DNA from: Salinigranum halophilum
GTDB taxonomy: Archaea; Halobacteriota; Halobacteria; Halobacteriales; Haloferacaceae
Assembly (NCBI RefSeq): GCF_007004735.1
Contig: NZ_SSNL01000005.1
Coordinates: forward strand, 248,001 to 312,000
Direction of reading: 5' to 3'
DNA length: 64,000 bases
How positions within the stretch are numbered: position 1 is the stretch's first letter; each line of letters opens with the position of its first letter. The translations under genes and the position numbers were made by a program. Positions 1 through 64,000 of this stretch are shown here, piece after piece. The notes beneath the pieces are model-generated. The model did no database searches and was not told the DNA's origin. It saw nothing but the letters and a program-made list of their open reading frames with translations.

Positions 1-165
1 CTGGTCACCGGCGAGCGAAACCTGCTCGTGACCGCCGTGGGAGAGTCCGACGACGACATCACGCCGATCGCACAGGAGCTGCTGGATATGGGACTGACGG
101 TCGCCGACGAGGTCCTCGTCCGAAGCCACGAGTCGACACCGTTCGGCGAGTTCGCTCCCGAGTGA
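1..165 (+). CDS. Lrp/AsnC-family transcription regulator, C-terminal end (partial)
   Basis: The window opens inside this gene; only the last 54 residues are visible. They read as the end of an Lrp/AsnC effector-binding (RAM) domain: the stretch TGERNLLVTAVGE followed by an amphipathic helix (ITPIAQELLDMG) and a final beta strand (VADEVLVRSHES) is the typical pattern. Proteins of this family bind amino acids or other small ligands and regulate nearby genes. It lies upstream of the dabB-dabA pair in the same direction, 350 bases away, and could regulate it; that is inference from position. The DNA-binding half is outside the window, so the exact subfamily cannot be judged. Confidence 0.65.
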   Translation: MVTGERNLLVTAVGESDDDITPIAQELLDMGLTVADEVLVRSHESTPFGEFAPE

Positions 166-386
166 CGCGCGCCGCCGGCCAGGTGCGCCGTTCGACCCGC
201 GAGAGGGGTCGCTCTTCGAGTACAACGCGACTCTAGCCTTCACCGTCCGACAGACGCGTCACAGCCGGTTCAGCTGGACTTCTCGTCCACACAGCCGCAT
301 CTGTCCGGGGAGGCCGTCTATCCGGTTGGAGTGTCTCTCCGTCGAACGAGAACGTAGGACAGAATAGTCCTAAATGATTTTTCAAA

Positions 387-417
387 GAACGATTTGTTCG
401 ATTAGAGAGTTTTATTA
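387..417 (+). promoter_or_regulatory. Putative promoter and operator of dabB-dabA
   Basis: In the 350-base gap before dabB the sequence turns AT-rich. It holds a small inverted repeat, GAAC-N5-GTTC (387-399), just upstream of a TATA-like TTTATTA (411-417). A transcript starting about 25 bases later would have a leader of about 75 bases before the ATG at 516. An inverted repeat next to the TATA box is where an archaeal Lrp-type regulator would act. The rest of the gap shows no gene. Confidence 0.4.
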
Positions 418-515
418 GGCATTACGTTCCATAGAGAGGTAGCGTCGGCGAATCCGGACGCCCGGAGAACCGTGCGGAGGTCTCTCGGCGGCGTCGCCCG
501 ACGGTAGCTCGAACG

Positions 516-2009
516 ATGAAAGGACCGAACCATACGCGGCTGGTGGGACAGCTCCCGACCGAGACGACGGAATCGACGACTGTGGTGCCGGCGGTGTTCA
601 CGCGACTCGTCTGGGTGCTCTGGCTACTGAGCACGGGTCTGCTCGCCGCTCGACTCACCGCCGGTGGCCCGTGGGACGTCGCCGGCGTGTTCGTCGTCGA
701 CGGCCTGACCCTCCTGATGTGGGTGGTCGTCACGTTCTTCAGCGGCATCGTCCACAGCTACTCGCGCCGGTACATGGCCGGGAGCCGGGACCTCACCCGG
801 TTCTTCACGCGTGTGTTCGCGTTCACGCTGGCAGTGATGGTGCTGGTCGCAGCCGACCACGTCGTCGTGTTCGCGGCCGCGTGGCTGGCGATGGGGCTGG
901 TGATGGCCGACCTCATCGGATACGCCCGTGACTGGCCGCAGGCGCAGGCCGCAGCGACGGTCGCACGCCGGTACTTCCTGGCGAGCACTGGCCTGCTCGT
1001 CGTCGCCGTCGCGGTGCTGTGGAACACGACCGGTGCGGTGACCGTCTCCGGTCTCGCGACGGCAGTCGACGGGGGCGCGTCGACCACGGTGTTGGTCGCG
1101 GCCGTGGCGCTCGTCCTCGCGGCGATGGTCCAGTCCGCGCTGTTGCCGTTTCACACCTGGCTGCTCTCCTCGATGACGGCACCGACGCCGGCGTCGGCGC
1201 TGATGCACGCCGGCTTCGTCAACGCGGGCGGCATCCTGCTGGTGCGGTTCGGCCCCGTGGTGACCGTCGACCCGACCCTGCTGCTGCTCGTGGTCGTCGT
1301 TGGGGCGGCGAGCGCCCTGGGCGGAAAACTCGCGAAATCCGTTCAGTCAGACGTCAAGCGCCAACTCGGCTGCTCGACGGTCGGGCAGATGGGGTTCATG
1401 ATTATGCAGGTCGGCCTCGGCTTCTTCGGCGCCGCGATTACCCACCTCATCCTCCACGGGTTCTACAAGGCCTACCTGTTCCTCTCCTCGGGTGAGCAGG
1501 TGAGCCGGACCGCGCCGGCCGCGTCCAGGTCGGGGTCGGAGACTCCCGGCCTGGTCGGCACCGCAGTCGTCCTGTCGACGGCACTCGTCGGCGGGGCGCT
1601 GTTCGCGATTCTCACGGGCAAGGGCACGAGCCTCGACAGCGGCGTGTTACTGGCGCTGCTCGTCGTGTTGATGACCCTGCAGGCGGCCCGGACCGTCGTC
1701 GGGCGCACCGCGCTCCCGGCGACCGTCCGCTACGGCGCGGTGCCGCTCGTCTTCCTTCCCGCCATCGCGGTGTACGCGGCGGTGTACACCGCGGTCACGC
1801 GGCTGCTGGCCGACCTCGCCATCGTCACCGCACCGCTACCGCTGAGCGTTCCCGTCGGTGTCGTCGTCGCCGCGTTCGTCGTCACCTACGTGGTCACCGA
1901 GACCGGCCGTTACCAGCACAGCCAGCGGCTGTACGTCGCGCTCTTGAACGCGACGCAGCCACCGAAGCGTACCCTGCTGACGAAGACGGAGGAGTACAAT
2001 GAGTACTGA
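516..2009 (+). CDS. dabB: DabB-type proton-conducting membrane subunit of an inorganic carbon transporter
   Basis: A 497-residue polytopic membrane protein of the NADH-quinone oxidoreductase/Mrp antiporter family. The conserved core is visible: LLPFHTWLLSSMTAPTPASA (near residues 212-231), then a loop with LGCSTVGQMGFM (about 287-298) and HLILHGFYKAYLFLSSG (about 314-330), matching the proton-channel helices of NuoL/NuoM-like subunits. No other complex I genes are nearby. The coding region overlaps the DabA gene by 11 bases. In DAB systems, DabB is thought to use a cation gradient to drive CO2 hydration by DabA. Proton versus sodium coupling cannot be told from sequence. Confidence 0.85.
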   Translation: MKGPNHTRLVGQLPTETTESTTVVPAVFTRLVWVLWLLSTGLLAARLTAGGPWDVAGVFVVDGLTLLMWVVVTFFSGIVHSYSRRYMAGSRDLTRFFTRVFAFTLAVMVLVAADHVVVFAAAWLAMGLVMADLIGYARDWPQAQAAATVARRYFLASTGLLVVAVAVLWNTTGAVTVSGLATAVDGGASTTVLVAAVALVLAAMVQSALLPFHTWLLSSMTAPTPASALMHAGFVNAGGILLVRFGPVVTVDPTLLLLVVVVGAASALGGKLAKSVQSDVKRQLGCSTVGQMGFMIMQVGLGFFGAAITHLILHGFYKAYLFLSSGEQVSRTAPAASRSGSETPGLVGTAVVLSTALVGGALFAILTGKGTSLDSGVLLALLVVLMTLQAARTVVGRTALPATVRYGAVPLVFLPAIAVYAAVYTAVTRLLADLAIVTAPLPLSVPVGVVVAAFVVTYVVTETGRYQHSQRLYVALLNATQPPKRTLLTKTEEYNEY

Positions 2010-4494
2010 GACGGAGATCCACGACAGCATCGAACGGGCGGCAACGAGTGTCGGCCCGGTGTGGCCGCTGCACTCGTTCGTGACCGCCAACCCGCTCGCC
2101 GGGTTCGAATCGCGCCCCTTCCACGAGGCCGTTCGGATGGGCGGACGGCTGTTCGGTGGGCACGGCTACCCCAGCGCGGACGTGTTCCGTCGCGCCTGGG
2201 AGAGCGGCCAGATCGACCCCGACATCCTGGCGGCCGAGTTGGCCGACCACGGGTACACGAACGACCCCGACGCGCTCTTGACGCGGATGGCGTCGGCAGA
2301 GGCAGAGGCAGAGGCGGAGGCGGAGGCGGAGGACGGAGCGGACGACGAACGGGACGAGACCCCCGAGGACCGCGTCGACCAGGTGCTGACGAAGTGGCTG
2401 GCCGCGTTCCTCGACGAGGGACAGGCCGACTGGCCGATGCCGAACCGCGAGCAGGGGTTCTACCACGCCGTCCGGACACTCGCCCGCTACGACGGCGAGC
2501 TGCCGGACCGGGCCGCGTTCGGCTCCCTCCCCGACGACCCCGTCGACGCGCTCGAACGGCTGCTGTCGGACCATCCGAAAGCGGAGTGGGAGCACGTCTT
2601 CGAGTACCACCTCGCCGCCCTTCCCGGATGGACGGGGCTGGTCAGACAACGTGTCGCGAACGGCGGCGCGTGGCAGTCCAGCTATCCGATAACCCTGGCG
2701 GGGTATCTGGCCGTCCGCCTGGCGCTAGCAGACGGGTTCGGTTCGCCGCTCGCCCCACCGGAGGGCGCAGACACCGAGGCCACCGCCCGCGCTGCGGTCG
2801 ACAGCGCCAGTGACGAGGGCGACGACGGGGACGACACCGTCCCGCTCCCCGAGGTCTGGCTCACGGCGTGGGAGACGACCTATCGGGAGGAGCTGGTCGC
2901 GGCGGTGACCGACGAGGCCGAGGCGGACACCGAGGACGCCGACAGGCCGGCCGCACAGTTGGTGTTCTGTATCGACACGCGGTCGGAGGTCATCCGCCGG
3001 CACGTCGAGGCAGCCGGGCCGTACGAGACCCACGGCTACGCCGGCTTCTTCGGTATCCCGATGCAGTACAAAGGGTACGACGCCGACGTTGCCGTCGACG
3101 CGTGTCCGCCAATCGTCGACGCGACGCATCGAATCACGAACCGCCCCGCCGGAGACGCCGCCTGTACGCGGGACGACTACGAGGGCTGGCGGCGCCTCCG
3201 TGAGGCGGGCCGGAAGGCGTTGAAGGACCTGACGTCGAACGCCGTGACCGCGTTCAGCTTCGTCGAGAGCGCGGGCGCGGGCTACGGCGCGGCGCTGGCC
3301 GCCCGGACACTGCTGCCCGCTCGCGTCGCCGACGCGCTCGAAGCCGCCGACCGGGCACCGGGCGAACACGAGTTCTGCGAACCCTCCGTCGCGTACAACC
3401 CGGACGCCCACGGGCCGCTGCGGGAGGGCCTCACGGTCGACGAGCAGGTCGAGTACGCCGCCACCGCCTTCGAACTGATGGGCTGGACGGAGTTCGCCCG
3501 CGTCGTCGTCTTCACCGGCCACGCCAGCGAGACGGCGAACAATCCGTTCGAGTCGAGCCTCGACTGCGGCGCCTGCGCCGGCAACCCCGGCGGGCCGAAC
3601 GCCCGCGTGCTCGCGGCCATCTGTAACGACGAGGCGGTCAGAGAGGCCCTCCGCGACCGCGGGTTCGACATCCCCGCTGACACCGTCTTCGTCGCCGGCG
3701 AGCACAACACGACGACGGACGAGGTCACCCTCTACGACCGGAGCGTTCCCCAGAGTCACGAGGCCGATATCGAACGGCTCCGCGAGTCGCTCGCGACGGC
3801 GCGCACGGCGGCGGCGGCAGAACGGATGGGGTCGGCGGACGATGACCCCTCCACCGGCGTCCGCGAGACGGAGCGCCGCGCCGCCGACTGGGCGGAGACC
3901 CGCCCCGAGTGGGGTCTGGCCGGCAACGCGTCCTTCGTGGTCGGCCCGCGTGACCTCACCGCCGACCTACACCTCGACGGACGGTCGTTCCTCCACTCGT
4001 ACGACCCCGCCGAAGACCAGGGCGGAGCCGCGCTGGAGTCGATCATGACCGGTCCGATGGTCGTGACGCAGTGGATCAACACCCAGTACTACTTCGCGAG
4101 CGTCGACAACGCGGTGTACGGCAGCGGGTCGAAGGTGACGCAGAACCCCGTCGGCAACGTCGGCGTCTATCAGGGCAACGGCGGCGACCTGATGACCGGC
4201 CTCCCGCTCCAGTCGTTGCTGGCGGCGGACGACGTCCCGTATCACCAGCCACTGCGGCTGTCGGTCGTGCTCTACGCGCCGGTCGACCGGGTGACCGAGG
4301 TGCTCGACCGTCACGCGCACCTCGCCGGACTGGCAGCCAACGGCTGGCTGTCGCTGACGGTCGTCGACCCCGAACAGGACGACAGAGCGTTCCACTACGA
4401 CGGTGAGCTGTCCTGGGTCGCGCGGGAGCCGGCTCGGGCGGCGGTCGAGACCGAGCCAGCGCCGACGAAGCCGCGCCCGGTCGCCGACGACTGA
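1999..4494 (+). CDS. dabA: DabA (UPF0753/DUF2309), carbonic-anhydrase-like subunit of an inorganic carbon transporter
   Basis: An 831-residue protein of the DUF2309 family. The beta-carbonic-anhydrase-like zinc site is intact: Cys324 and Asp326 in LVFCIDTRSE, and His508 and Cys523 in FTGHAS...LDCGAC. The spacing (2 and 15 residues) equals that of the characterised Halothiobacillus DabA2 site (C351/D353/H524/C539). With DabB it should form a peripheral-plus-membrane complex that turns CO2 into cytosolic bicarbonate. For a halophile this probably supports anaplerotic carboxylation, since no autotrophy gene is in view (inference). An alternating Ala-Glu run (about residues 99-111) and a Glu/Asp-rich segment (about 268-280 and 305-314) look like haloadaptive insertions. 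Translation is probably coupled to dabB. Confidence 0.88.
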   Translation: MSTETEIHDSIERAATSVGPVWPLHSFVTANPLAGFESRPFHEAVRMGGRLFGGHGYPSADVFRRAWESGQIDPDILAAELADHGYTNDPDALLTRMASAEAEAEAEAEAEDGADDERDETPEDRVDQVLTKWLAAFLDEGQADWPMPNREQGFYHAVRTLARYDGELPDRAAFGSLPDDPVDALERLLSDHPKAEWEHVFEYHLAALPGWTGLVRQRVANGGAWQSSYPITLAGYLAVRLALADGFGSPLAPPEGADTEATARAAVDSASDEGDDGDDTVPLPEVWLTAWETTYREELVAAVTDEAEADTEDADRPAAQLVFCIDTRSEVIRRHVEAAGPYETHGYAGFFGIPMQYKGYDADVAVDACPPIVDATHRITNRPAGDAACTRDDYEGWRRLREAGRKALKDLTSNAVTAFSFVESAGAGYGAALAARTLLPARVADALEAADRAPGEHEFCEPSVAYNPDAHGPLREGLTVDEQVEYAATAFELMGWTEFARVVVFTGHASETANNPFESSLDCGACAGNPGGPNARVLAAICNDEAVREALRDRGFDIPADTVFVAGEHNTTTDEVTLYDRSVPQSHEADIERLRESLATARTAAAAERMGSADDDPSTGVRETERRAADWAETRPEWGLAGNASFVVGPRDLTADLHLDGRSFLHSYDPAEDQGGAALESIMTGPMVVTQWINTQYYFASVDNAVYGSGSKVTQNPVGNVGVYQGNGGDLMTGLPLQSLLAADDVPYHQPLRLSVVLYAPVDRVTEVLDRHAHLAGLAANGWLSLTVVDPEQDDRAFHYDGELSWVAREPARAAVETEPAPTKPRPVADD

Positions 4495-4582
4495 CGAGTG
4501 ACGACGGACGGTTCGGCGGTCGGAAGAGCGCGAGGCCGGGGGAAGACGAGAAGGGGGGAGGGGCTGGGGTCGCGATTCGATC

Positions 4583-4602
4583 GGGCCTGTGGGGTTCGAA
4601 CC
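4583..4602 (-). repeat. Degenerate copy of a tRNA 3' end
   Basis: These 20 bases resemble the acceptor and T-arm end of the CAU tRNA 174 bases away (4758-4778), with one deletion and one or two changes. A second T-arm-like piece (GGGCTCGAACCT) lies near 4649-4660. Between dabA and the tRNA (4495-4756) I see no gene. Tandem partial copies of a tRNA 3' end just downstream of that tRNA are what integration and excision of a tRNA-targeting element leaves behind. Confidence 0.45.
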
Positions 4603-4756
4603 GGTTCCAGACGTGTTCGTTCACTGCGTTCGCCGCGCGCGACTGGCAGGGCTCGAACCTCCAGCGGTGCAGCAGTCGCTGCTCGCATCGCTCGCAGCAG
4701 AACTCATAGGCCCGCCGAGGAGACGTTCGGCCCTCGCTGTCGCTCGGACACTCAGA

Positions 4757-4829
4757 TGGGCCCTATGGGGTTCGAACCCATGACCACCCGGTTATGAGCC
4801 GAGCGCTCTGACCACTGAGCTAAGGGCCC
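4757..4829 (-). tRNA. tRNA with anticodon CAU (Ile2 or elongator Met)
   Basis: A 73-nt cloverleaf on the minus strand: a 7-bp acceptor stem (GGGCCCT with AGGGCCC), a D arm, an anticodon loop CTCATAA, a T arm with TTCGAAC, and discriminator A. There is no encoded CCA. Anticodon CAU can serve Met, or AUA-Ile if C34 is modified to agmatidine. The elongator Met tRNA of haloarchaea usually carries an intron and this one has none, which favours the Ile2 reading, but I cannot settle it from the sequence alone. Confidence 0.85.
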
Positions 4830-4976
4830 GTGTCTCGGGAGAACAGGCCACCCGTCTTAGAACTAGCGACTCGAACAGCGTTCGGGAGGCTGTTTCACGA
4901 CACACCCAGAGGGACGGGACGCTGTGGTGCCTACCGGACGGTCCGAAACGACCCGCGAAACCGACCGAGAGAGGAG

Positions 4977-5082
4977 CGCCATCGCCAGGACTCGAACCTG
5001 GGACCACCTCGTCTCTGCGGCGACCAGCCAGGGACTGACTCACCGTAACAGCGAGGCGCTCTACCAGCTGAGCTACGATGGC
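4977..5082 (-). tRNA. tRNA-Asn(GUU), intron-containing, copy 1
   Basis: The minus strand gives a 73-nt mature tRNA (acceptor GCCATCG with CGATGGC, discriminator G, anticodon GUU) interrupted after position 37 by a 33-nt intron (5013-5045). The exon-intron junctions fold into a canonical bulge-helix-bulge: anticodon stem CCTCG/CGAGG, 3-nt bulge, 4-bp helix CTGT/GCAG, 3-nt bulge, then intron stem GGTGA/TCGCC. Both cuts fall after the second base of a bulge, as the archaeal splicing endonuclease requires. A second copy lies 654 bases away with identical exons. Confidence 0.93.
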
Positions 5083-5170
5083 AGGCGTCTTCGCGTATTC
5101 GAGAGGTACTGAAAGTGATTTCGCTTTCCCTCACGCGACTCCAAGCACCGTCCACTCGTCTGGTGTGACG

Positions 5171-5623
5171 ATGACCGACGACGCCAGCTACTTCGCACGG
5201 CTGGACGGCCACACCTCCGTGGACAGGCGACCGAGGCACTCGTCACAGCCGAACACCTCACACGCGGAGTTCCGGTTGTCTTCCCGGCGTACGACAACGA
5301 CCCCTCCGACCGGGTCGTCGACTACAGAAACGGGTTCTATCGGGTGCAGTCGAGGACGGGGGGCGAACGGACGTAACCGTGACGTTCGAGACGGGCAGTA
5401 CCCGCTCACGAGCGGAGGGGGCCGAGAGCGAAGCCGACGACCGCGACGACGTCGTCGACAGCTCTGTCCTGGACGGACGTCTCTCGTCGACGTGGACGAC
5501 GTGTCGGCAGGAAAGATGCGACTCCCGGACGAACCCCCCGCGAACAGTCAGCGAGTCGGAATCAACTGGCACACGGAGTGCGCGCTCGACACAGCGTTGG
5601 GACGGTCGAACGAAGCGGAGTGA
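5171..5623 (+). pseudogene. Frameshifted PD-(D/E)XK endonuclease relic (group I intron-associated family)
   Basis: No single frame is coherent here, but pieces in successive frames together resemble the haloarchaeal PD-(D/E)XK family often annotated as group I intron-associated endonuclease. From ATG 5171: MTDDASYFARLDGHTS in one frame; then from 5221 in another GQATEALVTAEHL, VPVVFPAYDNDPSD and GFYRVQSRTGGERT ending at a stop (5374); then VTVTFETG in the third; then QYPLTS, LVDVDDVSAGKMRL and RVGINWHTECALDTAL back in the first, ending at 5623. That is at least three frameshifts. Family hallmarks seen are the xGxATEA helix, the D-(N)-P-x-D active-site strand and the YRVQ-K/R-T strand, where the usual catalytic Lys (VQVKT) appears as Arg. 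The identification is from memory of the family; no search was run. Confidence 0.6.
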
Positions 5624-5630
5624 AGAGAAG

Positions 5631-5736
5631 CGCCATCGCCAGGACTCGAACCTGGGACCACCTCGTCTCTGCGGCGAACAGCCAGAGACTGATTCACCGT
5701 AACAGCGAGGCGCTCTACCAGCTGAGCTACGATGGC
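5631..5736 (-). tRNA. tRNA-Asn(GUU), intron-containing, copy 2
   Basis: Identical in both exons to the copy at 4977-5082, with a 33-nt intron at 5667-5699 that differs at three positions only. In transcript sense, intron base 7 is A not G, base 14 is T not C, and base 22 is T not G. None of these is in the bulge-helix-bulge, and 7 and 22 face each other next to an inner hairpin (CAGTC/GGCTG), turning a G-G mismatch into an A-T pair. Both copies should therefore be spliced normally. Confidence 0.93.
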
Positions 5737-5878
5737 TCGCGTCACGTTCGACGCACTCTCTCGTACTGGAGTTGATTTGATAGGGCTTTCGTTTTCACCC
5801 GCCCGCGCCAGGGTGGCGCACACAGTCGAGCGAGGGAGGACCGACACGCTTTCGCGCGACGGCGGACAATCGGGGGCG

Positions 5879-7249
5879 ATGACCGAACTCGAGGACGTCG
5901 TCGCTACCGTCGACGAGCAGGTGCGACCCGACGCGGCCGAACGGGAGCGACTCGCGGCCGCGGTCGACACGCTCACAGAGCGGGTCGCGCACGCCCTCGC
6001 GGAGTCCGACATCCCGGCCGAGGTCGTAGCCGCGACCGACGTGCTCCAGGTGGGGTCGACGGCGCGCGGGACGTGGCTGTCCGGCGACCGCGACATCGAC
6101 CTGTTCGTCCGGTTCCCGTCGACCATCGACCGCGAGGCGCTGGAGACGTACGGCCTCGTCGTGGGGAGGGCCGTCCTCCCCGAGGGCCACGAGGAGTACG
6201 CCGAACACCCGTACGTCACGGGCACGTTCGACGGCTTCGACGTCGACCTGGTCCCGTGTTACGACGTCGACGACGCCTCGAAGACGCAGTCGGCCGTCGA
6301 CCGGACGCCGTTTCACAACGCCTATCTGACCGCGCGCATCACCGACGACCTCGCCCGGGACGTCCGCGTGTTCAAGCGCTTTCTCAAGGGCGTCGGCGCG
6401 TACGGCTCGAACCTGCGAACCAGGGGATTCTCCGGCTATCTCACGGAGCTTCTCGTCTTGGAGTACGGCGGTGTCGTGGCCCTCCTGGAGGCCGCGGCAG
6501 ACTGGCACCCACCCGTCGAGTTCGACCCCGAGGGACACGGCACCCGCGACCACGACGACCCACTCGTGGTCGTCGACCCGACCGACCCCGCGCGGAACGT
6601 CGCCGCGGTCTGCTCGGCCACGAACGTGGCCCGCCTCCAGCACTACGCCCGCGACCTCGTCGACCAGCCGCGGACGGACCGCTTCTTCGAGCGCGACCCT
6701 GCGCCGCTCACCGAAGACGCGGTTCGTGCCCACCTCCAGCGGCGGGAGACGACCCCGCTCGCCGTCAAGTTCGACGCGCCGGACCTCGTCGACGACCAGC
6801 TGTACCCCCAGCTGACGAAGTCGCTGGGCGGAATCGGACGCGAACTCGACAGCCTCGGCTTCGGCGTCCTCAGGAGCGCGGCGTTCGCCGACGCGCACGC
6901 GGTGCTCCTGTTCGAGGTCGAGACACGAACGCTCCCCGCGGTGGCGCGACACGAAGGGCCACCGGTTCACGTCCGGGCGCACGCGGAGGGGTTCTTCGAG
7001 GCGTACGCGGACGACGAGGACGTGTACGGCCCGTTCATCGAGGGGGACCGGTACGTGGTCGAGCGTCCTCGGGGGTGGACGGACGCTCGCGCGTTCCTCG
7101 CGAGCGACGCGGTGTTGGACGTGGCTCTCGGCAAACACGTCGAGTCGACGCTCGAGACGGGCTACGACGTCCTCGCCGGCGACGCGGTGGCGACGCTGGC
7201 CGAGGAGTTCGGCACCGAGTTGGCGCGGTACTTCGAGCCGCGGCCCTGA
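5879..7249 (+). CDS. cca: CCA-adding enzyme (tRNA nucleotidyltransferase, archaeal class I)
   Basis: A 456-residue protein that adds or repairs the 3' CCA of tRNAs; none of the tRNA genes in this window encodes CCA, so it is needed. The nucleotidyltransferase signature is clear: GSTARGTWLSGDRDIDLF at about residues 59-76, with the metal-binding Asp pair in DID (72-74), followed by VDLVPCYDV (the third acid) and the tRNA-binding C-terminal half typical of the archaeal class. The ATG at 5879 is chosen because the frame upstream runs into tRNA-Asn, and it places the catalytic motif at the usual distance from the N-terminus. It stands alone, head to tail with the convergent deacetylase gene. Confidence 0.93.
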   Translation: MTELEDVVATVDEQVRPDAAERERLAAAVDTLTERVAHALAESDIPAEVVAATDVLQVGSTARGTWLSGDRDIDLFVRFPSTIDREALETYGLVVGRAVLPEGHEEYAEHPYVTGTFDGFDVDLVPCYDVDDASKTQSAVDRTPFHNAYLTARITDDLARDVRVFKRFLKGVGAYGSNLRTRGFSGYLTELLVLEYGGVVALLEAAADWHPPVEFDPEGHGTRDHDDPLVVVDPTDPARNVAAVCSATNVARLQHYARDLVDQPRTDRFFERDPAPLTEDAVRAHLQRRETTPLAVKFDAPDLVDDQLYPQLTKSLGGIGRELDSLGFGVLRSAAFADAHAVLLFEVETRTLPAVARHEGPPVHVRAHAEGFFEAYADDEDVYGPFIEGDRYVVERPRGWTDARAFLASDAVLDVALGKHVESTLETGYDVLAGDAVATLAEEFGTELARYFEPRP

Positions 7250-7262
7250 ACAGGCAGCGACG

Positions 7263-8267
7263 TCAGAGGTCGAACGCGTCGCGGACGTCCTCGACGAGGA
7301 GTTCCGTCTTCTCGTTCGGTCCCTCGTCGGGGTCGATGGGCCGGCGGCCGTCGAACGTCTCGTGGACCGTGGCGACCCCGTCGGAGAGCGTGTCGAGCCC
7401 GTAGCCGCCTTCGAGGACGAACGAGAGGCCGGCGTTCGAGGCGTCGGCGACGTCGCGGACGCGGTCGGTGAGGAGGGCGTAGCCCTCGGTCGAGACGCGC
7501 ATCCGCGAGATGGGGTCGTGGCGGTGGGCGTCGAAGCCGGCGCTGACGATGAGGAGGTCCGGGTCGAACCGCTCGAGAGCGGGCGCGAGCGTCTCGTCGA
7601 CAGCGTAGAGGTAGTCGCCGTCACCCGCGCCCGCGGCGAGCGGAACGTTGAGGTTCGTCCCTTCGCCCGCACCCTCGCCCGTCTCGGATACCTTTCCGGT
7701 GCCGGGGTAGAGGCCGTCCTCGTGGAACGAGGCGTAGAAGACGTCGCCGCGCTCGTAGAAGATGTCCTGCGTCCCGTTGCCGTGGTGGACGTCCCAGTCG
7801 AAGATGGCGACGCGGTCGGCCTCGCCGTCGTCGAGAAGTGCCTGGGCGGCGACGGCTGCGTTGTTGACGAAACAGAAGCCCATCGCATCGTCCTCGACGG
7901 CGTGGTGTCCCGGGGGGCGGCCGAGCGCGAAGGGCGTCTCGCGGCCGTCGGCGCCGGCGACGGCCTCGCGGGCGGCCCACTCGGCGAGGCCGGCGCTCGC
8001 GAGCGTCGCCTCCCAGGTCGACCCGCTCGCGACGGTGTCGGGGTCCCAGTTGCCGCCGCCGTCCTCACAGAACTCCTTGATTTCGGCGATGTAGTCGGCG
8101 TCGTGGACGGCTTCGAGGCGCGCCTGTTCGACGGGTTGCGACTCGACGTAGTCGACGCCGTGGCGCTTCGCGAGCGCGCGCCGGATGGCGCGCAGGCGGT
8201 CCGGCGTCTCCGGGTGTCGGTCCCCCGTGTCGTGTTCGAGACAGGTCTCGCTGTAGCCGAACTGCAT
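7263..8267 (-). CDS. hdaI: Class II histone deacetylase/acetoin utilization-like protein
   Basis: A 334-residue protein of the arginase-deacetylase fold that removes acetyl groups from lysine. The active site is complete: PPGHHA with His121/His122, DWDVHHGNG with zinc ligands Asp159 and His161, GFDAH with the third zinc ligand Asp246, and Tyr289 in LEGGYG. It starts 2 bases after the stop of the histone gene, so the two are almost certainly co-transcribed. The haloarchaeal homologue HdaI has been linked to lysine acetylation control. Whether its substrate is the neighbouring histone is not known; the pairing makes that an obvious hypothesis. Confidence 0.88.
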   Translation of the reverse strand: MQFGYSETCLEHDTGDRHPETPDRLRAIRRALAKRHGVDYVESQPVEQARLEAVHDADYIAEIKEFCEDGGGNWDPDTVASGSTWEATLASAGLAEWAAREAVAGADGRETPFALGRPPGHHAVEDDAMGFCFVNNAAVAAQALLDDGEADRVAIFDWDVHHGNGTQDIFYERGDVFYASFHEDGLYPGTGKVSETGEGAGEGTNLNVPLAAGAGDGDYLYAVDETLAPALERFDPDLLIVSAGFDAHRHDPISRMRVSTEGYALLTDRVRDVADASNAGLSFVLEGGYGLDTLSDGVATVHETFDGRRPIDPDEGPNEKTELLVEDVRDAFDL

Positions 8268-8269
8268 GG

Positions 8270-8701
8270 CTACGTGAAGAGGGCGAAGTACGTCTCGATG
8301 TCCTCCGCCTGGATGGTTCGGCGGTCGGCGTGACGAGCCAGGATGGCTGCCGCCGCCGCGACGTTGTCGGCGTAGTCCTCGAGCACGTCGGCCAGGGCGA
8401 TGCGCGCCTCCATCGACACCCGGTACCGGTCGTCGATCTGGAGGCGGGCGATGCGGTCGACGGGCGCGACGGGGAGTTCGAGCGTCCCCCGGTCGACGAC
8501 CTGTTCGACGTCGAAATCCGAGGCCATCAACGTCTTCCGGCCGTCCGTCGTCGCGCGCTCGGCCGCGTCGATGGCCAGCGTCGACCCGTGCTCTTGGATG
8601 CGCCGAGCGAGTTCCTCCGCGGCATCGGCGCTCACCCGAAGCTCACCCGCGTTCCGTCGGATGATGGAGTCGACTGGGGCGAACGGGAGCTCGACACTCA
8701 T
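8270..8701 (-). CDS. hstA: Archaeal histone, fused doublet
   Basis: A 143-residue protein with two histone folds in one chain, the usual haloarchaeal form. The first fold begins LPFAPVDSIIRRNAGELRVS and the second LPVAPVDRIARLQIDDRYRV, each followed by the long central helix and a short end helix (TLMASDFDVEQVV and TIQAEDIETYF). The ATG at 8701 is preferred over an upstream TTG because the next residues match the conserved start of the fold. It is acidic and lacks the basic tails of eukaryotic histones; halophile histones appear to act more as regulators than as bulk packaging. It lies 57 bases after rpa2 and directly before the deacetylase. Confidence 0.9.
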   Translation of the reverse strand: MSVELPFAPVDSIIRRNAGELRVSADAAEELARRIQEHGSTLAIDAAERATTDGRKTLMASDFDVEQVVDRGTLELPVAPVDRIARLQIDDRYRVSMEARIALADVLEDYADNVAAAAAILARHADRRTIQAEDIETYFALFT

Positions 8702-8758
8702 ACACAATTATCCAGGTTACCCGCCGTATAATCCTTTCCGTCGGCAGACGAGCGTGGC

Positions 8759-10228
8759 TCAGAAGACGTCTTCGGCGTCGATGCGCCCGTCACGGACGCG
8801 ACCGCGGACGGTGACCTCCTCGCCGAGACGGAGGCTGGCGTCGGTGTCGACGCTGTACGTCTCCGTGCCGTCGTCGAGTACCACCGGACTGCCGGCCTGG
8901 ACGACGGTCCCGGTGAACTCGATCTCGGCGGGGTCGGCACCGGCGTCGTCCGTCTCGGTCGTGGGGGTCTCGGCCGAGGCGTCCGACGCGGACGGAGAGC
9001 CATCGGCGGAGGCGTCCGACGCGTCGAACGAGGCGAGGCTTCCCTGTCCCTGCGCGCTGGACGCGGTCTCGGCGGTCGCCGCGCCGGCGGGTGCCTCGTG
9101 TGTCGGGGCGTCGTCGGGTCGCTCGTCGAGGACCGAGACGGTCGAGCGCCAGTTGGCCGAGCACTCCAACTCGTCTTGCCATCCGTCTTTGACCTGGACG
9201 TCGGTGAACACGGCGTACTGCCCGAGGTCGATGTCGGCGTCGGCCTTGTCGCCCCAGAGCGCGACGCGGATGTCGCCGGTCTCGTCCTTGATGCGGACGT
9301 TCCGCACCTGCCCCTGCGAGCCGTCGTCGCGGTCGAACGTCCGCTTCTCGTCGAGTTCGATGACGCCGCCGGCGACGTCGACGGTCTGGCCGATTTCCAG
9401 CCCGCCGATGGGGGCCGTCTCCGGCACGTACTCGATGTCCTCGTCGACGCGTTCGATGCTCCCACGGTTGCCGACGTGGAGTTCGAGGTCGCCGTCGCGT
9501 TCGCGGACGTAGCCGTCGACGACTTCGACGGATTCGCCCTCGGAGAACTCGGTCGCGAGGTCCGCGCGCTCGTCCCAGAGTGTGACGCGGACGCGCCCGG
9601 TGGGGTCACCGAGCACGACGTTGGCGACCCGTCCCTCGGAGCCGTCGTCGCGGTCGAACGTTCTGATGGAGTCCGTCGCGAGGACGCGCCCGGCGAGGTT
9701 GACGTCCGAGAGCCCGAGCGAGAGGTCCTCCACCCGGTAGGTGTCGAGCACCTGCACGTCGACCTCGGTGTCGGCGTCGGGTTCGACGCGGTCGACGTTC
9801 ACTTCGACGCCGTTGTACCCCTCCTTGGGTCGGCCCGCGATGCGGAGCACCTGGCCGACCTCGAGCTCGTCGACGGCGGCCTCGGCGGCCTCGTCCCACA
9901 GCGCGGTGCGGATACGGCCGGTCTCGTCGGCGACTTCGACGTTCACGACCTTGCCGTCCTCGTCCTCGCCGTCACGCTCGAACGTCCGGAGTTCGCCGAC
10001 GCTGACGACCTTGGCGACGAACTTCACCTCGTCCATTCCGGGTTCGACGTCGGCGATTCCCGACACTTCGCCGCCGGCGTCCTCCAGCTCGTGGGCGACG
10101 AGCATCGCGGCCGTCTCCTCGTCTGCGAGGCCCCCCATCTGTTCCACCTTCTCCTGGACGGCGGCCTCGAACTCCTCGAAGCCGACGTCGGGCGAGACGT
10201 CCTCGTAGACATCCTCGATGACACCCAT
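8759..10228 (-). CDS. rpa2: Single-stranded DNA-binding protein, replication factor A type (Rpa2-like)
   Basis: A 489-residue protein with an N-terminal helical segment (about 1-60) followed by three clear repeated OB folds. Each carries the pattern RTFxRDxGxxGxVxNVxxxDxTGxIRVxLW (about residues 80-110, 188-220 and 290-325). An acidic, Ala/Ser-rich linker (about 375-425) leads to a last small OB-like segment (about 430-489). No CxxC zinc finger is present, which fits the Rpa2 rather than the Rpa1/Rpa3 type of haloarchaea. It protects single-stranded DNA in replication and repair. A TTAAG-containing TATA-like element lies about 30 bases upstream of the ATG, near 10258-10264. Confidence 0.85.
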   Translation of the reverse strand: MGVIEDVYEDVSPDVGFEEFEAAVQEKVEQMGGLADEETAAMLVAHELEDAGGEVSGIADVEPGMDEVKFVAKVVSVGELRTFERDGEDEDGKVVNVEVADETGRIRTALWDEAAEAAVDELEVGQVLRIAGRPKEGYNGVEVNVDRVEPDADTEVDVQVLDTYRVEDLSLGLSDVNLAGRVLATDSIRTFDRDDGSEGRVANVVLGDPTGRVRVTLWDERADLATEFSEGESVEVVDGYVRERDGDLELHVGNRGSIERVDEDIEYVPETAPIGGLEIGQTVDVAGGVIELDEKRTFDRDDGSQGQVRNVRIKDETGDIRVALWGDKADADIDLGQYAVFTDVQVKDGWQDELECSANWRSTVSVLDERPDDAPTHEAPAGAATAETASSAQGQGSLASFDASDASADGSPSASDASAETPTTETDDAGADPAEIEFTGTVVQAGSPVVLDDGTETYSVDTDASLRLGEEVTVRGRVRDGRIDAEDVF

Positions 10229-10518
10229 AATCTGTTCACGACCAGGGTGGAGTCGCGCTTAAGGCTTGTCTTTGCTCGCGTAGAACGGGCCTGATAGCCC
10301 TCACGTCCGTCGATTTCGATTGATTCGCTCGGAAACGCATCGAGCAGAGGTAGCCGCGGCTTCGTACTTGAACCTCCGTCCGGCCCGCCCCGGTATCGAG
10401 GGTGGTCGCCGTCTCCGCGAGTCGAGCCGTGCGACCGGCCGACGAGCGCGTGAGATTGCCTGCCGCCGACCGAGTGAATCGTAACCGTCTTATGTGGGAC
10501 GGCGGTATCGATAGATGA

Positions 10519-10591
10519 GTCCTGGTAGGGTAGTGGACTATCCTCTTGGCTTGCGGAGCCAGGGACCGGAGTTCAAATCTCCGTCAGGACG
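10519..10591 (+). tRNA. tRNA-Arg(GCG)
   Basis: A 73-nt cloverleaf: acceptor GTCCTGG paired with TCAGGAC (one G-U), anticodon stem TTGGC/GCCAG around loop TTGCGGA giving anticodon GCG, T loop TTCAAAT, discriminator G. An AT-rich element (TCTTATG, near 10485-10492) lies about 30 bases upstream and could be its promoter. Between rpa2 and this tRNA (10229-10518) I see only the two divergent promoters. Confidence 0.92.
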
Positions 10592-10643
10592 CTCATTTCA
10601 TTCGCGACCTGACGTGCCCCACACTCACTGCGTTCGTGTGGGA

Positions 10644-10656
10644 CTCCGTCAGGACG
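10644..10656 (+). repeat. 13-bp direct repeat of the tRNA-Arg 3' end
   Basis: CTCCGTCAGGACG occurs at 10579-10591, the last 13 bases of tRNA-Arg, and again exactly at 10644-10656, 65 bases downstream. This is the arrangement of an att site pair left around a tRNA by an integrative element. The interval contains no gene. Confidence 0.55.
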
Positions 10657-10800
10657 TCATTCTTCCGAGTGCAAAGCGGTGAGCGACCTCCGTGTCACTC
10701 GCCTCGACCGAGGACGTGGAGCGTTACGCAGGCGAGCCACACGTCACGTAAGACTGTGACAACAGTTCGCACGATGAGACAGTCACGACCACCCCGAAAA

Positions 10801-10809
10801 ATGTATATC
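10801..10809 (+). promoter_or_regulatory. TATA-like promoter of the alpha/beta hydrolase gene
   Basis: TGTATATC centred about 29 bases before the ATG at 10834, in a locally AT-rich stretch. The distance implies a leaderless or nearly leaderless transcript and supports that ATG over earlier in-frame starts. Confidence 0.5.
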
Positions 10810-10833
10810 TTCTTTCACGTCGTACGACGAGGG

Positions 10834-11685
10834 ATGGTGTACCTTGAGACACCGGACGGCGTCCCGCTGTACTACGAAGAACACGGGGAGGGGGAGACAC
10901 TGCTTCTGGTACACGGGTGGACGTGTAACGCCGAATACTGGTGGCAGAAGAACGTCCCGGCGCTCGCGGAGTCACATCACGTGGTCGCGCTCGACCTCCG
11001 GGGTCACGGTCTCTCGGGAAAGACCGACGACGGGCACACACTGGCGCAGTACGCGCGCGACGTCCGTCATCTCGTCGAGTCGCTCGACCTGGAGGACGTG
11101 ACCCTGGTCGGCTGGTCGATGGGGACGCACATCGCACTGCGTTACTTCGAGCAGTTCGGGGACGCGGACGTCCGCGCGTTCGGCTTCGTTGACATGAGTC
11201 CGTACTGGCACGTCGACGGTGGGTGGGAGTACCCGCTGTTCGGCGAGTTCTCGCCCGAGGCGGTGACGGGGGTCGTCGAGGCGCTCCGGACCGACCGTGC
11301 GGGATTCGTGAAGGGACAGCTCCTTCCGGCGTTCTTCGTCGAACAGCCGTCGGATACGACCGTCGACGAGATGTACGCGGAGATGCTGAAGACGCCGACG
11401 TCGGTGGCGGTGTCCATGTTGGAAGAGATGGCGGCCGCGGACTTTCGGGAACTGGTGGGCGAGGTCGACGTGCCGACGCTCCTCCTCTACGGCGGACAGA
11501 GCGCGATATTCCCGGGCCCACTCGGCGAGTGGATGCACGAGCAGATGCCGGCGTCGGAACTGGTGACCTTCGCGGAGAGCAGTCACTGTCCGTTCTGGGA
11601 GGAACCAGAGCGGTTCAACCGTGAACTCGGCGACTTCGTCTCCGGACTCACTGGACGGGACGTGGGCGTCGCTGGCGCGCCGTAG
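10834..11685 (+). CDS. Alpha/beta hydrolase fold protein
   Basis: A 283-residue single-domain hydrolase. The fold markers are in order: LLLVHGWTCNAEYW (oxyanion region, about 21-34), RGHGLSGKTDDG (about 55-66), the nucleophile elbow GWSMG (Ser near residue 94) and the C-terminal SSHCPFWEEPERF with the catalytic His (near 252). The acid usually found as GxxD on strand 6 is not there: that loop reads LLLYGGQSAIFPGP. The acid may be supplied elsewhere, as happens in some subfamilies, or activity may be altered. The substrate is unknown; candidates are carboxyl esters or lactones. Confidence 0.8.
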   Translation: MVYLETPDGVPLYYEEHGEGETLLLVHGWTCNAEYWWQKNVPALAESHHVVALDLRGHGLSGKTDDGHTLAQYARDVRHLVESLDLEDVTLVGWSMGTHIALRYFEQFGDADVRAFGFVDMSPYWHVDGGWEYPLFGEFSPEAVTGVVEALRTDRAGFVKGQLLPAFFVEQPSDTTVDEMYAEMLKTPTSVAVSMLEEMAAADFRELVGEVDVPTLLLYGGQSAIFPGPLGEWMHEQMPASELVTFAESSHCPFWEEPERFNRELGDFVSGLTGRDVGVAGAP

Positions 11686-11725
11686 GCGACCGCTCGGTTC
11701 GACGGCGGCGAGCGGGGACCGTCGG

Positions 11726-12028
11726 TCACGCCGAAGCGTACGTGTCGTCGGGGTCGTCGGTCCCGTTGGTCTCGTCGTCGGGGTCCTCGTCGGCTTCGAC
11801 CACCGGACGACGGGAGGGACCGAGCCGCGGTGACGGCGGTGTCGTGGAGTCGTCGCCCCGGTGCCGGGCGACCCACGTCTCGTGACACGCCGGACAGTAG
11901 TTGCCCTTGTACGTGTTCGTGACCAGGTAGCGGGTCCCGCAGTCGATGCAGACGCAACCGCCGGGGCCGCGCCGGCCGGTGCGGCGAGTGTGACGTGCTA
12001 CCACAACAGTTCGAGGCGACGCGGACAC
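11726..12028 (-). CDS. Small zinc-ribbon protein of unknown function
   Basis: Up to 100 residues. The recognisable part is a zinc ribbon, CIDCGTRYLVTNTYKGNYCPACHETW, preceded by a further Cys and followed by a disordered acidic tail rich in Asp, Pro and Thr. The four ligands are in two CxxC pairs about 17 residues apart. The start is uncertain: the GTG at 12028 lies very close to the TATA-like element, and a GTG at 12004 would suit a leaderless message better and still keep the whole ribbon. No partner can be inferred; it is divergent from the DUF309 gene. Confidence 0.55.
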   Translation of the reverse strand: MSASPRTVVVARHTRRTGRRGPGGCVCIDCGTRYLVTNTYKGNYCPACHETWVARHRGDDSTTPPSPRLGPSRRPVVEADEDPDDETNGTDDPDDTYASA

Positions 12029-12030
12029 AT

Positions 12031-12040
12031 AAGTATATCA
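12031..12040. promoter_or_regulatory. TATA-like element in the divergent zinc-ribbon/DUF309 gap
   Basis: AAGTATATCA reads as a TATA box on either strand. Rightwards it is about 36 bases before the DUF309 ATG; leftwards it would place a transcript start near 12005, at the alternative GTG start of the zinc-ribbon gene. Confidence 0.4.
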
Positions 12041-12073
12041 GCGGGAGCGACCGAGGTGATAATAACTGACACG

Positions 12074-12694
12074 ATGTCGAGTATAGAGCACGCGCTGACC
12101 GCTGGCGTCGCCGTCTACAACGCCGGGGAGCATCACGCGGCCCACGACGCCTGGGAGGCGACGTGGCTCGAACTGGAGCGGGGGACAGCGGAGGAGCGGT
12201 TCCTCCACGGCCTGATCCAGTTCACCGCCGTCGTCTACCACGGTCGGCGGCGCAACTGGAGCGGGGCGCGAAAACTCGCAACGTCGGCGGGAGAGTACCT
12301 CGAAGGACTGAACCCGGAGTACCGCGGGGTGGACCTCGCGACGGTCCGAACGTACCTCTCGCGCGTCGCGGCCGACCCCGAGTCCACGGAGCGTGCGTCG
12401 CCACCGGGACTCCGCTACGAGGGGGAACGACTCACCGCCGAGACCCTCTCACTCGACGCGCTCGCGATCGCGGCCGACGTCGTCGCGGAGGAGTACGGCT
12501 TCGACGAGGAGGTGCTGGCGCGGGCGGTCGACTACGCCCGTGCGGAGGAAGCGACCGCCCGGTCACAGTTCCGAAGTCTCGTCGTCGACTTCGTCGGAAC
12601 CCCCGAACGGCGCAACCTCGTCTACACTCGACTCCGCGACCACGTCCGGCGGCGGCGACGAGAAGAGACCGACGTCGAGGGGTTGTTCGAGTGA
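12074..12694 (+). CDS. DUF309 domain protein
   Basis: A 206-residue protein. The N-terminal half has the DUF309 signature: VYNAGEHHAAHDAWEATWLE (about residues 12-31) with its conserved H-x3-H-x2-W-E pattern, then LHGLIQFTAVVYHGRRRNW. DUF309 proteins are small helical bundles of unknown biochemical role. The C-terminal 100 residues (from about RYEGERL) are a haloarchaeal extension, charged and helical. The ATG at 12074 sits directly after the promoter-like element. It converges on the azf gene, ending 14 bases from it. Confidence 0.72.
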   Translation: MSSIEHALTAGVAVYNAGEHHAAHDAWEATWLELERGTAEERFLHGLIQFTAVVYHGRRRNWSGARKLATSAGEYLEGLNPEYRGVDLATVRTYLSRVAADPESTERASPPGLRYEGERLTAETLSLDALAIAADVVAEEYGFDEEVLARAVDYARAEEATARSQFRSLVVDFVGTPERRNLVYTRLRDHVRRRRREETDVEGLFE

Positions 12695-12708
12695 GCGTCC
12701 CGGCGTGA

Positions 12709-13503
12709 CTACTCCGCGAGGTGTTCTTTCGGCGTGCCGTCGTCGTGGTAGTCCGCGGAGTTGTCCCGTGGGTCGTACCCCAGCACCGTCTTCGCGCGCT
12801 CGATGGAGTAGTACTTCCGGTCGTTGTCCGAGATACCGTAGACGACCTCGTACGCGTAGTCAGCCTGCAGACAGCGGTCGAAAAGGTGAGCGCAGTCGCG
12901 GTACGAGAGCCACATCGCCTGGCCGCGCTCGTAGTTCCGCGGTGGGTGCCCGCGGGTGAGGTTGCCGATGCGGACGCAGACCACGCTCATCCCCGACTGG
13001 TCGTGGTAGTAGCGTCCGAGCGTCTCGCCGGCAGCCTTCGAGACGCCGTAGAGGTTCCCCGGTCGGGGGAGTTCGGAGCCGTCGAGGCGGAACTGGTCGT
13101 CGGTTCGGTACATGTCTGGGGTGCGGTCTTCCGTCTCGTACGCGCCGACGGCGTGGTTCGAGGAGGCGAAGGCGAACTTCTCGACGCCGGCACCGGCGGC
13201 CGCTTCGAGCATCGTCTGCGTCCCGTCGATGTTGTTCCGAAGGACGGAGTCCCACGGCGCCTCGGGCCGGGGGTCACCCGCGAGGTGGATGACTGCACCG
13301 ACGCCGTCGACCGCGTTCCTGACGGCGTAGTCATCCGTGACGTCAGCGACGAACACGTCGGCATCCGACACGGTTTCGGGAATCTTGTCGCTCGACAGGG
13401 GTTCGCGGTCGAGCAGTCGCCAGTGGTAGCGGTCGCCGAGGTGGCCGAGGATGGCCTGCCCGACGCGACCGCCCGCCCCTGTCAAGAGAACCGGCTTGTC
13501 CAT
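12709..13503 (-). CDS. azf: NAD-dependent glucose-6-phosphate dehydrogenase (archaeal zwischenferment, Azf)
   Basis: A 264-residue extended short-chain dehydrogenase. It has the Rossmann motif LLTGAGGRVGQAIL at the N-terminus, VIHLAGDPRPEAPWDSVLRN, and the catalytic YGVSK with Tyr-x3-Lys, followed by RIGNL. Length and these blocks fit the Haloferax Azf, which oxidises glucose 6-phosphate to 6-phosphogluconolactone with NAD+ in the oxidative pentose phosphate pathway of haloarchaea. The ATG at 13503 places the dinucleotide motif immediately at the N-terminus. It is transcribed away from mptD, sharing the 112-base gap. Confidence 0.85.
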   Translation of the reverse strand: MDKPVLLTGAGGRVGQAILGHLGDRYHWRLLDREPLSSDKIPETVSDADVFVADVTDDYAVRNAVDGVGAVIHLAGDPRPEAPWDSVLRNNIDGTQTMLEAAAGAGVEKFAFASSNHAVGAYETEDRTPDMYRTDDQFRLDGSELPRPGNLYGVSKAAGETLGRYYHDQSGMSVVCVRIGNLTRGHPPRNYERGQAMWLSYRDCAHLFDRCLQADYAYEVVYGISDNDRKYYSIERAKTVLGYDPRDNSADYHDDGTPKEHLAE

Positions 13504-13615
13504 TCGAGTTGTGGTTGTGCATGGGGGGCGTAAGTAAGGTGCGGTTCGAACGAGACTGCGCGTGTCGAGCGACCGAGACCCGTGGACTCTTGGAGCGCCG
13601 GCGCGCAGTGTCGCC

Positions 13616-13954
13616 ATGGCTACCGACGCGGAGCAGGCGTGTTTCGAGGCCGGCATCAAGTTCGGGTCGCTCTATCACCAGTTCGCCGGGACGCCGGTCT
13701 CGCCGCGGAGTATCGACAGCCTCGAACGGGCGATGGAGGAGTCGATCGAGAACCAGCCGTACTGCGTCGCCGTCACCGTCGACATCCACGAGGAGCGCGT
13801 CGCCGCCGCCATCGACCACGAGAACGACTACACCGAGCTCACGGGGAGCCTGATGGACGTCGAGATGCGCATCGAGTACCGGGCGTCGGTGGTCCGAACG
13901 CGGATGGAGATGGAAGACGGGTACCCGCTCATGAAGCTCGTCTCCGTCGAGTGA
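13616..13954 (+). CDS. mptD: Archaeal dihydroneopterin aldolase MptD
   Basis: A 112-residue protein of the DUF372/MptD family. Recognisable are CFEAGIKFGSLYHQFAGTPV near the N-terminus, then SLERAMEESIENQPYC, and in the C-terminal half EYRASVVRTRMEMEDGYPLMK. The enzyme cleaves 7,8-dihydroneopterin to 6-hydroxymethyl-dihydropterin and glycolaldehyde, a step in folate/pterin synthesis in archaea that lack the bacterial FolB. The length matches the family. The ATG at 13616 is favoured because residues before it do not look conserved. Confidence 0.8.
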   Translation: MATDAEQACFEAGIKFGSLYHQFAGTPVSPRSIDSLERAMEESIENQPYCVAVTVDIHEERVAAAIDHENDYTELTGSLMDVEMRIEYRASVVRTRMEMEDGYPLMKLVSVE

Positions 13955-14052
13955 CCCCGTCGGCCGTAGACCGCCGATACCGGGACGCTCGCGGCGCTGT
14001 TCACTTTCACTTCGCGGCAGGTGTTTAACTCGAACCGGGTCGAACCCGTGGT

Positions 14053-14478
14053 ATGAGCAGTCAGGCCCAGCTCGGCGACGACGACCTGTTCGGCGAAGCC
14101 GCGGCGGAGATGCGCGAGGACGTCGAAGCACACCTCGACGCGGCACGCGCGGAGCTTCCCGCCCCCGACGACGTCTGGGAGACCGACGCGGACAACGTGC
14201 TCGGCGTCCTCAACGGACTGAAGTCGTCGCTCGACGTCGGCGACGCCACCGAGGAACTCCGACAGGCCAAGAAGTGGTACGTCATCGGCTCTCGCGCCGA
14301 CGCCTTCGAGGACGCGGAAGATCTAGAAGAGGAGATAGAGACGCTCGAGGCGCTCATCGAGACGGTCACCGAGGCGCGCGAGCAGGTCGCCGAGTTGACC
14401 GGCGTGATGCCACAACTGCGGGGCGCGCTCGAGGACGCGGCCGAGATCGAAGAAGAGGAAGAAGAGGAAGAAGAGTAA
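14053..14478 (+). CDS. DUF5790-like acidic coiled-coil protein
   Basis: A 141-residue cytosolic protein. It begins with an acidic stretch, has a central helical domain (DNVLGVLNGLKSSLDVGDAT, then ELRQAKKWYVIGSRADAF), a probable coiled coil rich in Glu and Leu (about 87-120), and ends in a run of about ten Glu residues encoded by GAAGAAGAG-type repeats (14449-14476). It resembles the haloarchaeal DUF5790 family by my recollection, whose function is unknown. A GTTTAACT element about 30 bases upstream (near 14023-14030) may be its promoter. Confidence 0.65.
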   Translation: MSSQAQLGDDDLFGEAAAEMREDVEAHLDAARAELPAPDDVWETDADNVLGVLNGLKSSLDVGDATEELRQAKKWYVIGSRADAFEDAEDLEEEIETLEALIETVTEAREQVAELTGVMPQLRGALEDAAEIEEEEEEEEE

Positions 14479-14511
14479 GGCGACGAGCCGCGTCGTCGCT
14501 GTCTCGCCGTC

Positions 14512-16440
14512 TCAGTCGTCGCTATCGACCTCGACGCGAGCGCCCCGTCCCCGCGCCCGCTCGACGAACTCCTCCGGAAGGTCGTCGATTTCGCCGGCCT
14601 GCACGCCCCAGAGGTGTGCGTACAGCCCGTTCGCTTCGATGAGTTCCTCGTGTGTGCCGCGTTCTGCCACCCGGCCGTCCTCGACGACGACGATCTGGTC
14701 GGCGTCCTTGATGGTCGAGAGTCGGTGGGCGATGGCGAACGTCGTTCGGTTCTCGGTCAGTCTGTCGAGCGACCGCTGGATGAGCATCTCGGTCTCGGTG
14801 TCCACGTCCGAGGTCGCCTCGTCGAGGACGAGGATGTCGGGGTCACGCAGGACGGCGCGGGCGATAGCGATCCGCTGCCGTTGGCCGCCGGAGAGTTTGA
14901 CGCCGCGCTCGCCGACCATCGTGTCGTACTCGTCGGGGAGGTTCTGGACGAACTCGTGGGCCTCGGCGGCCTTCGCGGCGGCGACGATCTCCTCGTCGGT
15001 GGCGTCGAAGCTCCCGTAGGCGATGTTCTCTTTCACGGTACCGTGAAAGAGGAACGTCTCCTGGCTGACGTAGCCCATCGACCGCCGGAGGCTCGACACC
15101 GAGACGTCCCGGACGTCCTGCCCGTCGATCTCGATGGAGCCCTCGTCGACGTCGTACAGGCGGAGCAGGAGCCTGAGAAGCGTCGACTTGCCCGCCCCGG
15201 TCGGGCCGACGAGCGCGACGGTGTCGCCTCCCTCGACGCTGAAGGAGACGTCCTCGACGACCTGGTGCTCCGAAGAGTCGTAGCCGAACGAGACGTGGTC
15301 GTACTCGACGCGCCCCGCGCGCACGACGAGGTCGGGCGCGTCCTCGCGTTCGGGGATGCGGGCGGGTTCGTCCATGAGGCCGAAGACGCGTTCGGCACTG
15401 GCGTAGGCGCGCTGGTACATGTTGATTATCTGTCCGAACTGCGCGAGCGGCCAGACGAACCGCTGGGTGAAGAGGACGAAGACGACGAAGTCACCGGGCG
15501 AGAGGGTCCCGGTGAAAATCCACGGTCCCTGACCCTGGAAGACCCAGAGGCCGCCGACGGTGAAGGTGAGGAGGAAGCCGATGCCGGCGAGGACGCGAAG
15601 CGCGGGGAAGAAGACGATACGCGTCTCGATGGCGTCCCAGTTGGCGTCGTAGTAGTCGAGTGAGACGTCCTCGACGCGGTCGGACTCGTAGGACTCGGTG
15701 TTGGCGGCCTTGATGACCGAGATGCCGCCGAGGTTGTTCTCCAGCCGGGAGTTCACCGTTCCGACCGCCGAGCGCACGGCGGCGTACTTCGGCTGGATGA
15801 TTTTGATGAAGAAGTAGGTGAAGAGGGCGATGAGCGGTACGGGTAAGAGCGCGACGACGGCCAGTTGGGGATTGAGCCAGAAGAGCACGCCGGCGATGCC
15901 GATGACCATGATGCCCAGCCGGAAAGCGGAGTTGAGGCCGTCGTTAAGGAAGCTTTCGAGCCTGTTGACGTCGTTCGAGAGGATGGACATCATCTCGCCG
16001 GTCTGCTTGTCGGCGAAGAAGGCCATGTTGAGCCGCTGCATCGACTCGTAGGTGTCGACGCGGACGGCGTGTTGGACGTGCTGGGCGAAGCGGTTCCACC
16101 CCCAGTTGCGGACGTAGTGGAGTCCCGCCCCGCCGAAGAAGCCGAGGCCGACGAGGCCGATCGTGAGCCAGAACTGCGCTTCCCCACCCTCGGGGAGCCA
16201 CGCGGCGGGGACGAGCGGGAGGTCGTACGCCTTGTTGTCGAGGAAGACGGCGTCGATGGCGACACCGAGGAGGAGCGGCGGAAGCAGGTCGAGGAGTCGA
16301 GCGCCGACGCTGGCGGAGAGGCCGAGGGTGAACGAGCCCGCACGTTCTCGGCCGTACGCGAGGAACAGGCGACGCATCGGGTTCTGCACGTTGCCGCGCT
16401 GCTTCTCGAACGGGTCGTCGTCGTCGAGGCCGACGTCCAT
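14512..16440 (-). CDS. ABC transporter, fused permease and ATP-binding domains (multidrug/lipid exporter type)
   Basis: A 642-residue half-transporter. Residues about 25-350 are an ABC type-1 membrane domain with six predicted helices. Residues about 375-620 are the ATPase, with Walker A GPTGAGKST (near 405-415), Q-loop YVSQETF, signature LSGGQRQRIAIARA (near 512-525), Walker B ILVLDEATSDVD (near 530-541) and switch His in AIAHRLST. It would act as a homodimer exporting a lipid or hydrophobic compound; the substrate cannot be named. It starts 106 bases before the small DUF gene on the same strand. Confidence 0.88.
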   Translation of the reverse strand: MDVGLDDDDPFEKQRGNVQNPMRRLFLAYGRERAGSFTLGLSASVGARLLDLLPPLLLGVAIDAVFLDNKAYDLPLVPAAWLPEGGEAQFWLTIGLVGLGFFGGAGLHYVRNWGWNRFAQHVQHAVRVDTYESMQRLNMAFFADKQTGEMMSILSNDVNRLESFLNDGLNSAFRLGIMVIGIAGVLFWLNPQLAVVALLPVPLIALFTYFFIKIIQPKYAAVRSAVGTVNSRLENNLGGISVIKAANTESYESDRVEDVSLDYYDANWDAIETRIVFFPALRVLAGIGFLLTFTVGGLWVFQGQGPWIFTGTLSPGDFVVFVLFTQRFVWPLAQFGQIINMYQRAYASAERVFGLMDEPARIPEREDAPDLVVRAGRVEYDHVSFGYDSSEHQVVEDVSFSVEGGDTVALVGPTGAGKSTLLRLLLRLYDVDEGSIEIDGQDVRDVSVSSLRRSMGYVSQETFLFHGTVKENIAYGSFDATDEEIVAAAKAAEAHEFVQNLPDEYDTMVGERGVKLSGGQRQRIAIARAVLRDPDILVLDEATSDVDTETEMLIQRSLDRLTENRTTFAIAHRLSTIKDADQIVVVEDGRVAERGTHEELIEANGLYAHLWGVQAGEIDDLPEEFVERARGRGARVEVDSDD

Positions 16441-16511
16441 TACCGTCCGTCAGGCGTGCGCGAGTAAAAGGGTTTCAGCGTCATCGGCGAGGACGACGCC
16501 GTCGAACGGCC

Positions 16512-16805
16512 TCAGACGACCCGTGCCTCGACAGCGGGGTCGATGTCGGCCTCGCGGAGGTCCTGCCGGACGCGCTTGCGCAGGGGGTCCGGCACGGTCT
16601 CTCGCCCGACGGGGACCGCCACCTCGCCGTCGCCGCGCACCTTCCAGTAGAGGACGCAGTCCGAAGGCGCGTAGTACTCGATGCTGTAGCGGTCGTCCGC
16701 GCCCCGGTAGTGGACCCGTGCCGCGAACCCCTCGACCTGCCACCCTTCCTGCGCGCCGAGCGCGTCGAGCGGGTCCACACCCGAGTCCGGGTCGGCCTCA
16801 GTCAT
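16512..16805 (-). CDS. Small conserved hypothetical protein
   Basis: A 97-residue acidic protein I do not recognise. It has no membrane segment and no Cys cluster. The middle looks like a beta sheet (WQVEGFAARVHYRG, DRYSIEYYAPSDCVLYWKV), the end a helix (PDPLRKRVRQDLREADI). The ATG at 16805 is chosen because the sequence after it is well behaved and that before it is not. It lies 71 bases upstream of the ABC exporter on the same strand and may share its transcript. Confidence 0.6.
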   Translation of the reverse strand: MTEADPDSGVDPLDALGAQEGWQVEGFAARVHYRGADDRYSIEYYAPSDCVLYWKVRGDGEVAVPVGRETVPDPLRKRVRQDLREADIDPAVEARVV

Positions 16806-17028
16806 GACACGACGAGGTACGGCCGCCACCACCAGAGGGTTTCGGTTCAGCGGTGGCGAAACGGGTCGTTAAGCCGGTCGACACGACGGAACGAGGCGTT
16901 TGCGGAGGTTGTTATCAGTGGAGTAACTAATGTCGGTCGAGGAGTGCTGGTGGTATACGTCGTCGAGTACGAGCCGGACAGCAACGCCGAGGCCGTGTGC
17001 TCGTCGTGTCGTGTGACTCCGATCCAAG

Positions 17029-17766
17029 ATGAACCCTTCACTGTATCAACCCGGTCTGCTCTCACCGCTCGGCCCAGTGGCCGCCGCGGTGCGAGAGCAA
17101 CTCCCGTTCATCCCGGCGCTCGTCGTCGCGGGTGTGGCCGTCGCGGCAGTCGTCGCCGTCGCGCTCAGCGACCGACCCGGCGTCCGTCCAGCGTTCCTCT
17201 CGCTGTTCTTCTCCGGTCTGCTGGTGGTGAACCTGGTCGGCCTGCCGGTGTTACCGTTCATGCACTGGCACAAGTTCACCGACGTCCAGTCGCCCGAGCG
17301 GACGTTCTACGACTACCGACTCGTCACCGCCGACGGGAGCGAGGTTCGGTTCGAAGAGCGCTCCTTGACCAACGTCGACGGGGCCTACATGATCCTCATC
17401 ACCGACGAGATGCGTGTGGCCGACGACGCTCGTCGGAGCGAACTCAGTGCGTACATGCTCGAGCGCGCCCGGATACATCGCGTGAAGGTCGAAGAGCGGT
17501 CGCCGCTGCACTACCTCCGGTTCCCGCCACACAGCCTCGAGGAGTGGACGGCCGACGAACTGGCGGGACACGCCAAGTTCGTGGGGCTGCGAACCTACGA
17601 GCGAACGGTCGTGCTGACCGATGAAGGGACGGGAGTCGTCTCCGACACCGAGACGCTGGTCTTCGAGTACAGAGAGCCCGCCTCGGCCGTGCGACAGCCA
17701 CCACTGAGCGAGTCGTCCGCACCGAGGTCGCTTCGCGTCCCCATCATCGCGGGAGGGGTGCGATGA
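17029..17766 (+). CDS. Membrane protein of unknown function, partner of the HTTM-DCC protein
   Basis: 245 residues. Two hydrophobic helices near the N-terminus (about 28-48 and 56-78) are followed by a soluble domain of about 165 residues with a TYxxxRLVTADGSEVRFEER-like strand pair and many charged residues. It has no Cys or known catalytic motif that I can identify. Its stop overlaps the start of the next gene by 4 bases (ATGA), so the two are translationally coupled and probably work together in the membrane. A TATA-like GGTATAC lies near 16952-16958; the rest of the 220-base gap before it holds no convincing gene. Confidence 0.65.
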   Translation: MNPSLYQPGLLSPLGPVAAAVREQLPFIPALVVAGVAVAAVVAVALSDRPGVRPAFLSLFFSGLLVVNLVGLPVLPFMHWHKFTDVQSPERTFYDYRLVTADGSEVRFEERSLTNVDGAYMILITDEMRVADDARRSELSAYMLERARIHRVKVEERSPLHYLRFPPHSLEEWTADELAGHAKFVGLRTYERTVVLTDEGTGVVSDTETLVFEYREPASAVRQPPLSESSAPRSLRVPIIAGGVR

Positions 17767-19064
17767 TCGTCAACTACGTCCGCGACGCCACGCGCGACTC
17801 GCCCGTCAACATCGCCGTCGCGCGCGTCGTCCTCGCGGGCTACCTCGTCTGGAAGACGCTCCCGTACGACTGGCTGCTCGTCGCTCAGGCACCCTTCGCC
17901 GGCTTCGCGACGTACCGGTTCGCCATCCCGCCCTGGCCCGAGCTCCTGGTCGTCGAGAAGTGGCTCCTCATCGCCCTGTTGTGCTGCTTCGCGGTCGGAT
18001 ACCGCATCCGCGTGACCGCGCTCGGGGCCGCCCTCATCGTCGGGCACTTCGGGATGGTCCGGTTCGTCCTGAACACCTCCGGCGGGGCGACGGCCCTGTT
18101 CTTCAGCGCGTGGTATCTGCTGTTCTTCGCGCTGTACGCCGGCGACGAGGCGGACGGGCTCTCCGTCGACGCCGTGCGTCGGACGGGGACCCGGTCGCTC
18201 GACGAGTTGCGGGCGGTGCTGAAAGACGACGGCGGCGAGCGGACGTACACGATGGCACCGCTCCGGTGGTCGCTGCTGGCGTTCGCCATCATCTACTTCG
18301 GCTCCGGCGTCTCCAAGCTCTACACCGCCGGGCTTGCCTGGTTCGCGCCCAGCAACCTCTCGCAGAACCTGTACTTCTTCAACGTGGTGGGGACGCACCC
18401 GCTCGGAATCGGGGCGGCGCTCGTCGAGTACCCCTTCGTGGTGAGCGCCCTCGCCGTCGGAACGGTCGTGCTCGAGGTCGGGCTCCTGCTCGTCATCCTC
18501 CTGGGCCTGCCCGTCTGGCCGGTGGTGTTCGGCCTCCTCGGGATGCACACGGGCGTGGCACTCTTCATGGGTATCGTGTTCTTCGACGTCGTCCCGATGT
18601 TCGCCCTGTTCGTCGCGTGGGACCGCCTCTACGCCCGCGCGGTCCGAACCGACAGGCTGGACGTCGTCTACGACGAGTTCTGTTACTTCTGTTCGCGGAG
18701 TCTCTACCCGTTCAAACTCCTCGACGTGAACGGAACGGTCCGGTTCCACTCGCAGTCGGACCTCCCCCGGCAGTACCGCGAACGTGACGGTCGGGACGGC
18801 ATCGACTTCGACCGGGCGATGTACGCGTTCCGCGACGGCGTCGCCTACGAGGGGTACGACGCGTTCAGACAGCTCCTCCGACAGTTCACCGTCTTCGCCC
18901 CCCTCGCGTGGGTGATGGGACGCGCTCCCGTGCGTGCCGTCGGTGAGCGCATCTACCGCCACGTGGCCGCGAACCGGAGCCAGTACTTCGTCTGCCGGGT
19001 CGCTCTCGACGACTCCGAGTCGGCGTCGGCGACCGAACAGACCGAGTACCGCTCCACCCGCTAA
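17763..19064 (+). CDS. HTTM-like multi-pass membrane protein fused to a DCC (DUF393) thiol-oxidoreductase-like domain
   Basis: 433 residues in two parts. Residues about 1-295 have several membrane helices in the style of HTTM/vitamin-K-dependent-carboxylase-like proteins (for example FAIIYFGSGVSKLY and LGMHTGVALFMGIVFFDV). Residues about 299-420 are a DCC domain: DVVYDEFCYFCSRSLYPFKLLD has the hallmark D-x-x-C-x-x-C, and the later FRDGVAYEGYDAFRQLLR matches the family's second block. DCC proteins are thioredoxin-like. The fusion suggests redox chemistry on a membrane substrate, but no function is established. Stops of this gene and the convergent DUF192 gene overlap by 4 bases. Confidence 0.75.
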   Translation: MIVNYVRDATRDSPVNIAVARVVLAGYLVWKTLPYDWLLVAQAPFAGFATYRFAIPPWPELLVVEKWLLIALLCCFAVGYRIRVTALGAALIVGHFGMVRFVLNTSGGATALFFSAWYLLFFALYAGDEADGLSVDAVRRTGTRSLDELRAVLKDDGGERTYTMAPLRWSLLAFAIIYFGSGVSKLYTAGLAWFAPSNLSQNLYFFNVVGTHPLGIGAALVEYPFVVSALAVGTVVLEVGLLLVILLGLPVWPVVFGLLGMHTGVALFMGIVFFDVVPMFALFVAWDRLYARAVRTDRLDVVYDEFCYFCSRSLYPFKLLDVNGTVRFHSQSDLPRQYRERDGRDGIDFDRAMYAFRDGVAYEGYDAFRQLLRQFTVFAPLAWVMGRAPVRAVGERIYRHVAANRSQYFVCRVALDDSESASATEQTEYRSTR

Positions 19065-19579
19065 CCGACTGAGTCGGGGATGACGACGCGGTCGCCCGCG
19101 TCAAGTCCGGTCTCGTTCGCGGTTCCGCGCGGGAGTTCGAGCACGTACCGTCCAGTCCCCCGGTAGCGCGTGAGGTCCGCGCCGCTCGTCCCCTCGGGCG
19201 GGAGCGACGCGTGGTGAATCGTCGTCACCGTCCCGTCGGGAGCGACGAAGACGATGTCGAGCGGGAACGCCATGTCGCGCATGACGTACGCGTACTGCCC
19301 CTCGGCGTCGTGGACGAACAGCATCCCCTCCCGAGCGTCGAGCGACTCGGTGGCGGAGAGACCGAGGTAACGCTTCTCGGCCGTGTCGGCGATTCGGACG
19401 TCGACCTCGGCGAGTCGTTCGCCGGAGGCGTCGACGAGAGCGACCGTGGTCCGGTCGTACTCGTCGTCGGCGGGCGGGTCGATGGTCGCGAGCAACCCCG
19501 ACTGGACCGCGAGGACGCCCGCCGTCAGGAGGATGAACGCGATGGCGACCCCGAGGAGTTGCCGGGTCGAGCGGGCCAT
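19061..19579 (-). CDS. DUF192 family exported or membrane-anchored protein
   Basis: 172 residues. One N-terminal hydrophobic helix (LLGVAIAFILLTAGVLAV) serves as signal or anchor. The DUF192 domain follows: TAEKRYLGLSATESLDAREG, MLFVHDAEGQYAYVMRDM and FPLDIVFVAPDGTVTTIH are the conserved blocks, ending with YVLELPRGTANETGLDAGD. The function of DUF192 proteins is unknown. The ATG at 19579 is preferred to a TTG four codons upstream because it leads straight into the basic start of the anchor. Confidence 0.82.
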   Translation of the reverse strand: MARSTRQLLGVAIAFILLTAGVLAVQSGLLATIDPPADDEYDRTTVALVDASGERLAEVDVRIADTAEKRYLGLSATESLDAREGMLFVHDAEGQYAYVMRDMAFPLDIVFVAPDGTVTTIHHASLPPEGTSGADLTRYRGTGRYVLELPRGTANETGLDAGDRVVIPDSVG

Positions 19580-19670
19580 GTGGAGGGACAAGACAGGGAG
19601 GCGCGTAAGCGTTCCGTCGGTCGGGAGAATCAGAAACCGTTATTCGGGCGAAGCGTGTTCGTCGGTGTAC

Positions 19671-19744
19671 GGGCTCGTGGTCTAGTTGGTTATGACGCGG
19701 CCTTTACAAGGCCGAAATCGGTGGTTCGAATCCGCCCGAGCCCA
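19671..19744 (+). tRNA. tRNA-Val(TAC)
   Basis: A 74-nt cloverleaf: acceptor GGGCTCG with CGAGCCC, anticodon stem CGGCC/GGCCG around TTTACAA (anticodon TAC), T loop TTCGAAT, discriminator A, no encoded CCA and no intron. It lies 91 bases after the divergent DUF192 start; a GTTATTCG stretch near 19639-19646 may be its promoter. Confidence 0.94.
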
Positions 19745-20042
19745 TGATTCTTGCCGAACGCCAGTGAGGCAGAATCATCTCCGCGAGGGCGGTTCGAACC
19801 CAGAGGACGAGCGGAGCGAGTCTCGCTCCGGTCCGAATCCACCCAGGTTCGCTCGCTCTGCCATCGGTCGCTCGGCGGGCGCGAAGGAGTCCACCACCAC
19901 GAGTTCCGCCTCGGCATCGACAGCGCGGTGGACCACGTCACTCGGTCGGTGGGGACCCTCACCGGGGCGAGTCCAAGAACCGGCGAAAACGGTCGATTCA
20001 ATCCGAAATCCTTTTTTCTCCCATCGGCTTCGTTCGATACGC
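19745..20042. other. Gene-free gap between tRNA-Val and tRNA-Phe with T-arm-like repeats
   Basis: No credible reading frame. Two T-arm-like segments follow the tRNA: GGCGGTTCGAACCC (19788-19801) and GGTCCGAATCCACCCAGG (19830-19847), the latter matching 14 of 18 bases of the tRNA-Val 3' region. There is a near-perfect hairpin GATTCTTGCC/GGCAGAATC directly after the tRNA (19746-19777), an inverted repeat GGAGCGAG-T-CTCGCTCC (about 19812-19828), and a run of six T (20012-20017) near the tRNA-Phe promoter position. Confidence 0.45.
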
Positions 20043-20116
20043 GCCGCCTTAGCTCAGACTGGGAGAGCACTCGACTGAAGATCGAGCTGTCCCCGGTTCA
20101 AATCCGGGAGGCGGCA
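20043..20116 (+). tRNA. tRNA-Phe(GAA)
   Basis: A 74-nt cloverleaf: acceptor GCCGCCT with AGGCGGC, anticodon stem CTCGA/TCGAG around CTGAAGA (anticodon GAA), T arm CCCGG-TTCAAAT-CCGGG, discriminator A, no intron. It matches the familiar haloarchaeal tRNA-Phe. Confidence 0.95.
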
Positions 20117-20251
20117 TCCCGATTCTACACGATTTCGGCTCGAATCACGTCCTCGCTCGACCGAAAGGAGTGACCTGTTAACACGCGTGAGCAGCGGTCA
20201 TATCCCCCCGTTCACGGCCCCTTTTTTTACCTCCAACCCAACCCCCGTCCG

Positions 20252-20728
20252 ATGGTAGTAGAATCCGACACCGCACCGACCTTCACCGCGACGCTCGCGA
20301 ACGGCGACGTCGAGGCGTTCGACCTGGCCGACCACCTCGGCGACGGCCCGGTCGTCCTCGCCTTCTTCCCCGGCGCGTTCACGCCGCCCTGTTCGAACGA
20401 GATGGTCGCGCTGCAGGAGCACCTCGGCGAGTTCGAGGCCGCGGGCGCGACCGTGTTCGGTATCAGTGCCGACTCGGCGTTCTCGCTCAACGCCTTCCGC
20501 GAGGAGCACGACCTCGGGTTCGACCTCGTGAGCGACATGGGCCGGGAGGCCATCGACGCGTACGGGCTGGAGATCGACATCGAGGACCTGGGCCTCCTCG
20601 GCGTCGCGAACCGCGCCGTCTACGTCGTCGACGGCGACGGCACCGTCAGCTACGCGTGGACCACCGACGACCCGACGGTCGAACCCGACTACGAGGAACT
20701 GCTCGCGGCCGTCGAGGCCGCCGCGTAA
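20252..20728 (+). CDS. Peroxiredoxin (AhpC/TSA, BCP/PrxQ-like)
   Basis: 158 residues with a thioredoxin fold. The peroxidatic Cys47 lies in FFPGAFTPPCSNEM, with the usual Thr replaced by Pro just before the Cys (FTPTC/FTSTC in most relatives). It is the only Cys in the protein, so there is no intramolecular resolving Cys and a 1-Cys mechanism with an external thiol is implied. The rest (FGISADSAFSLNAF, NRAVYVVDGDGTV) is standard. It reduces peroxides in the cytosol. A run of seven T (20222-20228) precedes it. Confidence 0.85.
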   Translation: MVVESDTAPTFTATLANGDVEAFDLADHLGDGPVVLAFFPGAFTPPCSNEMVALQEHLGEFEAAGATVFGISADSAFSLNAFREEHDLGFDLVSDMGREAIDAYGLEIDIEDLGLLGVANRAVYVVDGDGTVSYAWTTDDPTVEPDYEELLAAVEAAA

Positions 20729-20830
20729 CTCGGGTCGCAGCCGACCGTCCCGCGCCCCTCGATTCTCTCGCGAGGCGCCCGACCGAGTGACGCCGACGTC
20801 CGAGCGGCAGGAACGATATTCGGACCATCA

Positions 20831-20840
20831 AACATATACC
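20831..20840 (+). promoter_or_regulatory. TATA-like promoter of the Tat lipoprotein gene
   Basis: AACATATACC about 32 bases before the ATG at 20869, in a short AT-rich stretch; it implies a leaderless or nearly leaderless message. Confidence 0.5.
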
Positions 20841-20868
20841 ATTCTACACGAAACTCCGGGCCACAGTC

Positions 20869-21594
20869 ATGCGACGACGCCGATTCCTCCAGGCGTCCGG
20901 CGCGGTGGCACTCGGTGCCGCTGCCGGATGTCTCGGCGACAGCTCACCGCCACCCCGCAAGTCGAACGCCCTCTCCGACGTCGAACTCCGCACGACAGAC
21001 ACGACAGAAGCACGGGCCGAACTCCGCGTCGACCTGGCCAACGACCCGTGGGTCGTCTCCCGCTACGACAGCGGGTCGTCCGCCTCACTCGACGCCCCGC
21101 TCGCCCTGCTCGGTCGCCTCAGCCCGGTTGGGCGGGCCCGCGGAGCCAAAGGCGGCGGCGGGAGCGGCGGAAGCGGTGCCACCGGACGCGGGACCGGCGG
21201 ATACGCCTCCGCACCACGGACGCACAACGGCTACGCGTGGTACCACGGGACCGACGACAGCGACGACTGGTACGACGACCACGCGGACGAGGTGACGCGC
21301 TACGGTGCGGTGGTCGGTACCGTCGGCTTCGCCGCGCTCGGTCGCAACGCCCAGTACGTCGACGACCCGCCGGCCCCGGGGGCGGTCACCTGGGACCGGA
21401 CCGTCGAGGACCCCGCGAACGAACTCGGCTTTCAGGCCGACGGCGAGGGCTGGTATCGAGTCGGTGCCGAACTCGTCGGCGAACGGGTCGACCACTCGTT
21501 CGGCTGGGCCAGCGTCGACGTCCGCGTCGAGGAGGACACCCTCGGCGGCGGGATGACCATCGAAGAGGAGTGGAAGGTCTCCCCGCGCGTCTGA
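20869..21594 (+). CDS. Tat-exported lipoprotein, unknown function, first of the aminopropyltransferase-like cluster
   Basis: 241 residues. It begins with a twin-arginine signal (MRRRRFLQASGAVALGAAAG) ending in a lipobox (AAGC, Cys at about residue 21), so it should be exported folded and lipid-anchored to the outer face. The mature part has a Gly-rich low-complexity stretch (KGGGGSGGSGATGRG, about 99-113) and a Tyr/Asp-rich loop, then a beta-rich end. I do not recognise a named domain. It lies 39 bases before the membrane aminopropyltransferase-like gene and has its own promoter-like element, so it probably heads that operon. Confidence 0.72.
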   Translation: MRRRRFLQASGAVALGAAAGCLGDSSPPPRKSNALSDVELRTTDTTEARAELRVDLANDPWVVSRYDSGSSASLDAPLALLGRLSPVGRARGAKGGGGSGGSGATGRGTGGYASAPRTHNGYAWYHGTDDSDDWYDDHADEVTRYGAVVGTVGFAALGRNAQYVDDPPAPGAVTWDRTVEDPANELGFQADGEGWYRVGAELVGERVDHSFGWASVDVRVEEDTLGGGMTIEEEWKVSPRV

Positions 21595-21633
21595 CCACGC
21601 TGCTCGTCGGCCACCCCACCCTCACCCCCTCCG

Positions 21634-23388
21634 ATGTCACGCACCGCCCGCACCGAGGTGTTCGCCCTGCTCGCGCTGACGTTCGTCGTCTCGTTCTGTA
21701 GCTTCGCCTACGAGTTCGTCTACTCGGAGTTGTTGACGGTGATGTACGGCGGCACGGTCACCCAGTACGTCATCACCATCGGGCTGTACTTCGTCAGTCT
21801 CGGCGTGGGGGCGGCGCTGTCGGACGACCTCACGGGCGAGCGCGCCTCGAACCTCTTCCGGACCGAGGTGTACCTCGCGCTCGTCGCGCCCGCCGGGTTC
21901 CTGCTCATCGTCGCGCTCAACAGCGTCCGTCTCCCCCAGGCCGTCCCGGCAGAACTCGTCTGGGCCGTCGCGCGGTCGCCCGTCGTCGCCGTCGGCTTCC
22001 TCTCGGGGTTCGAACTGCCGTTGCTCACGCGGATGGTCGACGAGACGGGCGGCGGCTCGGCCGTCCTCCCGCCCGCGGTGACCCACGCCGCAGAGAGCCT
22101 GCATCGAGGAGTCGTGCGAGTGCTCGGCGTCTTCTGGCACGCGGAGCCAGCGACGGACGCCCGGAGCGGCCTGTCGCTCGTGCTGGCGATGGACTACGTC
22201 GGCGGCCTCGCCGGTGCCGTCGTCTACGCGCAGGTGCTCTACCCCGGACTGGGGCTCATTCCGACGGTGTTCGTCCTCGCCCTCCTGAACGGGCTCGCCG
22301 CGCTCGCGCTCCTGGGTGGGTACAGCACTCGGTGGAGCGTCGGCGGAGCGCGGGGACGCCTCGTGAGCCGGGAGTCGGCGACGCTCGTCGTCGTCTGTCT
22401 CCTCGTCACCGCCTCGTGCGGCGTCGCCGTCGCGAACTCGTCGGCCGTCGACCGGGAGCTCTCCGAACTGTACCTCGAACAGCAGGTCGAGAACGACTAC
22501 CCGCCGGGCGCGATGGACGCGGAGGTGCTCGGCCAGCGGACGACCCCGTACCAGCACGTCGTCGAGTACGAGCGGACCTGGACCGGCGCGGGGCCGAACC
22601 CCCACTTCGCCGGCGAGACGGAGCGCTGTCTCCGTCTCGGTGGTGCCGTCCAGTTGTGCGAGTCGTGGGCCGACCCCTACCACCAGGGGCTCGTCGACGT
22701 GCCGATGTCGCGGTTCGCTCACTCGCCCGAGACCGACGTGCTCGTGATCGGCGGCGGCGATTTCGTCGCCGTCGACGCCCTCCGCGAGTACGACGTCAGC
22801 GTCGACCAGGTCGACCTCGACGCGGCGTTCATGTCCTACGCCAGAGAGGACCGGTTCCTCTCGCGGTGGCACGAGGACGCGTACGAGTACGACCGGCTGA
22901 ACACGACCGTCGACGACGGCTACGCGTTCCTCTCGGAGACGGAGAAACGCTACGACCTCGTCCTCCTCGACATCCCCGGCGCGACGGACGACGACCTCCT
23001 CCCGCTGTACTCGACGGAGTTCTACGGGTCGCTCCGGGACAACCTCTCGCCGGACGGCGTCGTGGCCGTCTGGGTCTACGACGAGAACGCCTACGCCCAG
23101 CACAACAAGGCGTTCGTCAACACCGTCGGCGACGCCGGCTTCACCCAGTACGCCCCCTACTGGGCGTGGGCGGACGTCGACGCCGACGGCACCGAAGAGC
23201 GCGTCGAGCGCTTCTACCTCCTCGCGCCGGGCGACCGGTCCGCGTTCGACGCCGAGGAGGGCACGGCGTACGTCCGCCAGCACCGCGACCGCTACCGTGA
23301 CCTCCGGTGGCGTGAACTCCCCCGGTACAACGGCGTCGAAGTGAACTCCATCTTCGACCCGAACTACGACGTCCTCATCGACACCTGA
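21634..23388 (+). CDS. Membrane-anchored spermidine-synthase-like protein
   Basis: 584 residues in two parts. The first 280 or so carry about seven membrane helices with SFAYEFVYSELLTVMYGGTV and YVITIGLYFVSLGVGAALSD, as in bacterial membrane-bound polyamine aminopropyltransferases. The rest is a Rossmann domain with the nucleotide-binding VLVIGGGDFVAVDAL (about 368-382), VDLD (about 391-394) and LVLLDIPGATDDDLLPLYST (about 442-461). Two key sites differ from classical spermidine synthases: GGGDG is GGGDF, and the catalytic DxxDP-like motif is LDIPGA. The true reaction is therefore uncertain. It is followed by DUF2617-like and other genes with 1-base or overlapping junctions. Confidence 0.75.
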   Translation: MSRTARTEVFALLALTFVVSFCSFAYEFVYSELLTVMYGGTVTQYVITIGLYFVSLGVGAALSDDLTGERASNLFRTEVYLALVAPAGFLLIVALNSVRLPQAVPAELVWAVARSPVVAVGFLSGFELPLLTRMVDETGGGSAVLPPAVTHAAESLHRGVVRVLGVFWHAEPATDARSGLSLVLAMDYVGGLAGAVVYAQVLYPGLGLIPTVFVLALLNGLAALALLGGYSTRWSVGGARGRLVSRESATLVVVCLLVTASCGVAVANSSAVDRELSELYLEQQVENDYPPGAMDAEVLGQRTTPYQHVVEYERTWTGAGPNPHFAGETERCLRLGGAVQLCESWADPYHQGLVDVPMSRFAHSPETDVLVIGGGDFVAVDALREYDVSVDQVDLDAAFMSYAREDRFLSRWHEDAYEYDRLNTTVDDGYAFLSETEKRYDLVLLDIPGATDDDLLPLYSTEFYGSLRDNLSPDGVVAVWVYDENAYAQHNKAFVNTVGDAGFTQYAPYWAWADVDADGTEERVERFYLLAPGDRSAFDAEEGTAYVRQHRDRYRDLRWRELPRYNGVEVNSIFDPNYDVLIDT

Positions 23389-23389
23389 T

Positions 23390-23980
23390 ATGACACCCGC
23401 ACCGACCACCCCAGACAGCACGGACTCCACCGAGACGGCCGACACAGCCGACCCAGCCGACCCAACCGACCCGACCGACACGGCCGAACTACACGTCGCG
23501 TACCCGACGGGGCCACCCGACTTCGCGTCGTTCGACGTGAAGACGCTCACGCCCGGGACGCTCCTCGGCGAACCCTGCACCGTCGCCGTCGTCGGCCAGT
23601 CACACGTCGTCACTGCGCCGGCGCTCGACTACCACGAGGTCTGCTCGTGTCTCTCTCAGCCAGTCGAGACGAGCGAGACCGTCGCGCTCGACGCTGGCGT
23701 CACCGCACAGGTCGAGACAGCAGACGACAGGACCACGCGGGCGACGACCGACCTCTCGGTCCGACCGCTCGCGTCGTTCCCGGGGCCCGACGACGCGACC
23801 ATCGCGTATCGGTTCGGTCCCGACGCGTGGACCACGGTCAGCCTCGCGCCCGACGCGCCACGCTACGAGACGTACCACACCTACCCGGAGCGCGACGTCG
23901 CCGTTCACACGGTGACGCGACTCGCTGGCGGACCGAGCACCGAGCGGTCCGAGCCGTGGGGACAGGGGGCCGACCGATGA
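23390..23980 (+). CDS. DUF2617-like protein
   Basis: 196 residues. The first 35 are a low-complexity leader of DPADPTDPTD-type repeats. The body resembles DUF2617: LLGEPCTVAVVGQSHVV, then LASFPGPDDATIAYRFGPDA, and the C-terminal YETYHTYPERDVAVHTVTRL, the same place where family members have a W/Y-x-T-W/Y-H-x-Y-P block. It has two close Cys residues (CSC, about 84-86). DUF2617 proteins have no known activity; some bacterial genomes have them beside spermidine-synthase-like genes, as here (from memory). It begins 1 base after the aminopropyltransferase-like gene and overlaps the next gene by ATGA. Confidence 0.6.
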   Translation: MTPAPTTPDSTDSTETADTADPADPTDPTDTAELHVAYPTGPPDFASFDVKTLTPGTLLGEPCTVAVVGQSHVVTAPALDYHEVCSCLSQPVETSETVALDAGVTAQVETADDRTTRATTDLSVRPLASFPGPDDATIAYRFGPDAWTTVSLAPDAPRYETYHTYPERDVAVHTVTRLAGGPSTERSEPWGQGADR

Positions 23981-24930
23981 CGGCCGACCGGACCCTCGCT
24001 TCGGAGGGCGACCTGTCGCTCGCCGGGTCGGAGGTACCACCCGTCTCCGTCACCGACACCGCGGACGTGTTCCTCCGGACGGGCGGGGTCGGGGGTGACG
24101 TCCACGTGACCGACGCGGAGTACGTCTTCACCCACCAGTCGCTCGGCCAGACCGCGGGGCCGCCGGAGCCCCAGACCCGGATTCACGGCGACGAGGACGC
24201 CTACGTCGAGCGCGAGGGCGTCGACGGCGACCTGACGCTCGCGGACGTCGCGGACGTGTTCGTCCCGCGAGCGGCCGCCGACGGGACCCTCTCGGTACTC
24301 GGGTCCGAGAACGTCTACTCGGCGACGGCACCCGACCTCGACCCCGACGCGTGCGACGTCGTCAGCCACGGGTGGGAACAGCGCGTCAGAGAGTCGGACC
24401 CGGACACCGGCGTCTACCTGACGGGGGCGGGCCACGACGTCACGGTCGAACAGGTGCGGGGGGACGTCGACGTCTACGTCGTCGGGTGGGGTCACGAGGT
24501 CGAACTCACCGGACGCGGCGCAGCGGTGTCGGTCCACTTCTGCGGCTACGACAACACCGTCAGCGTCGGGCCGTATCTCGAGTCGAGCGTCGAATCGGAC
24601 GCCGGTTTCGACAACGCCGTCGACGAGGCACCGTTCCCGGTCGAGGACCTGATCGAGCAGTCGCGGCGCGAGGCGTGTAAGACGGCCGGCTTCGGCCGCC
24701 ACAGGGTCATCTTCCAGGAACCCGCCTCGGACGAGGAGTGGTGTCGGAACTGCGGCGAACCCGCCGACGCCATCGTCGAGCGCCACCAGATGGAGGCGTT
24801 CTTCTGCTTCTCGTACCCGGTGTGGGTGTACGAGCAGAGCACGAACCCGGCGGTGGAGTGCGAACACTGCTCGCCGAACGCCCACGACCCGTCGCTGACG
24901 AGCCAGGAACGGCGGGAGGTGTTCCGGTGA
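23977..24930 (+). CDS. Beta-rich protein with a C-terminal Cys pair arrangement, unknown function
   Basis: 317 residues, no membrane segment and no signal peptide. The first 220 residues read as short repeated beta strands (VTDTADVFLRTGGVGGDVHV, YVEREGVDGDLTLADVADVF, VSVHFCGYDNTVSVGPYL), suggesting a beta-helix or stacked-strand domain. The last 90 have WCRNCGEPADAI and, about 40 residues later, ECEHC, which could bind one zinc. No named family recognised. It overlaps both neighbours by 4 bases, so all three are translationally coupled. Confidence 0.6.
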   Translation: MTADRTLASEGDLSLAGSEVPPVSVTDTADVFLRTGGVGGDVHVTDAEYVFTHQSLGQTAGPPEPQTRIHGDEDAYVEREGVDGDLTLADVADVFVPRAAADGTLSVLGSENVYSATAPDLDPDACDVVSHGWEQRVRESDPDTGVYLTGAGHDVTVEQVRGDVDVYVVGWGHEVELTGRGAAVSVHFCGYDNTVSVGPYLESSVESDAGFDNAVDEAPFPVEDLIEQSRREACKTAGFGRHRVIFQEPASDEEWCRNCGEPADAIVERHQMEAFFCFSYPVWVYEQSTNPAVECEHCSPNAHDPSLTSQERREVFR

Positions 24931-26369
24931 CCGGCGAGCAACGACCGCCCGACGCTGTCACGCCCACCAGACGCGCGGTCCTCGCGGCGGTCGGTGCGGG
25001 CGTCGCCAGCACGGGTCTGACCGGGGCGGGCCGCGTCCGCGCACAGACCGACACCGCCGCCTCGACACCAGCTTCGACCGCCGACCCGCCCTCGGCCGGC
25101 TGGACTCAGCGGTACGCGGCCGACAGCGCGCCGGCGCTGTTCCGGACCATCGTTCCGGCTGGCGACGGCTACGTGCTCGGAGGGGTCACGGGGGGACACG
25201 ACGACCTGCGCGGCCTCGCCGTTCGGACGGACGCGCAGGGCCGCACCCGCTGGCGACGCACGTACGGTGCGGTGAAGTCGGGGGTCGCCGCGGGCACGCC
25301 CCACGCCGAGGGCGGCGTCGTCCTCGCCGGGGCGACCAACCTCGACGACGCCAGCCCGTTCGCCGAGACACCGCCCTCGGCCGACCCCTGGGTTCTCCGG
25401 GTCGACGAGGGAGGCGACGTCGGATGGGCCCGGACGCTCCAGCCGACCGCCGCAGCCGGCCAGGTCGACGCGCTCGTCGGTGTCGACGACGGCTACCTCG
25501 TCGCCGGGCGACGCCGCGAGCGACGGGGGACGCCTCCCCGACCGTGGGTGGCGCACCTCTCGCCGGCCGGTCACCGCCGCTGGGCGGCCACGCTCGGACG
25601 CGAGGGGACACAGGGCGCTCTGACCGCCGTCGCCGCGGACGACGACAGCTGGTACGTCGGCGGGTCGACGTCACCGGCCGACGACGACAGCCAGCCGTCG
25701 GGCGCTGCCGAGACGGCCCTCGTCGCCCGACTCGACACCGACGGGACGGCCCGGTGGCGGCGGTCGCTCGGCGGGCCGGGTGGGAGCCGTCTCGAGTGTC
25801 TCCACGCGGACGCGTCGGGCGTTGTCGCCGTCGGCAACCGGGGCTTCGCCGCCGACGACGACGGTCGGGGGTGGCACCTCCGTCTCGACGCCGACGGCGA
25901 CCGCACGTGGGAGCGGACTCACTCGCGCGGTCCCTGGAACTGGCTCACCGGACTCGCCCCGGCAGACGACGCGGGCGAGGACGGATACCTCCTCGTCGGG
26001 ACGCGAGAGCGCCCGCCCGAGGGCGACGACCCGAACGGGCGCCGGGGCGCCTGGGTCCTCCGCACCGGCCCCGCCGGCGAGGTGCGCTGGGCGACCACCT
26101 ACTTCGACGGCGACTGGAGTCACGGCGAGACGGTCCACAGCCTCGACGGGGGCCTCCTCGTCGCGGGGTCGACCGAGACCGACGCCGGGCGGGCGGCGTG
26201 GCTCCTCGGCATCGGCGACGTCCCGGCCGCCGACACCGCATCCGGCGTGGCTCGTCACCTCGAGTCGCTCGCACGGGCCGTCCCGCCGACGGCGGACGAC
26301 GTCGGTCTCGGCGTCCTCGTCGGGGCCGGTGCGGTCGTGCTGGCGCGGCGGCTACGTACGGCGCGGTGA
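24927..26369 (+). CDS. Exported repeat (beta-propeller-like) protein with C-terminal membrane anchor
   Basis: 480 residues starting at a GTG that overlaps the previous stop (GTGA). An N-terminal Tat-type signal has TRRAVLAAVGAGVAS. The body is built of about six repeats of some 50-60 residues: GGYVLGGVTxG, then LAVRTDAQGRTRWRRTYG, then ALVARLDTDGTARWRRSLGG, VLRTGPAGEVRWATTY and so on. This is the delta-60/PQQ-like blade pattern with the R-W-x-x-x-x-G motif. One hydrophobic helix at the C-terminus (LGVLVGAGAVVLARRL) should anchor it. It would sit on the cell surface, perhaps as a binding scaffold. Confidence 0.7.
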   Translation: MTGEQRPPDAVTPTRRAVLAAVGAGVASTGLTGAGRVRAQTDTAASTPASTADPPSAGWTQRYAADSAPALFRTIVPAGDGYVLGGVTGGHDDLRGLAVRTDAQGRTRWRRTYGAVKSGVAAGTPHAEGGVVLAGATNLDDASPFAETPPSADPWVLRVDEGGDVGWARTLQPTAAAGQVDALVGVDDGYLVAGRRRERRGTPPRPWVAHLSPAGHRRWAATLGREGTQGALTAVAADDDSWYVGGSTSPADDDSQPSGAAETALVARLDTDGTARWRRSLGGPGGSRLECLHADASGVVAVGNRGFAADDDGRGWHLRLDADGDRTWERTHSRGPWNWLTGLAPADDAGEDGYLLVGTRERPPEGDDPNGRRGAWVLRTGPAGEVRWATTYFDGDWSHGETVHSLDGGLLVAGSTETDAGRAAWLLGIGDVPAADTASGVARHLESLARAVPPTADDVGLGVLVGAGAVVLARRLRTAR

Positions 26370-26465
26370 CACGGCCGCCGCCCACACCCCGACATTGATG
26401 TACAGTGCGGGTGAACTGTCGTGAAATCCGGCCATTCGGCGCGAACGAGACCCAGCCCCTCCACC

Positions 26466-28799
26466 ATGTCACAGCAGTCAACGGAACGGAACGGAAGCAT
26501 CGGCGCGGCGACGCAGTGCAGCTACACGTTCGACCCCGCCCGTCGGACGGACGCCAGCCTGCGGACGACGTGGGAGTGCCCACACCCCGCCCACGAGGAG
26601 AGCGACTACTGCGTCTTCCACATGTCCGCCGACGAGCGGGCCGCCCACGACGTCGATTCGGACGACGTGGCCGAGCGCCTCCTCGACAACCTCGCGGTCG
26701 ACGACCCGCGACGGAACGAGTACGTCGGCGCGAGCCTGCCACACCTGTCGCTCACCTATCGGCAGGTCGACGGCGACACGAACCACGTCCTCAACTTCCA
26801 GCACGCCGAAATCGAGGGAATCGACCTGACCCACGGCCGACTCGACCAGGGGCTGAACCTCCGGGAGGCCACGGTGAGGCGGCTGACGCTCGAGGACGCG
26901 ACGGTCACCGGCGACGTCGACGTGAGCGACGCCGTCGTCGAGCAGTTCGAGGCGTCGGAGGGGACGTTCCGCGAGGACGTCGACTTCAGCGGCGTGACGT
27001 TCACCGGGAGCGTCGACTGCACCGAGACGCGGTTCGACGAGGGGGCCGCCTTCGACGGGGCGACGTTCGAGGGTGTCGCCGACTTCCGGAACGTCTCGTC
27101 GGCGGGTGACAGTCACGTCCTCGACGACCACCTCACGTTCGCGGCGGCGACCTTTCACGACGCCGCGAAGTTCAGACAGGCCTCGCTCGGCTACGTCAGC
27201 TTCGCCGAGGCGACGTTCGAGGCGAGCACGGACTTCGAGCACGTCGACTTCGAGGGCGACACGCGGTTCGACGGGGCCACGTTCGAGCGCATCGCGGACT
27301 TCGACGAGGCGCGCTTCGACCACGACGCGAGCTTCACCGGCACGCAGTTCAGACGGCTCGCGGAGTTCCGTGGCGTCCGGTTCGACGGCGGGAGCCGGAC
27401 CGCGAGCGACGACGTGACGTTCGAGAACGCGGTCTTCGAGGACGAGGCCGACTTCAAACTCGCGACCTTCCGCTTTGCGGACTTCAAGCGGGCCGAGTGC
27501 CGCGGCGAACTCAACTTCGACAGGGCGGTGTTCCGCGCGCGAGCGGACTGTCACGACCTCGCGGTCGCCGGCGTCACGAACCTCGAACGGACGACGTTCG
27601 AAGAGCCCGTCGTCTTCGACGGGTCGACGTTCGGCGGACGTGTCGTGGCGCAGGAGGCGACGTTCGAGGGTGACGCCGACTTCGTCGACGCGCGCTTCAC
27701 GCGCCGCGCGACGTTCGACGAGGCGCGCTTCCGTGCCGACGTCGACTTCGGCGAGGCGACGTTCGAGGCGACGGCGTCGTTCTGCGGCGCGGCGTTCGAG
27801 GGGGAGGCGAACCACGTCGAGCAGAACGCCTCGTTCGACGGCGTCGCGTTCGAGGGCGACGCCGACTTCCGCGACGCACGCTTCACCCGTGGGTCGTTTC
27901 GGGGGACGACGTTCGACGGGACCTGCGACTTCCGGGCGGCGACCTTCCGCGAGGCGGCGGCGTTCGAACTCGTCCCCGGCGGGTCGGACTCGTACGTCGA
28001 CCTGACGGACGCCGTCGTCAGCGGGGGGACCATCGTCGAGGGCGGTGCGCCCGTCCCGTACGACCTGACGCGCGCCACCCTCGGCGACGTTCGGCTGGAG
28101 GGGTCCGGGGACGGCCACGAACTCCTCGACCACTTCCGCTTCTGTCTCACCGAGTTCGACGAGTTCGACTTCAGCGACCACCACGCCTACCTCGAGCGGA
28201 ACGACTGGACCATCCACGACTTCGTCGAGAACGACGCCACCGGGTCGTACGCCGTGCCGCTGACGAACGAGACCATCGAGGAGACCTACCGGAAGGCCCA
28301 AGACAGCGCGAACGCCGTCGGCGACACGCCCGCCAGCCGGGAGTTCGAGTTCAAACGCTACTACTACAACCGCCAGAAGAACGCGGACATCCTCCTCAAC
28401 GAGTACTCGCTCAACGCGTGGGGGCGGGTGAAGAAGACGGCGAGCGTCGGGCTGAACTACGTCATGCAGGTGACCTGTGGGTACGGCAACCGGCTGCCGC
28501 GAATCGCCGCGTGGACCTTCCTGCTCCCCGCGCTGTTCGGCGTGCTGTACGTCCTCGGCGGCCCGTTCCTGACGCAGGCGGGGAGCATAGTCGCGCCGGG
28601 TCCCGACACGACCACGGGAGAGGTCCTGTTCAACGGACTCTACTACAGCTACATCAGCTTCAGCACCATCGGGTACGGCGACATCGGCCCCGTCGGGTGG
28701 GCCGCGAAACTGCTCGCGGCCAGCCAGGGGATGCTGAACGGGCTGTTCTTCACCCTCCTCACCTTCACGCTGTTCAAGCGGGTGCTCGGGGGGAGCTAG
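26466..28799 (+). CDS. Giant pentapeptide-repeat protein fused to a two-helix potassium channel pore
   Basis: 777 residues. An N-terminal Cys/His segment (CSYTF, CPHPAHEESDYCVFH, about 20-60) may bind zinc. From about residue 80 to 550 there is a long array of pentapeptide-type repeats of the form (A/D)xF-x-x-A-x-F-x-x-x-(A/V)-x-F, for example FEGDADFVDARFTRRATF, that should fold as a right-handed quadrilateral beta helix. A helical linker (KAQDSANAVG, FEFKRYYYNRQKNADIL) leads to two membrane helices flanking the selectivity filter TIGYGDIGP (about 733-741). The filter is a classic K+ signature. It is the last gene of the cluster on this strand, 96 bases after the repeat protein. The ATG at 26466 is preferred; a frame extends 15 codons upstream. 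Confidence 0.85.
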   Translation: MSQQSTERNGSIGAATQCSYTFDPARRTDASLRTTWECPHPAHEESDYCVFHMSADERAAHDVDSDDVAERLLDNLAVDDPRRNEYVGASLPHLSLTYRQVDGDTNHVLNFQHAEIEGIDLTHGRLDQGLNLREATVRRLTLEDATVTGDVDVSDAVVEQFEASEGTFREDVDFSGVTFTGSVDCTETRFDEGAAFDGATFEGVADFRNVSSAGDSHVLDDHLTFAAATFHDAAKFRQASLGYVSFAEATFEASTDFEHVDFEGDTRFDGATFERIADFDEARFDHDASFTGTQFRRLAEFRGVRFDGGSRTASDDVTFENAVFEDEADFKLATFRFADFKRAECRGELNFDRAVFRARADCHDLAVAGVTNLERTTFEEPVVFDGSTFGGRVVAQEATFEGDADFVDARFTRRATFDEARFRADVDFGEATFEATASFCGAAFEGEANHVEQNASFDGVAFEGDADFRDARFTRGSFRGTTFDGTCDFRAATFREAAAFELVPGGSDSYVDLTDAVVSGGTIVEGGAPVPYDLTRATLGDVRLEGSGDGHELLDHFRFCLTEFDEFDFSDHHAYLERNDWTIHDFVENDATGSYAVPLTNETIEETYRKAQDSANAVGDTPASREFEFKRYYYNRQKNADILLNEYSLNAWGRVKKTASVGLNYVMQVTCGYGNRLPRIAAWTFLLPALFGVLYVLGGPFLTQAGSIVAPGPDTTTGEVLFNGLYYSYISFSTIGYGDIGPVGWAAKLLAASQGMLNGLFFTLLTFTLFKRVLGGS

Positions 28800-29635
28800 G
28801 CCTGCCCCTCGGCGGCGGCCTGCGCCGCGGCGAGCCACTCGGGGTCGTCGACGGTAGTCGACCCCACCTTCGTCAGCGTGTACTCCCACTCGCCGGTGAT
28901 GGTTTCGCCGTCGTCGGTCTCGCCCTCGAACGACCACGACTCGTAGCGCGGGAGGCCGTCGGCGTCGACGAGCACGGTGTAGTGGAAGTCGGTGACGCGA
29001 ACGTTTCCGGAGCCGGCCCCGGCGTCGACGGCCGACCCGGCCTGGACGAGCTGCGAGCTGGCCTCGGAGAGTTCGTACCGCTCGACGGAGACGCCGTCGT
29101 ACGTCTCGCGCCCCTCGAACGACAGGTCGTCGTTGGCGCTGTACGCGCGAGCCTGCGAGAGGCCGATGGCGGTCGCCAGGGGGTCGGTAGTCTGCTGTTC
29201 GTACGAGAAGTACGTCGGTGAGTCGGCCGGACCCGACCGGACGTACGTGACGCCGTCGGCAGTGAACTGCTGCATCGAGCCGCCGTCGGGCTGGCCGTCG
29301 CGCGTCGACGAGAGGACGGTGAGCGACCGCTCCTCGTCGAGGTTCACGTAGAGCTCGCGGGAGACCTCGGTCTCGACGCCACGCTCGTCGACACCGCGGT
29401 ACGTCCAGGTGGTGGTGAAGCTCCCCGCGTCACGGAGCGCCTGTTCGGCGTCGGTCAGTTCCAGCTCTTCGGTTCCGGACGTGTCCGCCGCGTCCGCATC
29501 CGCCTCGGCATCCCCGTCGTCCGACGGGTCTGCCCCGCTGCTATCGTCGACGGCATCCGACCCACCGCCGCCGAGACAGCCGGCAGACAGCACCAACACC
29601 GCGAGTATCACCGCGACCGTTCTCGTCGAGAACAT
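28796..29635 (-). CDS. Haloarchaeal lipoprotein (DUF7537-like)
   Basis: 279 residues with a lipobox signal (VLVLSAGCLGGGG, Cys at about residue 20), an acidic Ser/Asp-rich linker (about 25-60), and a soluble domain of strands such as SFTTTWTYRG, TYVRSGPADS and YEGRETYDGVSVERYEL. It resembles a large haloarchaeal group of lipoproteins annotated DUF7537 by my recollection; they are likely extracytoplasmic binding or LolA-like carriers, role unknown. Its stop overlaps the stop of the convergent channel gene by 4 bases. An AT-rich TAAAATATCG stretch (near 29661-29670) is a plausible promoter. Confidence 0.7.
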   Translation of the reverse strand: MFSTRTVAVILAVLVLSAGCLGGGGSDAVDDSSGADPSDDGDAEADADAADTSGTEELELTDAEQALRDAGSFTTTWTYRGVDERGVETEVSRELYVNLDEERSLTVLSSTRDGQPDGGSMQQFTADGVTYVRSGPADSPTYFSYEQQTTDPLATAIGLSQARAYSANDDLSFEGRETYDGVSVERYELSEASSQLVQAGSAVDAGAGSGNVRVTDFHYTVLVDADGLPRYESWSFEGETDDGETITGEWEYTLTKVGSTTVDDPEWLAAAQAAAEGQA

Positions 29636-29785
29636 GACACACGTACGATGCTAACTGAGATAAAATATCGTATACGTTTGAGCACACGGAGCACGGGACA
29701 GAGGCGGGCCGACGCGGCGCGTGCCGGTGTGGAGACGGCCGGTCCGCTCGGCCGTCTGGGTCGCGTGGTCACGCGGTCGTGGCGC

Positions 29786-30652
29786 TCAGTATCGGTCCTC
29801 GGGACCCGGCGGGTCGGTCGCGGCGGCGAAGAGGACCTGGTGGACGTTCATCGGCCAGACGTCGAGCGGGTCGCGGGTCCCCGTCGCGACGAAGGGTTCC
29901 TCGAAGAGTCTGTGCCGCTCGACGGTGTCGAAGCCGCGGTCGGCGAGGCGGGCCGAGAGGTCCGGCCGCGGCGTGAGCCCCGGGGACGCGTCTAGGATGT
30001 CGCGGACGTAGACACCCTGTGCAGTGAGTCGCGCCAGTTCGTCGAGGACGGCCTCCAGCGGGTCGTCGCCGAGGACCTCGAACAGCCCCATCGCGAGGGT
30101 GTGGTCGAAGAAGTCGGCTCCGTAGTCGAGCCCGGCGACGGCGTCGCCCGTCTCGAACCGGAGTGTGATCTTCTCGTGGGGCGAGCGGGTGTGACGACGG
30201 GCGTTCTCGACGCGAGACTCGGAGAGATCGACGCCGACGATTTCGAGCGGGAAGCCGTCGTAGCCGGCGCTCAGCCACTGTCCCGCGACGAAGTCGGCCA
30301 CGCGCTGGGTCTGGTCGCCGTCGCCGCAGCCGAGGTCGAGGACGCGCGACGTCCCCGGCGCGGCGAACCGGTTCCACCCGACCGGTGGTTGGAACCAGGC
30401 CTTGCGGCGTTTCAGATACGACCACTTCGTCCGGTCGATGGGGCGGTCCATCGACCGGTAGTACGCCTGGCTGTCGGCGACGAACTCGGCCGAAGCGTTG
30501 TCTTCCTGTTCGCGACGCCGCCGCTGGTGGCGGTCGTTCTCCGTCCGCCGGCGTTCGCGTTCGGCGGAGTAGTCGTCGATAGCTGCGAAGGGACGTTCGA
30601 CGAGCCCCCAGTCGGTGAGGGCGCGGAAGTCCTCAGGTGTTGGGACGTGCAT
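29786..30652 (-). CDS. Class I SAM-dependent methyltransferase
   Basis: 288 residues. A charged N-terminal helical region (about 25-95) precedes the Rossmann core: motif I VLDLGCGDGDQTQRVADF (about 105-122), acidic loop EIVGVDLSESRVENARRH (about 136-153), motif II GLDYGADFFDHTLAMGLFEV. The second half has RDILDASPGLTPRPDL. The substrate is not evident; the architecture is a small-molecule methyltransferase. It stands alone with 84 bases before the DUF429 gene on the same strand. Confidence 0.8.
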   Translation of the reverse strand: MHVPTPEDFRALTDWGLVERPFAAIDDYSAERERRRTENDRHQRRRREQEDNASAEFVADSQAYYRSMDRPIDRTKWSYLKRRKAWFQPPVGWNRFAAPGTSRVLDLGCGDGDQTQRVADFVAGQWLSAGYDGFPLEIVGVDLSESRVENARRHTRSPHEKITLRFETGDAVAGLDYGADFFDHTLAMGLFEVLGDDPLEAVLDELARLTAQGVYVRDILDASPGLTPRPDLSARLADRGFDTVERHRLFEEPFVATGTRDPLDVWPMNVHQVLFAAATDPPGPEDRY

Positions 30653-30736
30653 ACCAGAGCCGTCGGCACCGAGGTCGTTGACTGTTGGGATGGCGAGCCT
30701 GCGGACACACGAGACGCGAGTCGGCGTCGGAAGCCC

Positions 30737-31483
30737 CTACGAATCGGACAGCGGCGTCTCGGCGCGGTACCACAGACACATCTGGAGACCCGTCGCGTCG
30801 CGTGGCGGCTCTCGCGGAAGCGACCGGAGCGTTCCCGGTCCGGGGCGGGCGGTGTACGCGAGGACGACTGCGTCGAGGACGTCCGGAACGGCGACGGCGG
30901 CACCCGCCGTCGACTCGGCGACGTTCTGGACCGTCACGGGGCCGTCGGGGTCGTACTCGGCGAGGGTGCGGAGGCGTTCGGCGTAGCCCGCAGCGACGTC
31001 TCGGGGATAGTCGAGCGGACGCCCGGCGACGGCGCGGAAGCAGACCTCCGGGTGGGCCTCGCCGACGACGTCTCGCGCCTCGGGGAGTTCCTGGAGGAGT
31101 TCGTCGACGGCGGCGATGGCCTCGCTGGCCTCGAACGCGCGGCGGGAGAGTTCGCGCCCGGTCTTGCGCTCGTGCGTCCGGCTGGCGGCGGGGTACCGTC
31201 GCTTGCGGGTCGCTTCACGCGCGGGCGGGTCGAAGACGGCCTCGCGGCGCGGACCGAGCACGTCGCGGGCGAGCGCGTCGCACCGGCGGCGCTCGTCACC
31301 GCGTTCGACGAGGCCGACGGGGACGTCGACGAGGACGCGCGTCACCCGCTCCTCGTACCGCACCCAGACGTCACCGATGCCGTCGAACACCGCCGCGTGG
31401 TCGAACGTCGCGCCGTCGAAGACGACGGCGAGCCACGGGCCGGAACACCAGACGGCACCGACGAACAGTCCATCGTCCGTCAT
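30737..31483 (-). CDS. DUF429 family protein (RNase H-like fold)
   Basis: 248 residues. The family pattern is present: an acidic first strand (FVGAVWCSGPWLAVVF), RVLVDVPVGL with the conserved Asp-x-P, a middle CDALARDVLGPRREAVFDPP block, HPEVCFRAVAG, and a C-terminal VPDVLDAVVLAYTA with the final conserved D-x-x-D-A. DUF429 proteins have an RNase H-like fold and are predicted nucleases, but no activity is established. No partner gene is obvious. Confidence 0.78.
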   Translation of the reverse strand: MTDDGLFVGAVWCSGPWLAVVFDGATFDHAAVFDGIGDVWVRYEERVTRVLVDVPVGLVERGDERRRCDALARDVLGPRREAVFDPPAREATRKRRYPAASRTHERKTGRELSRRAFEASEAIAAVDELLQELPEARDVVGEAHPEVCFRAVAGRPLDYPRDVAAGYAERLRTLAEYDPDGPVTVQNVAESTAGAAVAVPDVLDAVVLAYTARPGPGTLRSLPREPPRDATGLQMCLWYRAETPLSDS

Positions 31484-31596
31484 CGAGTGCGTGTCCGCGA
31501 CGAGAGACCAAAAGCGTGCGCCGTCGTGTCGTTCGAGAGAACGAAGCGCCGGACCGACGCCCGCAGTTATTTAGCGGTGTCCTCGGACCCACCCGT

Positions 31597-32586
31597 ATGC
31601 GCTTCGGCATCCTCAGCACGGCCGGCATCGCCCTCGAATCGGTCGTCCCCGCCATCCAGCGGAGCGAACACACGGCGTTCGCGCTCGCGTCGCGGGACGG
31701 GTCGCGCGCGGAGCGGGTCGCCCGCGAGCACGACATCCCGCGCGCCTACGGGAGCTACGAGGCCCTCCTCGCGGACGAGGACGTGGACGCGGTGTACAAC
31801 CCGCTCCCGAACGCACTCCACGCGGAGTGGACGAAACGCGCCGCCGACCACGGCAAGGACGTCCTCTGTGAGAAGCCCCTGACCGGAGACGCGACGGCGG
31901 CCCGAGAGTTGTTCGACTACTGTGCGGAGCGGGACGTGACGCTGATGGAGGCGTTCATGTACCGGTTCCACCCGCGGACCGAGCGCGCCGTCGACGTCGT
32001 CGAGCGCGAACTCGGGACCGTGACGAGCGTCGACACCGCGTTCTCCTTCCGGCTCGACGACGAGGGGGACATCCGACTCGACCCCGACCTCGCGGGCGGG
32101 AGCGTCATGGACGTCGGCTGTTACGCGGTCAACGCGGTGCGGTTGTTCCTCGGCGAGCCGCGGCGGGTGTCGGCGGTGACGGTCGACGACCGGAACGCAG
32201 GCGTCGACACCGCGATGGCCGCGGTCTTCGAGCACGACGACGCGACCGCGCGGGTCGCCTCCGGCTTCGACAGGGCACAGAGCCAGTACTACCGCGTCGA
32301 AACCGAAGACGGGTGGCTCCAGGCCGACCCGGCGTTCGGGACCGACCCGACCGAGTCGGTCACGCTCGAGTGGCACGTGGATGGGCGGACGGTCGTCGAG
32401 GAGTTCGAGCCCGTCGACCACTACCGGGTCCAGGTCGAGGCGTTCGCCGACAGCGTCGACGCGGGCGAGGAGCCACGAATCACGCGCGGGGAGACCCTCG
32501 GGAACATGCGGGTCATCGACGCGATCTACGAGAGCGCGGCGTCGGGAGCAGCCGTCACGGTAACCGAAGAGGGCGACGACGAGTGA
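31597..32586 (+). CDS. Gfo/Idh/MocA family NAD(P)-dependent oxidoreductase
   Basis: 329 residues with the N-terminal dinucleotide-binding fold (MRFGILSTAGIALESVVPAI), the family signature Lys in DVLCEKPLTGDA (about 88-99), and the C-terminal domain with FMYRFHPRT and GGSVMDVGCYAVNAVRLFLG. The EKP lysine and GCY/AVN region are those of glucose-fructose oxidoreductase and xylose dehydrogenase-like enzymes, which oxidise sugars or polyols. The actual sugar is unknown. The ATG at 31597 follows a GTTATTTAG TATA-like element (31566-31574) at 23-31 bases, so the message is leaderless. Confidence 0.82.
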   Translation: MRFGILSTAGIALESVVPAIQRSEHTAFALASRDGSRAERVAREHDIPRAYGSYEALLADEDVDAVYNPLPNALHAEWTKRAADHGKDVLCEKPLTGDATAARELFDYCAERDVTLMEAFMYRFHPRTERAVDVVERELGTVTSVDTAFSFRLDDEGDIRLDPDLAGGSVMDVGCYAVNAVRLFLGEPRRVSAVTVDDRNAGVDTAMAAVFEHDDATARVASGFDRAQSQYYRVETEDGWLQADPAFGTDPTESVTLEWHVDGRTVVEEFEPVDHYRVQVEAFADSVDAGEEPRITRGETLGNMRVIDAIYESAASGAAVTVTEEGDDE

Positions 32587-32799
32587 GAGCGTGCGGACGG
32601 CACGAACGCCGGTGGCCGACGCGCGGCCGGGTCAGTCACCCTCGGCACGGCCGCGTTCGGGGGCCAGCCAGGAGCCGCGTGTGCGAAGCATCGTCGAGGG
32701 GAGACAGTACGTCGAGCCGGGACGTCACACGGGGGCGAATCCAGTCGCGCCGTCGACGAGCCCGCTCGTGTGTCGAGAGAGGGACAGAACGCCGCAAGT

Positions 32800-32807
32800 G
32801 TTATATC
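32800..32807 (+). promoter_or_regulatory. TATA box of the cold shock gene
   Basis: GTTATATC about 26-33 bases before the ATG at 32833; the best TATA box in the gap between the oxidoreductase and this gene (32587-32832), which otherwise holds no gene. Confidence 0.6.
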
Positions 32808-32832
32808 CCCGCATCGTCTCCCCGTATTTGCA

Positions 32833-33027
32833 ATGGCGACCGGTAAGGTTGATTTCTTCAACGACACTGGCGGTTACGGTTTCATCTCCACCGAGGATGC
32901 AGACGAAGACGTGTTCTTCCACATGGAAGACGTCGGCGGTCCGGATCTGGAGGAAGGCCAAGAGGTCGAGTTCGAGATCGAGCAGGCTCCCAAGGGCCCG
33001 CGCGCGAAGAACCTGACCCGCCTGTAA
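32833..33027 (+). CDS. cspA: Cold shock protein, single CSD domain
   Basis: 64 residues, the standard length. Both RNA-binding motifs are there: [17 protein letters not shown] (RNP1, where the usual W is Phe) and DVFFHMED (RNP2), ending KGPRAKNL. It binds single-stranded RNA and DNA and likely works as an RNA chaperone. A clear TATA element sits about 30 bases upstream, fitting a strongly expressed monocistronic gene. Confidence 0.95.
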
Positions 33028-33104
33028 CTGCAGAGGCACACCACCCGAGGTATCGGCGTTCGACAGCCAATTTTCGACCCATTTCGACGGCCGGCGAGCG
33101 ACGG

Positions 33105-33272
33105 CTACCCGTCGCGGACGAACACGGTCTTCAACCGACCGCCACAGGTCGGACAGCAGAGCGTCTGCCACCGGTCGGCGTCGAGGGCACCGTACGTCTC
33201 CGTGCGGATGGCGTCGCCACGAGCGACCGTCCTCGGACACGTGTCGCAGTGGAGGGCGTCCTCGCTGGTCAT
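33105..33272 (-). CDS. Zinc-finger microprotein, two CPxCG-like motifs
   Basis: 55 residues: MTSEDALHCDTC near the start and LCCPTCGGRLKTVF near the end. The two CxxC pairs, about 29 residues apart, would bind one zinc. This matches the small CPxCG-related zinc finger proteins known to be abundant in Haloferax and other haloarchaea, most without a known role. The ATG at 33272 keeps both motifs, while the longer frame upstream (to 33338) lies over the divergent promoter. Confidence 0.7.
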   Translation of the reverse strand: MTSEDALHCDTCPRTVARGDAIRTETYGALDADRWQTLCCPTCGGRLKTVFVRDG

Positions 33273-33331
33273 CGACGGGAGTTCGTCCGCGTGGGACAAA
33301 GCGGTTCGGCATCGACTGACCGCGGCGATAG

Positions 33332-33347
33332 TTATCACTTAAGATAA
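33332..33347. promoter_or_regulatory. AT-rich inverted repeat in the divergent promoter region
   Basis: TTATC-ACTTAA-GATAA, a perfect 5-bp inverted repeat with TTAAG/CTTAA at its centre. It lies between the zinc microprotein (start 33272) and the exported protein (start 33391), so it can be read as a TATA element on either strand or as an operator for both. Confidence 0.4.
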
Positions 33348-33390
33348 TCGTCGCACAACGCTTACGTACGGTTCAGCCGACTCTCGACCA

Positions 33391-34998
33391 ATGCAGCGAG
33401 GTCCGCTCGCCGTCGTTCTCGTCCTCGTTATCATCGGCAGCATCCCGGCACCGGTGGTCGCAGCGGAGCCGACAGTCGACCTCGCCGTCGACGGCACGCC
33501 GGCGGCTTCGGGTGACCGAGTGGTGGTCCCCGAAGACCCCCTCCTGTCGGTGAACGCGAGCGCGCGGACCACCGTCGAGCGTGTCGTCGTCCGCGTCGAC
33601 GACGCCACGGTCCGGACGTGGGTCCCGGGAACCCAGACGATGTCGGAGTCCCTGCGGCTCGACCTCGCCAACGAGCCGCAGGTGGTGCAGGTCATCGTCA
33701 CCGGCTCCGACGGGAGCGTTGCGGCGAGTCAGGTCACGGTCGAGAAAGACGAGGTGGCCCCGTTCATCGGGTTCGAAGCGCCGTTCGAGAGCGACCCCCT
33801 CGGACAGCCACCGGCGTCAGTCAGCCTGTCGGAGTCGAGCGTGACGCTCTCGGGGACGCTCTCCGACGCCTCGACCGTCGAGTTCGTCCGCATCACCCGA
33901 CAGCACCGCTCACAGAGTGCCATCGACTACAAGGTGGTGAGCCAGACCCACGTCGTCCGTGACCCCGGCGAGCGCTTCTCGCAGGAGCTCTTCTTTGGGC
34001 CCGGCGTGAACACGGCGCGCGTCGTCGTCCAGGACGAGTTCGGGAACAGCCGGACCTACCAGCTCACGTTCGAGATTACGGACACGACCGAGCCGGGGCT
34101 CTCGCTCGACGGCGTCCCCCGGGAGACTTCGTCGTCGACGGTGTTCATCAACGGGACCGCGACGGACAACGTCCAGGTCGGCACTGTCTCGTACGGCGTC
34201 TTCGGCGAGGTGGCTCGCCGCTCTATCGTCGTCGGACAGGGACCCGGCGCCGACCCCGCCCGCGAGCAGGTCCGATTCAGCCACGAGGTCGAACTCGTGC
34301 CGGGACCGAACCGCATCACCGTCTGGGCGACCGACACGAGCGGGAACGAGGTCAAAGAGCTCGTCGTCGTCGACTACGCCCGGAACGTCGTACCGACGGT
34401 CACGGTCGACGAGACCCGGACCCATCTCGTCGCCGACAGCGAGGTACACGTCTACGGCGCTGCACGCGACGGCCGCGTCAGCGCCGTCTCCGTCGAGACT
34501 GTCGACGAGGGTGGAGCGGTCGTCGACTTCGAGCAGGTGTACGACGGGGGGGACGTGTGGAACGACGTCGCGTTCGAGGAAGAACTCGCCCTCGCCGACG
34601 AGGGGGAGACGACGGTCGTGGTCCGTGCCGTCGACGCCGACGGCACCGAACACGTCACGCGGTACGCGGTGCCGACCACGCCAGCGGAGGGCGGTGACGG
34701 CGCTGGTGACGCCGAAGCTGCGACCGCCACCGAGCAGGTGGGAGCGGACAGCACGACGGCCGAGGAGGGTGCCGAGGCGAACAAGGCGGGCGAGACGACG
34801 CAGTCGTCGACGGCGGTCGAAGACGGCGGCTTCGGCGTGTTCGCCGTCGCAGCGCTCCTCGTCGTGGTGCTCTCTGCGGCTCGCCTGCGCGATGTGACGG
34901 TCGAGATTCCCATCGAGAAGTACGTCGATATGGACGACACGCAGGTGTCGCTGCCGTCGCTGTCGTCGTTACCCTCGCTCCCGCGGCTCCGGCGCTGA
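33391..34998 (+). CDS. Exported, C-terminally anchored surface protein with Ig-like repeats
   Basis: 535 residues. It has a Sec signal (LAVVLVLVIIGSIPAPVVAA), then about four beta-sandwich-like repeats between 27 and 415, each with patterns such as VFINGTATDNVQVGTVSYGV and PGPNRITVWATDTSGNEV. A low-complexity Glu/Ala/Thr linker (about 424-470) and one membrane helix (GVFAVAALLVVVLSAARL) follow, then a short cytosolic tail with an LPSLSSLPSLPRL motif. The architecture is that of a cell-surface adhesion or stalk protein; no enzyme motif is seen. Confidence 0.75.
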   Translation: MQRGPLAVVLVLVIIGSIPAPVVAAEPTVDLAVDGTPAASGDRVVVPEDPLLSVNASARTTVERVVVRVDDATVRTWVPGTQTMSESLRLDLANEPQVVQVIVTGSDGSVAASQVTVEKDEVAPFIGFEAPFESDPLGQPPASVSLSESSVTLSGTLSDASTVEFVRITRQHRSQSAIDYKVVSQTHVVRDPGERFSQELFFGPGVNTARVVVQDEFGNSRTYQLTFEITDTTEPGLSLDGVPRETSSSTVFINGTATDNVQVGTVSYGVFGEVARRSIVVGQGPGADPAREQVRFSHEVELVPGPNRITVWATDTSGNEVKELVVVDYARNVVPTVTVDETRTHLVADSEVHVYGAARDGRVSAVSVETVDEGGAVVDFEQVYDGGDVWNDVAFEEELALADEGETTVVVRAVDADGTEHVTRYAVPTTPAEGGDGAGDAEAATATEQVGADSTTAEEGAEANKAGETTQSSTAVEDGGFGVFAVAALLVVVLSAARLRDVTVEIPIEKYVDMDDTQVSLPSLSSLPSLPRLRR

Positions 34999-35007
34999 GT
35001 CCTCGTT

Positions 35008-35463
35008 TCAGCGGGTGGCCCGGCTGTGCATCCCGCTCACCTCGTCGACGTCGAGCGCCCAGCCGAGGATGTCCCGCATCGGTTCCGATTCGGCGAACAG
35101 CGTCGGGAACCACGCGTTGTCCTCTAGCGCGTCGCGGACGGCGGGCCACTCGTCGTCGTCGACGACGCGAAGGGTCCCCGACGCGATGACCGTCCGCCAC
35201 TCCTCGCGCGAGGGGACGTCGAACGCCAGGAACGAGGCGCGTTCGGTGGCCTCGCTGAACCGCTCTTTCCTGCTCTCTTCGCCCGGTCGGAGGAAGACGA
35301 AGTAGAGCCGCTCGGTCTCGGGGTCGCAGCCGTAGCTGATCGGAATCCCGTAGGCCACCCCGTCGGCGGCGAGCGAGAGGACGCCGAACCCCTGCTCGGT
35401 GAGGAACTGCCGGGCGGCCTCGTCGTCCATCTCGTTGCCCTGGATGCTTGGGAACGTCTTCAT
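35008..35463 (-). CDS. Pyridoxamine 5'-phosphate oxidase-family (FMN-binding split barrel) protein
   Basis: 151 residues. It has the split-barrel pattern of the general stress/heme-FMN group: an N-terminal helix EMDDEAARQFLTEQGFGVLS, then AYGIPISYGCDPETERLYFVF, FLAFDVPSREEWRTVIASGTLRVV. It likely binds FMN or F420; the substrate is unknown. The ATG at 35463 is chosen; an in-frame ATG at 35490 exists and would add 9 residues. Its stop lies 10 bases from the convergent exported-protein stop. Confidence 0.75.
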   Translation of the reverse strand: MKTFPSIQGNEMDDEAARQFLTEQGFGVLSLAADGVAYGIPISYGCDPETERLYFVFLRPGEESRKERFSEATERASFLAFDVPSREEWRTVIASGTLRVVDDDEWPAVRDALEDNAWFPTLFAESEPMRDILGWALDVDEVSGMHSRATR

Positions 35464-35560
35464 ACTGCCACAAACGTTACCGAGTGACATAAGCGAAGCT
35501 GACAGTTCTCTCGGACTGAGAGGGCGCGTGGTTTTTCTTCACGCCCGGGTAAACGGGGAC

Positions 35561-36325
35561 GTGAGCGTCGAGACACTCCATCGACCGGCCCACCGTGACG
35601 CGCTCGTCGCCCTGGAACGGGCGTTCGACCGGGGCGACATGGTCGTGGTCTTCGGCCGCTGTACGGTGGAGTACGACGGCCGGGCATCGAGTTCGCTCGG
35701 CCCCGGTGACCGGCTCCTCGTCCTGAAACCCGACGGGTCGGCACTCGTCCACACCGACGAGAAGCGCACGCCCGTCAACTGGCAGCCGCCGGGAAGCGAA
35801 CACCACGCGAGCGTCCGCGAGGGTCGACTGCGCGTCCGGTCGAAGCGGACGACCCCCGACGAACGGCTCGACGTTCGATTCGAGCGCATCGACCAGCTCT
35901 CGGCGTTCGCCGTGTCGGAGCGTGCGGAGCTCGCGTTGACTGGGAGCGAGGAGGACCTCCGGACCCGAATCCTCGACGACCCCACACTCGTCGAGGCGGG
36001 GTTCGAACCGCTCGAGACGGAGCGAGAGACGATGGCCGGTCCGGTCGACGTGTTCGGGCGCGACGACGAGGGGCGGGCGGTCGTCGTCGAGTTGAAACGC
36101 CGGCGGGTCGGGCCGGGCGCGGTCAGACAGCTCCAGGGGTACGTCGACGCCGTCAGCCGCGAGACGGGTGACGAGACGGTCAGGGGCGTGCTCGTGGCCC
36201 CCTCCGTCACCGACCGGGCGGCGGCGCTGCTGGAGGAGAACGGGTTCGGTTTCGTCGCGCTGGGGCCGGACGGCGAACGGGACGCGGACGAAGCGTCGGC
36301 CACGGGCGACTCGCCCGAGTCGTAG
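35561..36325 (+). CDS. nucS: Endonuclease NucS (EndoMS-like)
   Basis: 254 residues from a GTG start. The N-terminal domain has VVFGRCTVEYDGRASSSLGPGDRLLVLKPDG, as in NucS/EndoMS. The C-terminal nuclease has the RecB-like PD-(D/E)XK elements: ETMAGPVDVFGRDDEGR, VVVELKRRRVGPGAVRQL with the conserved E-x-K, and QLQGYVDAV. It acts on mismatches and branched DNA and is a candidate mismatch repair nuclease in archaea. The GTG at 35561 was chosen because the region just after it (HRDALVALERAFDRGDMVVVFG) is conserved in relatives; an in-frame ATG lies farther upstream. Confidence 0.8.
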   Translation: MSVETLHRPAHRDALVALERAFDRGDMVVVFGRCTVEYDGRASSSLGPGDRLLVLKPDGSALVHTDEKRTPVNWQPPGSEHHASVREGRLRVRSKRTTPDERLDVRFERIDQLSAFAVSERAELALTGSEEDLRTRILDDPTLVEAGFEPLETERETMAGPVDVFGRDDEGRAVVVELKRRRVGPGAVRQLQGYVDAVSRETGDETVRGVLVAPSVTDRAAALLEENGFGFVALGPDGERDADEASATGDSPES

Positions 36326-36334
36326 ACCGGGGGG

Positions 36335-36973
36335 TCAGTCGAGGCCCGCCAAGCGACGGAAGTTCGCCACGGTGCGGGCGGCCGTGACGTCGCTGAAGTC
36401 CCGCGAGCCCACCCACCCGAAGTCGCGTTCGACTCGAGAGAGCACGTCGGCGGTGAACTCCGGGTGGTACTGCGTGGTCCAGACGGGCGCGTCGATGTGC
36501 CGCGAGGCCAGGTGCGGGTAGTAGTCGGCGCTGGCGATGGACTCCATGCCGTCGCCCAGGTCGGTGACGTGGTCGCCGTGGACCATCGGGAACGTCGGGT
36601 TCACCGCGTCGAATAGCGGGTCGTCCGCGAGGTCGGCGTCGACGAGGCGGGCGGTGAGTCCCCGATGTTCGACGCGACCGCCGAGCGCGTCGTTCACCAG
36701 CTGGTGGCCGAAGCAGACACCGAGGGTCGGAATCTCCGCGTCGACGAGCCGACGGACCAGGTCCGTCGCGTCGTGAATCCACGGCCTGTCGTCGGCCTCG
36801 TACACGCCCGCCGTGCTCCCGGTGATGACGACGGCGTCGACGCCGTCGAGCGACGGGCTCTCGCCCCGAGAGGGGTAGTGATGGTGCTCGTGTGCCGGGA
36901 GCAGTTCGCGGAGCGCCCGCGGGAGATACCCGTAGGCGTCGGGGTCGACCTCGGTGTCGCAGACCAGGAGCAT
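36335..36973 (-). CDS. Class I glutamine amidotransferase (GATase1) protein
   Basis: 212 residues, one GATase1 domain. The catalytic Cys is in LGVCFGHQLVNDALGG, and the His-x-Glu pair is in QYHPEFTADV near the end; PWIHDATDLVRRLVDAEIPT is the usual preceding helix. The protein resembles GMP-synthase glutaminase-like proteins that stand alone, with no synthetase nearby, so its acceptor is unknown. The ATG at 36973 begins directly at the first strand MLLVCDTEVD. It converges on nucS with a 9-base gap. Confidence 0.8.
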   Translation of the reverse strand: MLLVCDTEVDPDAYGYLPRALRELLPAHEHHHYPSRGESPSLDGVDAVVITGSTAGVYEADDRPWIHDATDLVRRLVDAEIPTLGVCFGHQLVNDALGGRVEHRGLTARLVDADLADDPLFDAVNPTFPMVHGDHVTDLGDGMESIASADYYPHLASRHIDAPVWTTQYHPEFTADVLSRVERDFGWVGSRDFSDVTAARTVANFRRLAGLD

Positions 36974-37141
36974 CACTGCGAGAAGAGAGCGCAGGTGACG
37001 AGAGCGCTTCGATGTTCGAGACAGGGCCGATGTTCGAGACGGGGCGCGCGACACACGACCGCACGCTCGACGAGCACGGGGCCGGGCGCGTACGTTCACG
37101 ATATCCTGATTTTGGGAGCCGTTAACACGTCTTAATCGGTT

Positions 37142-37151
37142 CATACTTAAC
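37142..37151 (+). promoter_or_regulatory. TATA-like promoter of a zinc microprotein
   Basis: CATACTTAAC, about 30 bases before the ATG at 37177; the region 37085-37176 contains several other AT-rich blocks, including GTTAACACG. Confidence 0.4.
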
Positions 37152-37176
37152 ACATCAGCTGTCGTGACTGTCTCTC

Positions 37177-37335
37177 ATGGCATGGCGACCAGTCGAAGTC
37201 TCGTGTCCGTGCTGTGAGACGACCGTCCGGACCGACCTCGATGCGGTCCTCCCGGACGGGGGCGGAGAACAGCTCCAGGGACGCGACCTCGCGTGTCGCG
37301 TATGTGACCACGAGTTCGAAGTGCTGTACTTCTGA
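37177..37335 (+). CDS. Zinc-finger microprotein, 52 residues
   Basis: The frame from 37177 to 37335 encodes [17 protein letters not shown], then an acidic linker, and [16 protein letters not shown] at the end. The two CxxC pairs 28 residues apart would bind one zinc. A TATA-like element about 30 bases upstream and the tidy ends support a real gene. It belongs with the small zinc finger proteins common in haloarchaea, some of which regulate or tune biofilm and swarming; the role of this one is unknown. Confidence 0.75.
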
Positions 37336-37510
37336 GCCGTCGGACCCGCTGGACGCGAGCCGTCACACGGCGAGCGCGACGGTGTCGCCTCCCGTGTGGG
37401 GGAGCGACAGTCCGGCCGAACACGGGTGTGAGACCGGGAAACCAACCCACGGCGCGAGGGCGCTTCGAAGCCCTTTTAGCCCGCGTGGACGTTCGCCAAC
37501 GCAAGTAACC

Positions 37511-38041
37511 ATGGCAGATAAACCGGCCTCCATGTACCGGGAGATCGATACGTCCGCGTACACCCGACGGGAGTACATCACGGGCGTTCCCGGCTCGAAG
37601 ATCGCACAGTTCAACATGGGCAACCTCCAGACCGGCCCCGACGACTACCCGGTCCACATCAGCCTCCGCGTCGAGGAGGAGTGTCAGATTCGCCACGGCT
37701 CGCTCGAGTCGGCGCGCCTGTCAGCGAACCGCCGCATGCTGAAGCACGTCGGACAGGAGAACTACAAGATGATCCTCCACAAGCACCCCCACCACGTCAT
37801 CCGCGAGAACAAGCAGGCGACGGGTGCGGGTGCCGACCGTGTCTCCGACGGGATGCGCCAGTCGTTCGGCAAACCCGTCGGGACGGCTGCCCGCATCATG
37901 AACGGCGAGGTCGTCTTCAGTATCTACTGCCAGCCCGAGCACGCCGACATCGCGAAGGACGCGCTCCGCCGCTCGTACAACAAGATGTCGCCGCCGTGCC
38001 GCATCGTCGTCGAGAAGGGCGAAGAACTCCTCGTCGCGTAA
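37511..38041 (+). CDS. rpl10e: 50S ribosomal protein L16/L10e
   Basis: 176 residues, the usual archaeal length. Characteristic blocks: [20 protein letters not shown], then [75 protein letters not shown]. It binds 23S rRNA near the peptidyl transferase centre and helps place tRNA. The ATG at 37511 matches the N-terminal [10 protein letters not shown] of relatives. A CTTTTAG TATA-like element (37468-37474) lies about 40 bases upstream. Confidence 0.95.
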
Positions 38042-38132
38042 GCGCCGACGGGCCGGCCAGGGGCCGTGCACTGACCGCCGGCGAACGCCGAGAACGCGAA
38101 CCGTTTTTCTCCCGTCGTTCCACCGAGCGTGT

Positions 38133-38999
38133 ATGCTCCGGTTGGCAGTCACCACGCAGGCGGAGACGTTCGAACGGATGCGCGACCCGCTCTGTGACCG
38201 CGATATCGAGACCGTCGCGCTCCGGTCGAAAGGGCGCGCGCTTCGTCTCACCGACTCGAGCGACCTGCCAGCCGTCGACGTCGGGTTCGTCTTCCCCTCC
38301 CGGCCGATGGAGGGCGGCGCGCTCGACGCGCTGCTCGGCGTCCCGTGGGTGAACGACCGCGACGCGGTCTTGACCTCACGGAACAAGGGCGGCGTAATCG
38401 CTGCGCTCGCAGACTCGGGACTACCGGTGCCGGAGACGACCATGCTGTCGAACCCCGTCTCGGAGGCCGACCTGCTCGACGCGGTCTCGGGCCTGTCGTA
38501 CCCGCTCGTCGTGAAGCCAAACTCCACGACGCGCGGTGTCGGCGTCACCCGGGTCGAAGACGAGGACTCGCTCCTCGGCGTCGTCGACTACCTCGACCTG
38601 GTCCACGACTACCGCGCGACGGGCGACAAGTCGTATCTCGTCCAGGAGTTCCTCCCTGGTGCGCGCGATTACCGCGCGATGGTCGTCGACGGCGACTGTT
38701 ACGGCGGGGTCGAGCGCCGCCTCCCCGAGGCCGCACGCGAGCGTGGGCGCTGGAAGCACAACGTCCACCGTGGGGCCGAAGCCGAGTCCGTCGCCCTCCC
38801 GCCGCGGGTTCGCGACCTCGCCGAGGAGACGGCCGCGGCGCTCGGTATCGACTACCTGGGCGTGGACGTCCTCGTCTCGGAATCGCGGGTCGTCGTCAAC
38901 GAGACGAACGCGCGACCGACCATCGACCACGCCGACAAGTACGACGACGGGTTCTACGACGCGCTCGCGAGGCTCGTCGAGCGACGGGCGAGCGAGTGA
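38133..38999 (+). CDS. ATP-grasp ligase, RimK-like
   Basis: 288 residues. ATP-grasp features in order: LTSRNKGGVIAALADSGLP (about 81-99), SYPLVVKPNSTTRGVGVTRV with the ATP-binding Lys (about 122-141), YLVQEFLPGARDYRAMVVDG (about 168-187), and the metal-binding VVNETNARPTIDH (about 252-264). Enzymes of this group form an acyl-phosphate and join it to an amine; RimK relatives add Glu to proteins or make small peptides. The acceptor is unknown. It begins 91 bases after rpl10e in the same direction, which by itself proves nothing. Confidence 0.8.
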   Translation: MLRLAVTTQAETFERMRDPLCDRDIETVALRSKGRALRLTDSSDLPAVDVGFVFPSRPMEGGALDALLGVPWVNDRDAVLTSRNKGGVIAALADSGLPVPETTMLSNPVSEADLLDAVSGLSYPLVVKPNSTTRGVGVTRVEDEDSLLGVVDYLDLVHDYRATGDKSYLVQEFLPGARDYRAMVVDGDCYGGVERRLPEAARERGRWKHNVHRGAEAESVALPPRVRDLAEETAAALGIDYLGVDVLVSESRVVVNETNARPTIDHADKYDDGFYDALARLVERRASE

Positions 39000-39014
39000 G
39001 AGAACGAGGAGGGC

Positions 39015-39380
39015 CTACTCGACGTCGATGGCGGCGGAGTCTTCGACCTTGTCGAAGGTCACCTGGAGGACGCCGTTGTTGAACGACGCGGAGGCGGAGT
39101 GCTCGTCGACGCGCGCCGGGAGTCGGATGCGCTCGTCGTACTCGCGTCGGTCCGACGCGGCCGAGACGGTGAGTGTCTCACCGTCGCATTTGAGGTCGAT
39201 CGCCTCCTTCTCCACGCCCGGAAGGTCCGCGACGAGGCGAACGGTGTCACCCTCGTCGAAGACGTCGACGTGGGTCTCGGAGGCGAACCCGGTGGTATCG
39301 CCGCCAGTCATTTCGCTCATCATCCGTTCGATCTCACCGAAGATGGAGTCGAACGGATCGTCACGGTCGTCTCTTCGCAT
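39015..39380 (-). CDS. hsp20: Small heat shock protein Hsp20
   Basis: 121 residues. A short N-terminal arm (FDSIFGEIERMMSEM) precedes the alpha-crystallin domain: ETHVDVFDEGDTVRLVADLP, VEKEAIDLKCDGETLTVSAA, and the end RLPARVDEHSASASFNNGVLQV, whose FNNGVLQV matches the A-x-x-x-n-G-v-L signature. It lacks a C-terminal IxI tail. As a chaperone it holds unfolding proteins. The ATG at 39380 is chosen because the longer frame upstream is not conserved-looking. Confidence 0.88.
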   Translation of the reverse strand: MRRDDRDDPFDSIFGEIERMMSEMTGGDTTGFASETHVDVFDEGDTVRLVADLPGVEKEAIDLKCDGETLTVSAASDRREYDERIRLPARVDEHSASASFNNGVLQVTFDKVEDSAAIDVE

Positions 39381-39569
39381 AGACAGGGGTATGGGTTTTC
39401 GTACCAAAAGCCTTCTGTAATCCGAATCATCTGCGAGAATCGGGGGCGGGCGATGGACGCGACGGACACGAACGAAGCCGCCCCGCTGAGCCCGTCGGTG
39501 TCGCGAGTGCACAGTTCCGAAACAGATTTAGTCCGTGGTTGAGGATATGTACCCGTAACTAACTCGCTT

Positions 39570-40619
39570 ATGAGTGAAAAATCGTACCTGAGTGCCGGTG
39601 ACGACGTCCCCGCGGAGGAGGTCGTCAGGGTGGGACTCAACGGCTTCGGGCGCATCGGTCGCAACATCTTCCGAGCGGTACAGGAGAACCCGCGAATCGA
39701 CCTGGTCGGCATCAACGACGTCATGTCGTTCGACGACATGGCGTACCTCGCCAAGTACGACTCCGTCATGCCGCGGCTCGACGGCGTCGAACTCGACGAG
39801 GACCAGCTCACCATCGGGGGGACCTCGGTCGACCTGTACAACGTGCAGTCGCCCGCCGAACTGCCGTGGGACGACCTCGACGTCGACGTGGCCCTCGAGT
39901 GTACGGGCATCTTCCGCACGTACGAGGACGCCTCGGCACACCTCGAAGCCGGCGCGGACAAGGTCGTCATCTCGGCCCCGCCGAAAGGCGACGAGCCCGT
40001 CAAGCAGATCGTCTACGGCGTCAACCACGACGAGTACGACGGCGAGGACGTCGTCTCCAACGCCTCGTGTACGACGAACTCCGTGACGCCGGTCGCGAAG
40101 GTGCTCGACGAGGAGTTCGGCATCATCGCCGGTCAGCTCACGACGGTTCACTCGTACACCGGGAGCCAGAGCATCATCGACGCGCCGCAGGCCAAGCGCC
40201 GCCGCGGCCGTGCCGCCGCCGAGAACATGGTTCCCACGAGCACGGGCGCCGCACAGGCGACCACCGAAATCCTGCCCCAGCTCGACGGGAAGCTCGACGG
40301 GATGGCCATCCGCGTCCCGACGGTGAACGGCTCGCTCACCGAACTCGTCGTCAACCTCGAAGACGAGCCGAGCGCCGAGGAGATCAACGACGCGTTCATG
40401 GACTACGCAGCCGGCGAGATGGCGGGTGTCCTCGGCGTCACCGACGACCAGATCGTCTCCCGCGACATCCTCGGAAACCCCCACTCGTCGTACGTCGACC
40501 TCGACTCGACGAACGTCGTCGCCGGCGGCACGCAGGCGAAGATCCTCACGTGGTACGACAACGAGTACGGGTTCTCGAACCGGATGCTCGACGTCGCCGC
40601 GTTCCTCACCGACAACTGA
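39570..40619 (+). CDS. gapI: Glyceraldehyde-3-phosphate dehydrogenase, bacterial-type (GapI)
   Basis: 349 residues with NGFGRIGR (NAD(P)-binding, 24-31), the catalytic NASCTTN with Cys167, HSYTG, and the C-terminal WYDNEYGFSNRM. This is the classical type I GAPDH. In Haloferax a type I enzyme acts in glycolysis and is distinct from the archaeal GapII. It lies directly upstream of pgk on the same strand, so the two steps from glyceraldehyde 3-phosphate to 3-phosphoglycerate are encoded together. A GATTTAG element (39522-39528) lies 42-48 bases before the ATG. Confidence 0.92.
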   Translation: MSEKSYLSAGDDVPAEEVVRVGLNGFGRIGRNIFRAVQENPRIDLVGINDVMSFDDMAYLAKYDSVMPRLDGVELDEDQLTIGGTSVDLYNVQSPAELPWDDLDVDVALECTGIFRTYEDASAHLEAGADKVVISAPPKGDEPVKQIVYGVNHDEYDGEDVVSNASCTTNSVTPVAKVLDEEFGIIAGQLTTVHSYTGSQSIIDAPQAKRRRGRAAAENMVPTSTGAAQATTEILPQLDGKLDGMAIRVPTVNGSLTELVVNLEDEPSAEEINDAFMDYAAGEMAGVLGVTDDQIVSRDILGNPHSSYVDLDSTNVVAGGTQAKILTWYDNEYGFSNRMLDVAAFLTDN

Positions 40620-40764
40620 GACGAGACCGAGCGCCGCCGCCGGGACCGACTCCCGAACCACACTTTCACCCCGACCCGAGAGCGCCGCCGCCCGCCCGAA
40701 CACGGCGACCACCCCGACCGAATCCGCACACGACTAAGTGCCCGTCACGCGACGGTTCGGATAC

Positions 40765-41970
40765 ATGTTCGACACACTCGACGACCTCGACCCCGACCAG
40801 CGCGTCCTCGTCCGCCTCGACCTGAACTCCCCCGTCGAAGACGGCGTCGTCCAGGACAACCGCCGCTTCGACAGACACGCCGAGACGGTGCGCGACCTCT
40901 CCGAAGCCGGCCACCGCGTCGCGCTCGTGGCCCACCAGGGACGCCCGGGTGGTGACGACTTCGTCTCGCTCGAACAACACGCGGACATCCTCGCCGAGCA
41001 CGCCGGCGTCGACGTGGACTTCGTCGACTCGACGTTCGGTGACCGGGCGATAGCGGCCATTCGTGACCTCGAGGCGGGCGACGTGCTCCTCCTCGAGAAC
41101 ACCCGGATGACCGACGACGAACTGCCCGAGAAGGAGCCCGAAGCCCACTCGAAGAGCGAGTTCGTCCAGACGCTCGCCCCGGAGTTCGACGCGTACGTCA
41201 ACGACGCGTACTCCGCCTCGCACCGCGCGCACGCCTCTCTCGTCGGCTTTCCCCTGGTCCTCCCGGCGTTCGCCGGCCGGGTGATGGTCTCGGAGTACGA
41301 GGCCAACTCCGCCATCGCGACGAAGGAGTTCGACGGCGACGTGACGATGGTCGTCGGCGGCACCAAGGCGACGGACGTCATCTCGGTGATGAACGCCATC
41401 GGCGACAAGGTCGACACCTTCTGTCTGGGTGGCATCGCCGGCGAACTGTTCCTCCGCGCGGCGGGGAACCCCGTGGGAGAGGACATCGAGGGGATGGACC
41501 TCTTCGACGACCAGTGGGAGACGAACCACGAGACCATCGAGGAACTCCTCGACGAGCGCGGCGACCAGATCGAACTCGCCGTCGACCTCGCCTACGAGGA
41601 CGAGAACGGTGAGCGCGCGGAGAGTCCCGTCGCGAGCATCACCGAGAAGGACCGCGCCTTCCTCGACGTCGGCTCCGACACCGTCGCCGAGTACGACCCG
41701 CTCATCAGAGACTCCGAGGCCGTCTTCGTCAAGGGCGCGCTGGGGCTGTTCGAGGACGAGCGCTTCGCGACCGGCACCGTCGGAGTACTCGAAGCCATCG
41801 CCGAGACGGACTGCTTCTCCGTCGTCGGCGGCGGCGACACCTCCCGCGCCATCGAGATGTACGGGCTCTCGGAGGACGACTTCTCACACGTCTCCATCGC
41901 CGGCGGGGCGTACATCCGCGCGCTGACGGGCGAACCGCTCGTCGCGGTCGAACTGCTGAAGCACACGTAA
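40765..41970 (+). CDS. pgk: Phosphoglycerate kinase
   Basis: 401 residues. Family blocks: RVLVRLDLNSPVEDG, HQGRPG, LLLENTRM, VNDAYSASHRAHAS, MVVGGTKATDV, and the C-terminal SVVGGGDTSRAIEMYG, which binds ATP. It transfers phosphate between 1,3-bisphosphoglycerate and ADP, forming ATP in glycolysis. The ATG at 40765 is preferred over an upstream GTG in the same frame because MFDTLDDLDPDQRVLVRLDL is the conserved start. It ends 148 bases before the stop of the convergent gapII. Confidence 0.94.
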   Translation: MFDTLDDLDPDQRVLVRLDLNSPVEDGVVQDNRRFDRHAETVRDLSEAGHRVALVAHQGRPGGDDFVSLEQHADILAEHAGVDVDFVDSTFGDRAIAAIRDLEAGDVLLLENTRMTDDELPEKEPEAHSKSEFVQTLAPEFDAYVNDAYSASHRAHASLVGFPLVLPAFAGRVMVSEYEANSAIATKEFDGDVTMVVGGTKATDVISVMNAIGDKVDTFCLGGIAGELFLRAAGNPVGEDIEGMDLFDDQWETNHETIEELLDERGDQIELAVDLAYEDENGERAESPVASITEKDRAFLDVGSDTVAEYDPLIRDSEAVFVKGALGLFEDERFATGTVGVLEAIAETDCFSVVGGGDTSRAIEMYGLSEDDFSHVSIAGGAYIRALTGEPLVAVELLKHT

Positions 41971-42118
41971 GCGGTCGAGTCGGACGCGACGCGTCGGTGA
42001 TGACGCCCCAGGTTCGGTCTCGGGCGCAAGCGGCGGCGTACCGTCGGAGCGGCGAGAAACGGACGGCGACGGCGTGAGTGAGAGACGGAGGTCGCAGTGA
42101 CGGCTCTCCGGGCCGTTT

Positions 42119-43180
42119 TCAGTCGTCGGCGGGCACGTGCTGTTGGCTAAACCCCGCCGGGTCACCGCTGATACCGACGCCCAGACGGTCGTCGGTGAGC
42201 CGCATCGACTCGTCTTGCGGTTCGAGACCCATCACGGCGCGGATGGCGTCGACGTTCTCGGGGACGACGTCGGACTCCTGGTGGATGGCCTGGAACAGGT
42301 AGAGGTCTCTTCCCCGCACACCGATGGACTCGCCCCAGATGCAGTTCTCCCAGAGGTCGCCGCGGGGACGGCCGGCGTCGAGCGCGAAGTTCTTGAGTTT
42401 GCCGACGCCGTCGATGCCCATCCCCTCGGGGATGACGTAGAGGCGGTTCTCCCCTTCGAGGAGGGCCTGGACGTGGGCGGCGGTGACGCGCTCGTCGAGC
42501 GTGACGTTCAGCGCGTGGACGTGCATCAGCGTCGCGGGCACCTTCATGCCCATCGTGTCGATGTCGAGGTCGGCGAAGATGGTCTGGACGTCGGGGCCGT
42601 GGTGGGAGGGGACTGAGATGGGATTGGGAAGGATGTCGTTGATGGGGCCGCGCGTGTTCTGGCCGGGGTCGCCACCTCTGCGGACCAGGGTACAGCGGAC
42701 CTTCTCGATACCGTACTCCTCCTGAAGGGGAGCGATGACGCGAGAGAGCCCGGTGGTGTTACACGAGACGACGCGGACGTAGTCGGCGTCCGTGGCGTCG
42801 TCGAAGTTCGAGCGGGCGTTGAAACTCACGTCGGCGACGTCGGCCGACTCGCCGCCCTGAAACAGCGCGGGCGTGTCGTGGGCCTCGTAGAGCGCGCGGT
42901 TCTCGGCGCCGATACCGGAGGGCGTGGCGTCGACGACGATGTCCGCCTCGGCGACGAGTTCGTCGACCGCGCCGGCGAGGTCGAGGCCGGCCTCGGAGAA
43001 CAACGGGGTCCGCTCGGGAATCGCCGCGTACAGCGGATAGCCGCGCTGGACGGCCGCGTGGGCCTCGTAGTTCGGCTGCGTCTTGGCGACGCCGACGACG
43101 GTCATGTCCGGCTGCGCGGCGACGGCGTCGGCCACGCGCTTCCCGATGGTCCCGTATCCGTTTATTCCGACCTTCAACAT
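42119..43180 (-). CDS. gapII: Glyceraldehyde-3-phosphate dehydrogenase, archaeal-type (GapII)
   Basis: 353 residues of the archaeal GAPDH class. It has [14 protein letters not shown] at the start, [13 protein letters not shown], the catalytic VVSCNTTGL with Cys140, and [19 protein letters not shown]. It shares no motif beyond the fold with GapI. In Haloferax the archaeal-type enzyme is the gluconeogenic one. It faces pgk and gapI from the other strand, so the pair flanks pgk in one block. The promoter is in the gap shared with the aminopeptidase gene. Confidence 0.9.
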
Positions 43181-43208
43181 ACTCGCTCATCCACGGGACA
43201 GGTAATTA

Positions 43209-43226
43209 GTTATTTCGGACAATAAC
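43209..43226. promoter_or_regulatory. Inverted repeat in the gapII/aminopeptidase divergent gap
   Basis: GTTAT-TTCGGACA-ATAAC, a 5-bp perfect inverted repeat with an 8-base spacer, 29 bases upstream of the gapII ATG. It lies where an operator would affect gapII initiation. A second AT-rich block (AATTAATTC, about 43236-43244) is nearby. The recalled TrmB recognition pattern (TACT, 7-8 bases, GAGTA) was sought and not found. Confidence 0.35.
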
Positions 43227-43367
43227 GGGGAGAAATTAATTCCTACGCGAGTAACGCCTCCGATGATTTCAGGCCCTCAAAAGAGAGATTTAGCCAGCGT
43301 CGGGTGGACAGAACGGCGAACCGGACGAGGGAGAAGACCTAACCGAGTCAACCACCTTCCCGGCGGT

Positions 43368-44318
43368 ATGGACGTATCCGACACACAGCTCTCGGAGGCC
43401 GCCGAGACGGCGGTGACACAGTGTCTCGCCGTCGCCGACGGCGAGGCGTTCGTGGTGGTCACGGACGACAAGCGCCGACGCATCGGCGAGTACCTCTACG
43501 AGGCCGGGCGCGAGCGGACCGACGACGTCGTCATCGTACAGTACCCGCCGGGCCCACAACACGGGGCCGAACCCCCCGCCGCCGTCGCCGCGGCGATGCG
43601 TGACGCGGACGTGTTCGTCGCCCCGACGACGAAGAGCGTCAGCCACACCCGCGCCCGGTCGGCCGCCTGCGAGAACGGGGCGCGCGGCGCGACGATGCCC
43701 GGCATCACCGAGGCGGTGATGGTCGCGGGGTTAGACGCGGACTACCAGACCATCTCCGACCACTGCGACGCGGTGTACGAGCAGGTCGCGGGCGCGGAGG
43801 AAGTCCGGGTGACGACCGACGCGGGAACCGACATCACCTTCGAACCGGGGAGCCGCGAGTGGCACTCCGACACGGGGCTGGTCCACGAACCGGGAGCGTT
43901 CTCGAACTTACCTGCCGGTGAGGTGTTCGTCGCGCCCGAGACGGCCACCGGAACGTACGTCGTGGACGGAACGATGCGACCGCACGGGCTCCTCGATGAC
44001 GAGCTGAGATTCGAGGTCGAAGACGGCTTCGTGACCCACATCTCCGACGACGCCGTCCGCAAACAGGTCGAGGAGGGAGCCGAATCGGTCGGTCGGGACG
44101 CGTACAACCTCGCCGAACTGGGCATCGGGACGAACGTCGGCGTCACCGAACTCGTCGGCTCGGTCCTTCTGGACGAGAAGGCGGCGGGGACGGTCCACAT
44201 CGCCATCGGCGACGACGCCTCGATCGGCGGCGACACCGAAGCGCCCCTGCACCTGGACGGCATCATCAAGTCGCCGACCGTGTACGCCGATGGAGAGGAG
44301 GTGGAACTGCCACGATAG
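43368..44318 (+). CDS. Aminopeptidase-like protein (M29-related)
   Basis: 316 residues. It resembles the small M29-like group: ADGEAFVVVTDDKRRRIGEYL near the start, FVAPTTKSVSHTRAR, PGITEAVMVAGLDADYQTI, VTTDAGTDITFEPGSREWHSD, then the metal-site-like region NLPAGEVFVAPETATGTYVVDG, ELGIGTNVG and HIAIGDDASIGGD. These last correspond to the E-V-F/T-x-P and G-x-N metal and active-site blocks. The substrate is probably a peptide N-terminus. The ATG at 43368 is chosen from the conserved-looking start; it opens 187 bases from the divergent gapII. Confidence 0.65.
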   Translation: MDVSDTQLSEAAETAVTQCLAVADGEAFVVVTDDKRRRIGEYLYEAGRERTDDVVIVQYPPGPQHGAEPPAAVAAAMRDADVFVAPTTKSVSHTRARSAACENGARGATMPGITEAVMVAGLDADYQTISDHCDAVYEQVAGAEEVRVTTDAGTDITFEPGSREWHSDTGLVHEPGAFSNLPAGEVFVAPETATGTYVVDGTMRPHGLLDDELRFEVEDGFVTHISDDAVRKQVEEGAESVGRDAYNLAELGIGTNVGVTELVGSVLLDEKAAGTVHIAIGDDASIGGDTEAPLHLDGIIKSPTVYADGEEVELPR

Positions 44319-44554
44319 CCACTATCGACGCACTGTTTCACACAGATTATGCTTCGAGTCGAAGCAGAGAACGACTAACGCGTCGGTATCAGGACAGTAA
44401 GGACCCGTTCAGGACCGTTCCGGTGGCGGCTCTACGGACTGTAGGGGCGTCACGCCCCGGTCGGCGGTCCGAACCGCGCCGGACCGTGCCACAATCCCCC
44501 ATAGAAACGGCAAAACGTGCCCTTTTCACGCGTGGGCGAAGTAGACGAGCGCAT

Positions 44555-45220
44555 ATGAGCACGATTCCCGACGCCGGCGAGCGTGTGCCGCTCGCCTGTC
44601 CGTCCTGTTCGCCCGAGGAGCAGACGGTCCACGAGGTCATCAAGCCGGACGGGCACTCCACCGTCCGCTGTACGGAGTGTGGACACGTCCGCAAGGAGAA
44701 GATCGAGAAGCCCCGAGAGGTACCCATCGACGTCGTCGTCTCCCAGGACGGCGACTCGCTGTCGACGACGGTCGACGCGCCCGCCGAGGACACCATCGCC
44801 GTCGGTGAGGAGTTCATCGTCGACACACCCGAGGCGCTGATGCAGGTCCGGGTCACGGCCATCGAGGTCGGCCCCGAACAGCGTGTCGACGAGGCGACCG
44901 TCGAGGACGTCCAGACGCTCTGGAGCCGCGTCGTCGACAACGTGACAGTCAACGTCACCATCCACCCGAACGACGGCCGGAAGGACGCCTCGCGCAGCCT
45001 GAAGATGCAGGTCCCCGGCGACTACGAGTTCGTCGTCGGCGAGGTCGAATCCGCGGGAGGAGAGGAGTTCGAGATCGACGGGATCCACGTCCGCACCGAC
45101 TCAGACGCCGACAACTACCGGTTCGACAAGTTCGACCACGAGGGCGATATGGTGTTCGCCAAGGACGTCAAACGACTCTACGGACGCGACACGAAGACGG
45201 CCGCCTGGTCGGCCTGGTAA
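44555..45220 (+). CDS. HVO_0476-type zinc finger protein
   Basis: 221 residues. The zinc finger is at the N-terminus: LACPSCSPEEQTVHEVIKPD, then VRCTECGHVRKEKIEKP, two CxxC pairs about 24 residues apart. The remaining 160 residues are a beta-rich domain (FIVDTPEALMQVRVTAIEVG, DGIHVRTDSDADNYRF) ending in VKRLYGRDTK. Haloferax has this protein next to gapII, the same neighbourhood as here. Its role is unknown. The gap before it (44319-44554) has small inverted repeats (GATAG-CCA-CTATC at 44314-44326; CTTCGA-G-TCGAAG) but no gene. Confidence 0.78.
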   Translation: MSTIPDAGERVPLACPSCSPEEQTVHEVIKPDGHSTVRCTECGHVRKEKIEKPREVPIDVVVSQDGDSLSTTVDAPAEDTIAVGEEFIVDTPEALMQVRVTAIEVGPEQRVDEATVEDVQTLWSRVVDNVTVNVTIHPNDGRKDASRSLKMQVPGDYEFVVGEVESAGGEEFEIDGIHVRTDSDADNYRFDKFDHEGDMVFAKDVKRLYGRDTKTAAWSAW

Positions 45221-45403
45221 GCCGGGCGTCGACCCCCCGTCGAGTGGGTCGCCTGAGGCTGGTTCTCCCTCGACTGTTTCCCGCCGACGGAGTCACTGCA
45301 CGGCCAGACGCTCGCTCGCCGGCGGCGGCCGCTCACCCGCCAGCGGTCAGCGACGCTGCCGGGGGTCTCTGTGCAGGCTGACGACACCCGTCACAAACGT
45401 TTT

Positions 45404-45429
45404 ACCACTGTATCATACAACCTAGTGGT
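45404..45429 (+). promoter_or_regulatory. Inverted repeat in the thi4 promoter
   Basis: ACCACT (45404-45409) and AGTGGT (45424-45429), a perfect 6-bp inverted repeat with a 14-base spacer, directly before the thi4 ATG at 45435. A TATA-like TTTTACC (about 45400-45406) overlaps the first arm, so a repressor bound here would block initiation. Haloarchaeal thiamine genes are controlled by ThiR; whether this is its site cannot be judged from one sequence. Confidence 0.4.
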
Positions 45430-45434
45430 GAGCA

Positions 45435-46364
45435 ATGAGCTCGACCGATCGGACGTTCAGCGACGTCGGCGAAGCACAGGTGACGCGAGCTATCGGCCAG
45501 GAGTGGACGGAGGAGTTCATGGACTTCTCCGACAGCGACGTCATCGTCGTCGGGGGCGGCCCGTCCGGGCTGATGGCGGCGAAGGAACTGGCCGAGCGCG
45601 GCGTGAAGACGATGGTCGTCGAGAAGAACAACTACCTCGGTGGCGGGTTCTGGCTCGGCGGCTTCCTCATGAACAAGGTGACGGTCCGCGACCCCGCACA
45701 GTCGGTACTCGACGCGCTCGAGGTGGACTACACACGCGCCCAGGACACCGAGGGGCTGTACGTCGCCAACGGGCCGGAGGCGTGTTCGGGGCTCGTCAAG
45801 GCCACCTGTGACGCGGGCGCGAAGATGCAGAACATGACGGAGTTCACCGACATCGTCATCCGCGAAGACCACAGGGTGGGAGGCATCGTGATGAACTGGA
45901 CCCCGGTCCACGCGCTCCCACGGGAGATCACCTGTGTCGACCCCATCGCGGTCGAGAGCAAGCTGGTGATCGATGCGACGGGTCACGACGCCGTCGCCGT
46001 CTCGAAACTGCAGGAGCGCGGTGTCCTCGACGCCCCTGGACTGTCGCACGCCGCCGAGCACAACACCGGGATGGACCAGACCGAAGCGGGAGCGTACGGC
46101 GCACCGGGTCACGACTCGCCCGGCCACGACTCGATGTGGGTCGGCGAGAGCGAGGACGCCGTGGTCGAACACACCGGCCTCGTCCACGAAGGACTCGTCG
46201 CCACCGGGATGGCAGTCGCGACGACGTACGGCCTGCCGCGGATGGGACCGACGTTCGGCGCGATGCTCCTGTCGGGAAAGCGCGCCGCGCAGGTCGCCAT
46301 GGACGAACTCGGCGTCGACGGGCCCGCGGTCGAGATGACGACGCGAACGCCCGCGGACGACTGA
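45435..46364 (+). CDS. thi4: Thiamine thiazole synthase Thi4, cysteine (single-turnover) type
   Basis: 309 residues with the FAD/NAD-binding fold ([20 protein letters not shown], about 36-55), [18 protein letters not shown], the sulfur-donor Cys167 in [13 protein letters not shown], then VIDATGHDA and [14 protein letters not shown]. In Haloferax volcanii the matching Cys is given up as the thiazole sulfur; methanogen enzymes have His there and use sulfide. This one has Cys, so it should be a suicide-type enzyme. The protein makes the thiazole half of thiamine from NAD and glycine. A GTTTTACC TATA-like element lies about 30 bases upstream. Confidence 0.9.
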
Positions 46365-46467
46365 CACCGGTCCGAGAGCGAGGGTCGACACCGTCGTCTG
46401 CGACCGCACGTCCACGACCGCTGCGGACGACGACAAATGGTAACACAGTAGAAACCCAACGGGAGGT

Positions 46468-47121
46468 ATGGTCCGTGACGAGGAGGACCTCGCGGCCGCC
46501 CGCGGCCGCCTAGTCGACCGACTCGTCCACCGTGGGTACGTCGAGCGCCAGTCGACGGCTCGTGCGCTTCGGGCGGTCCCGCGTCACGAGTTCGTTCCCG
46601 AAGGACGTCGGCGGGAGGCGTACGCCGACCGGCCGCTCGCCATCGGGAACGGACAGACCATCAGCGCGCCGCACATGGTGGCGGTGATGACCGACCACCT
46701 CAGCCTCGGGCGGGGCGACAGGGTCCTCGAAATCGGCACCGGCTGCGGCTATCACGCGGCCGTGACGAGCGAGGTCGTCGGCCCGGGGAACGTCTACAGC
46801 GTCGAGTACGACGCCGACCTGGCTCGGGAGGCACGGGCGCGGCTCGACCGGCTCGGCTACGACGTGTACGTGAGACACGGAGACGGGCGGGACGGGTGGC
46901 CCGAACACGCGCCGTACGACCGCGCGTATCTGACCTGTGCCCCGCGGGTCGTCCCCGGGTCGGTCGTCGACCAGGTGCGGGTCGGTGGCCGCGTGGTCGC
47001 GCCCGAAGGGGCCGGGCGACAGACGCTCGTGGCGCTGACCCCGACGGAGACAGGTGTCGAACGGACGACACACGGCGGCGTCCGCTTCGTGTCGATGCGT
47101 GGCAGCGCCGACGGCTCGTGA
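46468..47121 (+). CDS. pcm: Protein-L-isoaspartate O-methyltransferase, copy 1
   Basis: 217 residues. The PIMT core is clear: RAVPRHEFVPEGRRREAYAD, PLAIGNGQTISAPHMVAVMT, VLEIGTGCGYHAAVTSEVVG (SAM motif I, about 88-107), and later DGWPEHAPYDRAYLTCAPR. It repairs isoaspartyl damage in proteins by methylating with S-adenosylmethionine. A GGAGG ribosome-binding site lies a few bases before the ATG, unlike the leaderless neighbours. The next genes, a methyltransferase and a second PIMT, run in the same direction. Confidence 0.9.
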   Translation: MVRDEEDLAAARGRLVDRLVHRGYVERQSTARALRAVPRHEFVPEGRRREAYADRPLAIGNGQTISAPHMVAVMTDHLSLGRGDRVLEIGTGCGYHAAVTSEVVGPGNVYSVEYDADLAREARARLDRLGYDVYVRHGDGRDGWPEHAPYDRAYLTCAPRVVPGSVVDQVRVGGRVVAPEGAGRQTLVALTPTETGVERTTHGGVRFVSMRGSADGS

Positions 47122-47172
47122 GCGTGTCGGCAGTGCGGAGCGTTTTCACCCGCTCGCACCGAGACTACGTCC

Positions 47173-48114
47173 ATGCCGACCCGAGACGGCTCCGGTCCCG
47201 ACCACGAGGAGTTACTGTTGTTGTGGACAGCCCGCCGAACCGGTGTTCTCGACGCGCTGACGACCGCAGCCGGTACCGCCTCGGCAGTCGCCGACGAGAC
47301 GGGGCTCGACCGCGAGACGGCTGCACGCGTGGTCCGACTACTCGACGAGTACGGCTACCTCCACCGGATGGGAGACGAGTACGAGGTGACGAACCGAGCA
47401 CTGGGCTTCCTCGCGACGCGTGACGTCCGCTCCATCGGGGCGACGCCGCACGCGCTCGACCGACTCGACGCACTGTCCGAACTCGGGAGCGACACCACGG
47501 GGGCATCGCCGCTTCCGCCCGGAGACCGTACGCTCCGCCACCGGCTCGGAGCGCACGCCGCGACACCGAAGGCGGTGGTGCGCGCAGGGGTCACCGCCGC
47601 GATTCACGCGGCACCTGACGCAGAGCGGGTCGTCGACGTCCGCGGCGCGTCAGGGGTAGCCGCCGCCGAGTTCGCCCGACGTGGGCACGCCGTGACGCTC
47701 GTCGAATCGGAGGCCGTCCTCGACCACGTCGGACCGATGCTCGCGGGGCAGGGTGTCGAGACGGCCGCTGCCAGTTCGGTCACGAGTGTGCCCGTCGAAG
47801 ACGCCGACCTCGCGCTCTTGACAGCAGTCCTCCAGCGCTATCCGCCAGCGACGAACCGTACACTGCTAGAATCGACACGCGACGCGCTCGACGCGGGCGG
47901 AGTCGTCGTCGTGCTCGAACCGCTTCGCGGCGACTCACCGGCGGCGCGACGAGTCGCCGTCGAACGGCTCGCTAGCGGGCACGGGGACGCGTACACGGAA
48001 TCGGAAATCCGGACGTGGCTCGCCGAGGCGGGGTTCGTCGACGTCGAGCGACGTGACGTCCCGGAGACGGACTGGCAGGCGGTCGTTGCCCGCCGCGAGC
48101 GTGGCGTTGATTAG
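47173..48114 (+). CDS. Winged-helix/methyltransferase two-domain protein
   Basis: 313 residues. The first 75 or so look like a winged helix with an O-methyltransferase dimerisation arrangement (RRTGVLDALTTAAGTASAVAD, RVVRLLDEYGYLHRMGDEYEV), then a central methyltransferase domain: RVVDVRGASGVAAAEFARRG as degenerate motif I (the usual G-x-G-x-G is GASGVAA), DLALLTAVLQRYPP, ALDAGGVVVVLEPLRGD. This is the layout of class I small-molecule O-methyltransferases. The substrate is unknown. It starts 52 bases after pcm and ends 23 bases before the second pcm, so a single transcript of three is likely. Confidence 0.72.
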   Translation: MPTRDGSGPDHEELLLLWTARRTGVLDALTTAAGTASAVADETGLDRETAARVVRLLDEYGYLHRMGDEYEVTNRALGFLATRDVRSIGATPHALDRLDALSELGSDTTGASPLPPGDRTLRHRLGAHAATPKAVVRAGVTAAIHAAPDAERVVDVRGASGVAAAEFARRGHAVTLVESEAVLDHVGPMLAGQGVETAAASSVTSVPVEDADLALLTAVLQRYPPATNRTLLESTRDALDAGGVVVVLEPLRGDSPAARRVAVERLASGHGDAYTESEIRTWLAEAGFVDVERRDVPETDWQAVVARRERGVD

Positions 48115-48136
48115 GGTCGGGGGCTGAGACGAAGGT

Positions 48137-48877
48137 ATGGACACCGCGGTGGTGCGTGACGACATGGTCGACGGCATCGAGCAGCGCGCGCCGCTCGAGG
48201 AGGCCGTCTCCCAGGCCATGCGGACGGTCCCGCGCCACGAGTTCGTCGAGGACCGCCCGTACGACAATCGCGCTTCTGAGTTCGCGGGGACGCGCGTCCT
48301 CGCGCCGGGGCTCGCCGGACGACTCGTTTCCGCGCTCTCCGTCGACCCGGACGACTCGGTCCTCGTCGTGGGCGTCGGCGTCGGCTACACGGCCGCCCTC
48401 CTGGCCGAACTCGTCGGCGACCGGCAGGTCCACGCGGTCGACATCGTTCGACCCGTCGTGTACGAGTCACGCCGGAACCTCGAACGCGCGGGGTACGGCG
48501 GCGTCCTCGTCGACTGCCGCGACGGAGCCGGCGGCCTCCCCGAGTACGCCCCCTACGACCGGATTCTCGTCGAGGCCGGCGCGGTGCGCCCGCCGAAGCG
48601 ACTGCTCCGCCAGCTCACCTCCGAGGGGAGACTCGTCATGCCGCTCGGCGGCGGCGGACGGGAACAGACGCTCGTCGCCGTCGAGAACGACGACAGTGAG
48701 GGAGCAGTGGTCGACGAGTTCGGCCCGGTCAGGTTCCGGCCGCTCCTGGTCGACGGCGAACAACGGAGTTCACCGCGCAACCGGACCGACCGCGAGGACG
48801 CCGAGTTCGCGAAGCAAGGCTACTTCGCGCCCACCGGCTGGGAACAGGAGTGGATCGACTGGGACGAACACCTGTGA
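48137..48877 (+). CDS. Protein-L-isoaspartate O-methyltransferase-like, copy 2
   Basis: 246 residues, same fold as copy 1: RTVPRHEFVEDRPYDNRASE, VLVVGVGVGYTAALLAELVG (motif I with GVGVGY in place of G-T-G-x-G), DGAGGLPEYAPYDRILVEAG, and GRLVMPLGGGGREQTLV. The second core block (IGNGQTIS in copy 1) is replaced here by LAPGLAGRLVSAL, so substrate contacts differ. It has a C-terminal extension (about 200-246) with acidic and aromatic residues. Whether it is a genuine isoaspartyl enzyme or a diverged paralogue is open. Confidence 0.78.
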   Translation: MDTAVVRDDMVDGIEQRAPLEEAVSQAMRTVPRHEFVEDRPYDNRASEFAGTRVLAPGLAGRLVSALSVDPDDSVLVVGVGVGYTAALLAELVGDRQVHAVDIVRPVVYESRRNLERAGYGGVLVDCRDGAGGLPEYAPYDRILVEAGAVRPPKRLLRQLTSEGRLVMPLGGGGREQTLVAVENDDSEGAVVDEFGPVRFRPLLVDGEQRSSPRNRTDREDAEFAKQGYFAPTGWEQEWIDWDEHL

Positions 48878-48884
48878 GCGCCGC

Positions 48885-49397
48885 TCACGCTTCTGCCCCG
48901 CGGACGACGAGTATCTCCGTGTTGCCGCGGCGGTCGACGTACTGACTCCCCGCGGGCGGCTTGACCTCGACGACGACCGTTCCGTCCTGTTGGTGTGCGA
49001 GGAGCGACGGCGTGATTTCCACGCTCGCGACGCCGCGCTCGTCGGTCTCTCCGGTCACGACTCCCTCGTCCAGCGAGGCACCGCCGCCCGTGACGACGAC
49101 CGTCGCGCCCGGGACCGGGTCGCCGTCGGGGTCGACGACGACGAGGTCGACGGCCTCGGACCCGGGGCCGATGACGTCTGGCTGCGGGCGGACGTCCAGT
49201 TCCGCGACGGCGAGTCCCTCGACACCGGTGAGCATGTTCAACATCAGGCTGAGACTCGCGACGCCGACGACCAGTGCGACGACGAGTCGGACGGGCAGTC
49301 CCTCGATGGCCCGCTCGTCCCGCCGGAAGCGCGACAGCCCGAGCGCGCATCCGAACACGTCGAACACGTCGCGTCCGTTGCGTGGTGGGTGTACCAT
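48885..49397 (-). CDS. Membrane-anchored protein with an Ig-like/carboxypeptidase regulatory domain
   Basis: 170 residues. A basic start is followed by one hydrophobic helix (LVVALVVGVASLSLMLNML, about 38-57), then a soluble domain with VDLVVVDPDGDPVPGATVVV and GETDERGVASVEITP, the pattern of invasin/Ig-like or CarboxypepD regulatory folds. It probably lies on the outer face, anchored by the helix. No enzyme site. It converges on the second pcm and starts 77 bases from the divergent HerA-like gene. Confidence 0.65.
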   Translation of the reverse strand: MVHPPRNGRDVFDVFGCALGLSRFRRDERAIEGLPVRLVVALVVGVASLSLMLNMLTGVEGLAVAELDVRPQPDVIGPGSEAVDLVVVDPDGDPVPGATVVVTGGGASLDEGVVTGETDERGVASVEITPSLLAHQQDGTVVVEVKPPAGSQYVDRRGNTEILVVRGAEA

Positions 49398-49474
49398 ACC
49401 GCTCGGTGGCTGCCTGTTCGTATTTGAAGCCTCGTCCGAACGTTTAGATACGTGGACGAGCCCACCCCGGGACG

Positions 49475-50509
49475 ATGCCCACACACGTACTCGGACGGTC
49501 CGACATTCGAGTCGAGGCGGCGAACGGACCGGTCGGTGCGCTCGGGCGGTACCGGGCGCGCGACGGGAGCCACGGTGCGGACGTCGCCGTCGACCTCGAC
49601 CGCCCGCACGCGGTCCTCGTCGTCGGCAAGCGGGGCTACGGCAAGTCGTACACGCTCGGGGTACTCGCAGAGGAGTGTGCGCGAACACCGGGTGTCGCGC
49701 CGGTCGTCATCGACCCGCTTGGCGCTCTCCGTGGACTCGGCGCGTGGGGGCGCGTCGTCTCGGACCCGGCGGTGTGCGCGTCAGCCATCCCGCCGCAGTC
49801 GTGGCCCGAGCTCGTCGGTCTCGACCCGACTGCGCCCGCCGGAGCACTCGTCTGGCAGGCGGCGGCGGCTGCGGACACGCTCTCGGGGATGCGGGAACAC
49901 GTCGAACGGGCGGACGGGGAGCCCGGGGCGAAGCGAGCGGCGACGAACCATCTCGGCCTGGCACAGACGTGGGAGGTGTTCTCGCCGACAGGGCTGGACG
50001 CGGCGGCGCTCGTCGCGGACGGGGTGACGGTGCTCGACTGTGCGGGGCTGCCGCCGAGCGCCCGCGACGCCGTGACGTTCGCCGTCGCGCGGGCGGTGTA
50101 CGAAGCGCGCGTCGCGGACGACCTCGACTGCCTCCCGTGGCTGTTCGTCGACGAGGCGCACGTCGCGTTCGACGGTGTGGCCGGGGCGGCACTCGAAACC
50201 CTCCTCACCCGGGGGCGCGCGCCCGGCGTCAGCCTCGTCTGTGCGACCCAACGACCCGGGGCGCTTCCTCCGGTCGCCCCTTCGCAGGCCGACCTCCTCG
50301 TCGCCCACCGCCTCACCGCGGAGTCGGACGTGTCGGCGCTTCGAGCGTGCGAATCGACCTACGTCGACGGGACCCTCCGAGAGCGCCTGCCGACGGAACG
50401 GGGAGAGGCGCTCGTCGTCGACGACTGCACGGAGTCGGTCCACGTCGTCCGCGTCCGCGAGCGCGAGACGGAACACCGGGGAGCGAGCCCGCGAGCGAGT
50501 TCGCTGTGA
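49475..50509 (+). CDS. HerA-like (DUF87) ATPase
   Basis: 344 residues. An N-terminal beta barrel-like segment precedes the ATPase: Walker A GKRGYGKSYT (51-60), Walker B LFVDEAH (223-229), and ATQRPG (257-262) as the sensor of HerA-like pumps. The usual partner nuclease NurA is not nearby, and the HerA HAS barrel is short, so it is probably not the canonical repair helicase but a DNA-translocating or conjugation-like relative. A CGTTTAGATA element (49440-49449) is 25-35 bases before the ATG. Confidence 0.78.
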   Translation: MPTHVLGRSDIRVEAANGPVGALGRYRARDGSHGADVAVDLDRPHAVLVVGKRGYGKSYTLGVLAEECARTPGVAPVVIDPLGALRGLGAWGRVVSDPAVCASAIPPQSWPELVGLDPTAPAGALVWQAAAAADTLSGMREHVERADGEPGAKRAATNHLGLAQTWEVFSPTGLDAAALVADGVTVLDCAGLPPSARDAVTFAVARAVYEARVADDLDCLPWLFVDEAHVAFDGVAGAALETLLTRGRAPGVSLVCATQRPGALPPVAPSQADLLVAHRLTAESDVSALRACESTYVDGTLRERLPTERGEALVVDDCTESVHVVRVRERETEHRGASPRASSL

Positions 50510-50574
50510 GCGCCGAGACCGACGCGGGGGCGCGAACCGAAAACGCCGAGTGACGGCGACCGGTCCGGGGAGGT

Positions 50575-50910
50575 ATGAGACCAATCGACCCGCTGTACGT
50601 GGGCGTCGGCGGGTTCGTCGGAGCGGTCCTCCGCTGGGGGGTCGGCGTCCTCGTCCCGGGTGCGCCGGGGACGCTCGTGGTGAACGTCCTCGGGAGCGTC
50701 GCACTCGGTGCGCTCGTCGCCGTCGCCCCCAGCCATCGGACGCGGGTCCTCGTTGGGACGGGGCTGCTCTCCTCGTTCACCACCTACAGCACGTTCGCCG
50801 TCGAGACGGCCGCACTCGTCCCGACGATGGGCCTCCTGAACGTCGGCGCGAACTACGTGCTCGGTATCGCCGCGGCCTTCCTCGGCATCGCCTGGGGGAG
50901 TCGGCGATGA
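50575..50910 (+). CDS. crcB1: Fluoride channel subunit CrcB/Fluc, copy 1
   Basis: 111 residues with four predicted helices. Family motifs: GGFVGAVLRWGV near the N-terminus, GTLVVNVLGSVALGALV, and the TTYSTFAVE that lines the fluoride path. It exports F- passively. Archaeal pairs of adjacent, slightly different genes make an antiparallel heterodimer. It starts 65 bases after the HerA-like gene and overlaps crcB2 by 4 bases. Confidence 0.9.
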   Translation: MRPIDPLYVGVGGFVGAVLRWGVGVLVPGAPGTLVVNVLGSVALGALVAVAPSHRTRVLVGTGLLSSFTTYSTFAVETAALVPTMGLLNVGANYVLGIAAAFLGIAWGSRR

Positions 50911-51269
50911 CGCCGGACCCGTCGCTCTCGACGGCGCTCCTGGTCGGCCTCGGTGGGACGCTCGGCGCACTGGCGCGCTTCGGCGTCGACACCGTCCTCG
51001 GCGGCCCTCGAGGGGTGTTCGTCGTGAACGTCCTCGGGAGCGTCGCGCTCGGCGCGCTCGTCACGGCCCCCGTCGACGGTGCGCTCCTGCTCGTCTTCGG
51101 CACCGGGTTCTGCGGCGCGTTCACCACCTTCTCGTCGTTCGCCGTCGGCGTCGTCGAGCGTGCACGGACGGGCGAGCGACTGGTCGCAGTCGGCTACGCG
51201 CTCTGGATGCTCGTCACCGCGCTCGTCGGGGTCGGACTCGGCGGGAGCGTGGTCAACGCCCTGTGCTGA
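50907..51269 (+). CDS. crcB2: Fluoride channel subunit CrcB/Fluc, copy 2
   Basis: 120 residues, the partner of crcB1. Motifs: GGTLGALARFGVDTV, VFVVNVLGSVALGALV, and FTTFSSFAVGV. The fold and length match. The ATGA overlap with crcB1 indicates translational coupling, as expected for subunits of one dimer. It ends 7 bases from the convergent MaoC-like gene. No fluoride riboswitch was recognised upstream. Confidence 0.9.
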   Translation: MTPDPSLSTALLVGLGGTLGALARFGVDTVLGGPRGVFVVNVLGSVALGALVTAPVDGALLLVFGTGFCGAFTTFSSFAVGVVERARTGERLVAVGYALWMLVTALVGVGLGGSVVNALC

Positions 51270-51276
51270 CTCGGCC

Positions 51277-51690
51277 TCAGCCGTCCGTGTCCGTGTCCGA
51301 GCGCCACACGAGCCCCGCGATCTCTCCGCGGAGGACGACTCGCTCCTCCGCGTCGGCCCACGCACTCGCGGTGCGGCGGCACTCGACAGTCGCCGTCAGG
51401 TCGTACCGGTCCGTCCGTGTCTCGACGCGCTCCGTCGTCCACTCACAACGGACGGTGTCGCCGGCGTAGACGGGGGTGAGGAACTCGAACGTCATCGTCC
51501 GGGCGAGGACCGCGAGTTCACCGCCGATCTCCGTCGAGAGCGTCGCCGTCAACAGTCCGTGGACCATCGGCGGGTCGCGGTCGGTGTGGATTGCCTGTGT
51601 GTCGCGCGAGAGGGCGGCGAACTCACAGACCTCCTCGCGGTCGAACGTGCGCTCGACGACGTGGACGTCGCCAGCTTCGGGGGGAGACAT
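51277..51690 (-). CDS. MaoC-like hotdog-fold protein
   Basis: 137 residues with the hydratase 2 motif: SRDTQAIHTDRDPPMVHGLL, where the conserved D-x-x-x-x-H pattern (D/N-x-x-H-x-D) and the MVHGLL helix match MaoC-like (R)-enoyl-CoA hydratases. LTPVYAGDTVRCEWTTERVE and a final strand follow. Such proteins hydrate enoyl-CoA or act as small thioester enzymes; the real substrate is not deducible. No beta-oxidation gene is next to it. Confidence 0.8.
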   Translation of the reverse strand: MSPPEAGDVHVVERTFDREEVCEFAALSRDTQAIHTDRDPPMVHGLLTATLSTEIGGELAVLARTMTFEFLTPVYAGDTVRCEWTTERVETRTDRYDLTATVECRRTASAWADAEERVVLRGEIAGLVWRSDTDTDG

Positions 51691-52054
51691 CGAACGGGGC
51701 GGGATTCGAGGGTGGGGGAGAAAGGTTGTGGGGTCGGCAGCAGCGGGCGGGCGAGGGGTCGCGAACGGCAGGTGCGAATCGGCCGGGGAGGTCGTCGTGA
51801 CTCGCTCCGCTCGTCTCGCAGGGTCACATCTCTTCGTCGCGTCTGTGCGACTCTACAGGTGGCGAGCGACACGCACAGCGGTCGCTTGCTGTGTTGTGTT
51901 CGGCAGAAACGCCCGGAGCGGGATTGTGAACCACGGTCGTTCCGCTCACTGCGTTCGCTCTACTCCCTGTTTCAAACCCGCTCGCTCGGCTCACAGTCCG
52001 AACTCGCTTTCGCTCGGCGATGAAACGCCTCGCTGGGGAGTTTGGAACAAAGAG
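51691..52054. other. Gene-free region with a duplicated tRNA-Asp 3' end
   Basis: No convincing gene in this 364-base gap. At 51910-51925 the 16 bases CGCCCGGAGCGGGATT repeat exactly the 3' end of tRNA-Asp (52055-52070), followed by a near match (GTGAACC versus TGAACCC). It also contains TCACTGCGTTCG (51946-51957), a 12-mer shared with 4621-4632 and 10625-10636. Confidence 0.5.
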
Positions 52055-52127
52055 CGCCCGGAGCGGGATTTGAACCCGCGTCACGACCGTGACAGGGTCG
52101 TATGATGGGCCACTACACCATCCGGGC
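52055..52127 (-). tRNA. tRNA-Asp(GTC), copy 1
   Basis: 73 nt on the minus strand: acceptor GCCCGGA with TCCGGGC, anticodon stem CGACC/GGTCG around CTGTCAC (anticodon GTC), T loop TTCAAAT, discriminator G, no intron. A second identical copy starts 99 bases away. Confidence 0.95.
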
Positions 52128-52153
52128 TAGCCAGTCCGCAAGTGAAACGACAG

Positions 52154-52226
52154 CGCCCGGAGCGGGATTTGAACCCGCGTCACGACCGTGACAGGGTCGT
52201 ATGATGGGCCACTACACCATCCGGGC
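52154..52226 (-). tRNA. tRNA-Asp(GTC), copy 2
   Basis: Identical in all 73 bases to the copy at 52055-52127, with only 26 bases between them. This looks like a recent tandem duplication kept by gene conversion or selection for dosage. The promoter of the pair lies to the right (52227-52270, which has TTTCGTAAATAAGAC). Confidence 0.95.
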
Positions 52227-52396
52227 ACTACGCACTCTCCAGTATCCGGGTTTCGTAAATAAGACTTCCCATCTGAACACGGCGTGTGAGACGCTATCGT
52301 CGGTCGCTCCGTAAGGCATTTACTTCCGGTTTCCGTGTGTGTAGCTACCAGTCCGCTCGTGGTCGGTGAGCGGCGCTACCCGCACCAGTTGACAAG

Positions 52397-52407
52397 CGTT
52401 AAATGGC
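52397..52407 (+). promoter_or_regulatory. TATA-like promoter of the RNA polymerase operon
   Basis: CGTTAAATGG, about 60-70 bases before the rpoH ATG at 52468. The gap 52227-52467 holds only this and the divergent tRNA-Asp promoter. Confidence 0.4.
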
Positions 52408-52467
52408 TGGCCCAAGAATCCCGCTGTAGTATCTCGTGAGAGCTTCTTCCCATCCACCCCGACATCC

Positions 52468-52695
52468 ATGGTCAACGTAAGCGAACACACCCTAGTCCCA
52501 GAGCATACCATCCTCGACGAACCCGAAGTCGAGGAGATGATGGCCGAGTACGACGTCGAGCGGGTGAATCTCCCGAAGATCCGCACGTCCGACCCGGCGC
52601 TTCCCGACGAGGCCGAGGTCGGCGACGTCATCGAGATCGTCCGCGACTCGCGAACGACAGACACAGCGGTCGTCTACCGATTGGTGATCGAATGA
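52468..52695 (+). CDS. rpoH: DNA-directed RNA polymerase subunit H (Rpo5)
   Basis: 75 residues, the archaeal short form of Rpb5 equivalent to its C-terminal domain: [40 protein letters not shown], and [17 protein letters not shown]. It sits first in the operon and overlaps rpoB'' by 4 bases, as in other archaea. It caps the jaw of the polymerase. Confidence 0.95.
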
Positions 52696-54260
52696 ATCGA
52701 CAGTCACGACGCACAATCTCCAGAGAGTACTTCTCACAGGAACGGCTCGCAGAACACCACTTCCGCTCGTTCAACAACTTCCTCGACCGCGGCATGCAGG
52801 AAGTCGTCGACGAGAAAGAGACCATCGACACCGACATCGGCGACAAAGAGGGCGAAGAGCCGGTGTGGGTCGAACTCGGTGACATTCGTGTCGAGACCCC
52901 GCGCGTTCGCGAGGCCGACGGCTCGGAGGAACTCCTCTTCCCCCAGGAGGCCCGCCTCCGCAACATCACCTACGCCGCGCCGGTGTTCATGGAGATGTCC
53001 ATCGTCCGCGGCGGCGAGGAGGAAGAGGAGGTCGTCCTCGACTCCACCGAGACCAAGGTGGGCCGGATGCCCATCATGGTCGGCTCCCGGAAGTGCAACA
53101 TCTCGGAACTCTCGGACGCCGACCTCGTCGAGATCGGCGAGGACCCCGTCGACCCCGGCGGCTACTTCATCGTCAACGGCTCCGAGCGCGTCCTCATGAC
53201 CTCGGAGGACCTCGCACCGAACAAGATCCTCGCCGAGTACGACACGAAGTACGGCGACGAGATCCAGGTCGCGAAGACGTTCTCCCAGCGCCGCGGGTAC
53301 CGCGCGCTCGTCCTCTGTGAGCGCAACCGCGAAGGGCTGCTCGAAGTCTCGTTCCCCTCGGTTTCGGGCTCCGTGAACTTCGTCACGCTCGTCCGTGCAC
53401 TCGGTCTCGAGTCGGACGAGGAGATCGTTCACCGCGTCTCGGACGACCCCGAAATCGTGAAGTTCATGCTCGAGAACTTAGAGGAAGCGCCGGTCCAGAC
53501 CGAGGAAGAGGCCATCGAGGCGCTCGGCAAGCGCGTCGCCGGCGGGCAGGGCAAGAACTACCAGCTCAAGCGCGCCAACTACGTCATCGACCGCTACCTC
53601 CTGCCGCACCTCCACGAGGAGGGCGTCGAGGAGGAGGAAGTGCGTATCAACAAGTCGTACTACCTCTGCCGGATGGCCGAGGCGTGTTTCGAGCTCGCGC
53701 TCGGCCGCCGCGAGTCCGACGACAAGGACCACTACGCGAACAAGCGGCTGAAAGTGTCGGGCGACCTGATGCGCGACCTCTTCAGAACAGCACTGAACAA
53801 GCTCGCACGCGACGTGAAGTACCAGCTCGAGCGGGCGAACATGCGGAACCGGAACCTCACCGTGAACACCGTCGTCCGCTCCGACGTGCTGACCGAACGC
53901 CTCGAACACCCCATCGCCACCGGGAACTGGGTCGGTGGGCGCTCGGGCGTCTCACAGCTGGTGGACCGGACGGACTACATGGGCGTGCTGTCGCACCTGC
54001 GGCGGCTGCGCTCGCCGCTGTCGCGCTCGCAGCCGCACTTCGAGGCGCGCGACCTGCACGCGACCCAGTGGGGTCGCATCTGTCCCTCCGAGACTCCCGA
54101 GGGGCCGAACTGCGGGCTGGTGAAGAACTTCGCACAGGCGATGGAACTGTCACAGAACGTCGAGGACGAGAAGGCGCTCAAACGGGAGCTCGCACACATG
54201 GGCGTGCAGGGCATGCCTGGGCTCGAGGGCGTCGAACCGACGACACCGGCGGACGATTAA
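52692..54260 (+). CDS. rpoB2: DNA-directed RNA polymerase subunit B'' (Rpo2N)
   Basis: 522 residues, the N-terminal half of the split Rpb2. Landmarks: [76 protein letters not shown] and [18 protein letters not shown], the last being the fork/rifampicin-region motif. The split from B' lies at the usual archaeal place; the B' gene starts 3 bases after this stop. It contributes to DNA and RNA binding in the active cleft. Confidence 0.96.
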
Positions 54261-54263
54261 ACA

Positions 54264-56114
54264 ATGGCGCAAGCACGAGAAGCGAAAGTATACGTCAACG
54301 GGAGCCTGGTCGGGACCCACGAGGACCCCGACGAGCTCGCAGAACAGATCCGCGAAGCACGACGACGGGGAGACGTCTCCCAGATGGTCAACGTCTCGGT
54401 GAAAGACCGGACGCGCGAGGTCATCATCAACGCCGACGCCGGACGCGCCCGGCGTCCACTCATCGTCGTCGAGAAGGGCGAACCGCTGCTCGACGACGAA
54501 CACATCGAGGCGGTCGACAACGGTGACATCGCGTTCGACGACCTCGTCGACCGCGGCCTCGTCGAGTTCATCGACGCCGAGGAGGAAGAGGACATCCTCG
54601 TCGCCGTCGACGAGGAGGACATCGAGTACCACCCCGACGACCCCGACAAGCAGAACACGACGCACCTCGAGATCGACCCGCAGCTCATCTTCGGGATCGG
54701 TGCCGGGATGATTCCGTACCCCGAGCACAACGCGTCGCCGCGCATCACGATGGGTGCCGGGATGATGAAGCAGTCGCTCGGGCTGCCCGCGGCGAACTAC
54801 CGCATCCGGCCCGACACGCGCCAGCACCTCTTGCACTACCCGCAGCTGGCGATGGTCAAGACCCAGACCACGGAGCAGATCGGGTTCGACGAGCGTCCCG
54901 CGGCGCAGAACTTCTGTGTCGCGGTCATGAGCTACGAGGGTTTCAACATCGAGGACGCGCTCGTCATGAACAAGGGCAGCGTCGAACGCGGTCTCTCCCG
55001 CTCGCACTTCTTCCGGACCTACGAGGGCGAAGAGCGCCGGTACCCCGGCGGACAGGAGGACCGCTTCGAGATTCCGAGCCAGGACGTCCGCGGCGCGCGC
55101 GGTGAGGACGCGTACACCCACCTCGACGAGGACGGCCTCGTCAACCCCGAGACGGTCGTCGACGAGAACTCCGTCCTGCTCGGGAAGACGTCGCCGCCGC
55201 GCTTCCTCGAAGAGCCGGACGATATGGGCGGCTTGAGCCCACAGAAGCGGCGCGAGACCTCGGTGACGATGCGCTCGGGCGAGTCCGGCGTCGTCGACAC
55301 CGTGACGCTGATGGAAGGTGAGGACGGCTCCAAGCTGGCGAAGGTCTCGGTGCGCGACCAGCGTATCCCCGAACTCGGCGACAAGTTCGCGTCCCGTCAC
55401 GGCCAGAAGGGCGTCGTAGGACACCTGGCACCACAGGAGGACATGCCCTTCACCGAGGACGGCGTCGTGCCCGACCTGGTGCTCAACCCCCACGCCCTCC
55501 CGTCGCGCATGACGGTCGGGCACGTGCTGGAGATGCTCGGCGGAAAGGTCGGCGCACTCGAGGGACGGCGCGTCGACGGGACTGCCTTCCAGGGCGAGAA
55601 CGAGGAGGAACTCCGCGGCGCGCTCGAAGACCACGGCTTCAAGTCGTCGGGCAAGGAGGTCATGTACTCCGGCGTCACCGGCGAGAAAATCGAGGCCGAA
55701 ATCTTCGTCGGCACCATCTTCTACCACAAGCTGTACCACATGGTGTCGAACAAGCTGCACGCCCGTTCGCGCGGGCCGGTGCAGGTGCTCACCCGCCAGC
55801 CGACCGAGGGACGCGCCCGCGAGGGTGGCCTCCGTGTCGGCGAGATGGAGCGTGAGGTGCTCATCGGTCACGGTGCCGCGATGGCGCTCAAAGAGCGCCT
55901 GCTCGACTCCTCCGACAGAGAGGACGTCTACATCTCCGCCGATACCGGGATGGTCGCCGTCGAGGACGTCGACCAGCGCCGCATCTACGACCCCATCACC
56001 GGCGACGAGGACAACATCCACGAGATCGAGGTGAGCTACGCGTTCAAACTCCTCCTCGACGAGATGGTCGCGCTCGGCATCCGACCGCGGCTCGAACTCG
56101 AAGACGCAGTCTAA
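54264..56114 (+). CDS. rpoB1: DNA-directed RNA polymerase subunit B' (Rpo2C)
   Basis: 616 residues. Landmarks: [58 protein letters not shown] with the conserved Lys and His of the active-site wall, and [20 protein letters not shown]-like [20 protein letters not shown] near the end. It completes Rpb2 with B''. It follows with 3 bases between stop and start and is 29 bases before rpoA'. Confidence 0.96.
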
Positions 56115-56143
56115 CCCTCCCTCCACCCACACACCCACAACAC

Positions 56144-59086
56144 ATGTCAATGCAGACACCCAAGGAACTCGGCGGCATCCACTTCGGGCTGATGGACCCC
56201 GAGACGTACCGCGATATGTCCGCGACGAAGGTCATCACCGCGGACACCTACGACGACGACGGCTACCCCATCGACATGGGGCTCATGGACCCCCGGCTGG
56301 GCGTCATCGACCCCGGCCTGCAGTGTCGGACCTGCGGGCAACACTCGGGATCGTGTAACGGCCACTTCGGCCACATCGAACTCGCCGCCCCCGTCATCCA
56401 CGTGGGCTTCACGAAGCTCATCCGCCGCCTGCTCCGGTCGACCTGCCGCGAGTGTGGTCGACTCGCGCTCATCGAGGAAGAGCGCGAGGAGTACCGCCAG
56501 CAGCTGAAGCGGGCGAAAGAACTCGGCGAGGACCCCAACGACGCGCTGAAGGCAGCCGTGCGACAGGCGCGGAAGGCCAAGCGCTGTCCCCATCCCGACT
56601 GCAGCGCCCCACAGCACGACATCAAACACGAGAAGCCGACCACGTACTACGAGGTCCAGGACGTGCTCGCGGCGGACTACTCCGAGCGCATCGCCCAGGC
56701 GATGCAGCCCGACCCCGACGACGAGGACGACCGCGGGATGGCTCCGCAAGAGTTGGCAGAGAAGACTGACATCCCGCTCGACCGTGTCAACGAGATCCTC
56801 TCGGGGACCTTCCGCCCCAAGTCCGACGCCCGCAAGAAGATCGAGAAGGCGCTGAGCGTCGACCTCACCGAGGAAGACATGAACAAGCTGATGCCCTCGG
56901 ACATTCGGGACTGGTTCGAGGACATCCCGAACGAGGACATCGAGGTGCTCGGCGTCGACTCCGACCGCGCGCGGCCGGAGTGGATGATCCTCACCGTCCT
57001 CCCCGTCCCCCCGGTCACCGCCCGTCCCTCCATCACGCTGGACAACGGCCAGCGGTCGGAGGACGACCTCACCCACAAGCTGGTCGACATCATCCGCATC
57101 AACCAGCGGTTCATGGAGAACCGCGAGGCCGGTGCCCCGCAACTGATCATCGAGGACCTCTGGGAACTGCTGCAGTACCACGTCACTACGTTCATCGACA
57201 ACGAAATCTCGGGCACGCCGCCGGCGCGACACCGCTCCGGGCGGCCGCTGAAGACGCTCAGCCAGCGCCTCAAAGGCAAGGAAGGGCGCTTCCGTGGCTC
57301 GCTGTCCGGGAAGCGCGTGAACTTCTCGGCTCGGACCGTCATCTCGCCGGACCCGACCCTCTCGTTGAACGAGGTCGGCGTCCCCGAGCGCGTCGCTCGC
57401 GAGATGACGCAGACGATGAACGTCACCGAGCGCAACATCGACAACGCGCGACAGTTCGTCCGCAACGGTCCCGAGGGCCACCCCGGCGCGAACTACGTCC
57501 GACGGCCGGACGGCCGTCGGCTGAAGGTGACCGAGAAGAACTGCGAGGAACTCGCGGAGAAGGTCGAACTCGGCTGGGAGGTCAACCGTCACCTGATCGA
57601 CGGCGACATCGTCATCTTCAACCGACAGCCGTCGCTGCACCGGATGTCCATCATGGCCCACGAGGTGGTCGTGATGCCGTACAAGACGTTCCGGCTCAAC
57701 ACCGTCGTCTGTCCGCCGTACAACGCCGACTTCGACGGCGACGAGATGAACATGCACGCGCTGCAGAACGAGGAGGCGCGTGCGGAGGCGCGCGTCCTGA
57801 TGCGCGTCCAAGAGCAGATTCTCTCACCCAGGTTCGGTGAGAACATCATCGGTGCCATCCAGGACCACATCTCGGGCACGTACCTGCTGACCCACGAGAA
57901 CCCCCACTTCTCGGAGACGCAGGCGCTCGACCTGCTTCGAGCGACGAGCATCGACGAACTGCCCGCACCCACTGGCGAGGAGGAGGACGGAACCCCCTAC
58001 TGGACGGGGCGACAGCTCTTCTCGGAGCTCCTGCCCGACGACCTGAACCTCGAGTTCGACTCGTCCGCGGGCGACACGGTCGTCATCGAGGACGGCCAAC
58101 TCGTCGAGGGGACCATCGACGAAGACGCCGTCGGTGCCTTCGGCGGCGAGGTCGTCGACACCATCACCAAGGTGTACTCGAAGACGCGTGCTCGCGTGTT
58201 CATCAACGAGGTCGCGGCGCTGGCGATGCGCGCCATCATGCACTTCGGGTTCTCCATCGGGATCGACGACGAGTCCATCCCGGAGGCGGCGAACCAGCAG
58301 GTCGACGAGGCCATCGCCTCGGCGTACGAGCAGATTCAAGAGCTCATCGAGGTGTACGAACAGGGCGAGCTCGAGTCCTTACCCGGAAGGACGGTCGACG
58401 AGACCCTCGAGATGAAGATCATGCAGCGCCTCGGCAAGGCGCGTGACTCCGCCGGTGAGATCGCGGAGGACCACTTCACCGACGACAACCCGGCCGTCAT
58501 CATGGCTCGCTCGGGCGCGCGTGGGTCGATGCTGAACCTCACGCAGATGGCCGGCTGTGTCGGCCAGCAGGCAGTCCGCGGCGAGCGCATCAACCGCGGC
58601 TACGAGGACCGCACGCTGAGCCACTACCAGAAGGACGACCTCTCGGCCGACGCCCACGGCTTCGTCGAGAACTCCTACCGTGCGGGGCTCACCCCGCGGG
58701 AGTTCTTCTTCCACGCGATGGGTGGCCGCGAGGGGCTGGTCGACACGGCAGTCCGGACCTCGAAATCCGGCTACCTCCAGCGCCGACTCATCAACGCCCT
58801 GTCCGAGTTGGAGGCGCAGTACGACGGCTCCGTCCGAGACACCTCGGGTACCGTCGTCCAGTTCGAGTTCGGCGAGGACGGCACCTCGCCCGTGAAGGTC
58901 TCCTCGAAGGAGGAACACAGCATCGACATCGAGAACATCGCCGACCGCGTCATCGAGGCCGAGTTCGCCTCCGACGAGGAGAAGGCGCGCTTCCTCGGTG
59001 AGTCGGAGCCGCCGACGAACCTCTCGGAGTACGCGGGGCCAGGACTCGACAAGGCGCAGGGCCTGGGGGTGGAGTCGGATGACTGA
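56144..59086 (+). CDS. rpoA1: DNA-directed RNA polymerase subunit A' (Rpo1N), with a helix-turn-helix-like insertion
   Basis: 980 residues, the N-terminal two-thirds of Rpb1. The zinc clamp site is [17 protein letters not shown] (61-77) with CREC (101-104) and CPHPDC (148-153). The catalytic metal loop is NADFDGDEM, and [19 protein letters not shown] is also standard. Between YYEVQD and PSDIR (about residues 170-250), where I recall little sequence in other archaeal A' subunits, is an insert. Its core, [40 protein letters not shown] (about 200-239), reads like an XRE-type helix-turn-helix. Overlaps rpoA'' by 8 bases. Confidence 0.95.
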
Positions 59087-60392
59087 CGACGTCGACCCCA
59101 CCACCGAGTACGAGTACGTCACCGAGGACATCGAGGTCGTCGTCGAGGACACCGAACTCCCGCGTCGGCTGAAGACGCAGGTGTACGAGGTCGTCGAGCG
59201 ACGCGAGGGTGTCACGGTCGAGCAGGCGGACGAGATCGCCCGCGCCGCCGAGACGCGGTACCTCGACACGCGGGTCGACCCGCTCGACCCGGTCGGGACC
59301 GTCTCGGCGCAGTCCATCGGCGAGCCCGGGACGCAGATGACGATGAACACGTTCCACTACGCGGGCGTCGCGGAGATCGACGTGACGCAGGGGCTCCCCC
59401 GGCTCATCGAACTGGTGGACGCGCGGAAGACGCCGGACACCCCGATGATGACCGTCTACCTCGACCCCGACCACATCGAGGAACGAATCGCGGAGGTCGA
59501 CGACCCCGACTACGGCGAGCGCGACGTGGCCCACGAGGTCGTCTGGCAGATCGAGGCGACGAAGATCCTCGCGCTGGGTGACGTGTCGACGAACGTCGCG
59601 GACATGCTCGTCAACATCGACCTCAACGAGGACACCCTTCGAGAACGGTGGCCCACGGCGGACGACGTCGGAACCGTCGCCCAGGAGATCGCCCAGGAGA
59701 TCGAAGACGCCCTCGGCGTCGAGACGACGCGGATGGGGACGGTCATCGAGTTCGGCCCGAAGCAGCCCTCGTACCGTCAGCTCCTCCAGTTGGTAGAGGA
59801 ACTGCGCGACATCGTCTTCAAGGGTATCGAGGAGGTCTCCCGCGTCGTCATCCGTCGTGAGAAGACCGAGGCGGACGACGACGAGGAGGAGTTCGTCCTC
59901 TACACCGAGGGGTCGGCGTTCGGTGACGTGCTCACCATCGAGGGCGTCGACGGCACCCGCTCGACGTCGAACAACATCCACGAGGTGTACCGTCAACTCG
60001 GCGTCGAGGCCGCCCGCGAGGCCATCATCAACGAGACGATGGAGACGCTGGAAGAACAGGGGCTCGACGACGTGAACGTCCGCCACCTGATGCTGGTCGC
60101 GGACATCATGACCAACCGGGGGACCATCGAGTCCATCGGTCGCCACGGCATCTCGGGCTCGAAGGACTCCGTCCTCGCCCGCGCGGCGTTCGAGGTGACG
60201 GTCAACCACCTCCTCGACGCGGCCATCCACGGCGAGATGGACGACCTCGACGGCGTCATCGAGAACGTCATCGTCGGCAAGCCGGTCGCCATCGGGACCG
60301 GCGACGTCAACCTCCGGATGGGCTCTATCGACGCCGACGTCGAGACGCCCGAGACCGACGCGACGGCCAGTCCCGAGCCGTCGGACGACTGA
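59079..60392 (+). CDS. rpoA2: DNA-directed RNA polymerase subunit A'' (Rpo1C)
   Basis: 437 residues, the C-terminal third of Rpb1. Landmarks: [20 protein letters not shown] (trigger-loop lead), [20 protein letters not shown], and the C-terminal [20 protein letters not shown]. The ATG at 59079 overlaps the end of rpoA' by 8 bases, so the two are coupled. A low-complexity acidic and Thr/Pro tail (about 420-437) ends the protein. Confidence 0.95.
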
Positions 60393-60410
60393 CCAGGAGT
60401 CGAGACAGCG

Positions 60411-60839
60411 ATGCGCGTCACCCTCTCTGACACCGCCCGGCAGTTCATCGCCCTCTTCGAGGACGTCACGGGCGCGACCGCACGGGACTGTCTCGTCCAC
60501 GAGGACGACGGTGGGCGCGTGACGTTCCTCGTCGCGGCGGGCGAGATGGGCCAGGCCATCGGTCCGGGAGGGAGGCGCGTCCAGCAGGTCGAAGAGAAAC
60601 TCGGCCGTGAGGTCACGCTCGTCGAGGACGCCGACACCGCCGAGGCGTTCGTCGCGAACGCGCTGGCCCCGGCCGTCGTCACGCACGTCACGGTCTCAGA
60701 GCAGAACGACCGCGTGGCGTACGTCGAGGTCGACGCCGCCGACCGCGGCGTCGCCATCGGTGCCGGCGGGAAGAACATCCGGACCGCCCGGGAGTTGGCG
60801 CGGCGGCACTGGGACCTCGACGACGTCCAGTTGACCTGA
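60411..60839 (+). CDS. nusA: NusA-like transcription factor (KH domains)
   Basis: 142 residues, the compact archaeal NusA with only the two KH domains: VTFLVAAGEMGQAIGPGGRR (KH1, G-x-x-G in GPGG) and ADRGVAIGAGGKNIRTAREL (KH2, GAGG). It starts 18 bases after rpoA'' in the operon. It binds RNA and is thought to affect elongation or termination. Archaeal versions lack the N-terminal and S1 domains, as here. Confidence 0.9.
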   Translation: MRVTLSDTARQFIALFEDVTGATARDCLVHEDDGGRVTFLVAAGEMGQAIGPGGRRVQQVEEKLGREVTLVEDADTAEAFVANALAPAVVTHVTVSEQNDRVAYVEVDAADRGVAIGAGGKNIRTARELARRHWDLDDVQLT

Positions 60840-61023
60840 ACGCCACACGGTTCCGATTCGAATCGCCGAGCGTCCCGTTCGTGAGCGGACGGTCCGGCGA
60901 GTCCGCACGGAACAGACCGGCCGCGAGAGTCGGGACGAACGGCGTCGTCTCCGCCTCGCCATCGCCGCTGCTCGACGGACACACACCTGACAGGTTTTTG
61001 CTCCCGGCGGGGCCAGAGGCTCT

Positions 61024-61911
61024 ATGGAACACGTCCTCGTCGCACAGACGGTCCCGGGAGTGCCGGTCGGCATGGAGTCGTTCGAGGAGGCCGCGGTCCG
61101 GACGCTGGGGTTCTTCGTGGGGGCGATACTCGTCTACGTCGTCGGGCGACTCCTCGTCCTGCCGACGGTCACGAGACTCGTCCACGCGCGGAACCAGAAC
61201 AACCCGACCATCGAAACCGCCACCGAGACGTACGTCCACGTCCTCGTCGTCGTCTTCGCGATAGTCGCGGGGGTCGTGGGGGCCGGGTACGGTGGGGTGT
61301 TGACCGATGCGTCGATCATCATCGCCGCTGTCTCGCTCGTCGTCGGCGCGGCGAGCCAGAACGTCATCGGCTCGCTCGTGTCGGGGCTCTTTCTCATCGC
61401 GGACCGCGACTTCAACGTCGGCGACTGGATCGCCTGGCCGGGGGGCGAAGGCATCGTCGAGGCGGTCGACTTCCGCGTCACTCGCGTCCGGACGGTGAAC
61501 AACGAGACCATCACCATCCCCAACACCGAGCTGACGACGAACGCGCTCACACGACCCTACGGGAGAGAGCGGTACCGCATCACCGAACAGCTCGACATCG
61601 CCTACGCGGACGACGCCGAGTTGGCGCTGATGACGCTCGTCGAGACCGCCCGCGAGGACGAGCGGGTGCTCGACGAGCCGTCACCCACCTCGCGCATCGT
61701 CGCGTTCGGGGGAACCTCGCCCACGCTCCAGGTGGAGTACTGGGTGTCCGACCCGATGGACGTGAACCTCGTGGAGGTCAAGTCGGACTTCCGCCGCCGG
61801 GTGAAACGGCGGTTCGACGAGGAGGGACTCACACTGGGACCGGCGTCGGGACACGAGCTCTCGGGTGAGCTGTCTGTCGACGTGCGCGAGCGCGAGAGAG
61901 AACGGAGCTGA
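61024..61911 (+). CDS. Small-conductance mechanosensitive channel, MscS family
   Basis: 295 residues. Three N-terminal helices (about 21-115) include the pore region YGGVLTDASIIIAAVSLVVG-AASQNVIGSLVSGL (about 90-125), the pattern of the MscS TM3. The cytosolic beta domain follows: IAWPGGEGIVEAVDFRVTRV, NNETITIPNTELTTNALT, ending in a mixed alpha/beta domain. It opens under membrane tension, which suits life in changing salinity. It lies between nusA and rps12 on the same strand, with 184 and 196 bases to either side, so it may have its own promoter. Confidence 0.85.
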   Translation: MEHVLVAQTVPGVPVGMESFEEAAVRTLGFFVGAILVYVVGRLLVLPTVTRLVHARNQNNPTIETATETYVHVLVVVFAIVAGVVGAGYGGVLTDASIIIAAVSLVVGAASQNVIGSLVSGLFLIADRDFNVGDWIAWPGGEGIVEAVDFRVTRVRTVNNETITIPNTELTTNALTRPYGRERYRITEQLDIAYADDAELALMTLVETAREDERVLDEPSPTSRIVAFGGTSPTLQVEYWVSDPMDVNLVEVKSDFRRRVKRRFDEEGLTLGPASGHELSGELSVDVRERERERS

Positions 61912-62107
61912 ACGGCGGGGCTGAGCGGAGAGCCGAGAGACGATTTCTCCCGGCGGCTCGTCACCTGCGCGCCGCGGAGAGCGCGTCGTTCTGGCCGTTC
62001 GAAACGGCCTCAGAATCCTCCTCAGGGGGTCCTACGCGTCGCTGCGGGCGTCTCGCCGAGTTCGAAAGAGGAGGCTTAAGTAGCTCCATCAGGAAGTGGA
62101 GGCTACC

Positions 62108-62536
62108 ATGGCGAACGGCAAATACGCCGCGCGCAAACTCAAGCAGGACCGCCAGCAGCGTCGGTGGTCCGACTCGAAGTACGCGCGACGCGAACGCGGT
62201 CTCCGGAAGAAATCGGACCCGCTCGAGGGTGCCCCGCAGGCGCGAGGCATCGTCCTCGAGAAGGTCGGCATCGAAGCGAAGCAGCCCAACTCGGCCATCC
62301 GAAAGTGTGTCCGGGTGCAACTCATCAAGAACGGCAAACAGGTGACCGCCTTCTGTCCCGGCGACGGTGCCATCTCGTTCATCGACGAGCACGACGAGGT
62401 CACCATCGCGGGCATCGGTGGCGCGAAGGGTCGTGCGATGGGTGACCTCTCGGGCGTCAACTACAAGGTCGAGAAGGTCAACGGCGTCTCGATGATCGAA
62501 CTCGTGCGCGGGAACGCGGAGAAGCCAGTCAGATGA
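62108..62536 (+). CDS. rps12: 30S ribosomal protein S12
   Basis: 142 residues, the archaeal S12/S23e form. Blocks: [46 protein letters not shown] (the decoding-site motif), [20 protein letters not shown]. The ATG at 62108 fits the conserved [11 protein letters not shown] start. It overlaps rps7 by 4 bases (ATGA). Confidence 0.96.
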
Positions 62537-63147
62537 GCGACGCGGAAGCCCCCGAGCCGGAGTCCCCTGCCGACAGCGAGGAGGCGCGTTCGAACGCCCT
62601 CCTGTTCGGCGTCTGGGACGTCTCCGAGATCGAGTACACTGACCCGTCGACGAAGCGATACATCGCGGTGACCCCCATCGCCCACACGATGGGCCGCCAC
62701 GCCTCGAAACAGTTCAAGAAGTCCGAGATCAGTGTCGTCGAGCGGCTCATCAACCGTCTGATGCAGACCGAAGACAACACGGGTCACAAGCAGAAGACGA
62801 TGAAGATCGTCCGTGAGGCGTTCGAGATCATCCACGAGCGCACCGAGGAGAACCCGGTGCAGGTGCTCGTGACCGCGATTCAGAACGCCGCACCCCGCGA
62901 GGAGACCGTCCGCCTGAAGTACGGTGGCATCTCCGTCCCGCAGGCCGTCGACGTCGCCCCCCAGCGCCGTGTCGACCAGGCGCTGAAGTTCATCGCCGAG
63001 GGCACGAAGCGCGGCTCGTACAAGTCGAAACAGAGCGCCGCCGAGGCGCTCGCCACCGTCCTCATCGGCGCGGCCGACTACGACATGCAGTCGTACGCCA
63101 TCAGCCAGAAGGAAGAGCGCGAGCGCGTCGCCGCCGCCGCCCGCTAA
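62533..63147 (+). CDS. rps7: 30S ribosomal protein S7
   Basis: 204 residues, longer than bacterial S7 by an acidic N-terminal arm (about 1-35). The core is standard: [18 protein letters not shown]-like [60 protein letters not shown]. It nucleates the small subunit head. It is translationally coupled to rps12. In many archaea elongation factor 2 follows; here the next gene lies on the other strand. Confidence 0.96.
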
Positions 63148-63161
63148 CCTCGTCTCTCGTC

Positions 63162-63166
63162 TTTTT
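63162..63166 (+). terminator. Oligo-T terminator after rps7
   Basis: TTTTT 14 bases after the rps7 stop, in the 49-base gap to the convergent DUF5781 gene. Haloarchaeal transcripts commonly end at such T runs. Confidence 0.4.
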
Positions 63167-63196
63167 CGTTCTCGCTCTCGGGTGGTGAGCGGCCGC

Positions 63197-63949
63197 TCAG
63201 TCCGCGGCCTGCTGTTCGCGGATGCAGTAGTCGCGGGTGACGTCGACCAGCGCCTTCCGATAGTCGCTCGCGGTGGGGTCGTCGGCGAGTGACGCGAAGT
63301 GCGATTTGAACCGGTCGAGCCCCACCTCGGGCGCGTCGTCGGCGGCGGCGTGCGCGAGGTCGTAGAGGCGGTGGCCCGGTTCGAGGAGGTCGTGACGCTC
63401 ACAGAGCGCGAGCGCGAAGGCCGCGTTCACGGCGGTGATTTCGGGGTCGGCGGCCGGGGAGATACGCCGGGAGTCGGGGCGGGGGGCCGCCGGTCGGTCC
63501 GACAGTGCCGCCGCGAGTTGTGACTCGAAGAAGAGCACGAGTTTCTCCGCGGGCGCGACCGAGAGCGTGAGGTCGTCGGCGTAGATGTCCTTCATGTGAT
63601 TCGCGATCTGATAACAGTGCGCGAGCTTTCGCCGTTCGACGGAGCGCCCCGCGAGCGCGAGGAAGAGCGCCTCCTCGGTCTGTTGGACGTGAGAGGGGTG
63701 TGACTCCTCGTAGCGCGCCATGTGGGCGAGTTCGTGGAGGGCGAGTTCGCGCGCCATCGCACTGGTCGCCGCCTGCTGGGAGATGTTGAGGACGTGGTGG
63801 TCGGGGTAGTGGCCCGCCCAGGTCCGCTCGTCGGGGTCACCGCGCACGTGGACGCGCACGGGCAACTCGAGGGAGAACTCGGTCTCGAACAGGTCGGCCG
63901 CACTCAGAAACGGGTCCGGCGGGGCGGAGCCCAGTACTCGGATATCCAT
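63197..63949 (-). CDS. DUF5781-like protein with a HExxH-like motif
   Basis: 250 residues. The distinctive region is ARELALHELAHMARYEESHP, where HELAH at about residues 73-77 matches the zinc-protease pattern H-E-x-x-H, with a Glu-rich helix after it. Before it is WAGHYPDHHVLNISQQAATS; the end is helical (ADDPTASDYRKALVDVTRDY). It resembles the haloarchaeal DUF5781 family by my recollection, which is often next to rps7 or EF-2 genes. A metallopeptidase function is plausible but unproven. The ATG at 63949 is chosen over a start 5 codons upstream. Confidence 0.68.
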   Translation of the reverse strand: MDIRVLGSAPPDPFLSAADLFETEFSLELPVRVHVRGDPDERTWAGHYPDHHVLNISQQAATSAMARELALHELAHMARYEESHPSHVQQTEEALFLALAGRSVERRKLAHCYQIANHMKDIYADDLTLSVAPAEKLVLFFESQLAAALSDRPAAPRPDSRRISPAADPEITAVNAAFALALCERHDLLEPGHRLYDLAHAAADDAPEVGLDRFKSHFASLADDPTASDYRKALVDVTRDYCIREQQAAD

Positions 63950-64000
63950 GCGTACCGGTACCACGGTCCGCGCGGGTATGATTCTTCTGCCCCCCGTCGG

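Follow-up and report, generated by a model that had tools for sequence, protein, structure and literature searches.

We found a conserved five-gene module in haloarchaea, encoding a lipoprotein (gene A), a seven-transmembrane (7TM) protein with a spermidine-synthase-like domain (B), a DUF2617 protein (C), a zinc-ribbon protein (D) and a potassium channel (F). We put at roughly 55% the probability that A, B, C, D and F form an envelope module of haloarchaea that is based on decarboxylated S-adenosylmethionine (dcAdoMet). C would be a single-chain, stripped-down homologue of S-adenosylmethionine decarboxylase (AdoMetDC), converting AdoMet to dcAdoMet or a close analogue, and B would pass the aminopropyl group of dcAdoMet on to something other than free polyamines; the probable acceptor, located at the membrane, is an exported protein or the headgroup of a lipid. 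A may be the surface lipoprotein of the system, assisting or sensing; D may act in the cytosol as a zinc-ribbon sensor or scaffold; and F may be a K+ channel through which K+ flux is tied to the system's state. The gene set, its conservation, the motifs and the predicted folds form the established part of this mechanism. Beyond that part we infer catalysis by C, the donor and acceptor of B, the side of the membrane concerned and the coupling through F.

Locus and conservation of the module

The window, meaning the whole 64,000-nucleotide stretch analysed, sits in a 647-kb contig. An earlier note on it, whose reading of the cluster is partly supported by our results, had described six genes in a row on one strand, and all six open reading frames do lie on the + strand. 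The note counted four tight junctions, of which three hold (B/C, C/D and D/E, within 1 base or overlapping); the A/B gap is 39 bases and the E/F gap 51–96 bases.

The note's expectation that the cluster would be conserved in relatives was borne out by a neighborhood survey of 292 haloarchaeal genomes, in which A, B, C, D and F keep company. Full-length B is present in 43 genomes. Strong A homologues occur in the same 43, with one additional orphan copy, and D homologues likewise, with one additional remnant. All 43 carriers have F in the genome, in two cases on another contig, and this absence of linkage in two genomes counts against our best explanation. C adjoins B in every neighborhood retrieved where the contig extends far enough. 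In 40 neighborhoods, A, B, C and D are always grouped (with D 8.5 kb off in one), and F is near them in 38.

Gene order was counted at 57 named loci, which span some two dozen genera, including Haloferax, Halorussus, Haloarcula, Halorientalis, Natrinema, Natrialba, Halosimplex and Haloquadratum. The order A-B-C-D-F is found at 19 loci, D divergent ahead of A-B-C-F at 10, A-B-C-F-D at seven, A-B-C facing D-F at seven, and A-B-C-D with F not nearby at eight; a few loci have other arrangements. The genes have thus been rearranged in at least five ways and are still grouped, which is strong evidence of a functional unit, and the conserved module comprises five genes, A, B, C, D and F. Around the 40 loci no further member emerged beyond clade-local synteny among close species; PspA, DUF350, DUF4178, DUF4247 and speD are absent among the genes conserved there. 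On plasmids, B, C and D are carried by the same 12 haloarchaeal records; among phages, no close relative of B was found. A DUF2617 match was also found in Haloferax volcanii, close Haloferax relatives of which are in the set of loci.

The sixth gene, E (24927..26369, +), encodes a secreted protein with an RR signal, a probable beta-propeller and a C-terminal anchor; its Pfam match to DUF5122 is weak. The note had counted this surface repeat protein within the cluster. We rejected it as a module member, because no homologue of E lies in the 40 other module neighborhoods. In one congener the whole locus A-B-C-D-E-F matches the window, with B 85% identical and E 63–65% identical and in the same place, and two other congeners lack the cluster. 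Absent elsewhere and found in the same place in one congener, E is best described as a genus-level insertion.

The aminopropyltransferase-like membrane protein

B (21634..23388, +) is the seven-helix, spermidine-synthase-like protein that the first reading described. It matches PF01564 at 1.1e-16, its hydropathy profile has seven hydrophobic segments, and its best PDB matches are the Thermus aminopropyltransferase structures 3anx and 1uir (4e-22). It is of the type of HVO_B0357 of H. volcanii, which two studies likewise describe as having a GGGD motif, seven transmembrane segments and a non-conserved putrescine site (PMC5178350, PMC6267482), the motif being given as GGGD(W/Y) in the second (PMC6267482). 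In the first, H. volcanii cells from which HVO_B0357 had been deleted are reported to show no phenotype in the conditions used (PMC5178350).

B has both the aminopropyltransferase domain and the donor site of spermidine synthase (SpeE), the latter with the acid of GGG(D/E) and the Q and YH positions. Q340, Y349, H350, GGGD373-376, D394, D396 and D446 are invariant in all copies of B. At the DxxDP polyamine (putrescine) site the second Asp is replaced, giving a DIPGA-type sequence, with D446 retained. Since this putrescine-binding second Asp is lost, we do not file B as a spermidine synthase. The note had taken the altered motifs as a hint of either a new product or a sensor role. The motifs do suggest a non-canonical enzyme; with the dcAdoMet-binding acid kept in GGGD and only the second Asp lost, however, an altered acceptor is favored over a sensor role.

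Bacterial 7TM-SpdSyn genes often adjoin speD, and those relatives that do so have Q, YH and GGGD identical to those of B. The HVO_0255-type paralogues, a widespread second haloarchaeal 7TM homologue lying outside the module, lack the acid: all 19 sampled have GGGG, with H/T at the Q/H positions. In this sample, therefore, it is the proteins with DUF2617 or speD as a partner that retain the donor site.

The positively charged loops of B place its N-terminus inside and so, by this crude method, its catalytic domain outside. An invariant pair, Cys332/Cys342, lies in the first hairpin of the catalytic domain, and none of the paralogues or bacterial relatives in the comparison has it; it would fit an outside location, and we infer that the catalytic domain probably faces outward.

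B might instead use AdoMet to methylate exported proteins or lipids, with C a non-catalytic AdoMet-binding or regulatory protein. The fungal 7TM methyltransferase NHMT, which has the same architecture, methylates exported proteins (PMC10349129), and module carriers have no canonical AdoMetDC. We think this unlikely, as NHMT-type enzymes have lost the acid of GxG(D/E)G, which B keeps in every copy (D376) together with Q340 and H350; moreover, the paralogues without the acid lie outside the module, and C conserves Ser, Cys, His and Glu residues, described below, that argue for catalysis.

DUF2617 as a candidate source of decarboxylated AdoMet

An aminopropyl donor for haloarchaea has been a puzzle. 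Canonical AdoMetDC (PF02675) is present in only two of the 292 genomes, neither of which carries the module; in one of these, Halobaculum rubrum, a soluble speE adjoins speD. Prunetti et al. 2016 state that no sequenced halophile has an AdoMetDC and ask about the source of dcAdoMet and the role of the SpeE homologues in halophiles (PMC5178350). They give the polyamines of H. volcanii as agmatine and cadaverine, not spermidine (PMC5178350). DUF2617 beside a SpeE-like gene is a concrete candidate for the halophile dcAdoMet source.

The relation of C (23390..23980, +) to DUF2617, suggested earlier from the letters, was verified by profile: C matches PF10936 at 2.8e-6, with 27.9 bits against a cut-off of 22.3, and all 41 of its DUF2617 homologues match this family at E <= 0.1. 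The family has been described as having two conserved His and conserved acidic residues (PMC11237479), for which C has H72 and E83, and H163 and E167. S71, H72, E83 and C87 are invariant in the 41 homologues, H163 and E167 in the 40 homologues compared there, and F142 and T148 are found in 40 of 41. Bacterial DUF2617 sequences were on none of the plasmids or viral contigs searched.

Several comparisons suggest that C resembles AdoMetDC. An AlphaFold2 model from the haloarchaeal alignment is all-beta (mean pLDDT 86.9, core >90), and in this predicted model two facing antiparallel sheets are present, as in the AdoMetDC fold; the long flanking helices of AdoMetDC are missing. A Foldseek search with the model gave no match at E <= 0.001. 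When VIA-align was applied to the Foldseek candidates, human AdoMetDC came out on top (1jl0, Z 8.1 over 126 residues at 3.2 A; 1msv, Z 8.0), followed by the Trypanosoma brucei enzyme (Z 6.1-6.0); the top five rows are all AdoMetDC, and the best unrelated rows have Z of 4.0 or less. Alignment with the mature human alpha chain begins at model residue 72 and chain residue 69, and would put S71 of C at Ser68, which we take to be the pyruvoyl Ser of the human enzyme.

A profile built from ten class-1b AdoMetDC sequences was run against >3,000 open reading frames, and its top six hits were DUF2617 proteins. The alignment pairs 'FxPxxTxxx...HTYPE' of DUF2617 with 'FxPxGxTxxx...HTWPE' of AdoMetDC, and in the Haloquadratum copy of C 'IVGESHAVSVPTLPFYEIFSC' with 'liaESHisiHTwPE..vdiftC' of AdoMetDC. 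With hhalign, C and AdoMetDC score 35.6. The best of 200 column shuffles reached 22.3; reversing the profile gave 14.4, and none of the other families in the cluster exceeded 14.2. The DUF2617 profile also aligned the YxTxHxxPE motif of an approximate human AdoMetDC sequence, with a score at noise level, so this comparison is not counted as evidence and the class-1b profile with its shuffle control was used instead. A PDB sequence search with the DUF2617 profile gave no match.

By alignment, C has matches to the positions of the pyruvoyl Ser, the catalytic Cys, the processing His and the ribose Glu. Its N-half holds S71, at the 'ESH' position of a pyruvoyl-type Ser, and C87 as the catalytic Cys; its C-half holds F142 and T148 for the Phe/Thr pair, and H163 and E167 of HTxPE. 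In the fused eukaryotic (class 2) AdoMetDC, the catalytic residues are divided between the N-half and the C-half. The Ser and Cys in one half of C and the Phe, Thr, His and Glu in the other make a complementary division, as in the class 2 enzyme. Unlike that enzyme, to which its predicted fold also matches, C has about 150 rather than about 330 residues, no long helices and no significant overall sequence identity. On model and sequence, DUF2617 looks like a divergent AdoMetDC homologue. With this predicted fold and these motifs, C probably supplies the donor of B and would be more than an accessory protein.

Doubts about C stem mainly from the lack of helices, from Pfam scores short of the thresholds and from the position preceding S71, which varies and is Glu in only 12 of 41 homologues. 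PF02675 is matched by three of the 41 (best E 0.0011) and PF01536 by one (E 0.033), all below the cut-offs; having missed both, C is termed an AdoMetDC-like homologue and is not filed as a member. These scores, the missing helices and the insignificance of Foldseek alone speak for a reading in which the likeness to AdoMetDC is due to chance or convergence, and the module senses membrane stress, its aminopropyltransferase domain being dead. We find this quite improbable, given that three independent lines agree, namely the sequence motifs in each half, a structural match standing well above background and the shuffle control, and that invariant donor-site residues are not what one expects in a dead B.

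Another reading would make C a decarboxylase of some other substrate, such as arginine or ornithine, with B using its product or another donor. Decarboxylases of L-arginine or L-ornithine have arisen repeatedly among SpeD homologues (PMC10407285). Against this reading, the pairing of C with B is strict, and what B retains are the residues that serve dcAdoMet; agmatine in H. volcanii, moreover, is made by a different, essential arginine decarboxylase, according to Prunetti et al. (PMC5178350). We judge this reading decidedly improbable.

Returning to C as the donor-making enzyme, a bolder and more doubtful form of that proposal can be offered tentatively. DUF2617 could be a minimal AdoMetDC, and the module could be a pathway independent of polyamines that presents or exports dcAdoMet to an outward-facing B, which would put positively charged aminopropyl groups on haloarchaeal lipids or surface proteins, with gating of the K+ channel as the read-out. 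If DUF2617 is a minimal AdoMetDC, the superfamily gains a minimal form and archaea a new envelope chemistry, a DUF that actinobacteria share is given a function, and the same logic would apply to the actinobacterial DUF2617 operons.

Relation to known systems

The cluster had been taken for an archaeal relative, with new partners, of bacterial clusters that pair DUF2617 with spermidine-synthase-like genes, and it does resemble the bacterial operons with DUF2617, DUF350 and 7TM-spermidine-synthase genes of Ravi et al. 2024 (PMC11237479). In that study DUF2617 is predicted to be an enzyme with a beta-sandwich, and no link to AdoMetDC is made (PMC11237479). Its PspA/CesT-Tir operons, with their DUF4247/DUF2617 variants, share with the module a 7TM protein with a spermidine-synthase-like enzyme and a lipoprotein, and their beta-rich, predicted-cytosolic DUF4178 perhaps has the role of D; a K+ channel is found in one, polyamine-linked group of these operons and DUF2617 in another (PMC11237479). 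The module differs in bringing in new families or fusions, namely A, D and F, and in having no linked PspA, DUF350, DUF4178 or speD.

The claim of an undescribed system is accordingly narrowed. Bacteria are already known to combine a membrane aminopropyltransferase with envelope partners and partners that make its donor. What is new is the five-gene version of haloarchaea, together with the exact list of its members and the resemblance of DUF2617 to AdoMetDC. Li et al. are said to have described, in 2019, clusters of AdoMetDC with MFS-SpdSyn fusions in cells that need not make spermidine. Such clusters, like the module, set a donor-making decarboxylase beside a membrane aminopropyltransferase, but theirs is canonical speD, where in the module it would be DUF2617. 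Our literature search, which covered few subscription papers, gave neither the haloarchaeal gene set nor a link of DUF2617 to AdoMetDC. The available portions of the papers on HVO_B0357 and HVO_0255 do not discuss the gene neighborhood of these genes or DUF2617 (PMC5178350, PMC6267482).

The lipoprotein, channel and zinc-ribbon proteins

A (20869..21594, +) encodes a 241-aa protein of a new conserved family. It was read as a Tat-exported lipoprotein, and the twin arginines and lipobox Cys are indeed present: R3 R4, G20 C21, W195, R197, W213 and W235 are invariant among 40–46 homologues. Six of 46 members match TAT_signal, and no other Pfam family was matched. By its signal, A is predicted to be a surface lipoprotein.

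F (26466, or 26421, to 28799, +) is the pentapeptide-repeat potassium channel of the first reading. Its long N-terminal solenoid matches Pentapeptide_3 (PF13576) in 10 stretches at 4.6e-58, and its two transmembrane segments, with a TIGYGD filter, match Ion_trans_2 (PF07885) at 1.5e-8. The solenoid is presumably cytosolic.

D (23977..24930, +) is a predicted cytosolic protein whose AlphaFold2 model (pLDDT 94.1) has a beta-solenoid at residues ~1-220, followed by a zinc ribbon with C256, C259, C295 and C298. The possible zinc site noticed earlier is thus upheld, CxxCG...ECxxC being invariant. A fold search gave generic beta-helix matches (Z 7-9.6 over 122-219 residues) that indicate no function. 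DUF3060 is matched weakly in 34 of 36 homologues and zinc-ribbon families weakly, and no Pfam family is assigned. What we propose for D and F are guesses from their folds. Assignment of A or D to DUF4247, DUF350 or PspA was considered and rejected, having no Pfam support. D resembles, by analogy and not homology, the zinc-ribbon and beta-rich DUF4178-type proteins of the bacterial operons. In Tritonibacter, open reading frames with CxxC pairs adjoin 7TM-SpdSyn.

Module integrity and surroundings

We found the pentapeptide-repeat potassium channel F intact (62% identity) in genomes G211 and G113 (8513–10852 of locus L104 and 8080–10419 of locus L105, respectively), in both cases on a different contig from the lipoprotein, 7TM spermidine-synthase-like, DUF2617 and zinc-ribbon genes A-B-C-D. 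Linkage of the channel to these four genes can be lost while F stays. In clusters of the Halorientalis/Halomicrobium type (L151, L152, L154, L155, L158, L160 and L168), D-F is convergent toward A-B-C, and most of the N-terminal solenoid of D (about 200 aa) is missing.

The module is flanked in the window by an AhpC/TSA peroxiredoxin gene (20252–20728, plus strand) and a DUF7537 lipoprotein gene (28796–29635, minus strand). Both occupy the same position in the congener G347, and neither was found at the module flanks in other genera.

Stray and partial copies were also seen. Genome G230 has an orphan A copy (L102, 14295–14939; about 40% identical) with no orthologs of B, C, D or F nearby; a relative of the HVO_0255 type, the second haloarchaeal 7TM homologue, lies about 12 kb away. 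A remnant in G259 (L103, 9040–10556), where an intact D (49%) adjoins a broken A and where B, C and F are absent, looks like a module in decay. The Haloferax genome G155 carries the full module and a fragmentary second A close to a contig end (L110, 8603–10040).

Canonical genes and bacterial relatives

A canonical speD, a rarity among haloarchaea, is found on a Halobaculum rubrum plasmid together with soluble speE, a YkgJ-like protein gene lying between them (L240, 4990–6768). An apparent PspA-type operon of Thalassobacillus (L175, 7435–11500), its gene names assigned by eye, contains DUF4178-like, PspA-like, lipoprotein-like, DUF350-like and 7TM spermidine synthase genes, with no speD within 10 kb. 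In a Dehalococcoidales MAG, speD is flanked on both sides by 7TM spermidine synthase genes, two in all (L177, 8766–11821).
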